53,132 bases of DNA from a virus. The translations under genes were made by a program, and so were the position numbers. This document shows positions 1 to 53,132 of the stretch, in pieces. Position 1 is the stretch's first letter; each line of letters opens with the position of its first letter. The notes below the pieces were generated by a model. It searched no databases, had not been told where the DNA came from, and saw only the letters and a program-made list of their open reading frames with translations. Location of the stretch: IMG/VR virus record IMGVR_UViG_3300048929_000075, positions 1-53,132 of that record. One strand, written 5' to 3'.

Positions 1-127
1 CCCGCGCTGATAGGAGGTTATCGCCGTGATAAAGGGCAGTATTAAAGAGCAACGCGACCACCTGATCGCCACTTCGCCATACTGGTTTTGGCCTGACGCG
101 CTGGTGACGCTCCAGATCGCTGATAGG
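1..127. repeat. Terminal direct repeat, left copy
   Basis: Bases 1-127 are identical to 53006-53132. The overlap runs through the end of one small gene (stop at 45, equivalent to 53050) and the start of the next (GTG at 26, equivalent to 53031), so the two ends join without breaking a reading frame. A length of exactly 127 is the usual largest k-mer of a common short-read assembler, so this is most likely the overlap left when a circular or circularly permuted genome is linearised. The unique length is then 53,005 bp. Confidence 0.95.
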
Positions 128-379
128 CTGGCGCAGCTGGACAAGCGGAACCGGAAAGAGGCGTTGCGCGTTTGTGCTCGCCAGCTGGTGGAGCGATGCC
201 CGGCAGCATGTCAGGATTTGCAAAAGCGGCTGATCCAGATGTCGACTGAATTTTTCCCTGAGGCCTCGCTTACGGTTATCAAAGCAAAGGTCGAACGGCT
301 TAATAAGCGCATGGACGTGCGGCTCTCACAGGACAACGACGTCCACCATTGGCTTACCCCGGAGGTAGTCGATGACTAA
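26..379 (+). CDS. Hypothetical protein, 117 aa
   Basis: The GTG start is backed by a strong ribosome binding site (TAGGAGG at 11-17). The gene overlaps the end of the gene that enters from the right end of the window by 20 bases, so it is translated as part of block D. The protein is helical and charged, with no signal peptide or membrane segment and no motif I recognise. A run near residues 30-62 is rich in Arg, Cys and Leu. It sits at the distal end of a string of overlapping small genes downstream of the spanins. Function unknown. Confidence 0.75.
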   Translation: MIKGSIKEQRDHLIATSPYWFWPDALVTLQIADRLAQLDKRNRKEALRVCARQLVERCPAACQDLQKRLIQMSTEFFPEASLTVIKAKVERLNKRMDVRLSQDNDVHHWLTPEVVDD

Positions 380-539
380 ATCCGAGATAAAACACGCTGC
401 GGACGTACTGGAAGAGTTAATCAAGTGGTCACGCAAAGTAACAGAATCCGAGGGGGTTTATTTTCCTGGCCTCCACCCGTTGAATAATGCCGAGACGACT
501 TTGCGTTTCCTCCGGTTGAAAGAAGAGGATAAACTTTAA
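372..539 (+). CDS. Hypothetical small protein, 55 aa
   Basis: The ATG at 372 overlaps the end of the previous gene by 8 bases and follows a good ribosome binding site (GGAGGTAG, 361-368). The protein starts MTKSEIKHAADVLEELIKWS and is a short amphipathic helical protein. Its stop overlaps the start of the next gene (TAATG). The tight coupling on both sides, the ribosome binding site and the charge pattern argue that it is real, although it is below the usual length cut-off. No function can be assigned. Confidence 0.65.
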   Translation: MTKSEIKHAADVLEELIKWSRKVTESEGVYFPGLHPLNNAETTLRFLRLKEEDKL

Positions 540-775
540 TGATTTATCGTAAACGCCCCTACACCCCGCCGCCTCTGCGCCGGGTCTCCGGAGTTGAGCA
601 CAGGATTACGGCGACAGCCCCAGATGGCACCACCTTCAGCATTTCGTGGTGTATCCGTGACGACGAGGCGGAACTCATGCGCTACCCGCGCAGTTACATG
701 GCCGAACGGCTGCGGAACATGCGACGCGTGCTGCGTGAACGGCTGGTACAGTACCAGAGCCGGGTTGAGGTCTGA
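539..775 (+). CDS. Hypothetical protein, 78 aa, last gene of block D
   Basis: It starts in a TAATG overlap with the preceding gene, behind AGAGGA. The protein is basic (many Arg), with a proline-rich N-terminus (residues 7-13). A short beta-rich stretch around residues 20-37 contains a TAPDGTTFSISW sequence, followed by an Arg-rich helical C-terminus. The gene is followed directly by a hairpin terminator at 784-815 that closes the block. I recognise no family. Confidence 0.65.
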   Translation: MIYRKRPYTPPPLRRVSGVEHRITATAPDGTTFSISWCIRDDEAELMRYPRSYMAERLRNMRRVLRERLVQYQSRVEV

Positions 776-783
776 CCCAATAA

Positions 784-815
784 AAAAGGCACCCTGTGGG
801 GTGCCTTTTGTTTTT
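784..815. terminator. Bidirectional rho-independent terminator between convergent blocks
   Basis: An 11-bp perfect stem (AAAAGGCACCC / GGGTGCCTTTT, loop TGTG) is followed on the plus strand by GTTTTT. On the minus strand the same stem is followed by the T-rich complement of the A run at 782-787. It lies between the stop of the last plus-strand gene (775) and the stop of the minus-strand capsid gene (834), so it can end transcription from both sides. Confidence 0.92.
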
Positions 816-833
816 ACTGCGACCAGACCGGGC

Positions 834-1775
834 TTACGCCAGCACTCCCGTGATCTTAACGATACACAGCGGCTGGTACACGATCAGGCCGCCTGTGCGC
901 GCGTCACAGACCACTTTAGCGTGGAGGTTGTTCCACTGTGCTGGATGCTGGCGGAACGCCTGCGACAGCTCAATGGCGGCAACGTCGGTTGACTTCTCAA
1001 ACGCCAGCGCCACTTTCGCGTCGTCCAGCTCCTGCGCATAAGCAATGACCAGACCCGGGTTTTCCTGCATCAGATAAGTTTTATAACTGATCTGCGTGTT
1101 AGGCATCTGGGTGGTCAGCGTCTGCTGCACGCCGATCGGGAACACCAGGGTGTTGATCTGGTGCAGGCCTTTGGTCGACGCCATAACGGCGGTGATAGCC
1201 TTGTTGATATCGGTCAGCATCGCTGCGGCACCAGCTGCGGTTGGCGCCCATACAGCTGACGCACCGATCGCGGTGATGTTCGGATGATCCAGCACACCAA
1301 CGATGCCGTAGTCGGCGTCGCCGTTCCACACCAGATCGTTGATCTTCGCGTCGATACCGCGGCGTGCAGCCACAGCCAGACGCTCAGACAACGCTTTACC
1401 TGTTGCGATGGCCTTCTCGATCTCCGCCATGCTGAACTGGTACGCGTCGGCAACGGTATACAGCGTTACTGTTGCGGAAGCGCCCCAGATGCCCACCATA
1501 GGGATATCATCAGAATAGTCACTGATAATACGAGCCATACCGAACGAACCGATCACGCGCACGGTCAGGGTTTCCTGCCAGCTCGCAGCGTCGGATTGTA
1601 CCGGGAATACATTCAGCGCGTTGTACTGGACGACTTCCTGCTCGTAGATACGAGCGCGGAGTGCATCCAGCTCGCGCGCCAGGAAAATAGACCCTGCATC
1701 ATCGAGGCGCTCGGTGCCTGTGTGCTCGCGGAAATAGCGATATTCCGCTTCATCGTAGTGCGTATGTTTTGGCAT
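834..1775 (-). CDS. Major capsid protein (DUF2184-type), 313 aa
   Basis: This is the probable HK97-fold major capsid protein. The call rests on resemblance to the DUF2184 major capsid family (long N-terminal helical arm, then a stretch around residues 100-170 with GIWGASATVTLY and the DYGIVGVLDHPNI sequence) and on position: it follows the fused protease/scaffold gene and the cement-protein gene in the standard head-gene order. It is the last gene of the minus-strand head block and ends just before the terminator at 784-815. Length is normal for the family. In relatives the head-tail connector genes usually follow directly; here they lie on the far side of the plus-strand block D, starting at 48364. 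Confidence 0.85.
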   Translation of the reverse strand: MPKHTHYDEAEYRYFREHTGTERLDDAGSIFLARELDALRARIYEQEVVQYNALNVFPVQSDAASWQETLTVRVIGSFGMARIISDYSDDIPMVGIWGASATVTLYTVADAYQFSMAEIEKAIATGKALSERLAVAARRGIDAKINDLVWNGDADYGIVGVLDHPNITAIGASAVWAPTAAGAAAMLTDINKAITAVMASTKGLHQINTLVFPIGVQQTLTTQMPNTQISYKTYLMQENPGLVIAYAQELDDAKVALAFEKSTDVAAIELSQAFRQHPAQWNNLHAKVVCDARTGGLIVYQPLCIVKITGVLA

Positions 1776-1789
1776 GTTGTCCTGGCCTC

Positions 1790-2374
1790 TTATGCGCGGT
1801 TAATTTCGACTTCGGCGATCAGCTGGCCGTCATCATCGGTTTCAGTACGACCCGTGAAGGTCCAGCCTGGCAGGTGGTTATCGCCGTCAGCGATTGCTGC
1901 CGATTTGGCCTCAACCCAGCCAGTTACCTCTTTGCCCGGAGTGGTGCCCGCTGCCGCGACATACACCGCTTTATCGTAGGCGATGTTGGCAAAAGCTTTT
2001 ACCAGCATCCAGATGCGCCCGGTGTTAACCACGTTCAGCGCGGTTTCCGGCGCGTAGTCATTACGACCGATACCGTTCACTTCTGGGTGGCGTGCGCCGT
2101 TGTGAGAGAACGCTACCGCACCGACTTTTTTGCCCGCGGTGCTGGCTGCATCGGTCGCAGTGTCACCTTTCTGGTTACTGCGGGAGGTAACGCCAGTAAA
2201 CACGAACACGGTACCCGCGCGGGTGTATTTGCTGCCGGAGATAGTACCGTCGTTAAACGCGGTGCTGACATCCAACAGGGAGGTATCGGAGATCAGACCC
2301 GCGAAACCTTTTTTCGGCAGCTGTGCGGTGTTCAACAGCTGGCCTGTAAATGCTGGAGGGATTAAATTACCCAT
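1790..2374 (-). CDS. Structural cement / head decoration protein, 194 aa
   Basis: The protein is glycine-, alanine- and threonine-rich, probably all-beta, starting MGNLIPPAFTGQLLNTAQLP. It resembles the 'structural cement' (Gp24-like) proteins that stabilise capsids in phages with DUF2184-type capsid proteins, and it sits in their usual place between the protease/scaffold gene and the major capsid gene, with only 12-14 bases to each neighbour. I infer that it coats the capsid exterior. It has no signal peptide or enzyme motif. The family call is moderate; the structural role is well supported by position. Confidence 0.72.
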   Translation of the reverse strand: MGNLIPPAFTGQLLNTAQLPKKGFAGLISDTSLLDVSTAFNDGTISGSKYTRAGTVFVFTGVTSRSNQKGDTATDAASTAGKKVGAVAFSHNGARHPEVNGIGRNDYAPETALNVVNTGRIWMLVKAFANIAYDKAVYVAAAGTTPGKEVTGWVEAKSAAIADGDNHLPGWTFTGRTETDDDGQLIAEVEINRA

Positions 2375-2386
2375 AATAACCTCTTA

Positions 2387-3529
2387 TTAGCGAACAAGGC
2401 CGAGCTTAGCCAGCATACGCTGCTCAGCTGCTGCGGCGGAGTGATCGTCTTCAGCGCTGTCATTGCGCTGCCCTTTCTCTTTACCACCGCCGATGTGGTC
2501 GCGGCGTTCGTCGCGTTTCCCGCCAGTCGGTGCCGGGTGAGCCGCCAGCGCATAATCAAACGCACCGCAGATCTCCAGGTCGTCTTTACCGTCCAGGTTA
2601 ATAGCTGGCATGACAGCTTTAACAAAGGCGGCTTTTACTTCGACGTCAGATTTACCTTCTACGTCGGTGACTTTGTGAGCCACAGACGCGATCAGTTTGG
2701 CTGACGCTTTCAGCTCGTCGGCAGCATCGAGGCGCGCCTGTTTCAGTTTCTCGTCGAAACCGTCAACAGTATTTTTCAGCGCATCACGTTCGGCAGATAC
2801 GGCAGTGAGGGTGCCCTTAGTCGTTGACAGGGTAGCCTCTGCACCATCAAGGCGAGTTTGCAGGCCGCCAATATGATCCGCGACTTCCTGCGCGACTTCG
2901 ATCTCGGTGCCGTTCGCCAGTTTAATTTTTGGCATGGGGTTGTCCTCGTGGTCGAAATAATCCTCGTTACCGTCCAGGTTTAGTCTGGCTACTTCGCCAG
3001 CCCTCCCCATCGGAACCATCGCGAGGTGGTTAACAACAAGATTGCGCTGGATGGCGTCAAACGGTTCGAAACCATCTTTCGGCGTGTCGCTGATCTCATT
3101 GGTTGCCGCAGAATAGTAACCGCGCCGTTCTTCGAGATCTAATCTGTATCCGAGCGATAAATATTTGTGTGTCGTACGGCCTGCGGTTTGCGCTTGCTCG
3201 TCGTGGATCACGATCTGGTTGAACGTAACCCCCTGCATGGAGTCGAAGCGCGCCGACAGCATTGTGCCGACGTTACGAGAACGCGCCGTTTTGCCGTTGA
3301 CCATACCGCCTTTGTGAGTGATCACAACAGGCTTGCCAATCATGCTTTGCAGCGAGGCAGCGCTCCCGGCGTCCTCCGGTAATCGCAGCTCGCGCCGCGG
3401 GGTGCCGTCAGCATTGCGGTAATGCAGGATCCCGGTTCGCCCGGTTGCTGCTTCTGTGTATAAAAACCCGTCCTGATCCTGGCGCGTTAGCACTGACATC
3501 GGGGCGGAGTCGTAGCGGATAACGGTCAT
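2387..3529 (-). CDS. Prohead protease with fused scaffold region (DUF2213), 380 aa
   Basis: Residues 1 to about 190 match the DUF2213 type of phage protein, a capsid maturation protease: a His in the VVITHKG segment near residue 72 and the later conserved stretch NHLAMVPMGRAGEVARL around 167-183. Residues about 210-300 form a coiled coil rich in Ala, Lys, Glu and Asp, typical of scaffolding protein, and the charged C-terminus contains RDERRDHIGGGKEKG. I infer that the protease cleaves itself off the scaffold during head assembly. The gene precedes the cement and capsid genes and its 5' end faces the plus-strand promoter at 3561-3635, so the two units diverge here. Confidence 0.82.
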   Translation of the reverse strand: MTVIRYDSAPMSVLTRQDQDGFLYTEAATGRTGILHYRNADGTPRRELRLPEDAGSAASLQSMIGKPVVITHKGGMVNGKTARSRNVGTMLSARFDSMQGVTFNQIVIHDEQAQTAGRTTHKYLSLGYRLDLEERRGYYSAATNEISDTPKDGFEPFDAIQRNLVVNHLAMVPMGRAGEVARLNLDGNEDYFDHEDNPMPKIKLANGTEIEVAQEVADHIGGLQTRLDGAEATLSTTKGTLTAVSAERDALKNTVDGFDEKLKQARLDAADELKASAKLIASVAHKVTDVEGKSDVEVKAAFVKAVMPAINLDGKDDLEICGAFDYALAAHPAPTGGKRDERRDHIGGGKEKGQRNDSAEDDHSAAAAEQRMLAKLGLVR

Positions 3530-3560
3530 AAGTGTGCCCTCCCGTGCGGATTATGCGGCG

Positions 3561-3635
3561 TTGCAGATATTTGCAGAAATTTGTAGACAATGCACTGCAT
3601 TGTGGTATCTTTATCGAACAGGGCGACAACCGCCC
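3561..3635 (+). promoter_or_regulatory. Cassette promoter with 10-bp repeats, TGCACTGCA operator and leader hairpin
   Basis: Three tandem 10-bp units (TTGCAGATAT, TTGCAGAAAT, TTGTAGACAA; 3561-3590) run into the near-palindrome ATGCACTGCAT (3590-3600). A sigma-70-like promoter fits as TAGACA (3584-3589), 16 bp, TATCTT (3606-3611). The transcript would begin near 3618, immediately followed by a hairpin GGGCG-ACAAC-CGCCC (3621-3635). The same -35 / TGCA-N-TGCA / -10 / ACAAC-hairpin module recurs at 48439-48490 and 50383-50433. It drives the small-gene cassette starting at 3657. Confidence 0.8.
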
Positions 3636-3656
3636 ACCACTTAAAAGGAAAACATC

Positions 3657-4277
3657 ATGGCTAACGTTAAATTTGTGACTATCGACGGTAAAGATTATGC
3701 ACTGTGTGTCTACGAAGATGGGTACAAGCATTATGCGGTCATGACTGAGCGCCGTAACCAGTACGGGCTGCGTATCCAGCGCACCCTCAACACCCCAGCG
3801 ATCAAGGCAAAAATTGACGCCGCTGTGTTTGAAGCTGACCACACCGAAGCGATCCAGATGAATGCTGACCTGTCACCTGTGGCTGTTGCTGCTGCGCACG
3901 ACGAGGCGCTTCTTGCAAACATGGGGGTTGAGTTTTTGAATCGCGTGCGCCTGTATCCTGAAACGGTAGTTAGCCCAGACGAGGCGCACGCCGAAGCGCT
4001 GGATATGAACGAAGAGACCGATCGCCGCCGGGCTGACGCCGTACGCCGTTCAATGCTGGCTACGCTGGAGGAGTCCGGCACCCTGCCAGCGCTGGTGGAA
4101 GCCTGCCACGCCGAAGCGTTGGAAGAAAACGCGCGCTTTGACTGGTTACGTGCTCGCTTCGGGGTGTTCCACGTGTCGCTGGATGCTATCAAACAGCAGA
4201 TAGTCGAAGAGGCGCACGACGAGGCTCTGCGCATAGCTGCCGAAAGAGGCACCGCAACGTTAGAGGCGCACCTGTGA
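3657..4277 (+). CDS. Hypothetical protein with repeated A-H-x-E-A-L motifs, 206 aa
   Basis: First gene of the plus-strand cassette. Its ATG lies behind AAAAGGAAAA and downstream of the promoter at 3561-3635. The N-terminal 45 residues are beta-like (VKFVTIDGKDYALCVY). The rest is helical and carries five spaced copies of a short motif centred on His62, His81, His111, His151 and His187 (DHTEAI, AHDEAL, AHAEAL, CHAEAL, AHDEAL), ending in EAHL. The His-x-Glu spacing could bind metal or mark helical repeats; that is inference. No known family is recognised. It is acidic, with no signal or membrane segment. Confidence 0.8.
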   Translation: MANVKFVTIDGKDYALCVYEDGYKHYAVMTERRNQYGLRIQRTLNTPAIKAKIDAAVFEADHTEAIQMNADLSPVAVAAAHDEALLANMGVEFLNRVRLYPETVVSPDEAHAEALDMNEETDRRRADAVRRSMLATLEESGTLPALVEACHAEALEENARFDWLRARFGVFHVSLDAIKQQIVEEAHDEALRIAAERGTATLEAHL

Positions 4278-4561
4278 GCAAGAACAAAAACCGGATCACG
4301 GCTGCCCGGGTGCAGCCGGGGATGTCCATCCGCAATAACAAAGAGTGGGTTGCTATTAGCCACGTATCGATCGGCGACAAAAACACAACCCTGCGTCTGG
4401 TAAACGGTCGCCAGGTGGTGACGGTTCACTGCACAAAGCTGCAATTCAGGGCTGCGGGCAACCAGCACAGCGACGGGCGCACCGCACAGTATTGCGAGCG
4501 CATGACCGAGGATAACCGCGCCGACAGCGACAATGGCTGCGACCTGATGAGGCACAAATAG
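4274..4561 (+). CDS. Hypothetical protein, 95 aa
   Basis: The GTG start overlaps the previous stop in a GTGA arrangement, implying translational coupling. The first 60 residues look like a small beta barrel (VQPGMSIRNNKEWVAISHV, then TTLRLVNGRQVVTVHCTKL), the style of SH3-like barrels seen in several other small proteins of this phage (18325-18513, 6198-6428). The last 30 residues are polar and probably disordered. Function unknown. Confidence 0.68.
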   Translation: MSKNKNRITAARVQPGMSIRNNKEWVAISHVSIGDKNTTLRLVNGRQVVTVHCTKLQFRAAGNQHSDGRTAQYCERMTEDNRADSDNGCDLMRHK

Positions 4562-4809
4562 TGGGTAAGAACTACATCCGGTATTCGAGCCATATGGGGC
4601 GCACGTACACGCAGCCCCTCGTATGGTGGCGGCATGAGGGGATCAATAACGGCTTTTATGCCAGCCAGATCCCCGCCGACGGTGCTGTAAAATGTCTGGC
4701 CTGTAATAGCAATAACTGGACGGATAACGGCGAGCACATGAACCAATACGAATGCGCTACCTGTGGGGCATTCATCACTACGGAGCCAAAAAACGATGCC
4801 GATGCGTAG
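4561..4809 (+). CDS. Small zinc-ribbon protein, 82 aa
   Basis: The GTG start shares its first base with the previous TAG stop. Two Cys pairs (CLAC near residues 44-47 and CATC near 66-69) are about 20 residues apart, the geometry of a zinc ribbon. The first 40 residues are aromatic-rich (YIRYSSHMGRTYTQPLVWWRH). Such small ribbons often bind nucleic acid or protein partners, but no specific role is visible. It overlaps the next gene by 14 bases. Confidence 0.68.
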   Translation: MGKNYIRYSSHMGRTYTQPLVWWRHEGINNGFYASQIPADGAVKCLACNSNNWTDNGEHMNQYECATCGAFITTEPKNDADA

Positions 4810-5194
4810 GCTATCGCCAGATGAGTTCTGGCGCAGGGTGAAAGAGGCGAACGGCGACCGCTATGACTACAGCAAAGCGGAGTTTACCAAAACCACTCTT
4901 CCGATCACTGTTACCTGTCGGGTTCACGGTGATTTTGAGGTGCAGGCTGGCGCGCACATGCGGGGGAGTAATTGCCTTAAATGCAAACATGAAGACACGC
5001 GCCGCCGTATGTCTGGCAACCGCAACGCTGCCGTCGATCAGCGCGACCTGTTCGAGCAGGTGTTCCCGATGCCTGCCACAGTAGAACGTCACGGTGTGGG
5101 GTACCGCACTGCTGCATACGATTCTATTTTTATTAGACGCTGGGAGGGCTGGTTGGCTTGCTCGGAAAACATGAAGAGGCGCAGACATGGATAA
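4796..5194 (+). CDS. DUF723-like zinc-binding protein, 132 aa
   Basis: I chose the ATG at 4796 (GGAG at 4782) over an upstream in-frame start at 4763. The N-terminal half resembles DUF723 repeats, seen next to or within endonuclease-like proteins: an FWRRVKEANGDRYDYSKAEF segment, then C-x-x-HG-x-F, then C-x-x-C (CLKC). The two Cys and one His pairs probably bind zinc. The second half (from about residue 70) is unassigned and lacks visible nuclease catalytic residues. A role in DNA binding is inference. It overlaps the next gene by 8 bases. Confidence 0.68.
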   Translation: MPMRRLSPDEFWRRVKEANGDRYDYSKAEFTKTTLPITVTCRVHGDFEVQAGAHMRGSNCLKCKHEDTRRRMSGNRNAAVDQRDLFEQVFPMPATVERHGVGYRTAAYDSIFIRRWEGWLACSENMKRRRHG

Positions 5195-5447
5195 GTTAAT
5201 GCCAATCGTTGCCGGGTGTCATGCGCTCGTAGTGCACGGGTCGTGGAAGGGTAAAAATGTCCGGGTTATCGAAGCGTCAAAAGTGGCGGGTAGATGGATT
5301 TGTGAAACGTCACAGCTGGCTGTAAGTTTTCATGAGTCTCATCTTATGCGCATAGACGGCTACGAGCCGAAGATGCAGAGCACAGGGGTGGATCGGCTGA
5401 TCGGTGCGCAGATATCGATCAAAATCAATAAGAGGACTAAAAAGTGA
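5187..5447 (+). CDS. Hypothetical basic protein, 86 aa
   Basis: The ATG at 5187 is behind GAAGAGG. The first half is predicted to be beta (CHALVVHGSWKGKNVRVIEA), like a KOW/SH3-type small barrel. The C-terminus is strongly basic and ends IKINKRTKK. It overlaps the end of the DUF723-like gene and the GTGA start of the next. No family is recognised; the basic tail would fit nucleic-acid binding. Confidence 0.65.
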   Translation: MDKLMPIVAGCHALVVHGSWKGKNVRVIEASKVAGRWICETSQLAVSFHESHLMRIDGYEPKMQSTGVDRLIGAQISIKINKRTKK

Positions 5448-5708
5448 CTAACCAGAAAGCAAAACTGACCAAAAAAAGAACTGGCCTGGCTGGACGAAAT
5501 ACAGGAGGTGATCGACCGCTGTCCGTCACCGGGTAAGATCGGTTTCTACACGATCGGCGACCCAGCGATCCATCTGTATGACCTGCGCAAAGAGCCGCAG
5601 ATTTCGGCAACTAATGATGACCTCGTCGTTGTTGTGCAGCGTAACGGCTGGGGTTTTAACGAGGTAGACATCACTTTCCCTTCGCCAGTTAATGGGGTAT
5701 GCGGCTAA
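5444..5708 (+). pseudogene. Small gene with an apparent +1 frameshift in an A7 run
   Basis: A GTG at 5444 overlaps the previous stop (GTGA) and follows AGAGG, so translation should begin here as (M)TNQKAKLTKK. After ACC at 5468-5470 comes a run of seven A (5471-5477). In the starting frame the ORF reads on only to a stop at 5534-5536. If one A is removed it continues as ELAWLDEIQEV and joins the open frame ending at 5708 (DRCPSPGKIGFYTIGDPAIH and onward). An internal GTG at 5508 keeps the second part open, but its GGAGG overlaps the codon, so it is a poor start. Either the run is miscounted, the gene is mutated, or ribosomes slip here. The intact product would be about 87 aa; function unknown. 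Confidence 0.62.
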
Positions 5709-6013
5709 TGAAATCACCAACGTTACGCAACACCGCCCAAAAGATCGGGCTGATCATCCATCAGTCAGCGTACGCCGGAAAGATGCAGGCCGAGGTTGTG
5801 CGCGAACTGCTGGCGCAGGGCTACGAGCTGGGGGTGCACGACGAGCTGATCGCTACTGGCGCCGTCCAGGATCCGGACGTTGACAAAATCATGGCTGATA
5901 TCGAGAAGATGCGCGAGCGCATGACGACGACCAGAGGTGCAGCTATGCGTGACCAGTACTGCCCTTTCTGCCTTACTGGATGGGGTGTTAGGGAGAATCA
6001 CAAATGCAAATAA
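5699..6013 (+). CDS. Hypothetical protein with C-terminal Cys cluster, about 101-104 aa
   Basis: Two starts are possible: ATG at 5699, or ATG at 5708 in a TAATG overlap with the preceding stop; GGGG at 5694-5697 favours 5708. The protein is helical, with QAEVVRELLAQGYELGVHDEL in the middle. The C-terminus carries CPFC and a final HKCK, a likely zinc-binding cluster. It overlaps the next gene by 10 bases. Function unknown. Confidence 0.66.
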   Translation: MRLMKSPTLRNTAQKIGLIIHQSAYAGKMQAEVVRELLAQGYELGVHDELIATGAVQDPDVDKIMADIEKMRERMTTTRGAAMRDQYCPFCLTGWGVRENHKCK

Positions 6014-6198
6014 CTGAATTGACCGATTCCCAGCTGATCGCCTGCTGGAGACAAACACGCCGCCTCATTGTGCACAAGCAGCATCAGCTGGCGGAACTGC
6101 GACAGCAGCTTGCCGCGCTAGAGGATCAAAGCATCGAGTACACCGTGGAGCTGGCTAAACGCGGGTTCAAAGTGACACTGCCAATAAGGATCGACTAA
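6004..6198 (+). CDS. Small coiled-coil protein, 64 aa
   Basis: The ATG at 6004 is behind GGGAG. Residues about 7-52 form a continuous helix with heptad-like Leu, Ile and Gln spacing (RRLIVHKQHQLAELRQQLAA), so a dimeric coiled coil is likely. It ends in a TAATG overlap with the next gene. No family is recognised. Many phage cassettes carry such small coiled-coil proteins; the role is not inferable. Confidence 0.65.
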   Translation: MQITELTDSQLIACWRQTRRLIVHKQHQLAELRQQLAALEDQSIEYTVELAKRGFKVTLPIRID

Positions 6199-6428
6199 TG
6201 CAAACAGGTGACGTTTACACGCTTGACGACGGGTCGCACGTTCTGGTGCTGCGGCTCAACGTTGCACGAGGTAAACACCTCTTCCGGGTGTGGCATGCAG
6301 GGTGTAAGAAAGCCCAGCCAGACATAATGATCGGGCGGCAGACACTGAAGTTTTACAACGCTGTGCTGGTGGGTAAAAACTGCCGCCTGAACAGCCAGCG
6401 GAGAGGCAGATATCTTGCGCAAAGGTGA
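6198..6428 (+). CDS. Small barrel-like protein, first of a paralogous pair, 76 aa
   Basis: It starts at the TAATG overlap. The pattern M-x-x-GDVY at the N-terminus, a V-L-x-L strand, and a late AVLVGKNCRL segment match the next gene (M-x-x-GDLY, LVLAP, ALLVGRNVRI), so the two look like a tandem duplication. The alternation of hydrophobic residues suggests a small SH3-like beta barrel. It has three Cys but no clear zinc motif. It overlaps its paralogue by 14 bases. Confidence 0.66.
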   Translation: MQTGDVYTLDDGSHVLVLRLNVARGKHLFRVWHAGCKKAQPDIMIGRQTLKFYNAVLVGKNCRLNSQRRGRYLAQR

Positions 6429-6636
6429 TTTATACCTGATGGAGCAATCCAGTGTCTATCCGCTGGCTAAATGCTGGTGTCTGGTGCTTGCCCCGTCGAA
6501 GTCAGGCGGGTGGCCGGGCACGCTGGTGCGACCAATCTGGAGCGATGACCCGTACACTGGGTCGTTTATGGCGGAACAAGATCACCCCAGCGCGCTGCTG
6601 GTGGGGCGAAACGTAAGGATTAAACAGCATGGCTAA
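6415..6636 (+). CDS. Small barrel-like protein, second of a paralogous pair, TTG start, 73 aa
   Basis: The start codon is TTG at 6415. It is supported by GAGAGG at 6401-6406 and by alignment of the resulting N-terminus (MRKGDLYLM) with its upstream paralogue (MQTGDVYTL). The C-terminal half carries the shared LLVGRNVRI segment. The protein probably forms a small beta barrel; the partner is unknown. It overlaps the zinc-ribbon gene that follows by 8 bases. Confidence 0.66.
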   Translation: MRKGDLYLMEQSSVYPLAKCWCLVLAPSKSGGWPGTLVRPIWSDDPYTGSFMAEQDHPSALLVGRNVRIKQHG

Positions 6637-6853
6637 CCCCGAATCCTGCCCCCATTGCGGGGGCGTTAACGGTGTGCACACGAAAGAGATTGTCGATTAC
6701 AAATCATTCTACAACTGGGACGGCACCTACGACTCCGGCGAGCACAACCGCAGCATAAGAGGCGGTAAGGCGTTCTACTGCTGCGACTGCGGGCGCAATG
6801 TCACACACCTGATGGAGCATATTAGCTGTCGTAATCTGACCCCGCCCAGTTAG
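6629..6853 (+). CDS. Small zinc-ribbon protein, 74 aa
   Basis: Last gene of the plus-strand cassette, with ATG at 6629 behind AAGGA. It has a CPHC pair at residues 7-10 and a CCDC pair near 51-54, typical of a zinc ribbon, with an aromatic, charged linker (IVDYKSFYNWDGTY). Its 3' end overlaps the 3' end of the minus-strand Mu F-like gene by 32 bases and I see no terminator between them, so the two transcripts are antisense at their tails. Confidence 0.7.
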   Translation: MANPESCPHCGGVNGVHTKEIVDYKSFYNWDGTYDSGEHNRSIRGGKAFYCCDCGRNVTHLMEHISCRNLTPPS

Positions 6854-7685
6854 GGTTTCGATAGCATCGACAGCGGACGGCCTGCCCGGGCTGTTCGCCT
6901 TTCGTCGGCGTTCGCCGTACCTGCCCGACTTTACCTACCCTCCGCAGATCCTCATTTGTCATAGGCTGTCCGTCATTTCGGAAGGTCTCCCCCTCCTGTG
7001 CAACGTGCGCAGCTCGCTCGCGTTCGTCCAGCATACCCGCCCAGTCGTAATAGCTGACGTTGGCGTTAATGAGGCGCTGGTGCCCCAGATCGCTGTTAAG
7101 CGTCAGGATCTGGTCAGTGGCAATCAGGTCGGCGCGAGCCTCGGCACTGAAGCGCGTGCCTGACAGCATGTCGATCTCCGACAGCCCGGTGTTCGGATCC
7201 TTCTCCAGCAGGCTGCGCTTTAAAGCGTTCTTTGACCAGCCGTTAACAACAGCGTTTTCCACATGGTTGCGCAGGGCTGCGTTGCGCTGGCTGTCAAACG
7301 TCTTAATCATCGAGGTGGATTTATCGATCCAGCTGGATGCCCTGGCAGCGATGCCCGGTTCGTTCCACGGCTGCACCGCCGGGAGTTCAATTTTCGACGG
7401 TGATTCTTTCACGAACCTGCGCCAGTTTCGCCAGCTGAAGAGGCTGACGTGCGCCGCCAGCTCGCTCATGTGGCTGTTACTGACCAGATTAAAAAGTTCA
7501 GTCTGTGACTGTTCGGTCGCCCGGTTAAGCCATGCGTCAAAACTGGCCGGATCCCATGACAACGGCATTACGTAGTCGTCGAGGTTCCCGATCACGTCGT
7601 TGCGCCACTGGTTGACCCAGCCGCGCAGCTCTTTTGACCAGCTTAATTCAAGCGCCCGGGGCTGGAGGGGTCTTATCTTTGCCAC
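6822..7685 (-). CDS. Mu F-like minor head protein (head morphogenesis, SPP1 gp7 family), 287 aa
   Basis: The C-terminal third carries the family signature: a conserved D near the WAGMLDERERAAHVAQEGETF stretch (around 215-235), FRNDGQP, and a late PGQAVRCRCYRNP block with paired Cys (about 265-277). This family is packaged with or bound to the portal and acts early in head assembly. The gene overlaps the 3' end of the portal gene by 38 bases and precedes (with the plus cassette intervening) the protease/scaffold gene, the standard order. Confidence 0.87.
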   Translation of the reverse strand: MAKIRPLQPRALELSWSKELRGWVNQWRNDVIGNLDDYVMPLSWDPASFDAWLNRATEQSQTELFNLVSNSHMSELAAHVSLFSWRNWRRFVKESPSKIELPAVQPWNEPGIAARASSWIDKSTSMIKTFDSQRNAALRNHVENAVVNGWSKNALKRSLLEKDPNTGLSEIDMLSGTRFSAEARADLIATDQILTLNSDLGHQRLINANVSYYDWAGMLDERERAAHVAQEGETFRNDGQPMTNEDLRRVGKVGQVRRTPTKGEQPGQAVRCRCYRNPNWAGSDYDS

Positions 7686-8982
7686 GGGTAGCCTCGATCT
7701 CTTCGTTGGTTGGTTCTGCTGGCATAGGCGGCACTGGCTTAGTCGAACTCATCGCGTAATCGCCGCGTTTTTTGAGGGTGTCGCGTATCTCGTCGATCGT
7801 CAGGATATAGTTAGTCGCGTACACGCTGTCGGCCTGACTCTGTTTGTACAGGCGTTCGGCGAGCTGCGCGAGGGTCTCCTCCTGAATAGGCCGCCACACC
7901 ACGGAAAACTCCAGGTCCGGGTAAAGAATACTGACCAGACGACTCACTGCCGGGGTACCGTGGTTTACCTGTTCGCGTGCCAGATAATTTTGCCACGACT
8001 GCATGGCACCCTCGGCGCTGTTGTTCAGCGCGCCGGATGCGTCGCCTGCCAGCACAATCTGCGGGATACCAGACGACTGGGTCAGCTTAGACTTTTTGGT
8101 GTCCAGCACGTCTTTGACACCTGTCAGCGAGCCGTTGAGTAACGCCACGTCGTCAGTATCTTTGTCGATCGCAATCGTCGACCGGACCGAGCGCACACCA
8201 TCCACAAAGTCGACTTTGCGCTGTAGCGCTGCTGTTCCCGCCCGGCTCTCACATTGGTCACCTGCGCCTTCGGTTTTATAGACCAGCTGCTGAAGGCGCT
8301 GCAAAAGCAGTGTCGCCCACTGGTGGCAGTCGTCAAAGTCGTAGATGTCGCCGAGGATGCCCTGCAAAACCGACAGACCGAAATACTTCTGGCTGCTGCC
8401 CATGTTTTTGCGCAGGGTTGGCGGGATCGGGCGGCCTTTGATTTTGATCAATCGGCTGTTGTGCACCTGGATGTCAGTACCGCCCATCAGCGGGTTGACC
8501 GCCCAAAACAGCGGCATACCGAACTCGTTAGGGTCGGTCTTCTCGTTGCCCGGCCACATGTCCAGCTCGGTGCGGGATACAGAGCGCAGATCGGTAATCT
8601 CTTCCCCCGGCAGCAGCTCCTGCATGTCATCAGCAGCAGTCATCACAACCACAGCGCCGCCGCCGTCGAGTCGTGACCACATGTATGCCTCTGCCAGATG
8701 CCGATCGGCGTGCAGCTCATCCCAGCGGCTGCGGAACAACGCGGCGTCGAATTCAACCCCTTCCGCTACCTCGATGTCGAAACCACAACGGAACAGCTCA
8801 TCCGGTACGCAGGTGACAATACGCGCCGCGGTTGCCGAGTTCAGAAAAGCCTCTTGTAACTCGTGTTCGGGTAACAGCCCACGCGCCCCGCGGCGGTTTG
8901 CCGTCGGACGGTAGGCCTGCGCGTAACTGTCTTCGCGCTCGTTAGCCTTCGTTCTGTATTGCGCTTTAGGGGTACGCTTCAT
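7648..8982 (-). CDS. Portal protein (DUF1073 type), 444 aa
   Basis: It is recognised as the DUF1073/Phage_portal_3-like family by its overall pattern: a basic start, the EAYMWSRLDGGGAVVVM stretch near residue 110, NSRLIKIKGRPIP near 185, SQKYFGLSVLQG, and a SSGIPQIVLAGDASGALNNSAEG block near 300. Twelve copies form the ring at one vertex through which DNA passes. The C-terminal about 40 residues are Pro/Lys/Glu-rich and likely disordered. It lies between the terminase and the Mu F-like gene with short overlaps on both sides. Confidence 0.85.
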   Translation of the reverse strand: MKRTPKAQYRTKANEREDSYAQAYRPTANRRGARGLLPEHELQEAFLNSATAARIVTCVPDELFRCGFDIEVAEGVEFDAALFRSRWDELHADRHLAEAYMWSRLDGGGAVVVMTAADDMQELLPGEEITDLRSVSRTELDMWPGNEKTDPNEFGMPLFWAVNPLMGGTDIQVHNSRLIKIKGRPIPPTLRKNMGSSQKYFGLSVLQGILGDIYDFDDCHQWATLLLQRLQQLVYKTEGAGDQCESRAGTAALQRKVDFVDGVRSVRSTIAIDKDTDDVALLNGSLTGVKDVLDTKKSKLTQSSGIPQIVLAGDASGALNNSAEGAMQSWQNYLAREQVNHGTPAVSRLVSILYPDLEFSVVWRPIQEETLAQLAERLYKQSQADSVYATNYILTIDEIRDTLKKRGDYAMSSTKPVPPMPAEPTNEEIEATRGKDKTPPAPGA

Positions 8983-9290
8983 CGGTTCAATCTCTCTTGA
9001 CGTTGTAGGCGACGATCTTGTGTTCGTTTCTTCTCCTGGTCAAATCCGATCGAGTGGGCAGCCTGCACGACCCCGTGTTTGGTACCGGGCACGCCCTCCT
9101 GTCGCATAAGCCCCAGAATGGCCTTAATTTGGGTGCTCAGGGGTGCAAAAGCCCCTTCAGCGGTCTGACCCCCGCCAAACGCCTGCAACGCGACAGGGGC
9201 TTTCCTGCGCACGCCCAGGGCACCATTCTCCTCGTCCATGTAGCGGATCTCGTAATTTCTACGCAGCCAGTCCCGCAGATTGCTCGTCAT
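8979..9290 (-). CDS. Hypothetical protein between terminase and portal, 103 aa
   Basis: It starts inside the end of the terminase gene (32-base overlap) and overlaps the portal start by 4 bases, so it is translationally coupled to both. The N-terminus is charged and helical (MTSNLRDWLRRNYEIRYMDE), the middle glycine-rich, the C-terminus very basic (KKRTQDRRLQRQERLNR). Position suggests a packaging or head-assembly accessory. No family is recognised. Confidence 0.7.
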   Translation of the reverse strand: MTSNLRDWLRRNYEIRYMDEENGALGVRRKAPVALQAFGGGQTAEGAFAPLSTQIKAILGLMRQEGVPGTKHGVVQAAHSIGFDQEKKRTQDRRLQRQERLNR

Positions 9291-10893
9291 TCACGCCCCC
9301 TCGCATCGGTGTGTAAGCCATTACGATCGCGTCGCCGTTGTTGGTGGACGGCACGTTGCGCTGTGCCATTTGCTTTTTGGTCTCGACCTGCAATTTACCC
9401 TCGTTCATTATCCATCGCGGTTCGCATAGCTCGCCTTTCGCTTTCTCCCAGAGGGTAGGGTCGATCCTGACGGTGTCGATGCTCATCAGGTGCCGCATAC
9501 GCTCGGCGCCCATTTTCTCCTCTACTGCGATCAGTTTCTCGTAATGGCTGCCTTCGGCCTCAGTGTAATACTTCCGCACCAGGAATGCGTTTTCCGCGCG
9601 CTTTGCGATGTCATACCAGCTCTGCGCCTTCGCATTCAGGAAGTGATCCGAGTTCTTACGCTTCGGCATGATCAGCTGGTTCGGGTTGACCACTGCCCCG
9701 CCAGCATCGTAAGGCCGGAACGTCAGTGTCGCCTCGCCGTTGTCATCGAGAGCGTCGTTAAGTTCACGAACAGCGCCTTTTGCCCCCAGACCCACACCGA
9801 TCACGTCGTAGCGCACTTCGGCACACTCCATGCGACGCGCTTCATGCCACACGTATTTAGCCGATGCCACCGGGTCGACTTCGCGGAACTCGTTGAGGTA
9901 GCACAGCACGTTATTCATGTGCATAGCCACCACTGATGGGTCGCCCTGGCTCGTGCCGCCGACGTCATACCCGGCAATGAGGTGCGCGCCATTCTCGTAA
10001 TCGACCTGGAGCATTTCGTGCAGGTTCTCGGCTGCTGCCAGCCATTTGGTTTTGATAATCGACATCGGGCTGTCGCCGACGGGTTGGCCGAGCCAGATAT
10101 GAGCGTGCAGGTCTTCGTCGGCATCCCGCAGCAGGCGCTCGTCCATCGCCAGGCTGGTCATGTTGTGCCACGGGTTCTGGTCAAAGTTGATGTGTTTGCT
10201 GATCCGGAACCGGGTACCATCCGGGCGGTAGTCCGGATAAATACACTCGCTGACGAACATCTTCCATGTGGCACTGATGGTGCTGATCGGGTTCCACGTC
10301 ACCCAGATCTGCGCGTTCGGCAAACGGATCGTCGGGGTCAGGCGGTTCCAGCTGTCTTTAGTCACCGTCGCGGCCTCTTCCACCCAGCACTGGTCGTAGC
10401 TGGAGTACCCGCGCACCTTCTCGCCCGTCTTCGCCAGACCGATGTATTTCACCCGGCCGCCCTGCTTCGCTTTGATGTACTTATCGGTGATGACGCACTC
10501 GTCCAGCGCGCCCAGGTCTTTGACGGCCTGCACCAGCTCTGCGTGGCTGGACTCCTCGATCGAGTCCTGAATTTCACGACAGCAGAGGAGTTTTGACCCG
10601 CGCCAGATGACTTTGATCATCAGCAGGCGGGCGAACGATAGCGATTTGCCCGAGCTGCGCCCGCCCCTTGCCTCGTTCCATCGAGCGTTATTCTCCCAGT
10701 ATTCCCGGTAGCAGTCCGCGATCGCGATGATGATCGCCCCGTTAGCAGTGCGCTGGCCGGGAACGAAGGCGCGCGCCTCTTCCTCGGTTTTAACCCACTG
10801 GATAACGGGTTCAGGCGTTCTGACTTTGCCCCTGATCTTTTTCTTGTTCGCCAGCTGGCGCAGCACGCTGTTGATCTGGTTTATGGTTGGCAT
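9259..10893 (-). CDS. terL: Terminase large subunit, 544 aa
   Basis: ATP-driven DNA packaging motor and nuclease. It resembles the PBSX/Terminase_3 type: Walker A GGRSSGKS at residues 77-84, Walker B with acidic pair DQCWVEEA at 167-174, and the coupling segment VTWNP near 197. The C-terminal nuclease half shows GYDVGGTSQGDPSVVAMH (around 312-329, with the first catalytic Asp) and a later D-containing VRYDVIGVGLGAKG segment. Length is normal for the family. It sits directly downstream of the small-subunit candidate and upstream of the portal. Confidence 0.92.
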   Translation of the reverse strand: MPTINQINSVLRQLANKKKIRGKVRTPEPVIQWVKTEEEARAFVPGQRTANGAIIIAIADCYREYWENNARWNEARGGRSSGKSLSFARLLMIKVIWRGSKLLCCREIQDSIEESSHAELVQAVKDLGALDECVITDKYIKAKQGGRVKYIGLAKTGEKVRGYSSYDQCWVEEAATVTKDSWNRLTPTIRLPNAQIWVTWNPISTISATWKMFVSECIYPDYRPDGTRFRISKHINFDQNPWHNMTSLAMDERLLRDADEDLHAHIWLGQPVGDSPMSIIKTKWLAAAENLHEMLQVDYENGAHLIAGYDVGGTSQGDPSVVAMHMNNVLCYLNEFREVDPVASAKYVWHEARRMECAEVRYDVIGVGLGAKGAVRELNDALDDNGEATLTFRPYDAGGAVVNPNQLIMPKRKNSDHFLNAKAQSWYDIAKRAENAFLVRKYYTEAEGSHYEKLIAVEEKMGAERMRHLMSIDTVRIDPTLWEKAKGELCEPRWIMNEGKLQVETKKQMAQRNVPSTNNGDAIVMAYTPMRGGVNDEQSAGLAA

Positions 10894-10981
10894 GGCATTG
10901 CTCGCAGTCCGTTAGAAATGGGTCTTTGTTCCGGTTCAGTGTCCGGTACACTCCGGCACCGTTGCATTGTTTGCAGTTCAT
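10811..10981 (-). CDS. Small zinc-finger protein (CxxCxGxG type), 56 aa
   Basis: A short ORF starts in an ATGA overlap with the stop of the terminase small-subunit candidate. The first 30 residues read MNCKQCNGAGVYRTLNRN followed by a second C-x-x-C (CEQC), the DnaJ-type zinc-finger pattern. The last 25 residues overlap the start of the terminase gene in another frame and look non-conserved. Small Cys-rich proteins of this type are common next to phage terminases. The coupling and the Cys pattern support it; length and overlap keep confidence moderate. Confidence 0.55.
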   Translation of the reverse strand: MNCKQCNGAGVYRTLNRNKDPFLTDCEQCHANHKPDQQRAAPAGEQEKDQGQSQNA

Positions 10982-11511
10982 TCGCCGTCTTCCTCTTCGC
11001 CTTCCAGGTCATCGCACGCAGCATTCAGGGCGCGCGTATGAGCTGCGTTTAGCTGAATCTCGCCGAGGGTTCGAACAACCTCGACAGCCACCTTGACGCT
11101 CGCCGGGTCTGCGCCTTCTTCCAGCATCTTTTTGGTGATGCGCTTCGCCGTGCGCTCGATGGCTTGAGGGGTGTCGAGACCTGCCCGATCGAGTTGAACG
11201 GGTTGGGTTCGGATCTTCCCGTAAACGCGTTCGACCATGACCTTTGCTATCCCCGGGTCGCCCTCGTTCAGCAGTTCCATCACTTTGACCTGTAGCATTT
11301 CCAGCCCCGAGCTGGTGGCCTCCAGCATAGCAACCTCAGCTGCCAGCGATTTGGGCACAGGCTTGTCGCCGTACGCCTCTTTGGTGGCCTGTAGCCGTGC
11401 CAGCTCCCGCCGTTTCCACACGTCAAACGAATCGTTCAGGAACATGCGGAACTCTTGACGGGGGCGGCCTTTGGGATTGTTTGCGGGTTTCCCCTTCAGA
11501 CCGTGCGCCAT
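10978..11511 (-). CDS. terS: Probable terminase small subunit, 177 aa
   Basis: It lies immediately upstream of the large terminase, where the DNA-recognition subunit is normally encoded. The N-terminus is basic with a KGRPRQEF motif (residues about 15-22), like the NPKGRP DNA-binding segment of related packaging or DUF5681-type proteins. A helical central region follows (VMELLNEGDPGIAKVMVERV), and the C-terminus is very acidic (EGEEEDGE). I did not recognise a clear helix-turn-helix. The assignment is mostly positional. Confidence 0.65.
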   Translation of the reverse strand: MAHGLKGKPANNPKGRPRQEFRMFLNDSFDVWKRRELARLQATKEAYGDKPVPKSLAAEVAMLEATSSGLEMLQVKVMELLNEGDPGIAKVMVERVYGKIRTQPVQLDRAGLDTPQAIERTAKRITKKMLEEGADPASVKVAVEVVRTLGEIQLNAAHTRALNAACDDLEGEEEDGE

Positions 11512-11515
11512 TTTG

Positions 11516-11803
11516 TTAAATTTCCTTATTAAGTTTTTGCAGGATGGTTACATCTTCCGCTGAGAGTTCGACGAGCCGAAAAACACGATCGCGCAGCGGC
11601 TGCCACTCTTCACGGGATGTTATGTTGCGTTCAGGCAGGATTGAAGGCTTTTCGCCTGTAACGTCGCCGACGCGCAATAAAACGAGTTCGCCAGCATGTG
11701 CTAAAAGCATCATTTCGAGGCTACCTTCTCGTAACAATTTGCGCGGGTTAAAAATGTGAGGTTTCGGCACTGGTGCGCCCTCTCGTGGTTGTGTGGTTGT
11801 CAC
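11516..11803 (-). CDS. Hypothetical protein, 95 aa, paralogous tail with the 12435-12713 product
   Basis: The C-terminal 25 residues (RDRVFRLVELSAEDVTILQK) closely match the end of the protein encoded at 12435-12713 (VGRVFALVELTDEQIEKLEA), so the two share a domain. The middle is beta-like (ELVLLRVGDVTGEKP). The gene lies four bases upstream of the terminase small-subunit candidate in the same direction. Function unknown. Confidence 0.65.
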   Translation of the reverse strand: MTTTQPREGAPVPKPHIFNPRKLLREGSLEMMLLAHAGELVLLRVGDVTGEKPSILPERNITSREEWQPLRDRVFRLVELSAEDVTILQKLNKEI

Positions 11804-11829
11804 AGTTTACGAGAGGGCGAAGTGGTGGG

Positions 11830-12273
11830 TCAATCTTGTGGGTTAGTGGCTCGTGCTTCTGCGCGGTCGAGGCGTTCGACCTCTGCCACGATCAGAGCGC
11901 CAGCTTTGACCAGATTGCGACGTTCTCCGCTGTCTTTGAAATCACCCGCACCCCAGGGCCATACGTCGCCTGCGAATGCCAGGCCACTGGTGCGCACCAG
12001 CGCATAGGCCGCTGCAGCGTCCGCCATTTGCCCGTCGGTGTACTGATCGTCGTCCTCGGGCAGGCGCTTCAGTTCTTCGATCTGGCGCGTACGTTCGCGA
12101 CGAATATCTGCCAGCGCCGCCGTGTCGTCTGGCGCGTTCAGTGCTTCGAGAGCGAGGTCAAAAATGGCCTGGAGGGTAGCGTCGCCGCCGAACTCTACTG
12201 TGCCGTCGGCAGCAATAGCCGCAGCGACGTCCTCTTTCATTTTGCGGATAAGACTTTCAGTGATAATTGGCAT
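11830..12273 (-). CDS. Conserved phage protein of unknown function, 147 aa
   Basis: I chose the ATG at 12273 because AAGG lies nine bases upstream; the longer frame adds 26 residues without a binding site. The C-terminal half carries a pattern seen in many enterobacterial phage and prophage proteins of unknown function: RRERTRQIEELK, then a D-rich stretch, GQMADAAAAYAL, WPWGAGDFK, and a final RRNLVKAGALIVAEVERLDRA. The regular spacing suggests a helical bundle. It is the sole member here; the role is unknown. Confidence 0.75.
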   Translation of the reverse strand: MPIITESLIRKMKEDVAAAIAADGTVEFGGDATLQAIFDLALEALNAPDDTAALADIRRERTRQIEELKRLPEDDDQYTDGQMADAAAAYALVRTSGLAFAGDVWPWGAGDFKDSGERRNLVKAGALIVAEVERLDRAEARATNPQD

Positions 12274-12274
12274 G

Positions 12275-12475
12275 TTATTTACCTTTGTTTTTGCGAAGTT
12301 CTGCGTAGAAAATTTCGGCTGCGCGGGTTGCTGCGTTCGCACAGCCTGCAATTTTGGTATCGCTCAGGATCCGCCCCAGTTCGCTGGCAATGCTGCGCGC
12401 GAAAATATCAGCCGCTAGTTTTTCAACGTTCTGGCTATCTTCCGGCAACGTGATGTTGAGTATTCGCTGTCCCAT
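12275..12475 (-). CDS. Hypothetical small protein, 66 aa
   Basis: The start at 12475 (MGQRILNITLPED) has GGAGG nine bases upstream and is preferred over an upstream in-frame ATG. The protein is helical after residue 15, with Ala-rich segments (AADIFARSIASELGRIL) and a basic end (ELRKNKGK). Its start lies 41 bases inside the end of the preceding gene. No family is recognised. Confidence 0.62.
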   Translation of the reverse strand: MGQRILNITLPEDSQNVEKLAADIFARSIASELGRILSDTKIAGCANAATRAAEIFYAELRKNKGK

Positions 12476-12713
12476 TATGTTCTGCCTCCAGTTTCTCAAT
12501 CTGTTCGTCGGTGAGTTCCACAAGGGCAAACACTCGGCCTACGAGGTCAGCAGGGGCTTTGCTGTTCCCCTGTAGACGTGTTCCGCGTACACCAACCTGC
12601 CCGAACGATGCCGCGCCCACACGCACCACAACACGATCGCCGTTAACGACATCCTGCATGGCACTTACAACACCGCTACGCACCAGCGTGTTAGGGGAGT
12701 GGATTTTAATCAT
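12435..12713 (-). CDS. Hypothetical protein, 92 aa, paralogous with the 11516-11803 product
   Basis: A beta-rich N-terminus (GDRVVVRVGAASFGQVGVRG) resembles a small barrel. The VGRVFALVELTDEQIEKLEA block matches the C-terminus of the protein at 11516-11803. It overlaps the next upstream gene by 4 bases. Function unknown. Confidence 0.65.
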   Translation of the reverse strand: MIKIHSPNTLVRSGVVSAMQDVVNGDRVVVRVGAASFGQVGVRGTRLQGNSKAPADLVGRVFALVELTDEQIEKLEAEHNGTANTQHHVAGR

Positions 12714-13036
12714 TGCACGTACTCCATCAGGGCTGGAGCCATGATCGCCTGCGCGGCAGCCAAAGAATCAGCGTCTTTCAGGCAGGTGCGGTTGACCTGG
12801 GCTAGCTCTGCGCGAAGCGCCGCGTGCTGGCTGGTGGTGTACAGACGCACAACAGCGGTAACCCCGGTGCCCCCTTCGATGTCACTCGAAATCACAGGTG
12901 TGGTATATGCTTTATCTTCGGCCTGAGTGGTTACCCAACCAACAACGCGGCGGGTCTCCAGGCGATAGCCTTTTTCTTTTGAGTGGGTCAGTTCAACCTT
13001 GATCGCGATCCCGGTCTCAGTGGTGAATGTAGACAT
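12710..13036 (-). CDS. Hypothetical protein, 108 aa
   Basis: ATG at 13036 with AAGGA eight bases upstream is the best start; a longer frame begins at 13066. The first half is beta-rich (TGIAIKVELTHSKEKGYRLETR), followed by VVGWVTTQAEDK and a helical C-terminus with a Cys at TCLKD. It lies just downstream of the ribbon-helix-helix gene and is probably cotranscribed with it. Confidence 0.66.
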   Translation of the reverse strand: MSTFTTETGIAIKVELTHSKEKGYRLETRRVVGWVTTQAEDKAYTTPVISSDIEGGTGVTAVVRLYTTSQHAALRAELAQVNRTCLKDADSLAAAQAIMAPALMEYVQ

Positions 13037-13066
13037 ATCTTTTCCTTTTGGTAGTTTGCAGTGCAA

Positions 13067-13606
13067 TTATGCGACAACCACAGAGACAACACAACCCTTG
13101 CCTGCATGTTCTTCAGCAAGTTCTTTTGCAGCGTTCAGAACTTCGGCAAGTGCGCGCTCTGATTCGTTGAAACATTCGATCGTTTTCGCCAGTGCATCCC
13201 ATTCGTCAAAACGCCGTCTATGGAAACTGTACGCCGTCAGCTCAACGCGGAAATATTCATGGTAAGCATCGTCCTCAGTGAATACATAAGGTTCTTCGCT
13301 GAAATGCGCCTGAAATTTGATCCCCTCGTACCCAGATTTACCTACCTGGAAATACCGGGTAATTGCTTTGGCTTTACGTTTGGCCTCTTCTGCCTCCTCT
13401 TTGGTGGCAAACACACCGAGGCTCACGCCGTTAGCGTACGCGTAATGCTTTTCTTTGAGCACGGGTTTAGCCTCGTAGGTCTGCCCCACCCACTCCGCGA
13501 TCGCCGTTCTGAATGCGTCTACGCGTGAAATACCCAATTCATTGGCTTTTTGCTCCACCAGCTCAATGATCGAAGTGTCCAGCATGACGTTAACTTGTGC
13601 TTTCAT
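13067..13606 (-). CDS. Ribbon-helix-helix (CopG/MetJ-type) DNA-binding protein, 179 aa
   Basis: Residues 1-42 match the ribbon-helix-helix fold: strand QVNVML, helix DTSIIELVEQKANELG, turn ISR, helix VDAFRTAIAEWV. Proteins of this fold dimerise and insert a beta ribbon in the major groove, often as repressors. Residues about 45-179 form an unrecognised domain with a VSLGVFATKEEAEEAKRKA segment. The gene begins right below the AT-rich region 13607-13853, which holds nine ATGCA/TGCAT words. I infer autoregulation and possibly control of the promoters at 3561, 48439 and 50383 that carry TGCA-N-TGCA. The binding site is a guess; the fold call is good. Confidence 0.75.
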   Translation of the reverse strand: MKAQVNVMLDTSIIELVEQKANELGISRVDAFRTAIAEWVGQTYEAKPVLKEKHYAYANGVSLGVFATKEEAEEAKRKAKAITRYFQVGKSGYEGIKFQAHFSEEPYVFTEDDAYHEYFRVELTAYSFHRRRFDEWDALAKTIECFNESERALAEVLNAAKELAEEHAGKGCVVSVVVA

Positions 13607-13853
13607 AAAAAATACGCTCTCAAATGCAAATAAGTTATTGATGTGAAAGGGAATAATGCAAAATGCAATTTTTACCCCGAAAAGTTAGAGTCTATTTTGT
13701 TGTTGCTTTATAAAAAATACTATAATTTATTATTAAATAATACTACTAACTAACTAACTAACTTAATATAAATATTGCATTTATGCATTTTAGTGTTGTA
13801 GAACAGCGATTTAACTGCATTCCATTTTGCATCTGAAATGCAGTTTTTTGCAT
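13607..13853. promoter_or_regulatory. AT-rich region with nine ATGCA/TGCAT words: operator array or replication origin
   Basis: The longest gene-free gap. By my count 13681-13800 has only 22 G/C in 120 bases. ATGCA or TGCAT occurs at 13624, 13656, 13663, 13776, 13783 (as ATGCAT), 13816, 13828, 13838 and 13849, some 7 bp apart. A tandem CTAA repeat sits at about 13744-13760. It lies between the stop of the primase-helicase gene and the start of the ribbon-helix-helix gene, so it should hold the latter's promoter. Iteron-like words, low melting stability and a neighbouring P4-type primase-helicase also fit an origin. Confidence 0.7.
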
Positions 13854-16400
13854 TTATCGCAGACATTCAGCCGGACACGCGAGCTTTAACTCCACATAAC
13901 GGCCATTTACTTTCTTCTCAAAGACGACTTTTCGACGGTTAAGCTCCACCAGCAACCTGTTGGTAAAGTCGCGTGTTTTGATAAAGCGAACATCGTAATT
14001 CTGCAATTCGCACCAGATATCGAATGCGTGCCGCAGGTTTTTAGTCGGTTTTGCACCATTCGGATCGTCCTGGCGCAGCTTGCCACCGATGACAATCCAT
14101 TTATCTGTCTCCACCAGCAGGCTCGCGAACTCAGCGATCGGATCCGACTCGCGGGCGATCTCCTGTGCGCGTTCACTATGTTTACGCCAGAAGTCCAGCT
14201 CGGCCTTTGACCCTTCCGGGAACATGTCGACCAGGTAACTGATGATCTCCGGCAGTTCGGCAATGATCCGCTGGTCGAAGTCCAGGATGCGCTTATGCTC
14301 GGGCACCACATAGTCGAACGGGATGATCACACGGCGGACGTTCAGGCCTTCGGTGGTATCGTCCCACTCGACGGGTTTATTGCCCGCCAGCAGCACGGAT
14401 GCGTTTGCCTTTACCGAATACGCCGCGCCGCCCAGCGGGCGTATGCGCACGGTGTCGCCGCCTGTGAGCTGTTTAATCTTGCGGGAGCGCGCCTTGCCGC
14501 CGTCCGTTTCCGGGATGTATACCATTCGGCTGGTTTCGTACGACGCCAGCGCGTGCTGGTCGCGGTTGAGCGCTTCCAGGTCGGTAGCCAGCACGTTTAC
14601 CTCGCCACCCACCAGCGCCGCGCACAGGTTCGCATACACCGATTTACCGCCGTTCGGTGCGCCCACCAGCTCGATAAAACATTTGTAAGAGGCGAAGCTG
14701 CCCAGGACGTAATAAAGGCCTGCCAACATGACCATACGCAGGTCTTCGTCGCCCTGGCTGATCTCACCCATCCATGCAAGGAAGGTCGATGGCTGCGTGC
14801 GGCCTGCCGGGTCGTAGTCGATTTCCATGCGGTTGCGCAGGCCGTGGTCGCGGCTGTGCACCATGAAAACGCCGGAGCGCACGTTGAGCGTGCCATTATT
14901 GAAGGCGATCAGGTTAGGCTGCGGATCCGGAAGGCGATCGAGGCGCTTAACCAGCGTTGATGCGATGGCATCCAGCGTGCGGGCATCCGGTGCGGACATG
15001 TCGCGCTCTATGCACTCGCTGATGTGACGATCGAACATGTCGAACTCAACCCAGCAGCCCGCGTGGTAGCGCATGATGCCGTGGGAGCCGGAATCCGATT
15101 TTTTACGCGCCGGGTCGAACCGGAGGTTCCCCGCCCATGCGCGGGCAATATCGAGCGCGATAACGCCGGGTGCCGCCAGTGACTCTTTTTTCTTGAGCAT
15201 CACCAGCCAGCTGGGGTACTCGGGGTATCCCTGCGCTTTGAGGTGCTCGCGGTAGGCCTGCTTGATCGCCGACTTAAGCTTAATCGCTGCGGTGTTGATA
15301 GGACCCTTCAGGTTGTTCCGGCTTTTGTGGGAAACCTCTCCGGTTTCGGTGTCAACCGTCCACCCTTTCTCCAGCTCGTTCTCTTCCAGCGCGCGGATGA
15401 GTTCCGCCCGGGCCTGGGCAACAGGGTCAACAGCTTGCTGGTCTGCCTGCGGATCTTTCTTTTTGAACTCGACAGCCTCGGCACCTTCCACAAAGCGATT
15501 ACTCTGCGTGATCCGGTGGTTTTCCCGCTTCATGGCGAGCGCCAGCTCTTCGTAACCGCAGGTGGTCAGCACGGCATACATCGAATACCCGCGGTTGATG
15601 TCCCGTTTATCGGTGTCGTGCAGCCACTCGATGCGCCACTGGTCGTATTTACCCCGAACCGGAGGCATGATGAGAATGTCGTCTTTGCTGGTGGGGCTGG
15701 AGTAATCCGTGCGGTATGACTGGAGCTTGTAACCTTTATCGGTCTCGACCCCTGCCTCCGCCAGCAGCTCAAGGAAAGAGCCATCCGTGCGCAGCTCGCG
15801 ATCGCTGGCGCGGGTGTTTTCTTTCTTCGGTGCTTCACCCCACTGATCGACGTCCAGCACGTCGCCGTCCATGACGAAGGCCTGCCCGCCATGAATACCT
15901 GCGTAAATTGGCTGGCTCGCCTTCCACACCGATACGTCATATTCGACGTTGCCCGGCAGCCCGGCGGTGAATTGTGCGCCCACGAAAGGCAGCTCGTGAT
16001 GTTCTACCGGGCGTGACAGCTCCACCAGCACGCGGAAACGGCGTTCGCCGTCGCCCCGGCGGTTATCCCCGGCGGTGGTGTAAAAGCAGTGCGACAGCCC
16101 GCGCAGGGCACGCTTAATGGCGACCATGTTGTGGCTGGTGCAGTTATGGTCAACGTCGATCGGCAGCCACAGACGCGGCTGTGCTGCTGCATTGTTGCGT
16201 TTGCCGCCTTCACAGTCGGCCGTGATGTAGGGCAAGTGCGCTTTCAGGTATGCGTACTGTTCGTCGTCTGACAGATCCGCATCCGTCTCGGGGAAACGGT
16301 CGATAAAGCCTTCGCACATGTCGCGGAACGTTGGCGCAGTCAATTGCACCACGTCGCTGTTTTCGGATGTCTCACCGTAGGAAAATCTGATCTCTGGCAT
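13854..16400 (-). CDS. Primase-helicase, P4/D5 type, 848 aa
   Basis: Likely replicative primase fused to a superfamily 3 helicase. The N-terminal third carries the acidic pair D82-V-D84 followed by H85 (PIDVDHN) and later SHCFYTTAGDNRRGDGERRFRV, fitting an archaeo-eukaryotic-type primase. The middle links to the D5_N-like region (DPQPNLIAFNNGTLNVRSG). The helicase has Walker A GAPNGGKS at residues 580-587, Walker B-like YIPETDGG, the sensor ASVLLAGNKPV, and NVRRVIIPF. AGAGG precedes the ATG at 16400. It is the second gene of the minus transcript from the divergent promoter and sits next to the AT-rich origin candidate. Confidence 0.88.
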   Translation of the reverse strand: MPEIRFSYGETSENSDVVQLTAPTFRDMCEGFIDRFPETDADLSDDEQYAYLKAHLPYITADCEGGKRNNAAAQPRLWLPIDVDHNCTSHNMVAIKRALRGLSHCFYTTAGDNRRGDGERRFRVLVELSRPVEHHELPFVGAQFTAGLPGNVEYDVSVWKASQPIYAGIHGGQAFVMDGDVLDVDQWGEAPKKENTRASDRELRTDGSFLELLAEAGVETDKGYKLQSYRTDYSSPTSKDDILIMPPVRGKYDQWRIEWLHDTDKRDINRGYSMYAVLTTCGYEELALAMKRENHRITQSNRFVEGAEAVEFKKKDPQADQQAVDPVAQARAELIRALEENELEKGWTVDTETGEVSHKSRNNLKGPINTAAIKLKSAIKQAYREHLKAQGYPEYPSWLVMLKKKESLAAPGVIALDIARAWAGNLRFDPARKKSDSGSHGIMRYHAGCWVEFDMFDRHISECIERDMSAPDARTLDAIASTLVKRLDRLPDPQPNLIAFNNGTLNVRSGVFMVHSRDHGLRNRMEIDYDPAGRTQPSTFLAWMGEISQGDEDLRMVMLAGLYYVLGSFASYKCFIELVGAPNGGKSVYANLCAALVGGEVNVLATDLEALNRDQHALASYETSRMVYIPETDGGKARSRKIKQLTGGDTVRIRPLGGAAYSVKANASVLLAGNKPVEWDDTTEGLNVRRVIIPFDYVVPEHKRILDFDQRIIAELPEIISYLVDMFPEGSKAELDFWRKHSERAQEIARESDPIAEFASLLVETDKWIVIGGKLRQDDPNGAKPTKNLRHAFDIWCELQNYDVRFIKTRDFTNRLLVELNRRKVVFEKKVNGRYVELKLACPAECLR

Positions 16401-16415
16401 GGTGGCCTCTGTGGT

Positions 16416-16658
16416 CTATTTGAACCATTCTTTAACGTCTGGGCGCAGGTCAGCTTTTCGGTATTCGCCTTTTGTTTTCTCCTCCAGCTGTGCTGCCGCG
16501 GTAGCGCTGATGCGCCCGCGCTTAAGCCATTCATTTACCGCCTGCGGGGTGACGCCCAGAAATTCGGCGAGGCGAGCCTGCGAACCAAAATCCTGCACCA
16601 GTTTTTCCAGCGCTGCTTTCTCCTGCGCAGCGATGCGTTCAGCAATTGATTTAGACAT
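16416..16658 (-). CDS. Cro/YdaS-like helix-turn-helix regulator, 80 aa
   Basis: Residues about 25-46 form a helix-turn-helix (SQARLAEFLGVTPQAVNEWL), followed by KRGRISATAAAQLEEKTKG and RPDV, the pattern of YdaS/Cro-type small phage repressors. It is the first gene of the minus transcript, and its promoter overlaps the plus-strand promoter and the 25-bp palindrome at 16691-16715, the obvious operator. I infer that it represses one or both divergent promoters. No partner cI-like gene is visible. Confidence 0.82.
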   Translation of the reverse strand: MSKSIAERIAAQEKAALEKLVQDFGSQARLAEFLGVTPQAVNEWLKRGRISATAAAQLEEKTKGEYRKADLRPDVKEWFK

Positions 16659-16685
16659 ACCTTTATTCTCCCGTTTAAAAAGTGC

Positions 16686-16719
16686 TTGCGATAATAGATC
16701 AGGCGGGTCTATTATTCAA
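16686..16719. promoter_or_regulatory. Fully overlapping divergent promoters with palindromic operator
   Basis: Plus promoter: TTGCGA (16686-16691), 18 bp, TATTAT (16710-16715). Minus promoter: TTGAAT (16719-16714), 17 bp, TATTAT (16696-16691). The two -10 boxes lie in the arms of a palindrome, ATAATAGA / TCTATTAT (16691-16698 and 16708-16715), and each -10 box coincides with or abuts the other promoter's -35 box. RNA polymerase cannot occupy both at once. The minus unit begins with the Cro/YdaS-like regulator; the plus unit is the replication block. Confidence 0.82.
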
Positions 16720-16756
16720 CCGCAGCATAAGCTGTAACGAAACCGAGTAACCCATC

Positions 16757-18181
16757 ATGAAAGATAAAGAGCTGTTAGGCCTTTTTAAAAAATGGCTGCT
16801 GTCTGACGATAACGAGTTTTACCTCGACGGCATCGCAGGCTGTGGTAAATCCACCCAGGTAGCAATCTCACTGCTGCCGTATTACCTCGAACAATTCCCC
16901 GGTCACATTGTGCAGGTCATCGCGCCAACGCACGCTGCAAAGCAAGAGCTACAGGCCAAAATCGACTATCTCGACGAGAGTAATTTCCACACGATGCATA
17001 GTTATGTTGGCATGGCGCCGGAAACGAATGAGGGCGCTGTTGACCTGAATAACCTGCAACGCAATCGCCGTGTCCGTGAAGCGATGGAGGCTCATTTCGT
17101 GGTAATCGACGAGGCCGGGATGGCGGATGAGGAGTGTGCAGGCGTAATCAAAACGCTGCTGAAGACGAAAACCGTTTCCCGCGTCATGTACCTGGGAGAT
17201 AAGCATCAGTTACTGCCTGTGAAGGGCAAGCAGCTCCTGACGGCACCGGAAGGTTTCAAATGGCATTACGTGCTGCGCACCAACTATCGCGCCCGCAAAA
17301 CGCCAGACGTCCAGCAGTATGTTTATGATCTGTATGCGCGCATGGAGAAAGGGGGTAAATCCTTCCGCTTTGCGCCGGAGGCCTCCGAGAATCTGGGCTT
17401 TGTCAGCATCGCCGAGGCCAACATTGACCCTCGTTTCGACCGTGCGCTGGCGTTCACGCGCCGCGGCGTGCAGGAGTTCAACGAGGCAGTGGTGGGGCGC
17501 GATCACGCCATCGTCGGAGACATTGTGTTTTCGCCCACCAGCAAAAAGCATTATCGGGTTGAAAAGCAACAGTCTGGCGACATGGCGGAAATGATCAAGG
17601 TCCGCACCGCGCGGGGCAATTGGCTGGACGACAACAGCGATAAATTCCACACCCGCGGATTCATCGGTAACCTGGTTGATGTTGTTGAAGGGTTAAAGCT
17701 GCTACAGCTCCAGCAGGTCGAAGTGCGGGGTGGTGAGTGGGCACCCGTGCCGGGTACGTTGCCAGAGTGGATGTTTGCCACCTACGGCACGCACCGACAC
17801 GGCGCGCAGCTGGCCGCCTGCCGCGAGGGGGCTATCAATGCCAACAACAAAATCGTCGAGGCTGAGCCGTCCTATTTTGCCGGGCTGACGGGGGAGCAGG
17901 TGCACGAGCGCATCATGCAGATCTCACAAGAGCACTGGAGCAACCCACTGGTGCAGGCTCGCCGTAAGGCCTGGCGCAAGATGTATTCGTGGGAGCAGAC
18001 GATCCTTTGCATTGATGCGCCGTTCTGCACAACGGTGCACGCCGCCCAGGGCGCGACCCATCGCCGCAGCTTTATCGACCATGACGACCTTAAATACGCC
18101 CGTTCGCATGGCGACACTTACGTGCGCCTGTTGTACGTGGCAATCAGCCGGGCAACCGAGGGGGTTTACTTTGTCAACTAA
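16757..18181 (+). CDS. SF1 DNA helicase, RecD/Dda-like, 474 aa
   Basis: ATP-dependent helicase of superfamily 1B. Walker A GIAGCGKST is at residues 25-33, motif II VVIDEAG at 115-121, motif III GDKHQL at 147-152, and near the C-terminus TVHAAQGAT and motif VI YVAISRA (460-466). The size fits T4 Dda-like enzymes. It is the first gene of the plus-strand replication block, starting about 35 bases after the divergent promoter; its ribosome binding site is weak. It probably acts in replication start or fork restart. Confidence 0.9.
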   Translation: MKDKELLGLFKKWLLSDDNEFYLDGIAGCGKSTQVAISLLPYYLEQFPGHIVQVIAPTHAAKQELQAKIDYLDESNFHTMHSYVGMAPETNEGAVDLNNLQRNRRVREAMEAHFVVIDEAGMADEECAGVIKTLLKTKTVSRVMYLGDKHQLLPVKGKQLLTAPEGFKWHYVLRTNYRARKTPDVQQYVYDLYARMEKGGKSFRFAPEASENLGFVSIAEANIDPRFDRALAFTRRGVQEFNEAVVGRDHAIVGDIVFSPTSKKHYRVEKQQSGDMAEMIKVRTARGNWLDDNSDKFHTRGFIGNLVDVVEGLKLLQLQQVEVRGGEWAPVPGTLPEWMFATYGTHRHGAQLAACREGAINANNKIVEAEPSYFAGLTGEQVHERIMQISQEHWSNPLVQARRKAWRKMYSWEQTILCIDAPFCTTVHAAQGATHRRSFIDHDDLKYARSHGDTYVRLLYVAISRATEGVYFVN

Positions 18182-18335
18182 ACAAGAGCTGAAAGACGCG
18201 ATCTACAAATATGGCGATCTCTGTATGACCTACGGGGAGCGCCTGGTGGTGAGCGCCGAGGACATCGTACCGATGCGCGAGCAGTGGCAGAAGATTAACG
18301 CGATGATCGAGGAGCTGATCCCGGATGACAAATAA
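18171..18335 (+). CDS. Small helical protein with TTG start, 54 aa
   Basis: The start is TTG at 18171, overlapping the end of the helicase gene by 11 bases, behind the strong binding site GAGGGGG (18159-18165). The protein (MSTKQELKDAIYKYGDLCM at its start) is helical and acidic and ends in a 4-base-scale coupling with the next gene. The longer in-frame ORF from 18012 runs antiphase through the helicase and has no binding site. No family is recognised. Confidence 0.65.
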   Translation: MSTKQELKDAIYKYGDLCMTYGERLVVSAEDIVPMREQWQKINAMIEELIPDDK

Positions 18336-18513
18336 ATTGATGGTCTGCCAGCTGCGCAAGGGCGACGTCATCGTCGGCGGCTCCGGCAAGCGCTACGAAG
18401 TCAAAGAGGTCACTATGCTGCACCAGGAGGTGCGTTTAGTTACGGACAAACATGAGGCCGTGGTGCCGTGGTTCGCATCGGTTGTGGTGGAGCTGGGTAA
18501 AGATGATATTTGA
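18325..18513 (+). CDS. Small barrel-like protein, 62 aa
   Basis: ATG at 18325, behind GAGGAGCTGATCCCGG and overlapping the previous gene by 11 bases. The whole protein looks like a small SH3/KOW-type barrel (LRKGDVIVGGSGKRYEVKEV, then EVRLVTDKHEAVVPW), similar in style to the small proteins at 4274-4561 and 6198-6636. It overlaps the SF2 helicase start by 11 bases, so it may be made in step with it. Function unknown. Confidence 0.65.
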   Translation: MTNKLMVCQLRKGDVIVGGSGKRYEVKEVTMLHQEVRLVTDKHEAVVPWFASVVVELGKDDI

Positions 18514-20443
18514 ACCGCGTTACTACCAGGCGGCTGCCATTGCCGCCCTTAAGAAGTTCAAAAAGTTTAAGCGCCGTTTGATTGTGCTGCCAACGGGCGC
18601 AGGCAAGGCCATCGTTGCGGCGCTGCTGTCGGAGTGGCTTACTGACGAACACCCTGGGCAGAAGGTGCTGATGCTGGTGCCCACCCAGGAGCTGGTGAAG
18701 CAGAACATGGAAAAGCTGGACGCGATCGGGGTCAATGCCTCGACCTGGTGCGCGTCCATTGGACCGAAGAAGATGCGCGGCGACATTGTTATTGGCACGC
18801 CCCAATCGGTGTATCGGAACATGCACATGTTCACAAATGGGAACTTTGCGGCCTGCGTCTGGGATGAATGCCACGACGTGCACCCTACCAATCAGGCAAT
18901 CATTGAGTCACTGGAGGCGGCGAACGAGGATTTCTTCACCCTCGGCATGACGGCCACACCGTGGCGCACAGGTGACGGCTGGATCTACGGCGACCACGTT
19001 GACTACGGCGTTACGCCAGCCGACCAGACGAACGCCCCGTTCTTTGAGTTCTGTTGTTATGAGGTGAAGCCGCACGAGCTGATCGGGGCGGGGTATCTGA
19101 CCGCGCCGCTGCCAACCATGCAGATGGAGAGCTACGACGAGGAAGGCCTGAAGATGTCCGGCGGCAAGTACACGAATGCGTCGCTGGACAAAGTGATCGG
19201 TGGTCAGTCGGCCAAAACCCAGCGTATAACGGCACAGATTGTGCGTGACTCGCACGACTGCCGATCGGTGATCATTTTCGCCGCCAGCCGCCGACATGCA
19301 CAGCAGATCTGTGATTGCCTGCCTGTGGGTGAGTGGGCGTACATCGACGGCAGCATGGACGCCGCCGCGCGCAAACGTGCGATCTCTTCGTTTAAAAATT
19401 TCGAAAAGAAATACATCGTAAACGTTAACATTCTCACAACTGGGTTTGACCACCCCGAACTCGACCATGTGGCGATCACCCGCCCTATGGAATCCTCTTT
19501 GCTGTGGGAACAAATGATCGGCCGAGGCTGCCGTATTGCCCCCGGCAAAAAGTGGTTCAAGATCTCCGACTTCGGCGGCAACGTTGCGGAGTTCTTCCCT
19601 GACGGCGACGTGTTCACACCAACCATGAAGGTGGCCTATCGGGGCAGCCCGCTGGCGCGCATCGACATTGATTGCCCTGTGTGCGGGTACACCAATAAAG
19701 CCGCGCTGCTAAACGAGTACAACGTTGCCGAAGGCGTGCCGCTGCCGTACGACTCGCACGGGTGGGTCATCGACGCCGTAGGCGAGCCGATGCTGCTGGA
19801 TTACCCGTACGTGGGGGCGAAAGGCGAAGTGATAAACGAAATGCGCCAGGTACCTGCGCACATGCTCCAGCGTTGCTGTGGTGTGGAGGTTGTTGACGGT
19901 GCGCGCGTGCAGTGTGACCACATGTGGAACTTTAAGCGGTGCTCCTGCGGCCATCGCAATACTTTGTCCGCAAAAATCTGTTCTGGGTGCCAGAAAGAGC
20001 TGCACGATGTTAATGCGAAGCTGAAAGCCGACCGCGCCGCTATCCGTGAAGTTCATGCGATGGAACGGGAACAGATCGAGCGCATCAAAGCGGAGATCCA
20101 GCGCATCGCCGCTGCTGACCCACACGAATACCGCCGCGCGCCTGTCGAGCGTGTGGCGATCGAGAAGTACATCACCCGTAAGCGTGAAACCATCCTGCGG
20201 GCGGTGGTGAAGCTGCCACGCCCGCTGGGTAACATCGAGGTGTTTCTGCTGAAAGATAGCGCACAGCGCAAGCTGATCTGCGAAGCGCTGTTTGGCAGCT
20301 ACATCGCGAAAGATAACGACCTGCTGAAGCGGTTTAACCATCCGATCGAGTGGATGAAGCCACGCAAGGTCACACACGTAGAATTTAAGGTGCCCCGCAG
20401 CAAAAAGGGCTACCCCCATATCAGAAAATATGAGGTTCAATGA
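18503..20443 (+). CDS. SF2 DNA helicase with C-terminal zinc-binding region, 646 aa
   Basis: I chose ATG at 18503 (MIFEPRYYQ, matching the Q-motif start of such helicases). Motif I is PTGAGKA at 30-36, motif II DECH at 121-124, motif III TAT at 150-152, and motif VI QMIGRGCR about residue 330. The region from about 395 contains CPVCGY and later C-x-C and CSGC, a likely zinc-binding module, followed by a long helical segment. The residue after the Walker Lys is Ala rather than Thr/Ser, which is unusual. It probably acts in replication or recombination with the neighbouring nucleases. Confidence 0.87.
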   Translation: MIFEPRYYQAAAIAALKKFKKFKRRLIVLPTGAGKAIVAALLSEWLTDEHPGQKVLMLVPTQELVKQNMEKLDAIGVNASTWCASIGPKKMRGDIVIGTPQSVYRNMHMFTNGNFAACVWDECHDVHPTNQAIIESLEAANEDFFTLGMTATPWRTGDGWIYGDHVDYGVTPADQTNAPFFEFCCYEVKPHELIGAGYLTAPLPTMQMESYDEEGLKMSGGKYTNASLDKVIGGQSAKTQRITAQIVRDSHDCRSVIIFAASRRHAQQICDCLPVGEWAYIDGSMDAAARKRAISSFKNFEKKYIVNVNILTTGFDHPELDHVAITRPMESSLLWEQMIGRGCRIAPGKKWFKISDFGGNVAEFFPDGDVFTPTMKVAYRGSPLARIDIDCPVCGYTNKAALLNEYNVAEGVPLPYDSHGWVIDAVGEPMLLDYPYVGAKGEVINEMRQVPAHMLQRCCGVEVVDGARVQCDHMWNFKRCSCGHRNTLSAKICSGCQKELHDVNAKLKADRAAIREVHAMEREQIERIKAEIQRIAAADPHEYRRAPVERVAIEKYITRKRETILRAVVKLPRPLGNIEVFLLKDSAQRKLICEALFGSYIAKDNDLLKRFNHPIEWMKPRKVTHVEFKVPRSKKGYPHIRKYEVQ

Positions 20444-20644
20444 ATGGCTAAACGTAAACCGGACTACCATATGCAAGCTAAATTCTGGCATCCGCAATTC
20501 ACCCAGGAATGCGCAGGTACAGCGCCCTTTGTTATCGGTCAGTGTTTTATGTTACTGCCGCACGACCGCCGCGAGCAATTGATCCGCGAGCTGACAGACT
20601 GGCATAACGAACACCCAGCGGAGGCGACGCCAGATGGTAAGTAA
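20444..20644 (+). CDS. Hypothetical protein, 66 aa
   Basis: It begins directly after the helicase stop (TGAATGGC). The N-terminus is basic (MAKRKPDYHMQAKFWHPQF), followed by a helical segment LLPHDRREQLIRELTDWHNEH. It overlaps the next gene by 11 bases. It is part of the replication operon; no family is recognised. Confidence 0.6.
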   Translation: MAKRKPDYHMQAKFWHPQFTQECAGTAPFVIGQCFMLLPHDRREQLIRELTDWHNEHPAEATPDGK

Positions 20645-20828
20645 CCGTAAAGCCCGCCTGCTCCTGAAAGTACCCGCTGTTGCTGTGGGTGACGAGGGCT
20701 ATTACCGGGTGAGCAACACCCGCAATCTTTATTTCGTCGGCGTCCTTAGCGCAACAGCCAGAAAGTATCGCAACGCCCGACAACAACGTGCCATTAACAG
20801 AGCGAGGAGTATTGGTTATGACTTTTAA
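20634..20828 (+). CDS. Hypothetical basic protein, 64 aa
   Basis: ATG at 20634 with GGAGG eight bases upstream. The protein is basic and short; its beta-like start (RLLLKVPAVAVGDEGYYRVS) is followed by an Arg-rich helix (ARKYRNARQQRAINRARS). It could bind nucleic acid by charge. It overlaps the next gene by 11 bases. Function unknown. Confidence 0.6.
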   Translation: MVSNRKARLLLKVPAVAVGDEGYYRVSNTRNLYFVGVLSATARKYRNARQQRAINRARSIGYDF

Positions 20829-21207
20829 CGAATGGTGGGCAGGTCAAAACCTGCCGGAAGAATCGCGCGTTGTCGCCCTCGCAGCCTGGTATGCGTCCCA
20901 GCTGTATGGCGAGCACACGGCGCACCCTGCTGTGTTTACTGCCCCGCGCGGGCTATCCATGGCGCACGGCCACCAGCTGGATGTGATCGGCGCGACTCTG
21001 GGTTTGACGAGAACGCAAGGAACAGAAAACAACCCTCCTGAAACCGATCAGAGTTACCGTGAAAGGTTGTGCCAGAAGCGGCGCGAGATTATCGCGAAAG
21101 ATCACGATGCACGGATCACTCCCCCTCGCCGTGATGGACTTTGTGCCCACCAATGGATCAGGACTGAAAGCAAAGATATATGTTCTAAATGCGGGGTTCC
21201 CCTATGA
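20818..21207 (+). CDS. Hypothetical protein with baseplate-like motif and C-terminal Cys/His cluster, 129 aa
   Basis: ATG at 20818 has GAGGAG nine bases upstream. Residues about 50-90 contain LDVIGATLGLTR and TDQSYRERL, very like the LD-x-x-G-x-x-x-x-x-x-R / D-x-x-YR-x-x-L motif of phage baseplate proteins, including two in this genome (33833-34552 and 34554-35975). The C-terminus has CAHQW and CSKC, a probable zinc site. It is encoded in the replication block, so a structural role would be unexpected. Its stop overlaps the next gene (ATGA). Confidence 0.65.
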   Translation: MTFNEWWAGQNLPEESRVVALAAWYASQLYGEHTAHPAVFTAPRGLSMAHGHQLDVIGATLGLTRTQGTENNPPETDQSYRERLCQKRREIIAKDHDARITPPRRDGLCAHQWIRTESKDICSKCGVPL

Positions 21208-21590
21208 ATTGCCCAGACGATATCCCGTTCTTTGACAGTCAGAAAGGAACAGGTGATGAGGCCTACCACCAGCAGACCTTTTTTAACCAGCTGCGCAAGC
21301 ATCATCCTGACCTGGCGAGCATCGCGATCCATGTCGAAAACGAGGGCAAGAAAACGGCGGCGCAGAGTCAGCACTCTCGCCTGATGGGGCAGGTCAAAGG
21401 CGCCTCCGACATTATCCTGCCTGCGCGGGTGCCGCTGGTGATGGAATTGAAGATCTGGACGGGTCGCCTGTCGAAAGAGCAGATCGAATATTTGCGTAAT
21501 GCGCAGACCCACGGTGCTTTCAGCTGTGTGGCGGTGGGTTTCTACGGAGCGTGGGACGCGTTCAATTATTGGCTTGACAAGTTTAAATAA
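21204..21590 (+). CDS. VRR-NUC domain nuclease, 128 aa
   Basis: A small stand-alone nuclease of the PD-(D/E)XK superfamily. The motif order is right: an N-terminal conserved Glu/Gln-containing helix (EAYHQQTFFNQLRKHHP), then RLMGQVKGASDIIL with the catalytic Asp, and VMELK with the Glu-x-Lys pair, then GRLSKEQIEYLRN. Stand-alone VRR-NUC proteins are common in phage replication modules and can cut structured DNA. The start overlaps the previous stop; the gene ends shortly before a promoter for the recombination genes. Confidence 0.87.
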   Translation: MNCPDDIPFFDSQKGTGDEAYHQQTFFNQLRKHHPDLASIAIHVENEGKKTAAQSQHSRLMGQVKGASDIILPARVPLVMELKIWTGRLSKEQIEYLRNAQTHGAFSCVAVGFYGAWDAFNYWLDKFK

Positions 21591-21615
21591 TCATTTACTA
21601 TCACGTTTAGTTTTT
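21574..21615 (+). promoter_or_regulatory. Sigma-70-like promoter for recombination genes, with shared downstream element
   Basis: TTGACA (21574-21579, perfect), 16 bp, TACTAT (21596-21601), at the 3' end of the VRR-NUC gene. It is followed by ACGTTTAGTTTTT (21603-21615), which recurs at 27852-27864 in front of the exonuclease gene. The promoter would add transcripts for the ATPase, ssDNA-binding and polymerase genes. Confidence 0.75.
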
Positions 21616-21632
21616 GATTGAGGCAACAAAAC

Positions 21633-22472
21633 ATGGCTCTTAACGATGTACTGAAAAAACCAGGAATTGAAGCGCCGATTATCCTGTTGGCGGGTAACCC
21701 GAAAGTGGGCAAAACCTCTTTTGCGTTGAACCACCTTAAAGCGCTTAAACCGGTGATCATTCCATCTGAAGATTTAACCGGGGTGTTCGACATGCTGCCG
21801 GAGGATGAAGTGCCTATGGCCTTCCCTAAGCTGTCAGAACCCACTGCCGCTCGCCCCTTCGCTCCGCTGGATGAGGCGAAAAAGTATCTTAAAATGCTGT
21901 TGAACGAGGAGCACGACTTCAGCCTGCTGATCCTCGACACTCTCTCAAGCCTGGAGCCGAAACTAATCAATGCTCTTTGCCTGAGCGAGAATGTACGCTC
22001 GATCAAAGCAGCATGTGGGGGTTACGGTCGCGGCTATGATGTGCTGGTGTCCTACTGGCAGGAGATCCTCGACCTTATCCTCCAGCTGCGCACCAAAAGA
22101 GAAATGGCTGTGCTGCTGCTTTGCCACGCTGAACCGCGCAAGGTACGCAACAGTGCCACTGAAGAGGAGTACGTGACGAATGGCCTTAATCTGGCACCAT
22201 TAACGGAGTCACTATTCCTTAAGAATACCGACGCGATCATGTTCTTACGCCTGAAAACGCTGATCCGTGACAGTGAACAGGATAAGGGCGGGAAAACCGT
22301 TAAGGCTGGCAAGGCTAAAACGTACGCCGATCGCCAATTAATTACCGATGCGTCGGCAATGGTGGGGTACACCGTTGCGGGTAATCGCTGGGGTCTGGAT
22401 CCGATGTATACGATCAAGCCCAACGACACGACGCTGCAATTGACTGATCTGATTCCATTCTATTTTGATTAA
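21633..22472 (+). CDS. AAA ATPase, Sak4/AAA_24-like, 279 aa
   Basis: I chose ATG at 21633, behind GAGG; the upstream ATG at 21618 lacks a site. Walker A GNPKVGKT is at residues 21-28 and Walker B LLILD ends at Asp102. This RecA-like core matches the AAA_24/Sak4 family, phage single-strand annealing/recombination ATPases usually encoded beside an SSB, as here. A basic loop around residue 210-225 (DKGGKTVKAGKAK) could contact DNA. It probably cooperates with the next gene product in recombination-dependent replication. Confidence 0.84.
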   Translation: MALNDVLKKPGIEAPIILLAGNPKVGKTSFALNHLKALKPVIIPSEDLTGVFDMLPEDEVPMAFPKLSEPTAARPFAPLDEAKKYLKMLLNEEHDFSLLILDTLSSLEPKLINALCLSENVRSIKAACGGYGRGYDVLVSYWQEILDLILQLRTKREMAVLLLCHAEPRKVRNSATEEEYVTNGLNLAPLTESLFLKNTDAIMFLRLKTLIRDSEQDKGGKTVKAGKAKTYADRQLITDASAMVGYTVAGNRWGLDPMYTIKPNDTTLQLTDLIPFYFD

Positions 22473-22488
22473 AGAGGCTTGATTTTAT

Positions 22489-23106
22489 ATGACTATGATT
22501 CTCAGCATGGCAGGTGTTTGGTCTACCGCTAGCGGCACCAAAGTTGAAGCGCAGGAGCGCGTAAAAGTAGGCGGCGGCGTTATGCCTGATGGCTCTTGCG
22601 GTATTTTCCGCGTTGTTAAAGCCGAACTGGGCACCGCTAAAGTGTACGACAAAGACGGCAAGGACACGGGCAACCAGGACGACGTCGTAAAAATCCAGTG
22701 GAAATGTGTTGAAGGACACACCCCAGACGGCGACGACATCGTCAACCGCGTGCAGTTCCAGACCCTGCGCCTGTGGGATGAGGATGATGCGAAGTGCGAC
22801 AACGCACGCCGTATGTTTGCCTCGATCGACCTGCTGGTCAACGAGGGCAAGCTGGCTGAAGCCGAAGCCGAGATCGACAACGAGACCCTTGCCGATCTGG
22901 TCGATGGCGAAGCGATGCTGACTGTGGGTATGTTCAAAGGCCGTAACGGCGGGCAGGATGGTAACTACGTATCTGCTATCGCCCCGGATGAAGATTATGA
23001 GCCGTTCCAGGGTGAGGAGGATACAACCCCTACCCGTACGCCGCGCACCACTCAGCAGGAAGAAAAAACGACTGAGCGCCCGCAACGTACTCGTCGCAGC
23101 CGTTAA
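22489..23106 (+). CDS. Probable ssDNA-binding protein (DUF669-like), 205 aa
   Basis: It lies directly after the Sak4-like ATPase, where its ssDNA-binding partner is usually found. Residues about 20-155 look like an OB-type beta fold (GGGVMPDGSCGIFRVVKAELGT at the start of the region; VDGEAMLTVGMFKG near the end). The C-terminal 45 residues are disordered, rich in Thr, Pro and Glu, and end basic (TRRSR) rather than acidic as in classical SSB. The family call is by pattern and context. A GC-rich hairpin follows the stop. Confidence 0.65.
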   Translation: MTMILSMAGVWSTASGTKVEAQERVKVGGGVMPDGSCGIFRVVKAELGTAKVYDKDGKDTGNQDDVVKIQWKCVEGHTPDGDDIVNRVQFQTLRLWDEDDAKCDNARRMFASIDLLVNEGKLAEAEAEIDNETLADLVDGEAMLTVGMFKGRNGGQDGNYVSAIAPDEDYEPFQGEEDTTPTRTPRTTQQEEKTTERPQRTRRSR

Positions 23107-23114
23107 CCACTACC

Positions 23115-23132
23115 GGGGGCGGTAACGCCCCC
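23115..23132 (+). other. GNRA-capped GC hairpin after the ssDNA-binding gene
   Basis: A perfect 7-bp stem GGGGGCG / CGCCCCC with a GTAA tetraloop starts nine bases after the stop at 23106, without a U run. Similar hairpins (GCCCCC / GGGGGC with GAAA or GAGA loops) follow the genes at 48515 and 50457. It probably stabilises the upstream message or attenuates read-through. Confidence 0.75.
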
Positions 23133-23163
23133 GCCTCACCCTTTAATAACTGGAGCTTTAATT

Positions 23164-23685
23164 ATGTTTTCCATCACTGTATCAGGCGAAACACTGGCAG
23201 AAGTAGCATTTAACGCGGCACGTCTGGCTGAAGAACTGACAAAACAGTCGTTCGTCCAGGAGCAGAAGGACGCGCCGAAAGACGAGCAGCAGGACGAGCC
23301 GCAGCCGGAGACCCCAGCGCCGGAAAAAACCGAACAGCCAAAAGGTCGCGGCCGTCGTACTCAGACCCCGGCGAAGGAAGAGCCGAAGGAAGAGCCGAAA
23401 GACGAAAAACCTGCCAAGCCAACACGCAACCGTCGCGGCGCTAAAGCTGACAAAGTAGTCGAAGAGACCGAAGACCAGAAAGCGGATCGCCAGTACATTA
23501 ATGAATGCTTCAGCGACCTGGGCGACCTGGCACAGACCGACACCGAAGTGCGTGATGCTGTCGGCGAAGTGCTGGCGCGTAATGGCCTGGCTAACATCGC
23601 GGAGCTTAAAACCGACCAGCTGGATCAGATGCTGGATGATGTTAACGAGCTGATGGATCGTTTCTTCGAACCTGCGCAGCAGTAA
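23164..23685 (+). CDS. Acidic low-complexity protein, 173 aa
   Basis: Residues 1-28 form a compact start (MFSITVSGETLAEVAFNAAR). Residues about 33-105 are low complexity: Glu, Pro, Lys and Asp repeats (EEPKEEPKDEKPAKP) with embedded basic patches (KGRGRR, RNRRGAK). The C-terminal 65 residues form a helical acidic domain. No family is recognised. Its position between the SSB candidate and the nuclease/polymerase genes suggests a replication accessory, perhaps binding DNA or partner proteins through the flexible middle. A terminator follows. Confidence 0.72.
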   Translation: MFSITVSGETLAEVAFNAARLAEELTKQSFVQEQKDAPKDEQQDEPQPETPAPEKTEQPKGRGRRTQTPAKEEPKEEPKDEKPAKPTRNRRGAKADKVVEETEDQKADRQYINECFSDLGDLAQTDTEVRDAVGEVLARNGLANIAELKTDQLDQMLDDVNELMDRFFEPAQQ

Positions 23686-23702
23686 CCCACCAGCAACAGG
23701 AG

Positions 23703-23726
23703 AGGCCGCCCCGCGCGGCCTTTTTT
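23703..23726 (+). terminator. Rho-independent terminator inside the replication block
   Basis: The stem AGGCCGC / GCGGCCT with a CCCGC-type loop is followed by TTTTTT (23721-23726), 15 bases after the stop of the acidic protein gene and just before the nuclease gene at 23732. It would reduce transcription into the nuclease, polymerase and methyltransferase genes unless read-through or antitermination occurs. Confidence 0.85.
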
Positions 23727-23731
23727 ACGAC

Positions 23732-24475
23732 ATGGCAAAACGCAGATTAATTAAACCGTCAGCCCTGAAAGAGCTGTTGAACTGCCGTATGTCCGCAGTG
23801 CTGTCGCAATGGGCGCCCTTCACGCAGACCCATCAGGCGCTTGCTGGTACCGTGCAACACTACGTTGCCGAGCAGGTACTGAAAGGCAACATGCACAGCG
23901 TTGCTGATGCGGTCGGCAAGGTGTACGAGAAAGTTATAAAGTTCGATAAGAAAATGGCAGCTGTCACTGGGGCGTACACGAACTATGTGCAGGAGCTGGC
24001 GCGCCAGCCCGGGGCGCAGCTGTGGGTCGAAAAGAAGTACGATCTAACCCAGCATTTCGGACGCGAGGGCAAGAAAGAGATCGTTGCCCTCGCCGACGCC
24101 GTTGTCTGGACGCCCGACCGCACGCTGCACGGTATCGACCTGAAAGCGGGTAACAGCCCCGTAGTCGCCGACAACAACCCCCAGCTGCTATCCTACGGCC
24201 TCGGCGCGCTGTTCTGCACGCAGTGGCTTTACCCGATCGATAAGGTCGCGCTGACCATCCACCAGGGCGGCAGGCCGGACACGTACACCATAGCGCCTGC
24301 TGGCCTGTGGATCTGGCAGAAATTTATCCGTCAGCGTGTTGCAGAGGCTTACGACCTCGCGGAACGGTATGACAAGGGTGAAGTGATCGAAGTCAAATGG
24401 TACTCACCATCACCGAACAATTGCAGATTCTGCAAAGGCAAGACCAAATGCCCGGCAGCTGACAAGGGGGTCTAA
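23732..24475 (+). CDS. PD-(D/E)XK nuclease with Cys cluster (DUF2800/Cas4-like), 247 aa
   Basis: A 5'-3' exonuclease-type protein. The core shows the expected order: an N-terminal SALKELLNCRMS segment, GTVQHYVAEQVL, then ALADAVVWTPDRTLHGIDLKAGN with the catalytic Asp and D-x-K pair (about 115-140), and NPQLLSYGLGAL. A C-terminal Cys cluster (C-RFC-KGKTK-C, about 232-241) together with Cys18 could hold an iron-sulfur cluster as in Cas4/AddB. The stop overlaps the polymerase start (TAATG), so the two are coupled. Confidence 0.83.
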   Translation: MAKRRLIKPSALKELLNCRMSAVLSQWAPFTQTHQALAGTVQHYVAEQVLKGNMHSVADAVGKVYEKVIKFDKKMAAVTGAYTNYVQELARQPGAQLWVEKKYDLTQHFGREGKKEIVALADAVVWTPDRTLHGIDLKAGNSPVVADNNPQLLSYGLGALFCTQWLYPIDKVALTIHQGGRPDTYTIAPAGLWIWQKFIRQRVAEAYDLAERYDKGEVIEVKWYSPSPNNCRFCKGKTKCPAADKGV

Positions 24476-26706
24476 TGAGCGATTTTGACGTACTCCATTA
24501 CGACTGCGAGACCCGCAGCAAACTGGAACTTAGCGACGTTGGCGCGGCGCGGTACGTGCGCCACAAAAGCACAGAGGTGCTGTCTATACACTGGGCGTTC
24601 AACGACGAAGACGTGGTTAACTGGCAGCCCCTGCGCGGTGAGCCTATGCCGGAACGCCTGCGCAAAGGTCTGGCTGACCCTGACGTGGCAAAATGTGGGT
24701 GGAACATCCTCGGCTTTGATAACGGGCTGATGCGCGAGAAGTACGGGATCAATATCCCGGTGGAGAGCTGCATCGACGGCATGATCATCGCCATGATGCA
24801 CAACCTCCCGGCTGGCTTGGACGCCTGCGCGCGCGCGGTCCGGTCGCCGGAACTCAAAGACCAGGCAGGTAAAGGCCATATTGGGCGGTTTTCTAAACCA
24901 CTGCCTGCAAACGCCGTACTGCGCCGCCAGGGTTATGATTTCCGGGACTGGACCACAGACCCGGAGGAGTGGGACGGGTTCATGGGCTACGGCGACCAGG
25001 ACGTTGTGACCTGCCGCGACACCGTGAACCGGATCCCCCGCTGGAACTGCACCGACTTTGAGCTGCGCGTGTTACAGGTTAACTGTGCCATTAACGAGCG
25101 CGGGATCCCCCTCGATGCTGACATGTGCCGCAGTGTTGTTCAGCTGGCAGGGCATAAAAAAGCCGAACTAATCCAGCGAGCGATTGAGATCACAGGAGGG
25201 ATCCGGCCTACCCAGCGCGAGAAATATAAACAATGGCTGCTGACCCAGGGCATCGTTATCAGCAACACCCAGAAGGGCACGATGGAGGAGATCCTCCGCC
25301 GTAAAAGCACGCCCGACCATGTGCGCACCGTGGTGCTGGCTGGGCTGGAGCTGGGTAAAACCTCCACCAGCAAATACCAGACGGCACTTGATTGCCTGTG
25401 CCCTGACGGTACCGTTAAATGGTCGATTCAGTACGCTGGCGCACACACGCTACGCTTTGCCGGGCGAGACCTTCAGCCCCATAACTTCCCCCGCGGGACT
25501 GTTGAAGCGCAGCGGGTGAAGCTGTTCACTAAAGGGCATACCGTTACCGGACGAGTACCCCGTGGTGATTTCTTCGCTGATGCGTCCAGCTCTCTTCGTA
25601 ACATCTTCAAAGCGCCGGAAGGCTGGGACTTCTCACAGAGCGACTTGTCAGCGATTGAGGGTCGCGGCACCGCATGGATCGCTGGTGAGCAATGGGTGCT
25701 GGATGAGTACGCAAAAGGCGCTGACATGTACGTTATGGACTTCGCCATGTGCTTTGGCATGGACTACGAAGAACTGTTTGAACGGTTCAAGGCCGGAGAC
25801 AAAGACGCGAAAGACATGCGCCAGAAGGGTAAGCCGATCAACCTCGCCTTCGGTTACGCCGGGGGTGTTAATGCTTTCGTGAACATGGCGAAGAACTACG
25901 GGATTGACCTCGTGGAAATGGCGCGCGGGTTGTGGAAAGGCGGCTTGCTGCGAGAGGATGATATTGCCGCAGCGAAAAGGCTATTCCATATGCCTAAATT
26001 TAAACACAACATTGTCGCGTCTGGGTTCGCCGATGATATGGACACATGGGTAGCACTGGATTGTGTCAAGCGCGCATGGCGCAGGGCACACTGGCGCACG
26101 GCGGCATTCTGGCGCGAACTGGACTACGCCATCCGGCAGGCCGTTGACAACCCCTGCACCTACGACCGCAAAACCGGAGAACTGAAAAAACGTTGCGTGT
26201 ATACATGTGGCGTCAATGACTGCCTGGAGGTCGAAGTAGTCAGTCACCTCGGCGATGACTGGCTGCGGATCCGGTTGCCGTCCGGCAGATACCTGTCCTA
26301 CCTGTGGCCTAAAATTTCTGGACGGAAAAAACAACCTGTCTTCACCGGGGAAGTTAACGAGGACGGCAGCCTTGTACTCGAAGACGAGGACGAAGACGAC
26401 ACCGTGATCAGCTACTACGCGCCGAACAGCGGCGGGATCATGGTTAAGAAGTACATGCACGCCGGAGTTTTCACCGAGAACATTGTGCAGGCGTTCTGTC
26501 GTGATGTGCTGTGCGAAGGCTTGATCCGGTGTGAAGAAGACCCGGAGTTAACACCAGTGTTGCACGTCCACGATGAAGTGGTCTGTTTAACCAAAGGCAA
26601 CAAAGTCGACCGGATCACCAGCCACCTATGCCAGCCCGTAGCGTGGGCGCCTGGCCTACAGCTGGCAGGCGAAGGGTGGTTCTTTAACAGGTACCAAAAA
26701 GACTAA
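24475..26706 (+). CDS. Family A DNA polymerase with 3'-5' exonuclease domain, 743 aa
   Basis: Replicative polymerase. The exonuclease domain begins at once with Asp10-Cys-Glu12 (HYDCETRS), continues through GWNILGFDNGLM and ends with YGDQDVVTCRDT. The polymerase domain has motif A SDLSAIEGRG (Asp390), a motif B segment KGKPINLAFGYAGG with the expected Lys and Tyr, and motif C HVHDEVV (Asp700). An acidic run EDEDEDD lies near 640. The GTG/ATG context is TAATG with the preceding nuclease. The proofreading residues look intact. Confidence 0.93.
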   Translation: MSDFDVLHYDCETRSKLELSDVGAARYVRHKSTEVLSIHWAFNDEDVVNWQPLRGEPMPERLRKGLADPDVAKCGWNILGFDNGLMREKYGINIPVESCIDGMIIAMMHNLPAGLDACARAVRSPELKDQAGKGHIGRFSKPLPANAVLRRQGYDFRDWTTDPEEWDGFMGYGDQDVVTCRDTVNRIPRWNCTDFELRVLQVNCAINERGIPLDADMCRSVVQLAGHKKAELIQRAIEITGGIRPTQREKYKQWLLTQGIVISNTQKGTMEEILRRKSTPDHVRTVVLAGLELGKTSTSKYQTALDCLCPDGTVKWSIQYAGAHTLRFAGRDLQPHNFPRGTVEAQRVKLFTKGHTVTGRVPRGDFFADASSSLRNIFKAPEGWDFSQSDLSAIEGRGTAWIAGEQWVLDEYAKGADMYVMDFAMCFGMDYEELFERFKAGDKDAKDMRQKGKPINLAFGYAGGVNAFVNMAKNYGIDLVEMARGLWKGGLLREDDIAAAKRLFHMPKFKHNIVASGFADDMDTWVALDCVKRAWRRAHWRTAAFWRELDYAIRQAVDNPCTYDRKTGELKKRCVYTCGVNDCLEVEVVSHLGDDWLRIRLPSGRYLSYLWPKISGRKKQPVFTGEVNEDGSLVLEDEDEDDTVISYYAPNSGGIMVKKYMHAGVFTENIVQAFCRDVLCEGLIRCEEDPELTPVLHVHDEVVCLTKGNKVDRITSHLCQPVAWAPGLQLAGEGWFFNRYQKD

Positions 26707-27848
26707 TGAATTATTTGAACGAGTTCCATAAACCCACAGCAGCCTGGCTGCGCGAACTGTCGCGCGCGGGCTGCATTGACGAGGCTGTTGTAGATGACCG
26801 ATCAATCCTCGACGTCAAAGCGTCAGACCTTATCTGGTTCAACCAGTGCCATTTCTTCGCAGGCATTGCCGGATGGTGCGAAGCCCTGCGCCTCGTCGGG
26901 TGGCCTGCCGACATTCAGATCTGGACGGGTTCCCCGCCGTGCCAGCCCTTCAGCCGCTCGGGTAAAAAGAAGGCCAAAGCAGACCCACGACACCTCGCCC
27001 CGCAGTGGCTCGACCTTATTACCGAGGGCAAGCCTAAATTCATTGCTGGCGAACAGGTTGCGGACGCGATTGCCTGCGGCTGGGTCGATGATCTATGCCT
27101 TCACCTGGAAGAACAAGGTTACGCCGTCGGGTACGTCGTACTCCCAGCTTGTAGCGTCGGCGCACCGCACGAGCGCAAAAGGCTATTCTTTTGTGGTGTC
27201 CATGAGTCAGTGCCTGCCGCCGATCGCGAGCGCCTCGCCGTTGCCGCCCAACGCTATTATGGCACCGCTGGCAGCCTGGCAGTCCCCGACAGTGACACAG
27301 ATCAGCGTACGCTCGCCAGAAGCAATGGCAAAGCGCGCCGAACACCGCGCAAAAACCGGGCGTACCAGCCTGGCACCGGGCAACCTTGCGGAGCAAGTGA
27401 CGCTGTATCTGGGGTCGTGGCCGACAGCGTCAGCACGCGACGGGAAAGGCGGGTACCTCGGCGGGCGCGTTCGGAACGGGAAGATCAGCACGGATGTGCT
27501 GGACGTGACCGCGCAGCTGGCAGCATGGACAACGGCGTCGGCGTCGGACGGGCGCAGGGGCGGGACGCTTACGCCGAACATGACCGGGTCGTCACTGGTG
27601 CAGCAGGCGCGGTTGACGGAGAGGCTGCCGGGGCAAACAGACTTACCTTTCCCGATCCGCTTGCTAACGAGTGGTCAGGTGCTGATTGGCTACTCTGCAA
27701 AGATGGACGGTTCCGGGCAGTTGCACCCGGCACATTCCCGCTGGCTGATGGGGTACCGCATCGAGTGGGACGCCTGCGCGGTTACGGCAATGCAATCGTG
27801 CCCCGAGTAGGCGCTGAATTTCTTGCGGCCTTTATGCTTTCGTTGTAA
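26706..27848 (+). CDS. C5 DNA cytosine methyltransferase, 380 aa
   Basis: It transfers methyl groups from S-adenosylmethionine to cytosine in phage DNA, probably to evade restriction. Motif I FFAGIAGW is at 50-57, motif IV SPPCQPFS with catalytic Cys79, motif VI as EQV at 116-118 (usually ENV), motif VIII-like APHERKR at 153-159, and motif X GYGNAIVP at 359-366. Residues about 175-310, the target-recognition region, are low complexity and Arg/Ala/Gly-rich, and the overlapping +1 frame there (26794-27810) looks more protein-like. It starts in an overlap with the polymerase stop (TAATG). Confidence 0.88.
   Translation: MNYLNEFHKPTAAWLRELSRAGCIDEAVVDDRSILDVKASDLIWFNQCHFFAGIAGWCEALRLVGWPADIQIWTGSPPCQPFSRSGKKKAKADPRHLAPQWLDLITEGKPKFIAGEQVADAIACGWVDDLCLHLEEQGYAVGYVVLPACSVGAPHERKRLFFCGVHESVPAADRERLAVAAQRYYGTAGSLAVPDSDTDQRTLARSNGKARRTPRKNRAYQPGTGQPCGASDAVSGVVADSVSTRRERRVPRRARSEREDQHGCAGRDRAAGSMDNGVGVGRAQGRDAYAEHDRVVTGAAGAVDGEAAGANRLTFPDPLANEWSGADWLLCKDGRFRAVAPGTFPLADGVPHRVGRLRGYGNAIVPRVGAEFLAAFMLSL
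26794..27810 (+). other. Long overlapping +1-frame ORF with methyltransferase-like C-terminus, 338 codons
   Basis: This frame stays open for 1017 bases inside the methyltransferase gene. From about codon 115 it reads like methyltransferases of other phages in their recognition region: AFTWKNKVTPSGTSYSQL, SWPTASARDGKGGYLGGRVR with NGKISTDVLDVTAQLA, and at the end HPAHSRWLMGYRIEWDACA. These patterns are, to my memory, common in phage cytosine methyltransferases. The ATG at 26794 has only a weak GAGG upstream, so access by a +1 shift from the main frame is as likely as separate initiation. It could also be a relic. Not a confident gene. Confidence 0.4.
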
Positions 27849-27851
27849 AGT

Positions 27852-27864
27852 ACGTTTAGTTTTT
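27852..27864 (+). promoter_or_regulatory. Shared element ACGTTTAGTTTTT before the exonuclease gene
   Basis: The 13-base word occurs here, in the leader between the methyltransferase stop and the exonuclease start, and at 21603-21615 in the leader of the Sak4-like ATPase gene. Both copies are followed by an A-rich TGA segment and a ribosome binding site. TTGTAA (27843-27848) could be a weak -35 box. It is probably a transcript leader or regulatory element. Confidence 0.5.
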
Positions 27865-27884
27865 AACTGATAAGGATCTTAACA

Positions 27885-28469
27885 ATGCTTGTACTGCCGC
27901 CACTCGTGTATAACCTAAAAGCTGAAATAACTGACTTTGCTGTGGACATGGAAACATTCGACACAGCGCCAACAGCGAAAATGATCTCGCTGGCGCTGGT
28001 TGGGTACAACCGTTTTTCCTGTGAAGTAGCGGAAGAGATTTACGCGCGTTTTGACGTTAAGCTCATGCCGGGCACCGTTAGCCGTTCGACCATTCAATGG
28101 TGGAAAAAACAGGATGCCATTAACCCTGGCTTGTTGGCTGAAGCCACAAACGGAACCACCGACCCTCTGGAGTTCTTCGACGACTTCACCCGCGGATACC
28201 CGAAAGGGGCGAAAGTGTGGGGTAACGGTGCGACATTTGATGTGACCATCCTGGAAGAGACTTTGAAGTCGTTGAATTGCCCGGTTCCGTGGCCGTTCTG
28301 GGATGTTCGCGACCTGCGCACACTGCTAGACGTTGCCGACGTGAACGCGCGCCAGTGCCATTTTGACGGCGACAAACATAACGCTTTGCATGATGCGCGT
28401 CATCAGGCGAAAATGGCTATGTACGCTAAACGTAAAATCCGGGAGGCTCTCGATGCTGATCGCGGTTGA
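27885..28469 (+). CDS. DnaQ-like 3'-5' exonuclease (Rv2179c/exoribonuclease-like), 194 aa
   Basis: ATG at 27885 behind AAGGA. The DEDD residues are visible: Asp21-x-Glu23 (DMETFDT), then KVWGNGATFDVTIL with the second Asp, and HNALHDARHQA with the final His/Asp. The family degrades single-stranded DNA or RNA ends, and stand-alone members are frequent in phages next to replication genes. It may help DNA degradation or RNA turnover. Its 3' end overlaps the HAD gene by 17 bases. Confidence 0.84.
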   Translation: MLVLPPLVYNLKAEITDFAVDMETFDTAPTAKMISLALVGYNRFSCEVAEEIYARFDVKLMPGTVSRSTIQWWKKQDAINPGLLAEATNGTTDPLEFFDDFTRGYPKGAKVWGNGATFDVTILEETLKSLNCPVPWPFWDVRDLRTLLDVADVNARQCHFDGDKHNALHDARHQAKMAMYAKRKIREALDADRG

Positions 28470-28884
28470 TATCGACGGCACCCTGTTCGACTGCCGCGCC
28501 CGTGCGCATCTGATCCCCGCTGACCCGTCGCGCGCAGAGAATTGGACGGTGTACAACAGTGCGCGCCATCTGGATGTACCTCGCGAGGCGGTGATTAATA
28601 TGGTGCAGCTTCTCAGCTGGTCGTATGAGGTCATATTAGCTACCTCAGCAGGGCAGGCCGCTCTCGGTCGCATAGCCGATCAAATGGATAGCGTGGCGCT
28701 CTCTGAGGCTACGCTTGATATGCGCCCAATGAATGATCACCGCAGCGCGCTGGAGTACAAAATGGAACGCTACCGCGAACTGAAACCGGATCTGATTATT
28801 GAAGATCATCCGGGCATCGTCGCGGCCTTGCGTGCCGAGGGGTTCACCGTCCTCCAGATTGACAGCATGGATCCCACCCTTTAA
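28453..28884 (+). CDS. HAD-family phosphatase, 143 aa
   Basis: I chose ATG at 28453, with GGGAGG eight bases upstream. Motif I is DIDGTLFDC (Asp6 nucleophile, Asp8), motif II the Ser/Thr of ILATSAGQ, and the Lys of EYKMERYREL and IIEDHPGIV serve as motifs III and IV. Small HAD proteins in phages act on nucleotides or on DNA/RNA 3' phosphates; the substrate cannot be read from the sequence. It is coupled to the preceding exonuclease gene, suggesting nucleic-acid end processing. Confidence 0.8.
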   Translation: MLIAVDIDGTLFDCRARAHLIPADPSRAENWTVYNSARHLDVPREAVINMVQLLSWSYEVILATSAGQAALGRIADQMDSVALSEATLDMRPMNDHRSALEYKMERYRELKPDLIIEDHPGIVAALRAEGFTVLQIDSMDPTL

Positions 28885-28890
28885 CCTTAA

Positions 28891-28915
28891 GCGCGACAAC
28901 CACAGAGGGTCGCGC
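28891..28915 (+). promoter_or_regulatory. Start-site hairpin containing a GCGACAACC leader motif
   Basis: GCGCGAC (28891-28897) pairs perfectly with GTCGCGC (28909-28915), whose last base abuts the ATG at 28916. The loop holds most of the GAGGG ribosome binding site. The 5' arm plus loop reads GCGCGACAACCAC, identical to 42326-42338 before the TerB gene and related to the leader hairpins of the cassette promoters. Folding would hide the start region. Confidence 0.65.
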
Positions 28916-29365
28916 ATGAAACTGGACGAGCTGCTGCGAAGCCAGCGGGCAATTGACACGGAAAAAATGGAATACACCAGGTTACCCGCTGGCGCTAAAA
29001 GGCCGTGCCGTAACAGACACACCGCCGAGCGCGGGATCACTTATATGAAGGGTACGGGACGTTACCGTGCTTTCGCCCATCGCCCTTTTTACCACTTCGT
29101 CGGTACATACCCAGATCTGGGTCTGGCTGTGGCAGCACGCGATCAGGCCGAACTTTTGGGTATGCGCCGACTGCACGAGGCAGTACCGGAGCTACTCAAC
29201 GAAGATGCACAGGACGCAGTGCAGATCAAACGAGTGAACCGGAGCCAGTTTTCAGTGGTGTATGTGGTAAGCGGCGGCGCGATGTCCACAGATTGCGAGT
29301 CCTACGATGATTGTCTGGCATGGCTGCGGGACTGCCGCCAACAAATAAGAGAAAGCAATGCGTAA
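28916..29365 (+). CDS. AP2-like DNA-binding protein, 149 aa
   Basis: ATG at 28916 behind GAGGG is preferred over the upstream in-frame ATG at 28799. Residues about 38-85 resemble an AP2/ERF domain: RGITYMKGTGRYRAFAHR, then FVGTYPDLGLAVAARDQAELLG, matching the G-V-x-W…W-R-A…LG-x-F…EAA-x-A pattern seen in phage homing-type and accessory proteins. The C-terminal 50 residues are a separate beta-helix segment with a Cys pair. No nuclease motif is present, so it is more likely a DNA-binding protein than a homing endonuclease. Confidence 0.66.
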   Translation: MKLDELLRSQRAIDTEKMEYTRLPAGAKRPCRNRHTAERGITYMKGTGRYRAFAHRPFYHFVGTYPDLGLAVAARDQAELLGMRRLHEAVPELLNEDAQDAVQIKRVNRSQFSVVYVVSGGAMSTDCESYDDCLAWLRDCRQQIRESNA

Positions 29366-29939
29366 ACGTTACAAAGTTATCTACGCGGATCCGCCGTGGT
29401 CATATGACAACAAAGGCAGCCGCAACACCGCGGACAAGCAATACGTCACGACTGGCATTGATGCTTTAAAACGGATGATGGTTTCCTCTCTGTGTGATGA
29501 AGACGCGATCTGTTTTATGTGGGTTACGTTCCCGATGTTGCAGGAAGGGATCGACCTCCTGAAAGCGTGGGGTTTTACGTACAAAACTGTGGCTTTTGTC
29601 TGGGTGAAGCAAAACCCGAAAGCAGGTTCCCCGTTTATGGGGATGGGGAACTGGACGCGTACCAATGCCGAAATGGTCATTATGGGTACGCGAGGAAGCC
29701 CTAAACGTCTGGGGAAAGGTGTTCATCAGATTATTGAGGAGTTGCAGGGCGATACCCTGGCAGCCCCCCGCGCTGCCCACTCAGTTAAACCTAAACAGAT
29801 AGCTGATAGAATTGTCGAGTTAATGGGGGACGTCCCCCGCCTGGAAATGTTCGCTCGTGAATCTGCGCCCGGCTGGGACGTATTCGGGAACGAGGCACCG
29901 GGATCCATAACTGTAAGGACTAAAAAAGCTCATGGCTAA
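29358..29939 (+). CDS. MT-A70 family adenine methyltransferase, 193 aa
   Basis: The catalytic DPPW motif is at residues 11-14 right after a VIYA strand. It continues with a variable loop, CFMWVTFPML, VAFVWVKQNPKAGSPFMGMGNWTRTNAEMVIMGTRG and HSVKPKQIADRIVELMGD, the full MT-A70 (Ime4-like) pattern. In phages these enzymes methylate N6 of adenine in DNA. With the cytosine methyltransferase upstream the phage can mark both bases, presumably against restriction. It overlaps the preceding and following genes by 8 bases each. Confidence 0.9.
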   Translation: MRKRYKVIYADPPWSYDNKGSRNTADKQYVTTGIDALKRMMVSSLCDEDAICFMWVTFPMLQEGIDLLKAWGFTYKTVAFVWVKQNPKAGSPFMGMGNWTRTNAEMVIMGTRGSPKRLGKGVHQIIEELQGDTLAAPRAAHSVKPKQIADRIVELMGDVPRLEMFARESAPGWDVFGNEAPGSITVRTKKAHG

Positions 29940-30228
29940 ACCAACCAAACGTACTCATGAACAGCGTATCCGTATGCTGGAAAACTCTATACTTAACCTG
30001 CACGACAATGTGCTGCCTGCGATGAATAACGCCATTGCAGAACGCGACAGCGTGATCCACGCGTGCGTGCTCCAGCTGCGTAATCTAGACCCGACCCGTA
30101 AACTGGTTAAAATTGCAGGACCTGAAGGTCATTTCTGGATGTTTGCCACAGAGGAAGAGGCCGACGCGGCGGCTGCCCCGGCTCCCGCGGTTGACACAGA
30201 AGAGAATGCGGATAATACTGCTGGTTAG
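29932..30228 (+). CDS. Hypothetical coiled-coil protein, 98 aa, last gene of block B
   Basis: It starts 8 bases inside the methyltransferase gene. The first 60 residues are a helix with coiled-coil spacing (EQRIRMLENSILNLHDNVLP), then an isolated FWMFATEEEAD segment and an Ala/Pro/Asp/Glu-rich end. No family is recognised. A terminator follows at 30263-30291. Confidence 0.66.
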   Translation: MAKPTKRTHEQRIRMLENSILNLHDNVLPAMNNAIAERDSVIHACVLQLRNLDPTRKLVKIAGPEGHFWMFATEEEADAAAAPAPAVDTEENADNTAG

Positions 30229-30262
30229 TAGCCTGACAAGTCTACTTTCAGTGGTGGCTTTA

Positions 30263-30291
30263 AGACCCGGCAGCGATGTCGGGTCTTTTTT
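30263..30291 (+). terminator. Rho-independent terminator of the replication block
   Basis: The stem AGACCCG / CGGGTCT (30263-30269, 30280-30286) with a 10-base loop is followed by TTTTTT. It lies between the stop of the last plus-strand gene (30228) and the stop of the convergent endolysin gene (30293). Confidence 0.9.
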
Positions 30292-30292
30292 A

Positions 30293-30691
30293 TTACGCCA
30301 GTTCGAAATGCGGAGAGTCAGTTTCCCCTTTTTCGTGTGGCCTGCCGTTCTGATTCCAGTCAGCCCCCCAGCGCAGGGTAACCCCCAGCTCCTTAGCGGC
30401 GGCAAACATAGCGCGGCTAATCTCGACGAAATCGCCATTCCATCCGCCCACTACTGGCAGTAAATCCACCGCCACACCATCGAGGTGCTTTGACTTCATC
30501 GTCCAGGTAACGACTTTGCCCGGTGCGGTTCGACCCTGAGCATAAAGCTGTCGCTGACGCTCCAGTGTGCGCAGGCCTTCGATGACAATAAAGTCAGTTT
30601 TTGTCAGCTCAAGCGCACGGCGAACAACAGCCACGAGAGAAGGGTGCACTCCCTTCAAATTGTCTTCGCTTCGTTTACTGAATCTAAACAC
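30293..30691 (-). CDS. Endolysin, L-Ala-D-Glu / M15-type peptidase, 132 aa
   Basis: A zinc peptidase that cuts peptidoglycan cross-bridges. The motif SKHLDGVAVD at 67-76 supplies His69 and Asp76, and the late SPHFEL supplies His128, the three expected zinc ligands of the VanY/M15C group. Length fits T5/A500-type endolysins. There is no signal peptide, so it needs a holin; two holin candidates lie directly upstream in the same operon. It is the last gene of the minus-strand tail/lysis block. Confidence 0.88.
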   Translation of the reverse strand: MFRFSKRSEDNLKGVHPSLVAVVRRALELTKTDFIVIEGLRTLERQRQLYAQGRTAPGKVVTWTMKSKHLDGVAVDLLPVVGGWNGDFVEISRAMFAAAKELGVTLRWGADWNQNGRPHEKGETDSPHFELA

Positions 30692-30992
30692 GGCGATTTA
30701 GCTCCCATATTTTTATGATCCCCCGAATGGCGATCAATAACAGAATAGACCTGATCACATTATGAGGTAGCTGCCCCGAAAGCCCGATCATAAAACCCGC
30801 CGCTGCCGCAGTACCGAACAGGCAGTGCCAGATGGTGTCCACGATCGAAGCGTTTTTCTTAGGGTGCAGCACGCGGATCAGACTGGTGATAAACATCGTC
30901 CCAGTGCACACCAAAACTAACGGGCTGTGCCAGAACGAAGTGGTGTTCGGCGTATCGGTACCGAAACCGAGCCATGTTAAAAAATTATTCAT
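30684..30992 (-). CDS. Holin candidate, 102 aa
   Basis: Probable membrane protein with hydrophobic segments at about 23-40 (SPLVLVCTGTMFITSLI), 56-72 (HCLFGTAAAAGFMIGL) and 80-93 (IRSILLLIAIRGII), with a basic C-terminus (ELNRRV). Size, topology and coupling to the endolysin gene (8-base overlap) fit a holin or antiholin. A second small membrane gene precedes it. Confidence 0.75.
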   Translation of the reverse strand: MNNFLTWLGFGTDTPNTTSFWHSPLVLVCTGTMFITSLIRVLHPKKNASIVDTIWHCLFGTAAAAGFMIGLSGQLPHNVIRSILLLIAIRGIIKIWELNRRV

Positions 30993-31291
30993 TACGGTTT
31001 ACTCCCTGATCGAGCTGCAAACCAGCGCTTTATAAACTCGCTGCCTTCTGCTACTACCACTTGCCACAGTGCCCCCATAGTAAACCCCATGCCAATAAGT
31101 GCATTAGGTGATTTTACGCCGAAATACTCACACGCCCACGGCGTTATGAATAGCGCCACGAAGAGCGCCGACAGTAAATACGCGATCCTCTGCCCCACGG
31201 TTAGATCCTGCTTTGAAGTGGTCAGCGTGATAAACCCCCCAGCGACTCCGGCGAACATGAGCCAGATCCGCTGTTTTAGTTCTTCATCCAC
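30992..31291 (-). CDS. Holin-like membrane protein, 99 aa
   Basis: Three hydrophobic stretches: about 9-25 (IWLMFAGVAGGFITL), 37-52 (IAYLLSALFVALFITPW) and 65-80 (LIGMGFTMGALWQVVVA), with a basic C-terminus. It resembles 3-TM phage holins and precedes the second candidate by a one-base overlap. Having two adjacent candidates suggests a holin/antiholin pair. AAGGTGGG precedes the start. Confidence 0.75.
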   Translation of the reverse strand: MDEELKQRIWLMFAGVAGGFITLTTSKQDLTVGQRIAYLLSALFVALFITPWACEYFGVKSPNALIGMGFTMGALWQVVVAEGSEFIKRWFAARSGSKP

Positions 31292-31320
31292 AATAACCCA
31301 CCTTATATTAGTTTAGCCCC

Positions 31321-31344
31321 AGACGCCGCAATGTTACGGCGTCT
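31321..31344 (-). other. Intercistronic hairpin between tail fibre and lysis genes
   Basis: A perfect 8-bp stem AGACGCCG / CGGCGTCT with an 8-base loop lies between the stop of the tail-fibre gene (31363) and the first holin gene (start 31291). There is no U run on either strand, so it is more likely an RNA-processing or attenuation element than a full terminator. Confidence 0.7.
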
Positions 31345-31362
31345 AAGACAAATCCCAAAACT

Positions 31363-32229
31363 TTACGCGGTACGTGTCCACGCAGCATAGAAAATATGCT
31401 GCCCCGCAGTATCGATCGCCGTTGGGTTAGCGCTGAACGTCGCCCCCGTAGTGCCACTAAAAGTGTGCTGGTGATCAGGTACAGGGCGCCCAGTGAATGC
31501 GTGATTGTGCCCACCAGCCTGCCCCGTTGTGCCGTTAACAATATGGGTGTGCGCGCCGACGTTGTTTGTTTGCCCGTTTCTGAAAGCGTGCCCGTGTTCG
31601 CTGTTATCGAAACGCACCGCGCTGTTTGAGGAGATATCGGGGTTTGACGTAGCAACGCCCCCCGCAGGCTTACTGTCATGCCCGGCGCTGCCGTCATCGG
31701 TATCCGTAAGTAACAGCAGGTGCCCGTGTGACCCGTCGCCGGAGATAGTACCGGATACGCTATGACTATGTGCGCCACTGGAATCGGTAGTGATATTGAC
31801 CGTGTGCGTGTGCACCCCCGCTGTGGCAATATCGCCCAGCGGTGTATGACCCCCGCCCCCGTCCACCGTACCGCTATAGGTGTGGGTGTGTGACGGTAGG
31901 TTGCCTGCGGTGATCACCAGAGTGTCAGAGCCGCCCGTGCTGCCGAGATTAGATTCATCATTGGCACAGATACGAACCTGCCGCCCCGCACCCGCTAATC
32001 GCCCCCACGTTTGCCCAGGGAACAGGGTGTTCGGATTGACGCCTTTCTTGGAACTCCAGAAGATATCCCCCACCGGGCGCGCTTTGTCCATCATATACGC
32101 AGTGATCGCCAGCAATGACAGCTTAGCGTCGACGGCGTTCTGGTTGACATGGAGTAGATCGGTTGTCGCCAGCTGCCCGGCCGACGGCAGATCCGGCAGT
32201 GATAACAGCCCATCAATGGTAATAGCCAT
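31363..32229 (-). CDS. Tail fibre / collar-like protein with eight H-x-H motifs, 288 aa
   Basis: The N-terminal half contains ARPVGDIFWSSKKGVNPN and FPGQTWGRLAGAGRQVRIC, the tail-collar-type segment found in many fibres. The C-terminal half carries eight His-x-His pairs (His114, 140, 154, 168, 212, 227, 241, 253), each in a G-x-H-x-H setting. In the T4 gp37 tip, H-x-H motifs of a trimer bind a row of iron ions; the same is inferred here. It is the last structural gene before the lysis genes and is a strong candidate for receptor binding. Confidence 0.78.
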   Translation of the reverse strand: MAITIDGLLSLPDLPSAGQLATTDLLHVNQNAVDAKLSLLAITAYMMDKARPVGDIFWSSKKGVNPNTLFPGQTWGRLAGAGRQVRICANDESNLGSTGGSDTLVITAGNLPSHTHTYSGTVDGGGGHTPLGDIATAGVHTHTVNITTDSSGAHSHSVSGTISGDGSHGHLLLLTDTDDGSAGHDSKPAGGVATSNPDISSNSAVRFDNSEHGHAFRNGQTNNVGAHTHIVNGTTGQAGGHNHAFTGRPVPDHQHTFSGTTGATFSANPTAIDTAGQHIFYAAWTRTA

Positions 32230-32244
32230 AATTGATCCTCTTAG

Positions 32245-33840
32245 TTATGGAGCCAGGCCGATAGCCACCCAGCCAAATTCACGCGTACCTGTGTTAACGC
32301 TGCCAGTGGCGGTACGCTCGGCGATCTGTGCGCCTGTGGCAGTTATGCTGCCAGCAGATATATAAGTGGCTCCAGAAGCTGAACCAACAGCGTTAGCCGC
32401 AGCCCCGCGCATGTACGACATACTGATAGCAGGCGCAGCTGCAAATGGGCGCGGGAAAGTGAAGGTTTGCCCGTCGGCGTTGAATGATGCCGTTGACAGC
32501 CTGCCGCCCTGGATCAACATTTTGCCGAGGCGGAAAACATAATAATCCCGTGCAGTATTGTCCCCAGCATGGGTTACTTTTGAATACAGCGCCTCAAACC
32601 CTAAACCCGCATACAGATCGTTAAGCAACCAGTTAAGTTCGTTTGCCGTCAGCTGATCGCCCTGTGCGTTTGCAGTCTCAAAAAGATAGCCGTTCGATAC
32701 AACAGTGTTAGATGGCTTTACCTTGTTCGCTTGCCCGTCGGGGTAGGTGTAATTGGTGCCTGCGAAATTAGGTAAGGACGTGGTGCTCGATACCGTCGCA
32801 GCAGTAGCCCCGATTGCCATCACCATGATGGATGCAGCGTTCTGACAGATAGCCCCAGAGTTAGCGACTGCCACGTCTGCGTACGTGTTGGTTAGCTGTG
32901 CCAGATAGCCGAAATTGGCCTGCACTGCGGCAGCAGCATCGAGCACGATCACCGAGGGGGCTACTGTGTACGGGCGCTCATAAGTCCAACGGGCTGACGC
33001 GGTCGCGCCGCCCGCGATGATTGCCCACTGAACGCAGATACCGCCGAGATCCAGACACCCCACCTGTGTTGTAACCCCAGGATGCGTGTTGAGCAATGCC
33101 GGGGTTTTATACAGATCCTGGAGCAAAAAATTAAGCAGCGGAGCGGGCAGGGCGTCCCCCTCTACCCACGCCCCACTATTCACGTACGGCGGCACAAAAC
33201 CCTGAGCGATGGTTAACGCGTCCGGCGTGTAGAGGTTGTCTTGCCCATCAGAGTAAGTCATTGCGTTAGGGCAGAAGTCGGCCACTGTCTGCGCACTGGA
33301 TAAGTTTTTTGTAAGGTCATACGTCCCGATTGCCCACACCTGGATCTCGCCTGGGTTGACTGCCGCGTTGGCGGTCATTGCATAGAGATCGATGGTTTTT
33401 GTCGGGTCTCCGGATGTTGGGTAGATGGCCTGCACTACCGAGGCCGTACCTGTGCGTGCGGCTACGTCCAGGGCGCCCACGAGTGGAGAGCTGCCCGTCG
33501 CAAAAGGTATGGGGTAGGTCAATGTTGTTTGCGCAGCTGTTGCCGTTATGTTGATCTGCTGAAACAAAATATTGCCGATCTGGATCGCGCGGTAAGACCC
33601 AGCCACGGCGTTGCTGGGCAGCGTACCCTGCGACGTTAAATCAGCCGTAACTGCGCCTTTGTACAGGTCGTTGAGCAGCCAATTTAACCAGTTCGCTGGC
33701 AGCTCATCGCCAGCCTGCCAGCTCCCGTCCGGGGTCTGAACAGGCGGCTTAAAGCCGTACGCCACGATCTCATCTGGCACTTTCTGTTTATTCTTCCGGC
33801 CGTCGGCGGAAGTGACGTTGTTCACCGCAAAATTATTCAC
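32245..33840 (-). CDS. Tail fibre-like structural protein with three repeated modules, 531 aa
   Basis: The GTG at 33840 overlaps the previous stop by 8 bases and has GGGG six bases upstream. An in-frame TTG at 33924 and ATG at 33879 would lengthen the protein but lack binding sites. Three modules repeat a pattern of DG-x-x-NK, GF-x-PP and LPA-x-x-LNWLLNDLYKG, each followed by about 140 residues of beta-rich sequence. The last segment ends REFGWVAIGLAP. Position between the DUF2612 baseplate gene and the H-x-H fibre suggests a fibre shaft or base. The exact family is unknown. Confidence 0.7.
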   Translation of the reverse strand: MNNFAVNNVTSADGRKNKQKVPDEIVAYGFKPPVQTPDGSWQAGDELPANWLNWLLNDLYKGAVTADLTSQGTLPSNAVAGSYRAIQIGNILFQQINITATAAQTTLTYPIPFATGSSPLVGALDVAARTGTASVVQAIYPTSGDPTKTIDLYAMTANAAVNPGEIQVWAIGTYDLTKNLSSAQTVADFCPNAMTYSDGQDNLYTPDALTIAQGFVPPYVNSGAWVEGDALPAPLLNFLLQDLYKTPALLNTHPGVTTQVGCLDLGGICVQWAIIAGGATASARWTYERPYTVAPSVIVLDAAAAVQANFGYLAQLTNTYADVAVANSGAICQNAASIMVMAIGATAATVSSTTSLPNFAGTNYTYPDGQANKVKPSNTVVSNGYLFETANAQGDQLTANELNWLLNDLYAGLGFEALYSKVTHAGDNTARDYYVFRLGKMLIQGGRLSTASFNADGQTFTFPRPFAAAPAISMSYMRGAAANAVGSASGATYISAGSITATGAQIAERTATGSVNTGTREFGWVAIGLAP

Positions 33841-34552
33841 TCGTTGCCCCGCTAAATCTGGTTGTCCGGTATCGAGCATTGTTTGACGCAACGTAACCGA
33901 GAGTGGAGCCGAATTTCGACCCAATGGTCGAGATAATACGACTGTTAACCTTCATCGCGTTATTCTGTGTCAGCGGGGTTACGCGCATAGCATTACGCGC
34001 TGACAGTGGCGATACCCGCAGAATATTGTTTACAGGTTTAGATGGTGCCGCAGCCAGCTGAAAGCCCTGACCCTTTACTCGCTGCACGACGTAAGGTTTA
34101 ACCCCGGCAACGCTTTGCTTTTCAACGTTGGCGTTAAGGTTAGCTGGGACGGTGCCGTCAAAGTCGACATAAGCAACGAACATCGCCGGGCGGTGCGCAA
34201 CAATTTTAACGGCGTTTGAAGCCCCAATAAGCCCGCGTATAACTCGTTTTACGTCCTCGTTTGTGCCCGACCCGCCGTTAGCAAAACGTTTATTCAGGAT
34301 GCTCTGGCGGTAGCTGTCATCATCGAGACCTAGGCGTTTTAGGTTAACCATTTCGCCGAACGCGTCGAGCGACACACCCGTAGCATCGTTAATGCTTAGT
34401 GATGCCAGCATGACGTGAAACACCTCTTCGATCTCCCGCATTGGAGAGATCAAGGCCGTCAGAAAATCGCCAGGTTGTGGATCGTGCGTCAGGTAGTCCG
34501 TTAACCGGGAGCGCGCCACGCTGTCATAGTCGAACCAGGTCCAGTCCTGCAT
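33833..34552 (-). CDS. Baseplate protein, DUF2612 type, 239 aa
   Basis: Matches the DUF2612 pattern: an N-terminal W-rich start (MQDWTWFDYD), then VSLDAFGEMVNLKR and DDDSYRQSILNKRF near residues 60-95, and a beta-rich middle with VAYVDFDGTVP. The C-terminal 65 residues contain repeats of the type NNILRVSPLSARNAMRV. DUF2612 proteins take the place of the baseplate-to-fibre adaptor next to the baseplate J-like gene, as here. Confidence 0.8.
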   Translation of the reverse strand: MQDWTWFDYDSVARSRLTDYLTHDPQPGDFLTALISPMREIEEVFHVMLASLSINDATGVSLDAFGEMVNLKRLGLDDDSYRQSILNKRFANGGSGTNEDVKRVIRGLIGASNAVKIVAHRPAMFVAYVDFDGTVPANLNANVEKQSVAGVKPYVVQRVKGQGFQLAAAPSKPVNNILRVSPLSARNAMRVTPLTQNNAMKVNSRIISTIGSKFGSTLGYVASNNARYRTTRFSGATSE

Positions 34553-34553
34553 A

Positions 34554-35975
34554 TCAGACCCCCGTCGTTGTTACGCTGGTTACGGCAGCCGTGGAGTTCT
34601 GCGGAACCGGAACAATGTCTGACGGCTGCAACACGTTGTTAAGGTCGTACACCTGAATGGTGACAGTAGCTATGCCCGTAGTAGCCGCATAAATAGGACC
34701 CACCATACGCTGCACCACAATGTCATCACCCAGCGACAACCCGGCAAAGTAACTGCGCACAGCGGCCTCGATGAGCTGCGGTGTGCGAGGGTCAAGTGCT
34801 TCCTCTGGTTGCAGTTTCGTGATGTTCACGGTCACTTTGTACTGCACGACCACCTGGCGACTGAACCGGATAACATGTGGATCACCGTCTGGGTCGTAAA
34901 TCGTGACTTGCTCTGTGCCGTAGGTCTCAATACCCGCGCCGCCCACGTCGTAGATCGCTTCACCTATGGAAGTCTCCAGGCCACCAGCGACTACCACGTT
35001 AAAGGACTTTGGCGGCTGCCCGGAAACCGTACTCATCGTGCTGTTAACCACAACGGTCGCCGCAGTCACACCAGCAACACTTTTCACCGCCTGTGTGATT
35101 GCCCCTGGGGTGGCTTTGCCCAGCGCGGCACCGTTCGACCCTTGCAAGCGTGCGCGGTAGTCTGTGTCGCTTTCGCGATTCGACCCCGGCACTGCGTCGA
35201 CAGGGTTATCCACAGATTGCCAACCAGACGCCGAGCTAATCATCGTGGTGAGGTTGTGCGCTGGAACTGCGATCGGACCAGCATCGACTGCGGTTACGCT
35301 ACCCGGCGACCCGACTTGTACCAGAGACATACCCTGGCGGTTAGCCACAGAGATCCCCGTGTTGAGATTCGGGGACGTGACGATAACGTTAACACCGGAA
35401 GAGGTTGCCTTAAATAGTTGTGTGGTAGACCCGCCCGTGGTGATCAACGCGGCTACATCGGCGGCGATCTGCGCCTGTGATTTACCCGACGACGGCGTGA
35501 CGTATTCGATACCATTCACCACGAGGCCAACGCTGCCTGTGGGGTTAGCGTTTACACTCCAGGTGGTGTCCGTGGTGTTGGTGGTCGAAATGGTTACCTG
35601 AGCGTCGAGGGTGAATTGATAGTTGCCGTACGCCACGCGAGCGCCTGCTGGTACCGGAGCGCCATTAACCCCGTAAAGAATTACTGCGCTGGTGGTGTTC
35701 GATTTGCCACGGCGGGGGATGCCGAGCCATTCGCCCAGAGCATCCAGGGCAACCCCAGAGGCACGAGATAAAAAGCGGCTGTTAAAAAGTTCTTCTGCGG
35801 CCTCGTACGAAACGCCGAAAGCCTCAGATACGATCGCGATAATCTGCCCTACCCCAGAATCCGCCTGGCGGTTTACTGGTCCCACAGATTCGACCATACG
35901 GTCGCCGATCTTCTGCATTATTTCTGCCATCGTCGGGCGTACAAAGCCCTGATCGGTCAGCACTGTCTGCGCCAT
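34554..35975 (-). CDS. Baseplate J-like wedge protein, 473 aa
   Basis: A baseplate wedge component of contractile tails. The N-terminus has FVRPTMAEIMQKIGDRM and ASGVALDALGEWLGIPR. The C-terminal half has the strongest signature: NPVDAVPGSNRESDTDYRARL with the D-x-x-YR-x-R-L motif near 275-285, then GAITQAVKSVAGVTAATVV, and YKVTVNITKL. It is followed two bases later by the DUF2612 gene and preceded two bases earlier by the gp25-like gene, the classical wedge order. Confidence 0.9.
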   Translation of the reverse strand: MAQTVLTDQGFVRPTMAEIMQKIGDRMVESVGPVNRQADSGVGQIIAIVSEAFGVSYEAAEELFNSRFLSRASGVALDALGEWLGIPRRGKSNTTSAVILYGVNGAPVPAGARVAYGNYQFTLDAQVTISTTNTTDTTWSVNANPTGSVGLVVNGIEYVTPSSGKSQAQIAADVAALITTGGSTTQLFKATSSGVNVIVTSPNLNTGISVANRQGMSLVQVGSPGSVTAVDAGPIAVPAHNLTTMISSASGWQSVDNPVDAVPGSNRESDTDYRARLQGSNGAALGKATPGAITQAVKSVAGVTAATVVVNSTMSTVSGQPPKSFNVVVAGGLETSIGEAIYDVGGAGIETYGTEQVTIYDPDGDPHVIRFSRQVVVQYKVTVNITKLQPEEALDPRTPQLIEAAVRSYFAGLSLGDDIVVQRMVGPIYAATTGIATVTIQVYDLNNVLQPSDIVPVPQNSTAAVTSVTTTGV

Positions 35976-35977
35976 GA

Positions 35978-37270
35978 TTAACCCCTGTATTCAATTCGTT
36001 TGATGTACGCGTCGCCGACATCATAAAGGTTAAGCGGTAGATCGACGTGATCTGCCTGCCCGAAGAATAGATCGATGTGGCCGCCGTCGGTGAGCAGCAC
36101 GCGCACGCTTTCCGCGCCGTACATTTTGGCTATAGAGATACTGCCCGCAGGTGAGGTGTACACACCATCAGGGCGCAACGACGGCACGGTGCCGGAGTCC
36201 AGCGACAGTACGCCATGCGAGATCAGCAGGGCGGAGCTATAGTTGCCTGTCGACGGGAAGATAGTGTTACCCGCGGCGTTCGTCATGATGTATCGCAGTT
36301 TTAGCTGGCTGCCCGCAGTAGCCCAGTTAACAACGAACGAGAACCGGAACCACCCCCCACCGTACCGGATCACTTTTACGTTGCGAAAACCGGAACTGAC
36401 TGAATATGTGCCGTTAGGCCGCAAAGAGATCCTGCCGAACAGGGTATTGGCCTGATCAAAGATCTGAACATCGGTTCCGCAGTTGCTGTAACCGTAAGCT
36501 TTGATCAGCAGATCGACGCGCAGGACGTCGCCCGCTTTCAGCTGGGTGCCGTCGTACATGTCATCAATAAGATACGCTGCGTCGGTGCCGTTAGAATTCT
36601 GTGCGCCCCATAGCGCGGCCTTAAGCCCACCACCGGGGGTGTCGTTATACAGCGTGTTGTAGTCAGACCGTGACAGCGTTTGCGACACGAACGGGAACGC
36701 AGTAAGCGCTACAGGCGGCAGCTGTCGACCTACCTGTACATTGTTGACCATTTCGACCGGGTAGGCGCCTTCCTGTGTCATCACCAGATAATCCCCGGCG
36801 CCCCGGATACCGTGCACCGGGTTACTGTTCACTATCACGCGCGGATCTAGTTCGGTAGCGCGCATGTCGATCGCGGTCCGGTCGACGATCTTACTTGCTG
36901 ACTCCAGCTGCGCGGCGCTCTGATAAGTCACCACTCCGTAAACGCTCTGGATGTCTACATCGACGTTTAGTTTTCGCGCCTCTGCATCAAACGTATAGTC
37001 GAGGCGGTTAATGGATTGAACGCCGTCAACGTCCAGCATCTGCTGACGCAACGCGTCGACAGCAGCGTCGACAGTAACCGCAGTTTTCCCCAGTATCCGC
37101 AACAGGTATGGGGTTCCGAAGGTTTCATCGAGGAACCACTCACCCGCCCACAATGACAACCTGAACTCTACTTGCTGGCGCACGCGGTCAGCGCCCCGGA
37201 CAAAAACAAGGTCGCCAATGTCATCAAACACAAAGCGCCCATTTTCAATTTTGATATCGATTAAATCCAT
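35978..37270 (-). CDS. Gp25/DUF2634-like baseplate wedge fused to a large C-terminal domain, 430 aa
   Basis: Residues 1 to about 115 resemble gp25/W-type or DUF2634 proteins: FRLSLWAGEWFLDETFGTPY near 37-56 with the conserved G-x-P-Y. Such proteins are normally near 110-150 aa. Residues about 120-430 add a beta-rich region (LKAGDVLRVDLLIKAYGY, GGGWFRFSFVVNWATAG, LLISHGVLSLDSG) that looks like a jelly-roll/carbohydrate-binding sandwich. The fusion places a binding domain on the wedge. It lies between the spike and the baseplate J-like gene. Confidence 0.78.
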   Translation of the reverse strand: MDLIDIKIENGRFVFDDIGDLVFVRGADRVRQQVEFRLSLWAGEWFLDETFGTPYLLRILGKTAVTVDAAVDALRQQMLDVDGVQSINRLDYTFDAEARKLNVDVDIQSVYGVVTYQSAAQLESASKIVDRTAIDMRATELDPRVIVNSNPVHGIRGAGDYLVMTQEGAYPVEMVNNVQVGRQLPPVALTAFPFVSQTLSRSDYNTLYNDTPGGGLKAALWGAQNSNGTDAAYLIDDMYDGTQLKAGDVLRVDLLIKAYGYSNCGTDVQIFDQANTLFGRISLRPNGTYSVSSGFRNVKVIRYGGGWFRFSFVVNWATAGSQLKLRYIMTNAAGNTIFPSTGNYSSALLISHGVLSLDSGTVPSLRPDGVYTSPAGSISIAKMYGAESVRVLLTDGGHIDLFFGQADHVDLPLNLYDVGDAYIKRIEYRG

Positions 37271-37272
37271 GA

Positions 37273-37968
37273 TTATGCCTTACTCGATGTTGTGTCAGCG
37301 TTAGCGCCTTGCGCCGTGTGGTGGTGCGATTTAACGCCGATACCATCGACTTCGACGTCACCGCCCATCACAACCACTCGACCGTTTATTGTTGCAGTAA
37401 CCCCGCCAGCGCTACCGCTCCCGGTCATACCAGCCTGGTAAGTAAACAGGCCTTTTGCTATGACTTCCTGGCTAAAGGTTGATTTAGGGGCGGTAACGTT
37501 AAAACCACCAGGTGCATTAACGTTCACCACTCCGTCCGGCGTGATCTCGAAAAACGCCGAACCATAATACAGCTTGACGTTATCGTTACCGGGCAAGTCG
37601 TCGGGGTATGCGACCCCAGGCAGGACGTAAGCGTCCGCCAGACTGAAACGGCGGGGCACGTCTTCACCTTCATCTGATTGCGGATGTTGCTTAAATACAA
37701 TGGTGCACTTATCACCGACCTTAACCGGGATCTTAACCCCTGCTTTCCCGCCATCGCCAGCCAGCCAGTGCAGCGGCAGGTCATAGATCACGCCGTAGGC
37801 GTTGCTGTCGCCGTCGCTGTATGTTTTGTTGCCCGTAGGCCTTACGTCGACGCGGCCGCCTTTGTACGCCACGATAACGCCCTCCAGGGATGTGTTGACT
37901 TTGTCGGCAAGATGCCCGGTTAACCAGTCGTCCAGAGCGTCAAAAATATCATCACTGTTTTCAGCCAT
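37273..37968 (-). CDS. Membrane-puncturing spike, Gp138/gpV type, 231 aa
   Basis: The central tail spike that pierces the outer membrane. The N-terminal domain (LEGVIVAYKGGRVDVRPTG, GVKIPVKVGDKCTIVF) is the OB-like Gp138_N type. A repetitive beta-helix-like part follows (FFEITPDGVVNVNAPGGF), and a tip segment VKSHHHTAQG carries the His cluster that binds iron in related spikes. It is preceded by the hub gene (8-base overlap) and followed by the wedge gene. Confidence 0.85.
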   Translation of the reverse strand: MAENSDDIFDALDDWLTGHLADKVNTSLEGVIVAYKGGRVDVRPTGNKTYSDGDSNAYGVIYDLPLHWLAGDGGKAGVKIPVKVGDKCTIVFKQHPQSDEGEDVPRRFSLADAYVLPGVAYPDDLPGNDNVKLYYGSAFFEITPDGVVNVNAPGGFNVTAPKSTFSQEVIAKGLFTYQAGMTGSGSAGGVTATINGRVVVMGGDVEVDGIGVKSHHHTAQGANADTTSSKA

Positions 37969-38902
37969 TCTGTTTTACCTCTGAAGGGAAGCGCAATTTA
38001 GCCACCACTTTAAAATCGTTGCCGTGGGTGTCGATCGCGTATGTACATTCCTCTACCCGGAAAAACTTATCGTCGATACCTACTGAGCTGAGTTGCACCA
38101 GCGCCCCCGGGTAAATAGAAGCGTTAAACAATGCTTCGACGTTGTACCCGTTAACCTCCAGCATCTGCCGCTGCTTAACTTTGGCGCTCGGGTCGGTTTC
38201 GGTGTAACGGCGCACGCCATCCTGACCGTATTTGATACCTTTTTTTGCCGCCTGTTTGTCAGTCATCGTTTTCGCTTCCGGCTTTGGCGACCCGATGAGA
38301 CCAGTGTCAGACGAGAGCAACACGGCTTGGTCGGAGTACACCCCGCCTTTTTTGATGATCTGGATCTCTGACCCTTGCGCGCTCCACTCCAGCCCCAGGA
38401 AAGCACAGATCTCATCCATAGCGTGGCGTACGCGACAGTTAAAGGCCATCCCGCGCGGCAGCACTCTGTCGGTGATCTGTAAGTTCTCACGAACAGGCAG
38501 ACCAAACGATCCGGCGACGGCGCGCATGGCGTCCAGCGCGCTACTGTTTGGCTTAAATGTCAGGTTGATCTTTGCGTCACGCAAAGCGATCACGGAATCC
38601 TTCAGGGATACCTGTGTCACCCGATCCGGACCCTCGATTGTCGAGTCACTGCGCACAACATCACCAGTGAAAAACACAGCTACCTGCCCCACGTAGCCAG
38701 CGGCCATCATGATGACTGTGCCCGGAACCTGCAACAGCGCCTCTGTGTTTGGTGACGCGTTGTAAATGCGCACCGTTGCATCGTTAGGCGATTTACTGTG
38801 CGAGCGTCGCGCCTGAATGACAACACGAAGATCAGTTATCTTCACCCCCTCGCCACCGGGCACACCGATCGTCAGCTCTACTACCCTGTCAAAGAGTGCC
38901 AT
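37961..38902 (-). CDS. Baseplate hub protein (gp44/gpD-like), 313 aa
   Basis: Centre of the baseplate, linking tube and spike. The N-terminal part shows RVVIQARRSHSKSPNDATVRI and YNASPN; the central part ALDAMRAVAGSFGLPVREN and SAQGSEIQIIKKGG, then the conserved LIGSPKPEA; and near the C-terminus LFNASIYPGALVQLSS. These match hub proteins in phages with DUF3383-type sheaths. Overlaps with both neighbours are 8-14 bases. Confidence 0.8.
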   Translation of the reverse strand: MALFDRVVELTIGVPGGEGVKITDLRVVIQARRSHSKSPNDATVRIYNASPNTEALLQVPGTVIMMAAGYVGQVAVFFTGDVVRSDSTIEGPDRVTQVSLKDSVIALRDAKINLTFKPNSSALDAMRAVAGSFGLPVRENLQITDRVLPRGMAFNCRVRHAMDEICAFLGLEWSAQGSEIQIIKKGGVYSDQAVLLSSDTGLIGSPKPEAKTMTDKQAAKKGIKYGQDGVRRYTETDPSAKVKQRQMLEVNGYNVEALFNASIYPGALVQLSSVGIDDKFFRVEECTYAIDTHGNDFKVVAKLRFPSEVKQNG

Positions 38903-39215
38903 TTCGTAACGCCTCCAGCTCGCTCGCTTCGACGTACCCGATCACAAATTCCTCGGGCAGACTGTTAAAGCGGGGGTAGTCCCAGTCGCCGTACATCCGC
39001 ACCATAAACAGCTCTCCCGGTAAAACGTCCAGAGCCAGAAAACCCAGCATCGGGTAATCCTGAACCAGCTTTATCCCTCCGGCGATCAGGTTGCGTTGGC
39101 GGTCGTAGATCGACACGCTCCAGAACTGAAAACGCGTGTTCCACATGAAACGCAGAGACACCGGAACGCCGTCGAAAACGTCTGTTACGATCTGGTCTGA
39201 TACCCCTTTAAACAT
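38889..39215 (-). CDS. Baseplate plug-like protein, 108 aa
   Basis: A small beta-rich protein with FDGVPVSLRFMWNTRFQFWSV near the start and LRLV-type strands, then GFLALDVLPGELFMVRMYGD. The pattern is that of the phage 'baseplate plug' family (DUF6983-like), always encoded next to the hub gene in this tail type. It lies immediately after the Dit-like gene and overlaps the hub gene by 14 bases. Confidence 0.75.
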   Translation of the reverse strand: MFKGVSDQIVTDVFDGVPVSLRFMWNTRFQFWSVSIYDRQRNLIAGGIKLVQDYPMLGFLALDVLPGELFMVRMYGDWDYPRFNSLPEEFVIGYVEASELEALRNGTL

Positions 39216-39872
39216 TTACTTCGTCCTCGCTGCCAGTATTGAAATGCGCCCGTTAGCACCCGGCGCTGACGTGCTCGGTGTCACAACGCTGCCTTTACTC
39301 GGACCCGCGTTAACAGTGCCCTGCGCCCGCTGAGCTGTCGACCCGGTCATGTCCTGCGGCTTGCCGCTCATGCCATCAGGTACGCGTGTCATTTGGCTCG
39401 ACACGATGCGCACTACGCGGAAAGACACTGTGAACTCCAGCGCCTCGCCTACCTCGTTTGTGCGGGTGATGTGGACTCCCGTAATAGCCGCATTTTCATA
39501 CGTGCGGTATCTCGTGGTGACAATGCAGGGTTGACGAGAGTCTCGCAGGTTGCGCAGCTGGTTGAAGCATTCCTGCAAACGTTTTGTCCCGTTAAGCCAC
39601 CGATCAACATACGACGATATCTCATCGATCAGGCCACGGATCGGAGCATTCGACACAAAACATTTGAAGCTTAGTTCGTCCGGTTTAGGCCGGATGTTGT
39701 CGGTGATGTCCGATCCGGTTTCAACAGGATAATTCGTTACCTCGTTCTGCCAGTCGTGGGTCTCATCGTCGACGGTGTCCACGGTCAACGCGGCGATCCC
39801 GGTACCCGCTATCGAGAAAATACTATCGTTCGTGCCTTCCCACAGGAAGGTCAGGGGGTTCTTTAAAGCCAC
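39216..39872 (-). CDS. Dit-like baseplate protein, 218 aa
   Basis: Residues 1 to about 150 show the Dit-like N-terminal domain pattern of contractile tails: ETHDWQNEVTNYPVETGSDI, NIRPKPDELSFKCFVS, and ITRTNEVGEALEFTVSFRVV. The rest is a Thr/Ser/Gly-rich tail. It is encoded directly after the tape measure gene (one-base overlap), where the distal tail adaptor lies. It probably forms the ring that joins tube and baseplate. Confidence 0.8.
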   Translation of the reverse strand: MALKNPLTFLWEGTNDSIFSIAGTGIAALTVDTVDDETHDWQNEVTNYPVETGSDITDNIRPKPDELSFKCFVSNAPIRGLIDEISSYVDRWLNGTKRLQECFNQLRNLRDSRQPCIVTTRYRTYENAAITGVHITRTNEVGEALEFTVSFRVVRIVSSQMTRVPDGMSGKPQDMTGSTAQRAQGTVNAGPSKGSVVTPSTSAPGANGRISILAARTK

Positions 39873-41569
39873 TATTGACCTCCTGTTACGTCGCGCAGCC
39901 CCTGCGCCATACGAATCTGATCGAGTGCTGCATCCCCGATCCCTTTACCGTCGGTGCCGGGCGGCACGTTTATCGTTAGGTTGTATGTCGGGCTGGAGTT
40001 GTTCGTAGTGTTATTATTTGTCACCTGTGGCACCCCGCCGATCGCATTGTTGCCCCCGCCAGGGAGGTCGAACTGCACATTGTTCGGCAGCGGGTTGACG
40101 TCGATTGGTGACGGTACAGACGGCGTCGGCGCCCGGAACCAGTTATAGGCGTCAACCAAAGCGTCAACAGGCGAGCTGATCATCTTGCCCACTGGGCTAG
40201 CAGCGAAGCGGTCGAGTGGTCCGGGTATTTCACTGGCCTTTTTCGGGTTCGCCGAGGTCTCGGCGTCGGCTTTCATTTGCTCCTCAAATGATTGACCGTT
40301 CCACATGCGCTGGATGGATTTAGCAGCAGCAGCGAAATCGCCGTTGCTGATATTTTTAATGGTGTCGACCAGCCCCTGCACGGAGTTCATCAGGGTGTGC
40401 ACCTGGTGCACCAGGTCCTCGATCTCCGCTTTAAGCGACCACTTAGAGACATCGATCCCGAGCATTTCTTTCACGGAAGTGATTAGCCCGTTGACGTCGC
40501 GCGTCAGCTGCGTAACAAGGTTACTAGCCTGCGTCAGCGTAGTCTGCCATTCTGACCAGTCGATTAGGCTGGTGCCGCCTTCCTTCCAGACCATGTAATC
40601 GTCGTACAGCAACCCTATGGCGCCCGCCAGCGCCACTACGGCCGCCGTAGGCGAGGTGAGCATCGATAATGCTTTGAAGCCCGTCAGAATAGTCAGCAGC
40701 GCGGCCAAAGGGGTAAGCACGTTTTTAATGGATTCGGCAACGTTCTTTGTGCCGCCCATGCTATCCACGAAATCGAGCCATGCCTGCCGCGCCTCATTCC
40801 ACCAGTCGCGCAGGTCTGCGGCTGCATCCTTCAGGATCCCGGTATCGACAACGAGCTGTTTGAATGCCACTTTGCCGTCGTTCTGGATCATCGTCCAGAC
40901 GTCGCCCAGTGTCATAGGCATTTTGCGAAGCTGATCCATAATGCGCTTGTTCTGCGCGAGGATAGCGTCAGCCAGCATCTTAGAGGACACCTTCCCCTGA
41001 CTAACCATTTTCTTGAATGCAGTGGTGGTACCGCCAATGGACTCGGCGACAGCCACATACAGATCGGGGCTGGCGTCCATGAAGCTGTTTAATTCTTCCA
41101 TCTGCACAGAACCGGAGCCGATAGACTGCGTCAGCTGGAACAGCGCCCCGGCAGCTGTTTGCGCTTCCGTGCCGTTGACACGGAACGCTGCCGACAGGGT
41201 GTCTGTTAGCTCGGTAGTGGCGCTGACGTCGTATCCAAGCCTGCGCATACCAGTTTCAAACTTAGACCAGCTGTCTGTATACGCTTCCACGTCCATGCGC
41301 GCATCGCTGGCGTGCTGCGCCAGGGTTTCGAAAAGCCCGTCAACATGGCTACCGACAGCTGCGTCAATACGTGATTGCAGGTTCTGAAGACCATCAGCTA
41401 GCGAAGCGATGCGCTGTAAAGCCACACCGATCCCGAGGCCTGCGAGCACGTCGCCGAGGCTCAACAATGACGCTTTTGTTTTATTGACGGAGTCGTCGAT
41501 CTTATCGAGTTTTTCGGTCGTACCTGAATCATCGACTCCGATTTTTACGAGTAGCTCGCGGAGGTTCAT
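39872..41569 (-). CDS. Tail tape measure protein, 565 aa
   Basis: Determines tail length. The N-terminus (LRELLVKIGVDDSGTTEKLDK) and the tape-measure domain (about 50-250, with GTEAQTAAGALFQLTQSIGSG and QMEELNSFMDASPDLYVAVAESI) are typical. A membrane-like stretch lies near 285-330 (LAALLTILTGFKAL; AVVALAGAIGLLY). At 565 aa it is short for a myovirus and predicts a short contractile tail (roughly 85 nm by the usual 0.15 nm per residue). It starts in an ATGA overlap with the frameshifted chaperone. Confidence 0.87.
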   Translation of the reverse strand: MNLRELLVKIGVDDSGTTEKLDKIDDSVNKTKASLLSLGDVLAGLGIGVALQRIASLADGLQNLQSRIDAAVGSHVDGLFETLAQHASDARMDVEAYTDSWSKFETGMRRLGYDVSATTELTDTLSAAFRVNGTEAQTAAGALFQLTQSIGSGSVQMEELNSFMDASPDLYVAVAESIGGTTTAFKKMVSQGKVSSKMLADAILAQNKRIMDQLRKMPMTLGDVWTMIQNDGKVAFKQLVVDTGILKDAAADLRDWWNEARQAWLDFVDSMGGTKNVAESIKNVLTPLAALLTILTGFKALSMLTSPTAAVVALAGAIGLLYDDYMVWKEGGTSLIDWSEWQTTLTQASNLVTQLTRDVNGLITSVKEMLGIDVSKWSLKAEIEDLVHQVHTLMNSVQGLVDTIKNISNGDFAAAAKSIQRMWNGQSFEEQMKADAETSANPKKASEIPGPLDRFAASPVGKMISSPVDALVDAYNWFRAPTPSVPSPIDVNPLPNNVQFDLPGGGNNAIGGVPQVTNNNTTNNSSPTYNLTINVPPGTDGKGIGDAALDQIRMAQGLRDVTGGQ

Positions 41570-42200
41570 TGGTCTGCCTCTTTCCGTTGTTGCTCGCGCT
41601 GATGTTCATCAGCGTCCATCAGCTGATTAAGAACCAGCAGCTGCCTGACGGACACCTCGCCTTTGTTCACTGCTTCCAGCGATACCAGCTTAGCCATGAT
41701 AGGCCGCCAGATAAAAGCCTCTGGCTTGAACTCGTCCCGCCAGATTATTGCGCCTGCTGGTCGTTCCCGTTCTGTTCTTTTTCCAGCCTGGCGCGTGCTT
41801 TTTCTTTTGCCGCCGCGCTGATCTTCTCCAGGTCGATCCCAAATCGCGCAAGCGTCTTTTTTAACAGCGGCTCAAAGTTAAAGCGCAGAATCATCGCCAC
41901 CACGACAAAGAACTCGTCGAGGTTCTCGTGGGTGTAAAGCTCGTTCATGTCGGCGGCTGTAGCCAGTTTTTTGGCGTCAGTGGTGCACACCACCGCGCAG
42001 TCTTTCAGGATCGGGAAAATAACATTATCGAGAGTGTTTTCGTCGATACCGTCGAGGATCTTCGTGACGTCAGTCAAAGCCCCGGTGAGGCCTTGTGTGG
42101 CGATGCCTTTTAACTTAGTCAGGTGGTGCACTGTCTTAAATGCCTGTAGCGGGAAAAAGGTGTAATTGCGGCCTGCTACGGTAATCTCTTGCTGTTCCAC
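41566..42200 (-). CDS. Frameshifted long form of the tail assembly chaperone, 211 aa
   Basis: Predicted -1 programmed frameshift product. The zero frame reads TTA AAA AAG at 41864-41856, giving the canonical slippery heptamer A_AAA_AAG (41862-41856). After slipping, the -1 frame is open for 96 codons to the TGA at 41568-41566, adding a chain that contains IIWRDEFKPEAFIWRPIMAK and a helical end. Its stop overlaps the tape measure start, as in other long-tailed phages where the long and short chaperones coat the tape measure. Short form: 151 aa, ending at 41745. Confidence 0.78.
41745..42200 (-). CDS. Tail assembly chaperone, short form, 151 aa
   Basis: It lies just upstream of the tape measure gene, where lambda G-like chaperones are encoded. 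The protein is helical (FPLQAFKTVHHLTKL near 16-30, LDEFFVVVAMILRFNFEPLL near 94-113) and ends in a charged Lys/Glu/Gln-rich tail. At codons 113-115 it contains the slippery sequence that yields the longer form. The short form should exceed the long form. It is transcribed away from the plus-strand TerB cassette. Confidence 0.8.
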   Translation of the reverse strand: MEQQEITVAGRNYTFFPLQAFKTVHHLTKLKGIATQGLTGALTDVTKILDGIDENTLDNVIFPILKDCAVVCTTDAKKLATAADMNELYTHENLDEFFVVVAMILRFNFEPLLKKTLARFGIDLEKISAAAKEKARARLEKEQNGNDQQAQ

Positions 42201-42279
42201 GGTGATACCCTCTCATTTTGTCAGTGCTGGCGAGTATAACTTCCCATAAGCCTGCCCCGATAATTTGCACGAACGGGTG

Positions 42280-42338
42280 TTTACTTCTGCATTTAGATTT
42301 CCTATAGTGACAACCGCGCAATATTGCGCGACAACCAC
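42280..42338 (+). promoter_or_regulatory. Promoter and palindromic leader of the TerB cassette
   Basis: TTTACT (42280-42285), 17 bp containing CTGCAT, and TATAGT (42303-42308) form a good sigma-70 promoter. A perfect 16-bp palindrome CGCGCAATATTGCGCG (42315-42330) lies at the likely transcript start. It is flanked by direct repeats GTGACAACC (42307-42315) and GCGACAACC (42328-42336), 21 bp apart. The ACAACC motif links it to the other cassette leaders. Confidence 0.75.
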
Positions 42339-42357
42339 TGAAAGAAAGGATAAGAAA

Positions 42358-42792
42358 ATGGGTATTCTGGGTAATCTGTTCAAACAAAAGAAAACGGCTA
42401 TTGCACAAAACGTAAATCAGGCGATCGCGAAAGATGTAGTTGAGGCAGTGATCTCTGGGTCGTTGCTGGTGGCCTTTGCAGACGGCACCTGCGACGATGA
42501 AGAGTTGACCAGTCTGGAAGGCATTCTCTCCGCCGAAGAGACTTTTGCGCCGATGGCCTCCGAGTTCTCTGCGCTGATTGCGAAGTTCGCGGGCAAGCTG
42601 TCAGAAGGTCGTTTTAAAATGGGTAAACTGGTTGCCCTGCGTGAACTGGCCGACCTGAAAAGCCGCCCTGCGGATGCTGAACTCGTGTTTGCGTGTATCG
42701 AATGCGTAGCCGATAACGGCGGTATCTCTGACGAAGAACGTGCGGTGCTGAAAGAGATTGCTGCGGCCCTGGGCGTGGCTTACCGTGGGTAA
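42358..42792 (+). CDS. TerB-like protein, 144 aa
   Basis: ATG at 42358 behind AAAGGATAAG; an upstream in-frame start at 42265 lies before the promoter and is rejected. Residues about 20-140 match the TerB (tellurite-resistance) helical domain: SLLVAFADGTCDDEELTSLE, then VFACIECVADNGGISDEERAVLKEIAAALGV, with acidic metal-binding repeats of the type D-G-x-x-x-D-E-E. TerB proteins are tied to stress and phage response. It forms its own plus-strand unit inside the minus-strand tail genes. Confidence 0.82.
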   Translation: MGILGNLFKQKKTAIAQNVNQAIAKDVVEAVISGSLLVAFADGTCDDEELTSLEGILSAEETFAPMASEFSALIAKFAGKLSEGRFKMGKLVALRELADLKSRPADAELVFACIECVADNGGISDEERAVLKEIAAALGVAYRG

Positions 42793-42946
42793 CAGAATCC
42801 GGCTGGCGCTGGTCGCCGTCCTGTTGGTGCTGTCCGTGGTGGTCGATTCTGTTTACTACGTGGTGAGCGCCGTAACTGACGGCATCTTTGCAGCGTTGAT
42901 CGTGGTGGTGGCACTTCCCATCATTCGCAACGTCTGGAAAAGTTAA
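42785..42946 (+). CDS. Small membrane protein coupled to the TerB gene, 53 aa
   Basis: A GTG at 42785 overlaps the end of the TerB gene by 8 bases. The product has two hydrophobic segments (about 5-23 LALVAVLLVLSVVVDSV and 28-46) and a basic end (IRNVWKS). There is no signal cleavage site. Coupling to TerB suggests that the two act together at the membrane. The TTG at 42758 would also open the frame but has no binding site. Confidence 0.68.
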   Translation: MGNRIRLALVAVLLVLSVVVDSVYYVVSAVTDGIFAALIVVVALPIIRNVWKS

Positions 42947-42950
42947 AAGA

Positions 42951-42976
42951 AAGCCCCTCGATTGAGGGGCTTTTTT
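42951..42976. terminator. Bidirectional terminator closing the TerB cassette
   Basis: A 9-bp stem AAGCCCCTC / GAGGGGCTT with loop GATT is followed by TTTTT on the plus strand, and by a T-rich run (complement of AAAAGA) on the minus strand. On the minus strand it lies just beyond the stop of the gene at 42976-43329, so it could also stop late transcription before the chaperone and tape measure genes. Confidence 0.9.
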
Positions 42977-43329
42977 CATACTGCGGTAACGGTCACCTTT
43001 TCGGTATACGTCGCTATTGATCCGTCTGCGTTCGACACTGTCCAGACAAGCTGCACAACACCCGGCTGCAGCAGGTTTAGTTGCTCCTCCGCGGTGTCGA
43101 CGGATACCACTGTTACGTCTGAACTCACCACGGAAACCCAGAATCCCCGGGCATCTGCCGGGTAAGTTGCAACAGTCGGGAACGGCTGCACAGTACCCGC
43201 GACGGCGACGATGTCAGGCACCCAGAAATTGACAACAGACACGGCAGCCGTGCTGTTAAGGTCTTCGGGTGATGCTTCAGGTACCCCAGTCATTGACTGG
43301 GGGAACTTGTCGCCGCCTATCAGGATCAT
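42976..43329 (-). CDS. Hypothetical structural protein, Ig-like, 117 aa
   Basis: All-beta composition (Val/Thr/Ser-rich), with VLQLVW-type strands (QPGVVQLVWTVSNADGS) suggestive of a bacterial Ig-like domain. It is encoded one base from the tail tube gene and before the TerB cassette, so it may decorate the tail tube or sheath. There is no signal or enzyme motif. Its stop lies at the edge of the terminator. Confidence 0.66.
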   Translation of the reverse strand: MILIGGDKFPQSMTGVPEASPEDLNSTAAVSVVNFWVPDIVAVAGTVQPFPTVATYPADARGFWVSVVSSDVTVVSVDTAEEQLNLLQPGVVQLVWTVSNADGSIATYTEKVTVTAV

Positions 43330-43778
43330 TAGTTGTTACCGCCCAGGTTCATGATCAGGTCGGCTGCTTCGAACGTATAGACACGCTCGCCGACTTCGCC
43401 GGAGGCAAACGTCACGTCACCGACCTGCATCAGCCACGCGTCACCTGCCGAGATCACCGTGCGCCCAGACAAATCTTTGCAAACGATAGGACCAACAAAG
43501 CTCCCCTCTTCGCTCAAGCTGTCCAGGTTAAACGTGGTCGACAGCAGGTCGTTCATTTCAGACGTTTGCAGGATGTGGATCTCGATCTGCCCGCGTTTAT
43601 CGGTGACCTTCGCACGCCCCACAGCGCCGTCATTGCCCGCTCGCGAGTTATAGAACGGCTGGTTACGGCGCGCAGTTACGCTGTCGCCGTCGGACAATCC
43701 TGACAGGGGCAGAACGCCGACAACGACCGTTAACTCGGCACCGTCCCATGTCCCAGTAAGTTTACTGTTCTGTGGCAT
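43329..43778 (-). CDS. Tail tube protein (DUF3277), 149 aa
   Basis: Matches the DUF3277 family of inner tail tube proteins that accompany DUF3383 sheaths: a TGTWDGAELTVVVGVLPLSG-type start, GLSDGDSVTARRNQPFYNSRAGNDGAVGRA (about 28-57), and FTFEAADLIMNLGGN-like end. It lies directly after the sheath gene and is the expected major tube subunit. Confidence 0.84.
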   Translation of the reverse strand: MPQNSKLTGTWDGAELTVVVGVLPLSGLSDGDSVTARRNQPFYNSRAGNDGAVGRAKVTDKRGQIEIHILQTSEMNDLLSTTFNLDSLSEEGSFVGPIVCKDLSGRTVISAGDAWLMQVGDVTFASGEVGERVYTFEAADLIMNLGGNN

Positions 43779-43781
43779 TTG

Positions 43782-45197
43782 TTAGCCCTCGTAAGTGTAG
43801 GTAAGCACGCCATCAATGCGAACCATCTGGATCGCTCCAGCCAGCAACGCAACAAACGACATGGTGAGCTTGCGGGAATTGCGGGTATCAGCATCCACAT
43901 CCGCAGCGTTCGGTACGGTAATGACGAACCCCGGTACCGTTTGACCGAGACTATTTTTCTGGTCTGGAGCGATAACACCCTGTTTCTGCGCATTGCGCAG
44001 GCGACCCTGCAACACGTTAAACAGGATCGTGATCCCTTCGTTGGTGTAAGGGATTTTCGGGTTACGGATCATCGCAGAGGCCATAGCCTTTTGAATGTCG
44101 TCCGTCAGCCAGTCACGATCGCGAACCACATCGAACCACTCACCGTTAACCGCTTTGCCCGGGTTAAGCAGGAAAGTGTTAGGCGCGTATTTCTCGTACG
44201 TGTTGCCCATCTTGCCCCAGATGGTTGTGGTTTCGGTTGGCGTCCAGTCGGACGGCGACACCGCGGTGATCGTTTTAAGCCCCGCGATAATCTGCCCTGG
44301 TTGCCCAACGTAAAAGCGCGCCATTTCGGCGACAGGCTCGAGGAAATCGTCGTTCTTCGACGGGATCATCATCGTGCGGAAATACTGAAGCTCGTTTAAC
44401 TCTGAGAGGATATCAGTAGTGCCCGGCACAGCGATCGAGGCGTCATTGGACGCGGCGAAGAACTGGATCGCAGGGTTCGCTGCTTCCGCATAGGCCGCCG
44501 CCTGTTTCACCATGTCGTCGTTAACGGTGTCTTTGAAACCAACGAGTGCGAAACCGTACCACGGCGTGAAGCCCTGGATCTCGTCCAGCTGTTGCGCTAG
44601 CGGAGTCAGCAAGGAGCCAGCGTTAACTACGCTAAACATATCTTGCGTTGCAGCCAGCTGCGCGTCGACGGTGTTCGGCGCTTTTGGCGTAAACGTGATC
44701 GTGAAGGCGGTAGGGTCGCTGGTCATCGTGTATTTGGTTGACAAACCCGCAGTGCCTTTAAGCTTGGCTAACATGCCAGCCAGTACCGTAGTCTTATCTT
44801 CCAGAGTAGCGCCTGCCGCCGTGGTGTAAGTTACCGCGGTGCCGTCAACGTTAAGGTCAAAAGCAGTTGAGGCTGGTGCCTTATCCCCTGTCTCAGTGAA
44901 TTTAGTCGACAACAGCGTGGCAACGCCCGCAGCGGCGCCGTCGAGTTTGCCGACCACTACACGGTCAATGCGCGGGGTCTGCGAAAATGCCACACGTACT
45001 GCATCGAGGATGTATTGCTCCAGCCCCGCGCCTCCGTTTTTGTACTTAAGCGCAGAATTGTAGTCGTAAAAGACTTCGGCGCGGTTCGCCAGCACATTAG
45101 ACACAGCGGCGATCATCGGGATCCCGAAATTCGCTTTTGCGATGCTGGCGGTTCGCAGCTCGATCACGACGTCTGCAATGTCGGAAAGTTTAGCCAT
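43782..45197 (-). CDS. Tail sheath protein (DUF3383), 471 aa
   Basis: Contractile sheath. The sequence matches DUF3383 sheath proteins: a start with KLSDIADVVIELRTASIAKANFG, then PNAAEVFYDYNSALK-like segments, GFALVGFKDTVNDDMVKQAA, and a C-terminal domain with VSPSDWTPTETTTIWGKMGNTYE and PYTNEGITILFNVLQGRL. It marks the phage as a myovirus. It is followed 3 bases later by the tube gene and preceded, after a 92-base gap, by the neck-terminator gene. Confidence 0.92.
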   Translation of the reverse strand: MAKLSDIADVVIELRTASIAKANFGIPMIAAVSNVLANRAEVFYDYNSALKYKNGGAGLEQYILDAVRVAFSQTPRIDRVVVGKLDGAAAGVATLLSTKFTETGDKAPASTAFDLNVDGTAVTYTTAAGATLEDKTTVLAGMLAKLKGTAGLSTKYTMTSDPTAFTITFTPKAPNTVDAQLAATQDMFSVVNAGSLLTPLAQQLDEIQGFTPWYGFALVGFKDTVNDDMVKQAAAYAEAANPAIQFFAASNDASIAVPGTTDILSELNELQYFRTMMIPSKNDDFLEPVAEMARFYVGQPGQIIAGLKTITAVSPSDWTPTETTTIWGKMGNTYEKYAPNTFLLNPGKAVNGEWFDVVRDRDWLTDDIQKAMASAMIRNPKIPYTNEGITILFNVLQGRLRNAQKQGVIAPDQKNSLGQTVPGFVITVPNAADVDADTRNSRKLTMSFVALLAGAIQMVRIDGVLTYTYEG

Positions 45198-45244
45198 TTG
45201 TGAATACCTTTAGGTAAGGAATGGGTTTGCGTGTGCGGAAAACC

Positions 45245-45268
45245 GCCCGCCGTGATAATACAGCGGGC
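45245..45268 (-). other. Hairpin in the leader of the sheath gene
   Basis: GCCCGC (45245-45250) pairs with GCGGGC (45263-45268). It lies in the gap (45198-45289) between the neck-terminator stop and the sheath start. Read on the minus strand it is followed by GGTTTT, so it may act as a weak terminator/attenuator or an RNA-processing site that raises sheath expression. Confidence 0.5.
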
Positions 45269-45289
45269 TGGTGGAGGGTGGCTAATCTG

Positions 45290-46099
45290 TCAGCCAGTGC
45301 AACCGATAACAGTTTGCGCCGACACTTCTGTGTTGTCGTCCAGCTGGGCGGTTATGGTCAGCATGGCCGCGCCTGCTTTCTTCAGACGGAGTTGTGCGGG
45401 TGCAGTGACAATGTCCACGTACTCTGGGTTATCGGTGCTGTAGGTGTACGCTTTCACCCCCTGGTTCGTGTGCACCGTGTGATGCGGCGGCGGGTACACG
45501 CCAACAGGTTTAGGCGGGAACGGATCGATCGTCATGTACTCCTGCGGGGGGAGTGGGTGCGGTTGCGGGGTATACGCCGATAACCACAGTTCGCCCTCGA
45601 TGGTGTCAATACGGTTCTGAATGTTGACGATCTGGATGAGGCCTACGCTGTCCTCATAAATCACGCCTACACGGTACTGAAAATCAATGGCGCACATCTG
45701 CTGCCACACCTGACCCTCCAGTTTTTCCGGCATCATGGGCACGGGTTGCGCGGAGTGGATCACAATACCGTTTCTGCGCGCGGCATAGGTGGCGCTGGTG
45801 GTCGTCAGCCAGTTGACCAGACGATCGGCCATATCTCCGGCGGTATCACCCACGCACATGATAGTTCCGCCGCCGATACGGGTGCCGTAAAGCGCCATGA
45901 CTCCGGTATCATCGAGGTGAATTTTATCCGGGTGACCTTGCGGGGTTCGACTGTCGATCGAGATCGTGGCGTACGGCGGCACCCCCTGGAAGTTATGCTG
46001 GTGTGCGTACGCCAGCGTTATGCCGTTCTCCACTGCGCCAGTGTTTATGTGCGCCCACGCGGCGCGCTCGATCAGGTCAGGGCTATATGGTTTGGTCAT
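45290..46099 (-). CDS. Neck/tail terminator protein (LIC_12616-like), 269 aa
   Basis: The central segment (TTTSATYAARRNGIVIHSAQP, then QVWQQMCAIDFQYRVGVIYE, near 98-150) matches phage neck terminator gp12-like proteins encoded before DUF3383 sheath genes. The C-terminal about 80 residues are Pro/His-rich then Ig-like (TAPAQLRLKKAGAAMLTITA), an extension beyond the usual length. It overlaps the previous gene by 17 bases. It probably caps the tail at the head side. Confidence 0.75.
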   Translation of the reverse strand: MTKPYSPDLIERAAWAHINTGAVENGITLAYAHQHNFQGVPPYATISIDSRTPQGHPDKIHLDDTGVMALYGTRIGGGTIMCVGDTAGDMADRLVNWLTTTSATYAARRNGIVIHSAQPVPMMPEKLEGQVWQQMCAIDFQYRVGVIYEDSVGLIQIVNIQNRIDTIEGELWLSAYTPQPHPLPPQEYMTIDPFPPKPVGVYPPPHHTVHTNQGVKAYTYSTDNPEYVDIVTAPAQLRLKKAGAAMLTITAQLDDNTEVSAQTVIGCTG

Positions 46100-46565
46100 C
46101 TGCGGGGAGCCTGTAGCAAAGGTATTCGTAATTGTTAACGACGTCGTTCTGCATAGTTATGCGAGTCTCGATCGCACACCACCAGCCATCCAGTTTTATG
46201 CGCGCCGCCGGGCACTGGTCGTTAACCATTGGTTGCCGGGTAAATTCGTGCTTCCCGAAAAAGTGAATTACTTCCCCGGAAGGCAGGATCAAGTCGTCTG
46301 TCTGCGGTACGGCCACGACGCTGTTAATCACCGCTTCCCCCTCTTTAGGGAGCCACACCGACCCGTAAATCCTGCGATAATCGGTGGGGTTTTTGCCCTG
46401 GGCTGTCAGCTCGGTAGTGGTGTTTCGCCCGAGGCGCTGAAGACTAAATAGTGGCGGGTCCGGTCGATAAATCTGACCGGGCATAATAACGCCGTCCACC
46501 AGCATGCTGGTACCGTACACAGCAACCTCGCGGGGTTTCCTGAATACATCAAAAGGTGAAGGCAT
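46083..46565 (-). CDS. Hypothetical head-tail protein, 160 aa
   Basis: It lies between the gp10-like neck gene and the terminator gene in the standard connector region, so a head-tail joining role is likely. The protein has beta-rich strands (VAYGTSMLVDGVIMPGQIY-like start; EVIHFFGKHEFTRQP). I recognise no motif that identifies a known family. It overlaps the next gene by 17 bases. Confidence 0.7.
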   Translation of the reverse strand: MPSPFDVFRKPREVAVYGTSMLVDGVIMPGQIYRPDPPLFSLQRLGRNTTTELTAQGKNPTDYRRIYGSVWLPKEGEAVINSVVAVPQTDDLILPSGEVIHFFGKHEFTRQPMVNDQCPAARIKLDGWWCAIETRITMQNDVVNNYEYLCYRLPADDQTI

Positions 46566-46567
46566 GT

Positions 46568-47170
46568 TTACCTCGTACGAATATCAAAAGATACGCTGTT
46601 GATCATGATGCCGTGGTCGATCAGTGGTGCGCTACTGCCTTTCATTTTGATGGTGACAGGGGAGAGTGGTTTCGCCCAGCTGCGCGCCGTCCTGATACGT
46701 TTGCGGATCCCAGCCTGAGCAAACACACCGATTCGGTTAAGGGTAACGTCAGGATCTTGCCCCTTCAGAATAGTGCGTAATATTTCCGCCTCAGCGAACT
46801 TGATCAACGCCGTAAGATTGGTGTCATACCAGCTACGCAACCACGGGCGCGCTGGGATCCTGACGTTGCGGAAAGTTATCTGATGGTCTTTAGCGTAATG
46901 GTTCCCCGGTTTAGCCATTGCCTTTTTTCGGGTTACCAGCTTGTTGGTTTTAATGCTGCGGTAATGTGTAGTGGTAACTGTGCGGCTTTTAATGGTCGCG
47001 CCGAACTCCTGCACAGAACCATAACCGACGACGTGCTGGTCGGCGGTCAGGCCTGTAGTCTGAGGCATACCAACAAGCCCCGCGACGACGAATTTACGAT
47101 CCAGCCCTTTCAGTTGCTTGCGCAGTCTGTCGAGGTTGGATCGCTTATCACGAACGACGCGGGGGCGCAT
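46568..47170 (-). CDS. Neck / virion morphogenesis protein (HK97 gp10-like), 200 aa
   Basis: The pattern matches gp10-like/gpG tail completion proteins: GYGSVQEFGATIKS (about 48-61), IPARPWLRSWYD (near 105-116), and SPVTIKMKGSSAPLIDHGIM with INSVSF near the C-terminus (about 170-196). These proteins join tail tube to the connector. It is basic overall (many Lys/Arg). The one-base overlap with the DUF4054 gene shows coupling. Confidence 0.8.
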   Translation of the reverse strand: MRPRVVRDKRSNLDRLRKQLKGLDRKFVVAGLVGMPQTTGLTADQHVVGYGSVQEFGATIKSRTVTTTHYRSIKTNKLVTRKKAMAKPGNHYAKDHQITFRNVRIPARPWLRSWYDTNLTALIKFAEAEILRTILKGQDPDVTLNRIGVFAQAGIRKRIRTARSWAKPLSPVTIKMKGSSAPLIDHGIMINSVSFDIRTR

Positions 47171-47631
47171 CAGTGGACCGCCCTGTTAGGGAAGTAGTAC
47201 CCGTCCGGGCACAGGCTGACCCCAGGCTGCCCCACCAGCAGCGCGCCGCCCACACCGTAGGTGCGTTTGAGCTGGATGATAAGCTTGCCGAAACGCGAGC
47301 CGTTCAGCCAGGCGGTAACGTTACTGGTGTCTGACGTGCCTGTGTCCTGATAGACGATCTGGAGGTCACCCTCTTTAAGGGATTTAACCCCTTCAGGGGC
47401 TGACCCGGTACCGGAAGATGCAGCAATACCACCGGGGATCGTCATCAAATGGGCTGCCATCAGAGCCAGGAACAGATTCGCCGCCTCGCCGTACGCATCG
47501 CAGCAATACATTGCCTGCGCCAGCTCAATGTGCGCCAGCACTACGTCGTCGGGGTAACTCTTAAGCTCAAAGGCGATCTTGCGGAAGATCTCCAGAGGCG
47601 TAAGTCCGTCGTATGGGTAATCGCAGCTCAT
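47170..47631 (-). CDS. DUF4054-type head-tail connector, 153 aa
   Basis: It resembles the DUF4054 family, which sits in the connector region of phages with DUF2184 capsids: a helical start (EIFRKIAFELKSYPDDVVLAHI), AYCCDAYGEAANLFLALMAAHLM-like helices, and GSRFGKLIIQLKRTYGVGG near the end. It probably forms the ring next to the portal. The start lies 3 bases below the previous gene's stop. Confidence 0.8.
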   Translation of the reverse strand: MSCDYPYDGLTPLEIFRKIAFELKSYPDDVVLAHIELAQAMYCCDAYGEAANLFLALMAAHLMTIPGGIAASSGTGSAPEGVKSLKEGDLQIVYQDTGTSDTSNVTAWLNGSRFGKLIIQLKRTYGVGGALLVGQPGVSLCPDGYYFPNRAVH

Positions 47632-47633
47632 GG

Positions 47634-48107
47634 TTAGGACGCCTTTGTGCGTTTCGTTGTGGTTGGTGCTGGCGCAGGTTCTACGCTCTCCCCACTTTCA
47701 CGTTTTTTGCGCGCGTCCTGTTCGTCAGCCTCTTGCTTTGCTTTCACCAGAACTTCCGGCAGGCCATCGAAGCCAGTAAGCAGCCCAGCGGCTACATGGT
47801 CTTTAATGGTAAATTCGATCACCGGGTGAATGTATCTGCGTTGCACGCCCAGCTGTGCCGCTGCTGCGTGCAGGAGCGCCTCATCCAGCGCAGCAAAAGC
47901 AGGACACGCATCCGGCGATTGTTGGCCTTCGAAATAGCTGGAATGGACACACAGTTCTCCGGAGGACAATGCCGCCGCGATTGTGCTGTCTTCGATATCA
48001 TCGTATGACAACCCTGCGCAGGTATACGGCAGCAGGGTGATGTCGCCAATAGCAAAAGTTTTGGGGCTGTAGTTACAGACCCAAAACATTTCTGTTAAGC
48101 GGGGCAT
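47634..48107 (-). CDS. Hypothetical head-associated protein, 157 aa
   Basis: It is the second gene of the minus-strand connector block. Residues 1-115 look folded (a Cys pair near 10-30; KDHVAAGLLTGFDGLPEVLVK near 105), while the last 40 residues are Lys/Glu/Pro/Thr-rich and disordered (PAPAPTTTKRTKAS). Position suggests a head-completion role. I recognise no family. Confidence 0.68.
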   Translation of the reverse strand: MPRLTEMFWVCNYSPKTFAIGDITLLPYTCAGLSYDDIEDSTIAAALSSGELCVHSSYFEGQQSPDACPAFAALDEALLHAAAAQLGVQRRYIHPVIEFTIKDHVAAGLLTGFDGLPEVLVKAKQEADEQDARKKRESGESVEPAPAPTTTKRTKAS

Positions 48108-48109
48108 GA

Positions 48110-48364
48110 TTATTTCCCTTTGTTGGCGTTACGTTTTTGCTCGGCCTGAATTTTTGCTGCCTCTTCCGCAGTGGTTACGATCTGAGGTGCTTTTTCTTCA
48201 GACGCTTCCGCCAGCTCGCCATCTTCGATAGCAGCCTGCACAGAATGAGATTTAAACACGGATTCCGGTACCGCTACGGCTGCCGTAGGTGAGATATGGA
48301 TGCCGCCAATGATCCAGAGGCGTTTTGACAGGTTCGCAACAATAACAGTTTTTTCAGTAGCCAT
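48110..48364 (-). CDS. Hypothetical protein, 84 aa, first gene of block C
   Basis: It is the first gene of the minus-strand late block. Residues 10-35 are beta-like (LSKRLWIIGGIHISPTAAVAV). The C-terminus is a charged, Ala/Glu/Lys-rich helix ending in KRNANKGK. A binding site (GGAG) precedes the ATG at 48364, and a possible minus-strand promoter lies at 48433-48405. It may be a head-completion or head fibre-like small protein; the function is unknown. Confidence 0.68.
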   Translation of the reverse strand: MATEKTVIVANLSKRLWIIGGIHISPTAAVAVPESVFKSHSVQAAIEDGELAEASEEKAPQIVTTAEEAAKIQAEQKRNANKGK

Positions 48365-48404
48365 TCTTTAACTCCAGGTAGGTGATCGGGTGTTCGACCT
48401 CCGC

Positions 48405-48433
48405 AGTATAGCGGGGTTGTCGGGGGATAAAAA
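48405..48433 (-). promoter_or_regulatory. Candidate late promoter for block C
   Basis: On the minus strand TATACT (48410-48405) is a good -10 box; the 17-bp spaced -35 position reads TTTTTA, a poor match. The missing -35 suggests that a phage activator is needed. A CGACAACC word (related to the cassette leader motif) lies in the spacer. It is back-to-back with the plus-strand promoter at 48439. Confidence 0.45.
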
Positions 48434-48438
48434 ACCTG

Positions 48439-48490
48439 TAGACAATGCACTGCAATCTATATACTATTATCAAACAGGGCGACAACCGCC
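48439..48490 (+). promoter_or_regulatory. Block D promoter with TGCACTGCA operator and leader hairpin
   Basis: TAGACA (48439-48444), 17 bp containing ATGCACTGCA, TACTAT (48462-48467), then the leader hairpin GGCG-ACAAC-CGCC (48478-48490) at the expected transcript start. The run GTAGACAATGCACTGCA is identical to that at 3583-3599. It drives the gene at 48515 and the downstream block D genes. Confidence 0.8.
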
Positions 48491-48514
48491 ACATTAACAC
48501 AGAGAGACCAAACG

Positions 48515-48991
48515 ATGAAAACTATCTTCAAAGCAACAGTAGCAGGCTTAAACGTCACCGCTTCGGACGCAGGCGAAGGTCAAAAGTTCTTCACCCCGGA
48601 AAACCCTTCCGTGAATGGTCGTTACCTGGTGGTGTGGGATCGTCACAATGCGCCCGGTCAGAATAAGAAATATTTTGATTCACGTGTTGAGGCTATGCAG
48701 TTTGCTTTTTTCCAGCGCGACCATCTGCGTTTCATTGAAGCAAAAGACGCTGGCTTAAACGACGAGTTCGCCGAGCTGGTGGCTGTGGGCAAAATGACGC
48801 TGGAGGCCGCTTTGGGTGATATGGATGTCAGCGCCGAGAGCGACGAAATGGAGTACGGCGACGGTTTCGACCCAGACCTGCACGGCGGTGAAGATGACAA
48901 CACCCCGCCGCTGGAGATAATCATGGCAGGCGGACAAGCTGCCTGGGACTACCAGAACGAGAAAAACGCCTGGCTTGACTCTCGCATTTAA
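48515..48991 (+). CDS. Hypothetical acidic protein, 158 aa
   Basis: ATG at 48515, about 40 bases from the predicted transcript start, behind AGAGAGA. The N-terminal half is folded-looking (VNGRYLVVWDRHNAPGQNKK, then FAFFQRDHLRF). Residues about 105-130 are very acidic (SAESDEMEYGDGFDPDLH). No signal or membrane segment, and no known family. It shares its promoter type with the genes at 3657 and 50457. A GNRA hairpin follows the stop. Confidence 0.75.
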   Translation: MKTIFKATVAGLNVTASDAGEGQKFFTPENPSVNGRYLVVWDRHNAPGQNKKYFDSRVEAMQFAFFQRDHLRFIEAKDAGLNDEFAELVAVGKMTLEAALGDMDVSAESDEMEYGDGFDPDLHGGEDDNTPPLEIIMAGGQAAWDYQNEKNAWLDSRI

Positions 48992-48998
48992 CTACCCC

Positions 48999-49014
48999 GC
49001 CCCCGAAAGGGGGC
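48999..49014 (+). other. GNRA-capped GC hairpin after the 48515 gene
   Basis: GCCCCC (48999-49004) pairs with GGGGGC (49009-49014) around a GAAA tetraloop, seven bases after the stop. No U run follows, so it is more likely a stabiliser or attenuator between the acidic protein gene and the collagen-like gene than a full terminator. Confidence 0.78.
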
Positions 49015-49039
49015 AACCTTAACCTTTGAAGAGACATTA

Positions 49040-49858
49040 ATGATGAAACGTATCACTGCCATTGCTTTAACGATCGCCGCTGTTCTGGGCACCTCCTACG
49101 TCGGCAGCGCATCAGCGTACGACTTTGCCACTGATGCGCAGGGTTCCACCCAGTGGGCACAAAACACCGAGGGTAAGGTCGACGGCCTTTCTAACGATGT
49201 GTGGGGCCTGGGCGAGCGCAACACTCAGCAGGACAAAGCCATCGGGGATAACGCCTCCGCTATCGGGCACATGAGCCAGCACGTAGGGCAAAACTCCATG
49301 CTGATTCAGGCCAACAAAGACGCGATTGACGCGCTGGCTAACGCCCCGAAACCGAAAGACGGTAAAGACGGCGCAGCAGGCCGCGACGGTGTTGATGGTG
49401 CTGACGGTCGCAACGGCGCGGACGGGCACGACGGTAAAGACGGCAAGGACGGCGCGCGCGGGGCTACTGGTGCGGCTGGTGTAGACGGTGCTGTGGGTGC
49501 CACTGGCGCCACTGGTGCCACCGGGCGTAACGGTCGCGACGGTAAAGACGTGTCGCCAGCCGTGGCTAAACAGGTGCAGGCTAACACCAACAAGCTGCGC
49601 CAGCACGACCAGCAGATCAGCGACCTGCGCGATGACGTAAAAGGGATCGGCAATAACGCCGCTGCCATGTCCAGCCTGCATTTTAACGGGAACCGCGACA
49701 GCTGGGCGATCTCTACCGGATCATACAACGCTGACGGTGTTGCCTTTGCTGGCGGCTTGCAAAAATCGATCGGTGGTCATCTGGCTACCACGATGCAGGC
49801 CTCCTTTGACGGCGAAGGTAATACGATGGTTGGCGCAGGTCTGCACGGTGATTTCTGA
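49040..49858 (+). CDS. Secreted collagen-like protein with YadA-like C-terminus, 272 aa
   Basis: A signal peptide (MKRITAIALTIAAVLG, cleavage probably near SASA-Y27) is followed by a head region with coiled-coil-like repeats (about 28-100). Then come 21 uninterrupted Gly-x-y triplets, Gly108 to Gly168, then a coiled coil (QANTNKLRQHDQQISDLRDD) and about 65 residues (IGNNAAAMSSLHFNGNRD to the final DF) that resemble the YadA anchor of trimeric autotransporters, ending in an aromatic residue. I infer a trimeric outer-membrane protein displayed on the host. Virion use is less likely because of the signal peptide. Confidence 0.8.
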   Translation: MMKRITAIALTIAAVLGTSYVGSASAYDFATDAQGSTQWAQNTEGKVDGLSNDVWGLGERNTQQDKAIGDNASAIGHMSQHVGQNSMLIQANKDAIDALANAPKPKDGKDGAAGRDGVDGADGRNGADGHDGKDGKDGARGATGAAGVDGAVGATGATGATGRNGRDGKDVSPAVAKQVQANTNKLRQHDQQISDLRDDVKGIGNNAAAMSSLHFNGNRDSWAISTGSYNADGVAFAGGLQKSIGGHLATTMQASFDGEGNTMVGAGLHGDF

Positions 49859-50178
49859 TGACCCTCGCCGAGTCCATTTTAAAGGCTGCCGCTGGCGGCC
49901 TTTATCTCACCCCAAAACCGATCGTAGGCCCTGGCATTCATACAGGACGTAAAGAACAGAAGGCGCATAAATATCGCTGGGGTGATGATGACGACCACAC
50001 CCTGCTGTCTATGCGCACTTTAGGCCTCAGCTGGGACGCCATAGGTAAAGCTATGGAACGATCGCACGAAGCCTGCCGCCAGCGGCACCTGCTGCTGACG
50101 ATGCCGCGAGAAGAACATGAGCGCCGGAAAGCGCACAAACGCCTGAAGAGGAGGAAAAACGATGTCGCTGGCTACTGA
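49858..50178 (+). CDS. Myb/SANT-like DNA-binding protein, 106 aa
   Basis: It starts in a TGATG overlap with the collagen-like gene. Residues about 41-82 have the Myb/SANT pattern: W-G-D-D-D-D-H-TLLSMRTLGLSWDAIGKAM-x-R-S-x-E-A-C-x-x-RH. The C-terminus is very basic (ERRKAHKRLKRRKND). It is a paralogue of the next gene, so tandem duplication is likely. Probably a DNA-binding regulator. Confidence 0.74.
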   Translation: MTLAESILKAAAGGLYLTPKPIVGPGIHTGRKEQKAHKYRWGDDDDHTLLSMRTLGLSWDAIGKAMERSHEACRQRHLLLTMPREEHERRKAHKRLKRRKNDVAGY

Positions 50179-50386
50179 TATTTTGAGTCGAGCCAGACGG
50201 GGCGAACCGCAGGTGTTCGGTATATTCGGCGACTATGACGCCACAATGTGGCAGCCAGAGGATGACGCTATGCTGATAGAGTTTCGTTCCCGTGGTCTGG
50301 TCTATAAACAGATCGCGCGTTTACTGGGAAAAACGGAAAGCGCCTGCGCTGCCCGGCATTGTCGCTTAATGGAAAAAACAAAGTGA
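50162..50386 (+). CDS. Myb/SANT-like protein, paralogue of the preceding gene, 74 aa
   Basis: ATG at 50162, behind GAGGAG, overlapping the preceding gene by 17 bases. The pattern W-Q-P-E-D-D-A-MLIEFRSRGLVYKQIARLLGKTESACAARH aligns with the paralogue's Myb-like domain. Its stop lies directly before the promoter at 50383-50433. Role: probable regulator of nearby promoters (inference). Confidence 0.74.
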   Translation: MSLATDILSRARRGEPQVFGIFGDYDATMWQPEDDAMLIEFRSRGLVYKQIARLLGKTESACAARHCRLMEKTK

Positions 50387-50433
50387 CAATGCAGTGCAAT
50401 CTGTTATTATGGGTTCTCAGGGCGACAACCGCC
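50383..50433 (+). promoter_or_regulatory. Third cassette promoter with TGCAGTGCA operator and leader hairpin
   Basis: GTGACA (50383-50388), 16 bp with ATGCAGTGCA, TATTAT (50405-50410), then the leader hairpin GGCG-ACAAC-CGCC (50421-50433). Same module as at 3561 and 48439. The operator's central base differs (G instead of C). It begins within the last codons of the Myb-like gene. Confidence 0.8.
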
Positions 50434-50456
50434 GAACGACACCAAAGGAAATGATC

Positions 50457-50669
50457 ATGACCGACAGCCGCTACCCTAAATACGACGCCAATGGTAAAGC
50501 GATCCGCGCGTTCGAAGTTATCGAAGTGCAGACAAACGGGCACGAGGTCAGCAAAGGCTCTTTCCCTGTTGATGCCGAGCTGTCAGCGCACAATCTGGCG
50601 GATAACCTGAATGATGCTTTCGGTTATTCCGGTGTTGAATATTTCGTTCGCGTACGCCGTTACGCTTAA
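50457..50669 (+). CDS. Hypothetical protein, 70 aa
   Basis: The start ATG at 50457 is favoured over the ATG at 50451 because AAAGGA (50444-50449) then has normal spacing. The protein opens with MTDSRYPKYDANGKAIRAFE, then VIEVQTNGHEVSKGSFPVDA, and has a beta-rich C-terminus ending VRVRRYA. No family is recognised. It is the promoter-proximal gene after the third cassette promoter. Confidence 0.72.
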   Translation: MTDSRYPKYDANGKAIRAFEVIEVQTNGHEVSKGSFPVDAELSAHNLADNLNDAFGYSGVEYFVRVRRYA

Positions 50670-50676
50670 CCCACCA

Positions 50677-50692
50677 GCCCCCGAGAGGGGGC
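50677..50692 (+). other. GNRA-capped GC hairpin after the 50457 gene
   Basis: GCCCCC (50677-50682) pairs with GGGGGC (50687-50692) around a GAGA tetraloop, seven bases after the stop and before the lipoprotein gene. Nearly identical to 48999-49014. Confidence 0.78.
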
Positions 50693-50712
50693 GCTACTTA
50701 AGGATCATCACT

Positions 50713-51132
50713 GTGAAAAAATTAGCTTTCGTTTTACTCCTTACCGCGTGCAGCACTCAGGCCGCCAGCTTTTCCGACAAAGTAAACGCGCTCAAATCAG
50801 CGCACCCGGTGCCTGCCACCAGCGAAGCCCCGCACCCGGCAGACCGTCAGGCCATCAGCCTGCACCGTATCAATGTGCAGGAGCGCGATGCAGCGTTAAC
50901 CGAACTTTATCGGGCAATGAAGGTCACCCACGCGAGCGCTAAAGATCGTCATCAGATGATCCAGGCTGGCGAACGCGCCACGGGGTACGCCGTGGATACT
51001 GACGAGTGCGTTACGGCTTCGCGTCTGGCAGCTGCTGCGCTGGTGGCGGATAACCCAACTTTAGACGGTGACGCTACCGCTAATTTCTTTAACTGGGCTT
51101 GCCGTGCGCGCATATCTCGGGGTGCTTTATGA
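50713..51132 (+). CDS. Putative lipoprotein, 139 aa
   Basis: GTG at 50713, behind AAGGA. The N-terminus MKKLAFVLLLTACSTQAAS is a lipoprotein signal with lipobox L-T-A-C (Cys13). The mature protein is helical, rich in Ala, Glu and His (SLHRINVQERDAALTELYRAM). It ends in a Cys/Trp-containing segment (NWACRARISRGAL). No family is recognised; probably an outer-membrane lipoprotein made during infection, possibly with a role at the cell surface. Its end overlaps the next gene (ATGA). Confidence 0.73.
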   Translation: MKKLAFVLLLTACSTQAASFSDKVNALKSAHPVPATSEAPHPADRQAISLHRINVQERDAALTELYRAMKVTHASAKDRHQMIQAGERATGYAVDTDECVTASRLAAAALVADNPTLDGDATANFFNWACRARISRGAL

Positions 51133-51470
51133 AAATGATGGTACTCGCTGCCGCGGTGGTTTTGTCCGGCTGCACCAGCGCGCAGGTGGCCTACACTTTC
51201 GGAACCGGACAAAGTCCGCAGCGGTTGCAAGAGCTGGCGGCACAACGCGACCAGCAGCGCTACGAACAGGACAGGGCTATGGAGCGCGCGGAGTATTACC
51301 GCACCCGTTGCACTCGCAACCACTGCAAAAGTGATGAGGATCTGGCGCCAGTACGTTACAGCTGTGCGGATCCGAGCTTGTCCGAGTCTCGCCGCCTGGC
51401 GTGCAATTTGCCGGGTATGACTGTTACTACTGACGGAACCGGGCGCGTTATCGAACTGGGGGTCGAATGA
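51129..51470 (+). CDS. Putative lipoprotein, 113 aa
   Basis: ATG at 51129 (MKMMVLAAAVVLSGCTSAQV): a lipoprotein signal with lipobox LSGC (Cys15). The mature part has a charged helix (QRLQELAAQRDQQRYEQDRAMERAEYY in part) and three further Cys. It is coupled to the previous lipoprotein gene and to the next gene. Because the spanin pair follows 200 bases later, it may serve in lysis or exclusion; the sequence does not decide. Confidence 0.72.
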   Translation: MKMMVLAAAVVLSGCTSAQVAYTFGTGQSPQRLQELAAQRDQQRYEQDRAMERAEYYRTRCTRNHCKSDEDLAPVRYSCADPSLSESRRLACNLPGMTVTTDGTGRVIELGVE

Positions 51471-51691
51471 TACCAGAGCATATCCGGAAAAAGGCCATAG
51501 CCGCTGCCGAGAAAATGGCGGCCGGAGAACTGCGCCCCCGCTTATTGCGGTTGACTCGTACCCCGTGGCGTGTTGTTGACCTGTCGAAACGCTGGCGGTT
51601 CATAAGCCATGATGGGGTGACCTGGCGTGTTGTCAGCCATGAAACGTATTCGAAACTGACAGCCACCCACAGGAATAACAATCATGCTTAA
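51467..51691 (+). CDS. Hypothetical basic protein, 74 aa
   Basis: ATG at 51467 overlaps the lipoprotein stop (ATGA). After a helical start (RKKAIAAAEKMAAGE) comes a compact beta segment TPWRVVDLSKRWRFISHDGV then WRVVSHETYSKL. It is basic, without a signal or membrane segment. It overlaps the i-spanin gene by 8 bases. Unknown function. Confidence 0.66.
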   Translation: MIPEHIRKKAIAAAEKMAAGELRPRLLRLTRTPWRVVDLSKRWRFISHDGVTWRVVSHETYSKLTATHRNNNHA

Positions 51692-52139
51692 ACACTGGTT
51701 AGCAATAGGCGCTGTCGTCGCGCTGGTGGTCGCTGGGCAGCTCGCCCTCACCAAAGCATACAATGAGGGTGTCGAGTTTCAGAAAGGCATACAGGCGCAG
51801 GCTGATGTCCTGCTGGCAGACCTGCGCAACGCAGAGAAGGAAAGGATCGAAGATGATGCGAAAAAACGAATTGCCGGGGCTGATGCTGCTCGTGATCGGG
51901 CTGTTGATGCTCGTGCCGGGTTGCAGCGACAGCTCGCCGACATCAAACGGATCGCCGAAAACAATTCCGGCGTTATCACCCCTGGGGGAACAGCCCGCGA
52001 CGCCATCGTATTGCTTGCCGACCTGCTCGGACAATGCGCAGCTCGATATCAGCAAATGGCAGGATTCGCTGACAAAGCGCACGACGCCGGGCGCACCTGT
52101 CAAAATCAATACCAATCACTCCGAGGGGCTGTGAAATGA
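51684..52139 (+). CDS. Inner-membrane spanin, Rz-like (DUF2514 type), 151 aa
   Basis: A single N-terminal membrane anchor (about 5-22, LAIGAVVALVVAGQLAL) is followed by a long periplasmic coiled coil (EKERIEDDAKKRIAGADAA and onward). The C-terminal pattern is typical of DUF2514 spanins: GGTARDAIVLLADLLGQCAARYQQMA and AGRTCQNQY. With the embedded lipoprotein gene it would bridge the periplasm and fuse the membranes at lysis. The endolysin and holins lie on the other strand, at 30293-31291. Confidence 0.82.
   Translation: MLKHWLAIGAVVALVVAGQLALTKAYNEGVEFQKGIQAQADVLLADLRNAEKERIEDDAKKRIAGADAARDRAVDARAGLQRQLADIKRIAENNSGVITPGGTARDAIVLLADLLGQCAARYQQMAGFADKAHDAGRTCQNQYQSLRGAVK
51853..52134 (+). CDS. 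Outer-membrane spanin lipoprotein, Rz1-like, embedded in the i-spanin gene, 93 aa
   Basis: It lies wholly inside the i-spanin gene in the +1 frame. Start ATG at 51853 (or 51856) with AAGGA upstream. The N-terminus has a lipoprotein signal (LMLLVIGLLMLVPGC, lipobox VPGC). The mature chain is short, Ser/Pro/Thr-rich (SDSSPTSNGSPKTIPALSP), with no other domain. Such a fully embedded Rz1-type lipoprotein is the classical spanin arrangement in phages of Gram-negative hosts. Confidence 0.8.
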   Translation: MMRKNELPGLMLLVIGLLMLVPGCSDSSPTSNGSPKTIPALSPLGEQPATPSYCLPTCSDNAQLDISKWQDSLTKRTTPGAPVKINTNHSEGL

Positions 52140-52441
52140 CAACACTTGAAAACCGCATTGAAACCGCGCGCGAACACGTAGCGAAGCTGGAAAAGGAACT
52201 CGCGCAAGCCCGTGCTGACCTGCTCCTCGCTATCGAAAAATTTTACGGACTTGTACCTGGTGTAACACGCGTACGGGTGACAGAGGTTACCCAGCCCAGC
52301 GTTAAAGTCGGCACAGAATTTATTTACTTCGGGATCACCCAGCAGTGGCCAACACGTCCATGGATTAATGGTGTACGCCCTGGCGGTAAACAAATTCGTA
52401 ACTTGTACAGCTCCTGGGAGGTGGTCAATGATCAACAGTAA
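52136..52441 (+). CDS. Hypothetical protein, N-terminal coiled coil plus barrel, 101 aa
   Basis: The ATG at 52136 overlaps the spanin stop (ATGA). Residues 4-38 form a coiled coil (LENRIETAREHVAKLEKELA), followed by a beta-rich barrel-like segment (VTRVRVTEVTQPSVKVGTEF) and a C-terminus with RNLYSSWEVVN. No family is recognised. It overlaps the next gene by 14 bases. Confidence 0.68.
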   Translation: MTTLENRIETAREHVAKLEKELAQARADLLLAIEKFYGLVPGVTRVRVTEVTQPSVKVGTEFIYFGITQQWPTRPWINGVRPGGKQIRNLYSSWEVVNDQQ

Positions 52442-52739
52442 AGACATTGCGCCAGGCACCACCGTGTATATTGGTCGGCGCGGCCTGCTGGCTACCCACG
52501 ACGTTCTTTTTATGGTGGAAGAGCATACCGTGGTTAAACGTACTTCATGCGGGTACAAAGTGGCGCACCGCGCCTATAACCACGGCAGACTGTTGATGGA
52601 CGCTAGCTACTACATCAGCGCCAGCAAAGAAGAGGTAGTTAAAGCGCTTATGGCTGACGCTGACGAACAGATCAAACAGCTACAGGCAAGCATTGAGCGC
52701 ATGATGCTGGTAAAACTTAAACTGTGGGCAAGCTACTAA
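52428..52739 (+). CDS. Hypothetical protein, barrel plus coiled coil, 103 aa
   Basis: ATG at 52428 behind GGGAGG. Residues 6-60 look like a small barrel (IAPGTTVYIGRRGLLATHDV). Residues about 65-100 are a coiled coil (ADADEQIKQLQASIERMML). The order is reversed relative to the preceding gene, which has coiled coil then barrel. It ends in a TAATG overlap. Confidence 0.68.
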   Translation: MINSKDIAPGTTVYIGRRGLLATHDVLFMVEEHTVVKRTSCGYKVAHRAYNHGRLLMDASYYISASKEEVVKALMADADEQIKQLQASIERMMLVKLKLWASY

Positions 52740-53050
52740 TGAGCGCATTAATGCCTGAGGGTACCCGGTGGTGCACTTTCATCGGCGGCAGCGTCGACGG
52801 TAAACGAAGTCTTATCCGCGACGATGTCGAGTTCTGGGAAATGGCGGATTACCCAGCAAAACCTGAATTACTGTCGGTTGAGAACGCCACTCCGCTGGTG
52901 GAGTTACATCTTACAGTTTACCGTTATCGTCGGGTCATCCTGATGTGGCACCAACGACCGATCCATGTTTTTGTCTGGGAGGGGTTGCACGAATCCGACA
53001 TCATACCCGCGCTGATAGGAGGTTATCGCCGTGATAAAGGGCAGTATTAA
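52739..53050 (+). CDS. Hypothetical protein crossing the map junction, 103 aa
   Basis: The ATG at 52739 shares the A of the previous TAA; an ATG-less longer frame from 52724 is less likely. The protein is beta-rich with Trp residues (GTRWCTFIGGSVDGKRSLIR, then LTVYRYRRVILMWHQRPIHV). Its last codons lie in the terminal repeat, equivalent to positions 1-45, so the gene is intact across the junction. It overlaps the 26-379 gene by 20 bases. Unknown function. Confidence 0.72.
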   Translation: MSALMPEGTRWCTFIGGSVDGKRSLIRDDVEFWEMADYPAKPELLSVENATPLVELHLTVYRYRRVILMWHQRPIHVFVWEGLHESDIIPALIGGYRRDKGQY

Positions 53051-53132
53051 AGAGCAACGCGACCACCTGATCGCCACTTCGCCATACTGGTTTTGGCCTG
53101 ACGCGCTGGTGACGCTCCAGATCGCTGATAGG
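53006..53132. repeat. Terminal direct repeat, right copy
   Basis: Identical to 1-127. It contains the end of the 52739-53050 gene and repeats the first 102 bases of the gene that starts at 26 (GTG here at 53031). Confidence 0.95.

Follow-up and report, generated by a model that had tools for sequence, protein, structure and literature searches.

The window analysed here is the whole 53,132-nucleotide stretch of IMG/VR virus record IMGVR_UViG_3300048929_000075, and inside its minus-strand tail operon lies a short plus-strand cassette of two genes, tciA and tciB, preceded by a promoter-like site and followed by a terminator. The locus contains the following features:

42280 to 42308, plus strand: sigma-70-like promoter TTTACT-17-TATAGT, a 9/12 consensus match
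42307 to 42315, plus strand: GTGACAACC, first GxGACAACC copy, overlapping the end of the -10 hexamer
42315 to 42330, plus strand: CGCGCAATATTGCGCG, a perfect palindrome of 16 bp, where the transcript is predicted to start
42328 to 42336, plus strand: GCGACAACC, second GxGACAACC copy
42358 to 42792, plus strand: tciA, TerB family, 144 aa (Pfam, PHROGs and KP-TerB profile)
42785 to 42946, plus strand: tciB, GTG start, two-helix membrane protein of 53 aa (phrog_1470, DUF3927)
42950 to 42973, both strands: bidirectional intrinsic terminator common to tciAB (plus) and the late tail operon (minus)
45197 to 43782, minus strand: tail sheath gene
43329 to 43778, minus strand: tail tube gene (phrog_280; 70% identity to LIET2)
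42976 to 43329, minus strand: 117-aa late gene, possibly an Ig-like structural protein (weak match to phrog_215, E 0.04)
41745 to 42200, minus strand: tail assembly chaperone (Phage_TAC_15), the next late gene after the cassette
41569 to 39872, minus strand: tape measure gene

A preliminary description of this DNA had placed a TerB-like gene and a gene for a two-helix membrane protein on the strand opposite to the tail genes, and this was borne out, as both reading frames are on the plus strand, where they overlap by 8 nt, and family matches were found for both. The tciA product matches Pfam PF05099 (TerB) with E 5e-10 and 40 bits (cut-off 24.4) and phrog_632 in PHROGs with E 6e-36, and a 20-member profile matched KP-TerB of the plasmid ter cluster (PDB 2jxu) across the whole TerB domain (E 2.7e-13). 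TciA also has a basic N-terminal stretch. Its AlphaFold model is all-helical (pLDDT 86, pTM 0.80); a Foldseek search of the PDB with this model gave no match at E <= 0.001, with 2jxu absent from the top 50, and the TerB assignment therefore rests on sequence. TciB has two hydrophobic stretches and matches phrog_1470 'TciB-like' in PHROGs (E 3.8e-10) and DUF3927 (E 4e-5, slightly below the family cut-off), and an alignment of five TciB proteins showed conserved residues R6, D21, S28, D32-G33 and P45. A tblastn search with TciB in phages gave no match, perhaps through composition filtering, and TciB relatives were sought by profile searches in its place.

By comparing distinct viral loci, we found tciB directly 3' of tciA in 45 of 48, so that the two form one module rather than a TerB gene with a chance neighbour, and the same order occurs in P1, LIET2, SP-076 and PPyecE. 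The pair at 42358-42946 is the known P1-type tciAB moron, familiar in its parts and unusual in its placement. In bacteriophage P1 a TerB-family gene is likewise followed by a gene for a 54-aa two-helix membrane protein, whereas P1 has a third gene, tciC, shares 34% identity in TciA and is a temperate phage-plasmid; its tciABC genes are flanked by plp/upl and ban, close to the tRNA genes, and are co-directional with the downstream genes. In contrast to the plasmid ter cluster, the phage has no further recognised ter-cluster gene, and the partner of TciA is TciB. The GC contents of tciA and tciB (53.6% and 55.6%) do not deviate from that of the genome (55.8%), which points to an old or ameliorated insertion.

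The closest relatives of the pair are the tciAB genes of the Lietduovirus phages LIET2 and Nafs113, in which TciA is 64–68% identical, the 8-nt overlap recurs, a leader hairpin is followed by ACAAC and a terminator stands directly 3' of tciB. There, however, the genes stand first in an operon on the plus strand that is probably early and runs divergently from the head-tail genes. Since LIET2 tciAB lies elsewhere with its own promoter-like site (TTGACA-17-TACTGT), leader hairpin and terminator, the pair appears to be one transcription unit in two places. Proteins shared between the window and LIET2 are 26–70% identical, and with TciA in the upper range both common descent with relocation and exchange within the group are possible. 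Among viral contigs, a chaperone query gave no match and a sheath query recovered only one identical 4.5-kb fragment, so that these contigs offered no close relative for comparison, either with the cassette or lacking it. The 4.5-kb contig IMGVR_UViG_3300048916_000006 carries an identical TciA (residues 8-144) and the tail sheath, and comes from this phage or from one almost identical to it.

Upstream of tciA, no position in the 157-nt gap scores higher than the promoter-like site, which also outscores 98% of shuffles (P 0.017), in agreement with the earlier proposal of a sigma-70 promoter belonging to the cassette; a region-wide promoter scan gave 5 sites versus 6.2 expected, no excess. The 16-bp perfect palindrome noted earlier is indeed present at 42315-42330, and as RNA it would fold into a 6-bp hairpin (-9.7 kcal/mol, z -3.1). 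A palindrome of this length is expected about once per window and is thus unremarkable window-wide (a second perfect 16-mer lies at 40401), while in shuffles of the tciA leader one arose in 38 of 20,000 (0.2%). Leader hairpins 5' of tciA in 20 distinct loci had a mean z of -1.5, and because several of these are terminators of the preceding gene, a conserved tciA leader is not claimed. Rfam and tRNA scans were empty. Two further candidates were discarded: a scan of the collection for CAGGGCGACAACCGCC gave one site in each of 35 stretches, about the chance level for a 16-mer, and CACTATAGG, a T7-promoter-like string of the minus strand close to 42309, occurred once and was taken as coincidence. 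No phage RNA polymerase was matched among the ~50 proteins scanned.

The GxGACAACC repeats had been described as flanking the palindrome, and they do so, yet they are not private to the cassette, as the window holds 10 sites versus 2.1 expected. Seven copies fall within the 5% of the DNA that is intergenic by our own gene calls (p 8e-8). With no motif preselected, CGACAACC emerged as the most enriched intergenic 8-mer, with 6 of its 9 copies in this 5% of the DNA; its intergenic count was reached by 5 of 1000 shifted intergenic masks, and it recurs in the leaders of other plus-strand genes. At 3623, 48479 and 50422 the motif comes after promoters that are nearly identical and have TGCASTGCA between their hexamers; in these leaders it forms the loop part of a 5' hairpin, GGCG-ACAAC-CGCC. 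These promoter regions (plus strand, 3584-3635, 48439-48490 and 50383-50434), which carry the 5' hairpin GGGCGACAACCGCC at the predicted start, are probably early promoters of the phage with a shared operator and leader. Given the genome-wide occurrence of GxGACAACC, the cassette uses the phage's own leader style.

Three other occurrences of these elements were observed in the window. At 13057-13079, TGCAGTGCAATTAT is directly followed by GCGACAACC, joining both early-promoter elements without the -10; the site is partly inside the end of a minus-strand gene and is perhaps a promoter remnant. On the minus strand, at 11774-11830, a GTG start is closely preceded by a 9-bp inverted repeat, CCCTCTCGT...ACGAGAGGG, whose loop contains GTGACAACC. 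On the plus strand, at 28880-28930, GCGACAACC and a GCGAC...GGTCGC inverted repeat stand directly 5' of the ATG of an unmatched 145-aa protein.

The two copies in the tciA leader are spaced exactly 21 bp from start to start, or two helical turns, and this spacing supports the view that GxGACAACC may act as a DNA operator. The pair and the palindrome could then be bound by a regulator on one DNA face that times or shuts off tciAB with the other plus-strand early genes, which the intergenic enrichment of CGACAACC and the three copies behind near-identical promoters would also favour. However, the distance of the motif from the -10 varies from 0 to 11 nt among promoters, and its position in the hairpin loops of three leaders suggests that it may act as RNA rather than DNA. 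In addition, no regulator was identified, and no leader-element role was seen in LIET2 or DIBBI, in which GACAACC showed no leader enrichment except for GGACAACA in the LIET2 tciA leader. Operator control is a plausible addition that we lean against; it would be compatible with the explanation preferred below and would add a layer of control to it.

At the other end of the cassette, the terminator at 42950-42973 has a 10-bp stem and T-rich tails TTTTCATACT and TCTTTTAACT, with 6 T of 10 on either side, and its bidirectional character, as first proposed, is upheld by U-tracts on both strands. The cassette therefore does have the make-up of a self-contained TerB moron within the tail operon: a promoter-like site, two genes and a two-faced terminator in counter-orientation. 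Its own promoter and terminator are recognised by consensus matches only. The cassette is absent from the site in six relatives (DIBBI, PSKM, AAM37, phiEt88, MII_001 and Meifeng), where the tube-chaperone gap measures 35–83 nt with no gene inside.

We then considered the late message on the minus strand, which the preliminary description had expected to be cut before the chaperone and tape measure genes, so that the cassette would force antitermination or an extra promoter. This expectation found no support in a comparison with related phages. A strong hairpin lies 3' of the tube gene and before the chaperone gene in all six relatives, with T-runs in all except phiEt88 (a short tail), and the terminator of DIBBI was annotated by the authors of that genome. 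The Dibbivirus phages DIBBI, PSKM and AAM37 thus share an intrinsic terminator just 3' of the tube gene in the tail operon, while differing in the lack of an inserted gene and in a weaker T-tract on the reverse side. LIET2 has three such terminators, after the tube, depolymerase and Ig-like genes. Since tube-gene terminators are found in all relatives examined, most of them with no gene at that place, the termination problem concerns the whole phage group and not this moron.

A complete block of late transcription, which could be overcome only by antitermination or by another late promoter ahead of the chaperone gene, is in our view improbable. The strong stem with its U-tract on the minus strand and a TATACT -10-like hexamer ~35 nt 5' of the chaperone start codon would favour it, but the best minus-strand promoter score for the chaperone gene is ordinary (equalled by 38% of shuffles, P 0.38) and none is convincing, and known antiterminator families had no match among the ~50 proteins scanned. 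Moreover, the tube-chaperone gap of only 35–42 nt in phiEt88, MII_001 and Meifeng could scarcely fit both a hairpin and a promoter. At least as likely, and the simplest account, would be that throughout the group the late terminator acts as a leaky step-down between abundant sheath and tube, of which hundreds of copies are needed, and scarce chaperone and tape measure, of which a few suffice. Further along the minus strand, at 35978-37270, a 430-aa gene has a ~118-aa part homologous to a baseplate wedge and ~300 extra residues; in its LIET2 and DIBBI homologues the ~118-aa wedge part is essentially the whole protein.

Terminators with T-tracts on both sides coincide with junctions that hold a counter-oriented gene, namely that of this window (6/6 of 10) and the Ig>chaperone junction of LIET2/Nafs113 (8/8 of 10 in LIET2), whereas reverse-side T-tracts at other junctions are weaker (4–5 of 10). 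Counter-oriented junction genes occur in only two phage groups, and the link to two-faced terminators thus rests on two cases. In LIET2 the gene is gp086 (L016:8049-8135, minus strand), which encodes a 28-aa single-helix membrane peptide, MKNTRSNTWLAVLAFSLAFWGVVSLIML, that is identical, though unannotated, in Nafs113. It shares with the window the junction, the counter-orientation, a promoter-like site (TTGCAT-17-TATAGT upstream, suggestive, as 13% of shuffles score equally) and a two-faced terminator, the reverse face of which lies downstream of gp086, but it is a tiny gene unrelated to the tciAB genes that occupy the junction here. The annotated start of the LIET2 chaperone is probably too far upstream. 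The tube>chaperone junction of these myoviruses might tentatively be pictured as a recurrent slot for counter-oriented membrane genes with transcription of their own, shielded by a two-faced form of the late step-down terminator and, in this phage, tied to the early programme via GxGACAACC as a shared operator or RNA signal, an idea that we regard as doubtful.

That the cassette is decaying cargo without current function is very unlikely: its sporadic distribution and the non-essentiality of the genes in P1 would allow it, but both frames are intact with the 8-nt overlap kept, key TciA and TciB residues are conserved, the GC content is like that of the rest of the genome, the signals are intact, and the 64% identity to LIET2 TciA exceeds that of most shared proteins.

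The ~50 proteins scanned include terminase, portal, protease, capsid, neck, tail, DNA polymerase, primase, helicases and methyltransferases. Neither an integrase nor a repressor turned up in this set, and the phage is therefore probably virulent. A collagen-like, tail-fibre-type protein is encoded on the plus strand at 49040-49858, among early-looking genes and away from the tail operon. A genome-wide CRISPRi screen of P1 scored tciA, tciB and tciC as non-essential (PMC10695390), and in the lytic N4-like phage Pollock TciA was noted as being of unknown role (PMC4319500). In the literature searched, we found no phenotype of phage TciAB, and the database names are given by homology. Plasmid ter clusters are credited, in work cited by PMC7371120 and PMC4319500, with tellurite and colicin resistance and with phage inhibition, and on these grounds the most likely role of TciAB would be accessory and protective, exerted at the membrane. 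That the TerB-like protein of the phage has to do with host stress or phage response would follow from homology only; TerB-driven phage exclusion is possible, without direct support, and PADLOC gave no defence-system match.

The above analyses suggest, with a probability of about 0.68, that the locus is a counter-oriented tciAB moron, a separately transcribed and probably early membrane or stress module, behind a leaky two-faced late terminator. The P1-type moron would be set counter to the tail operon, between its tube part and its chaperone and tape-measure part. Host sigma-70 RNA polymerase would start near 42315 and produce a short mRNA that opens with a hairpin, from which TciA and TciB would be translated in overlapping frames, and this mRNA would end at 42950-42973, keeping it from antisense entry into the sheath and tube genes. 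The opposite face of the terminator would be this phage's version of the group-wide terminator after the tube gene, which would reduce, without stopping, the late transcription that continues into the chaperone and tape-measure genes. Cytoplasmic TciA and inner-membrane TciB would probably work jointly at the membrane, in protection from stress or from competitor phages and colicins, and tciAB would be dispensable for plaque formation.

TciA/TerB genes are spread across temperate and virulent phages, and a separate tciAB unit amid the tail genes of an apparently virulent phage argues for a timing unlike that of the virion genes. Throughout this phage group the tail operon contains intrinsic terminators, which offer a simple possible means of fixing how much tube and sheath is made relative to chaperone and tape measure. 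Two parts of this system deserve following, namely the leader element, which occurs genome-wide, and the recurrent slot for a counter-oriented gene.
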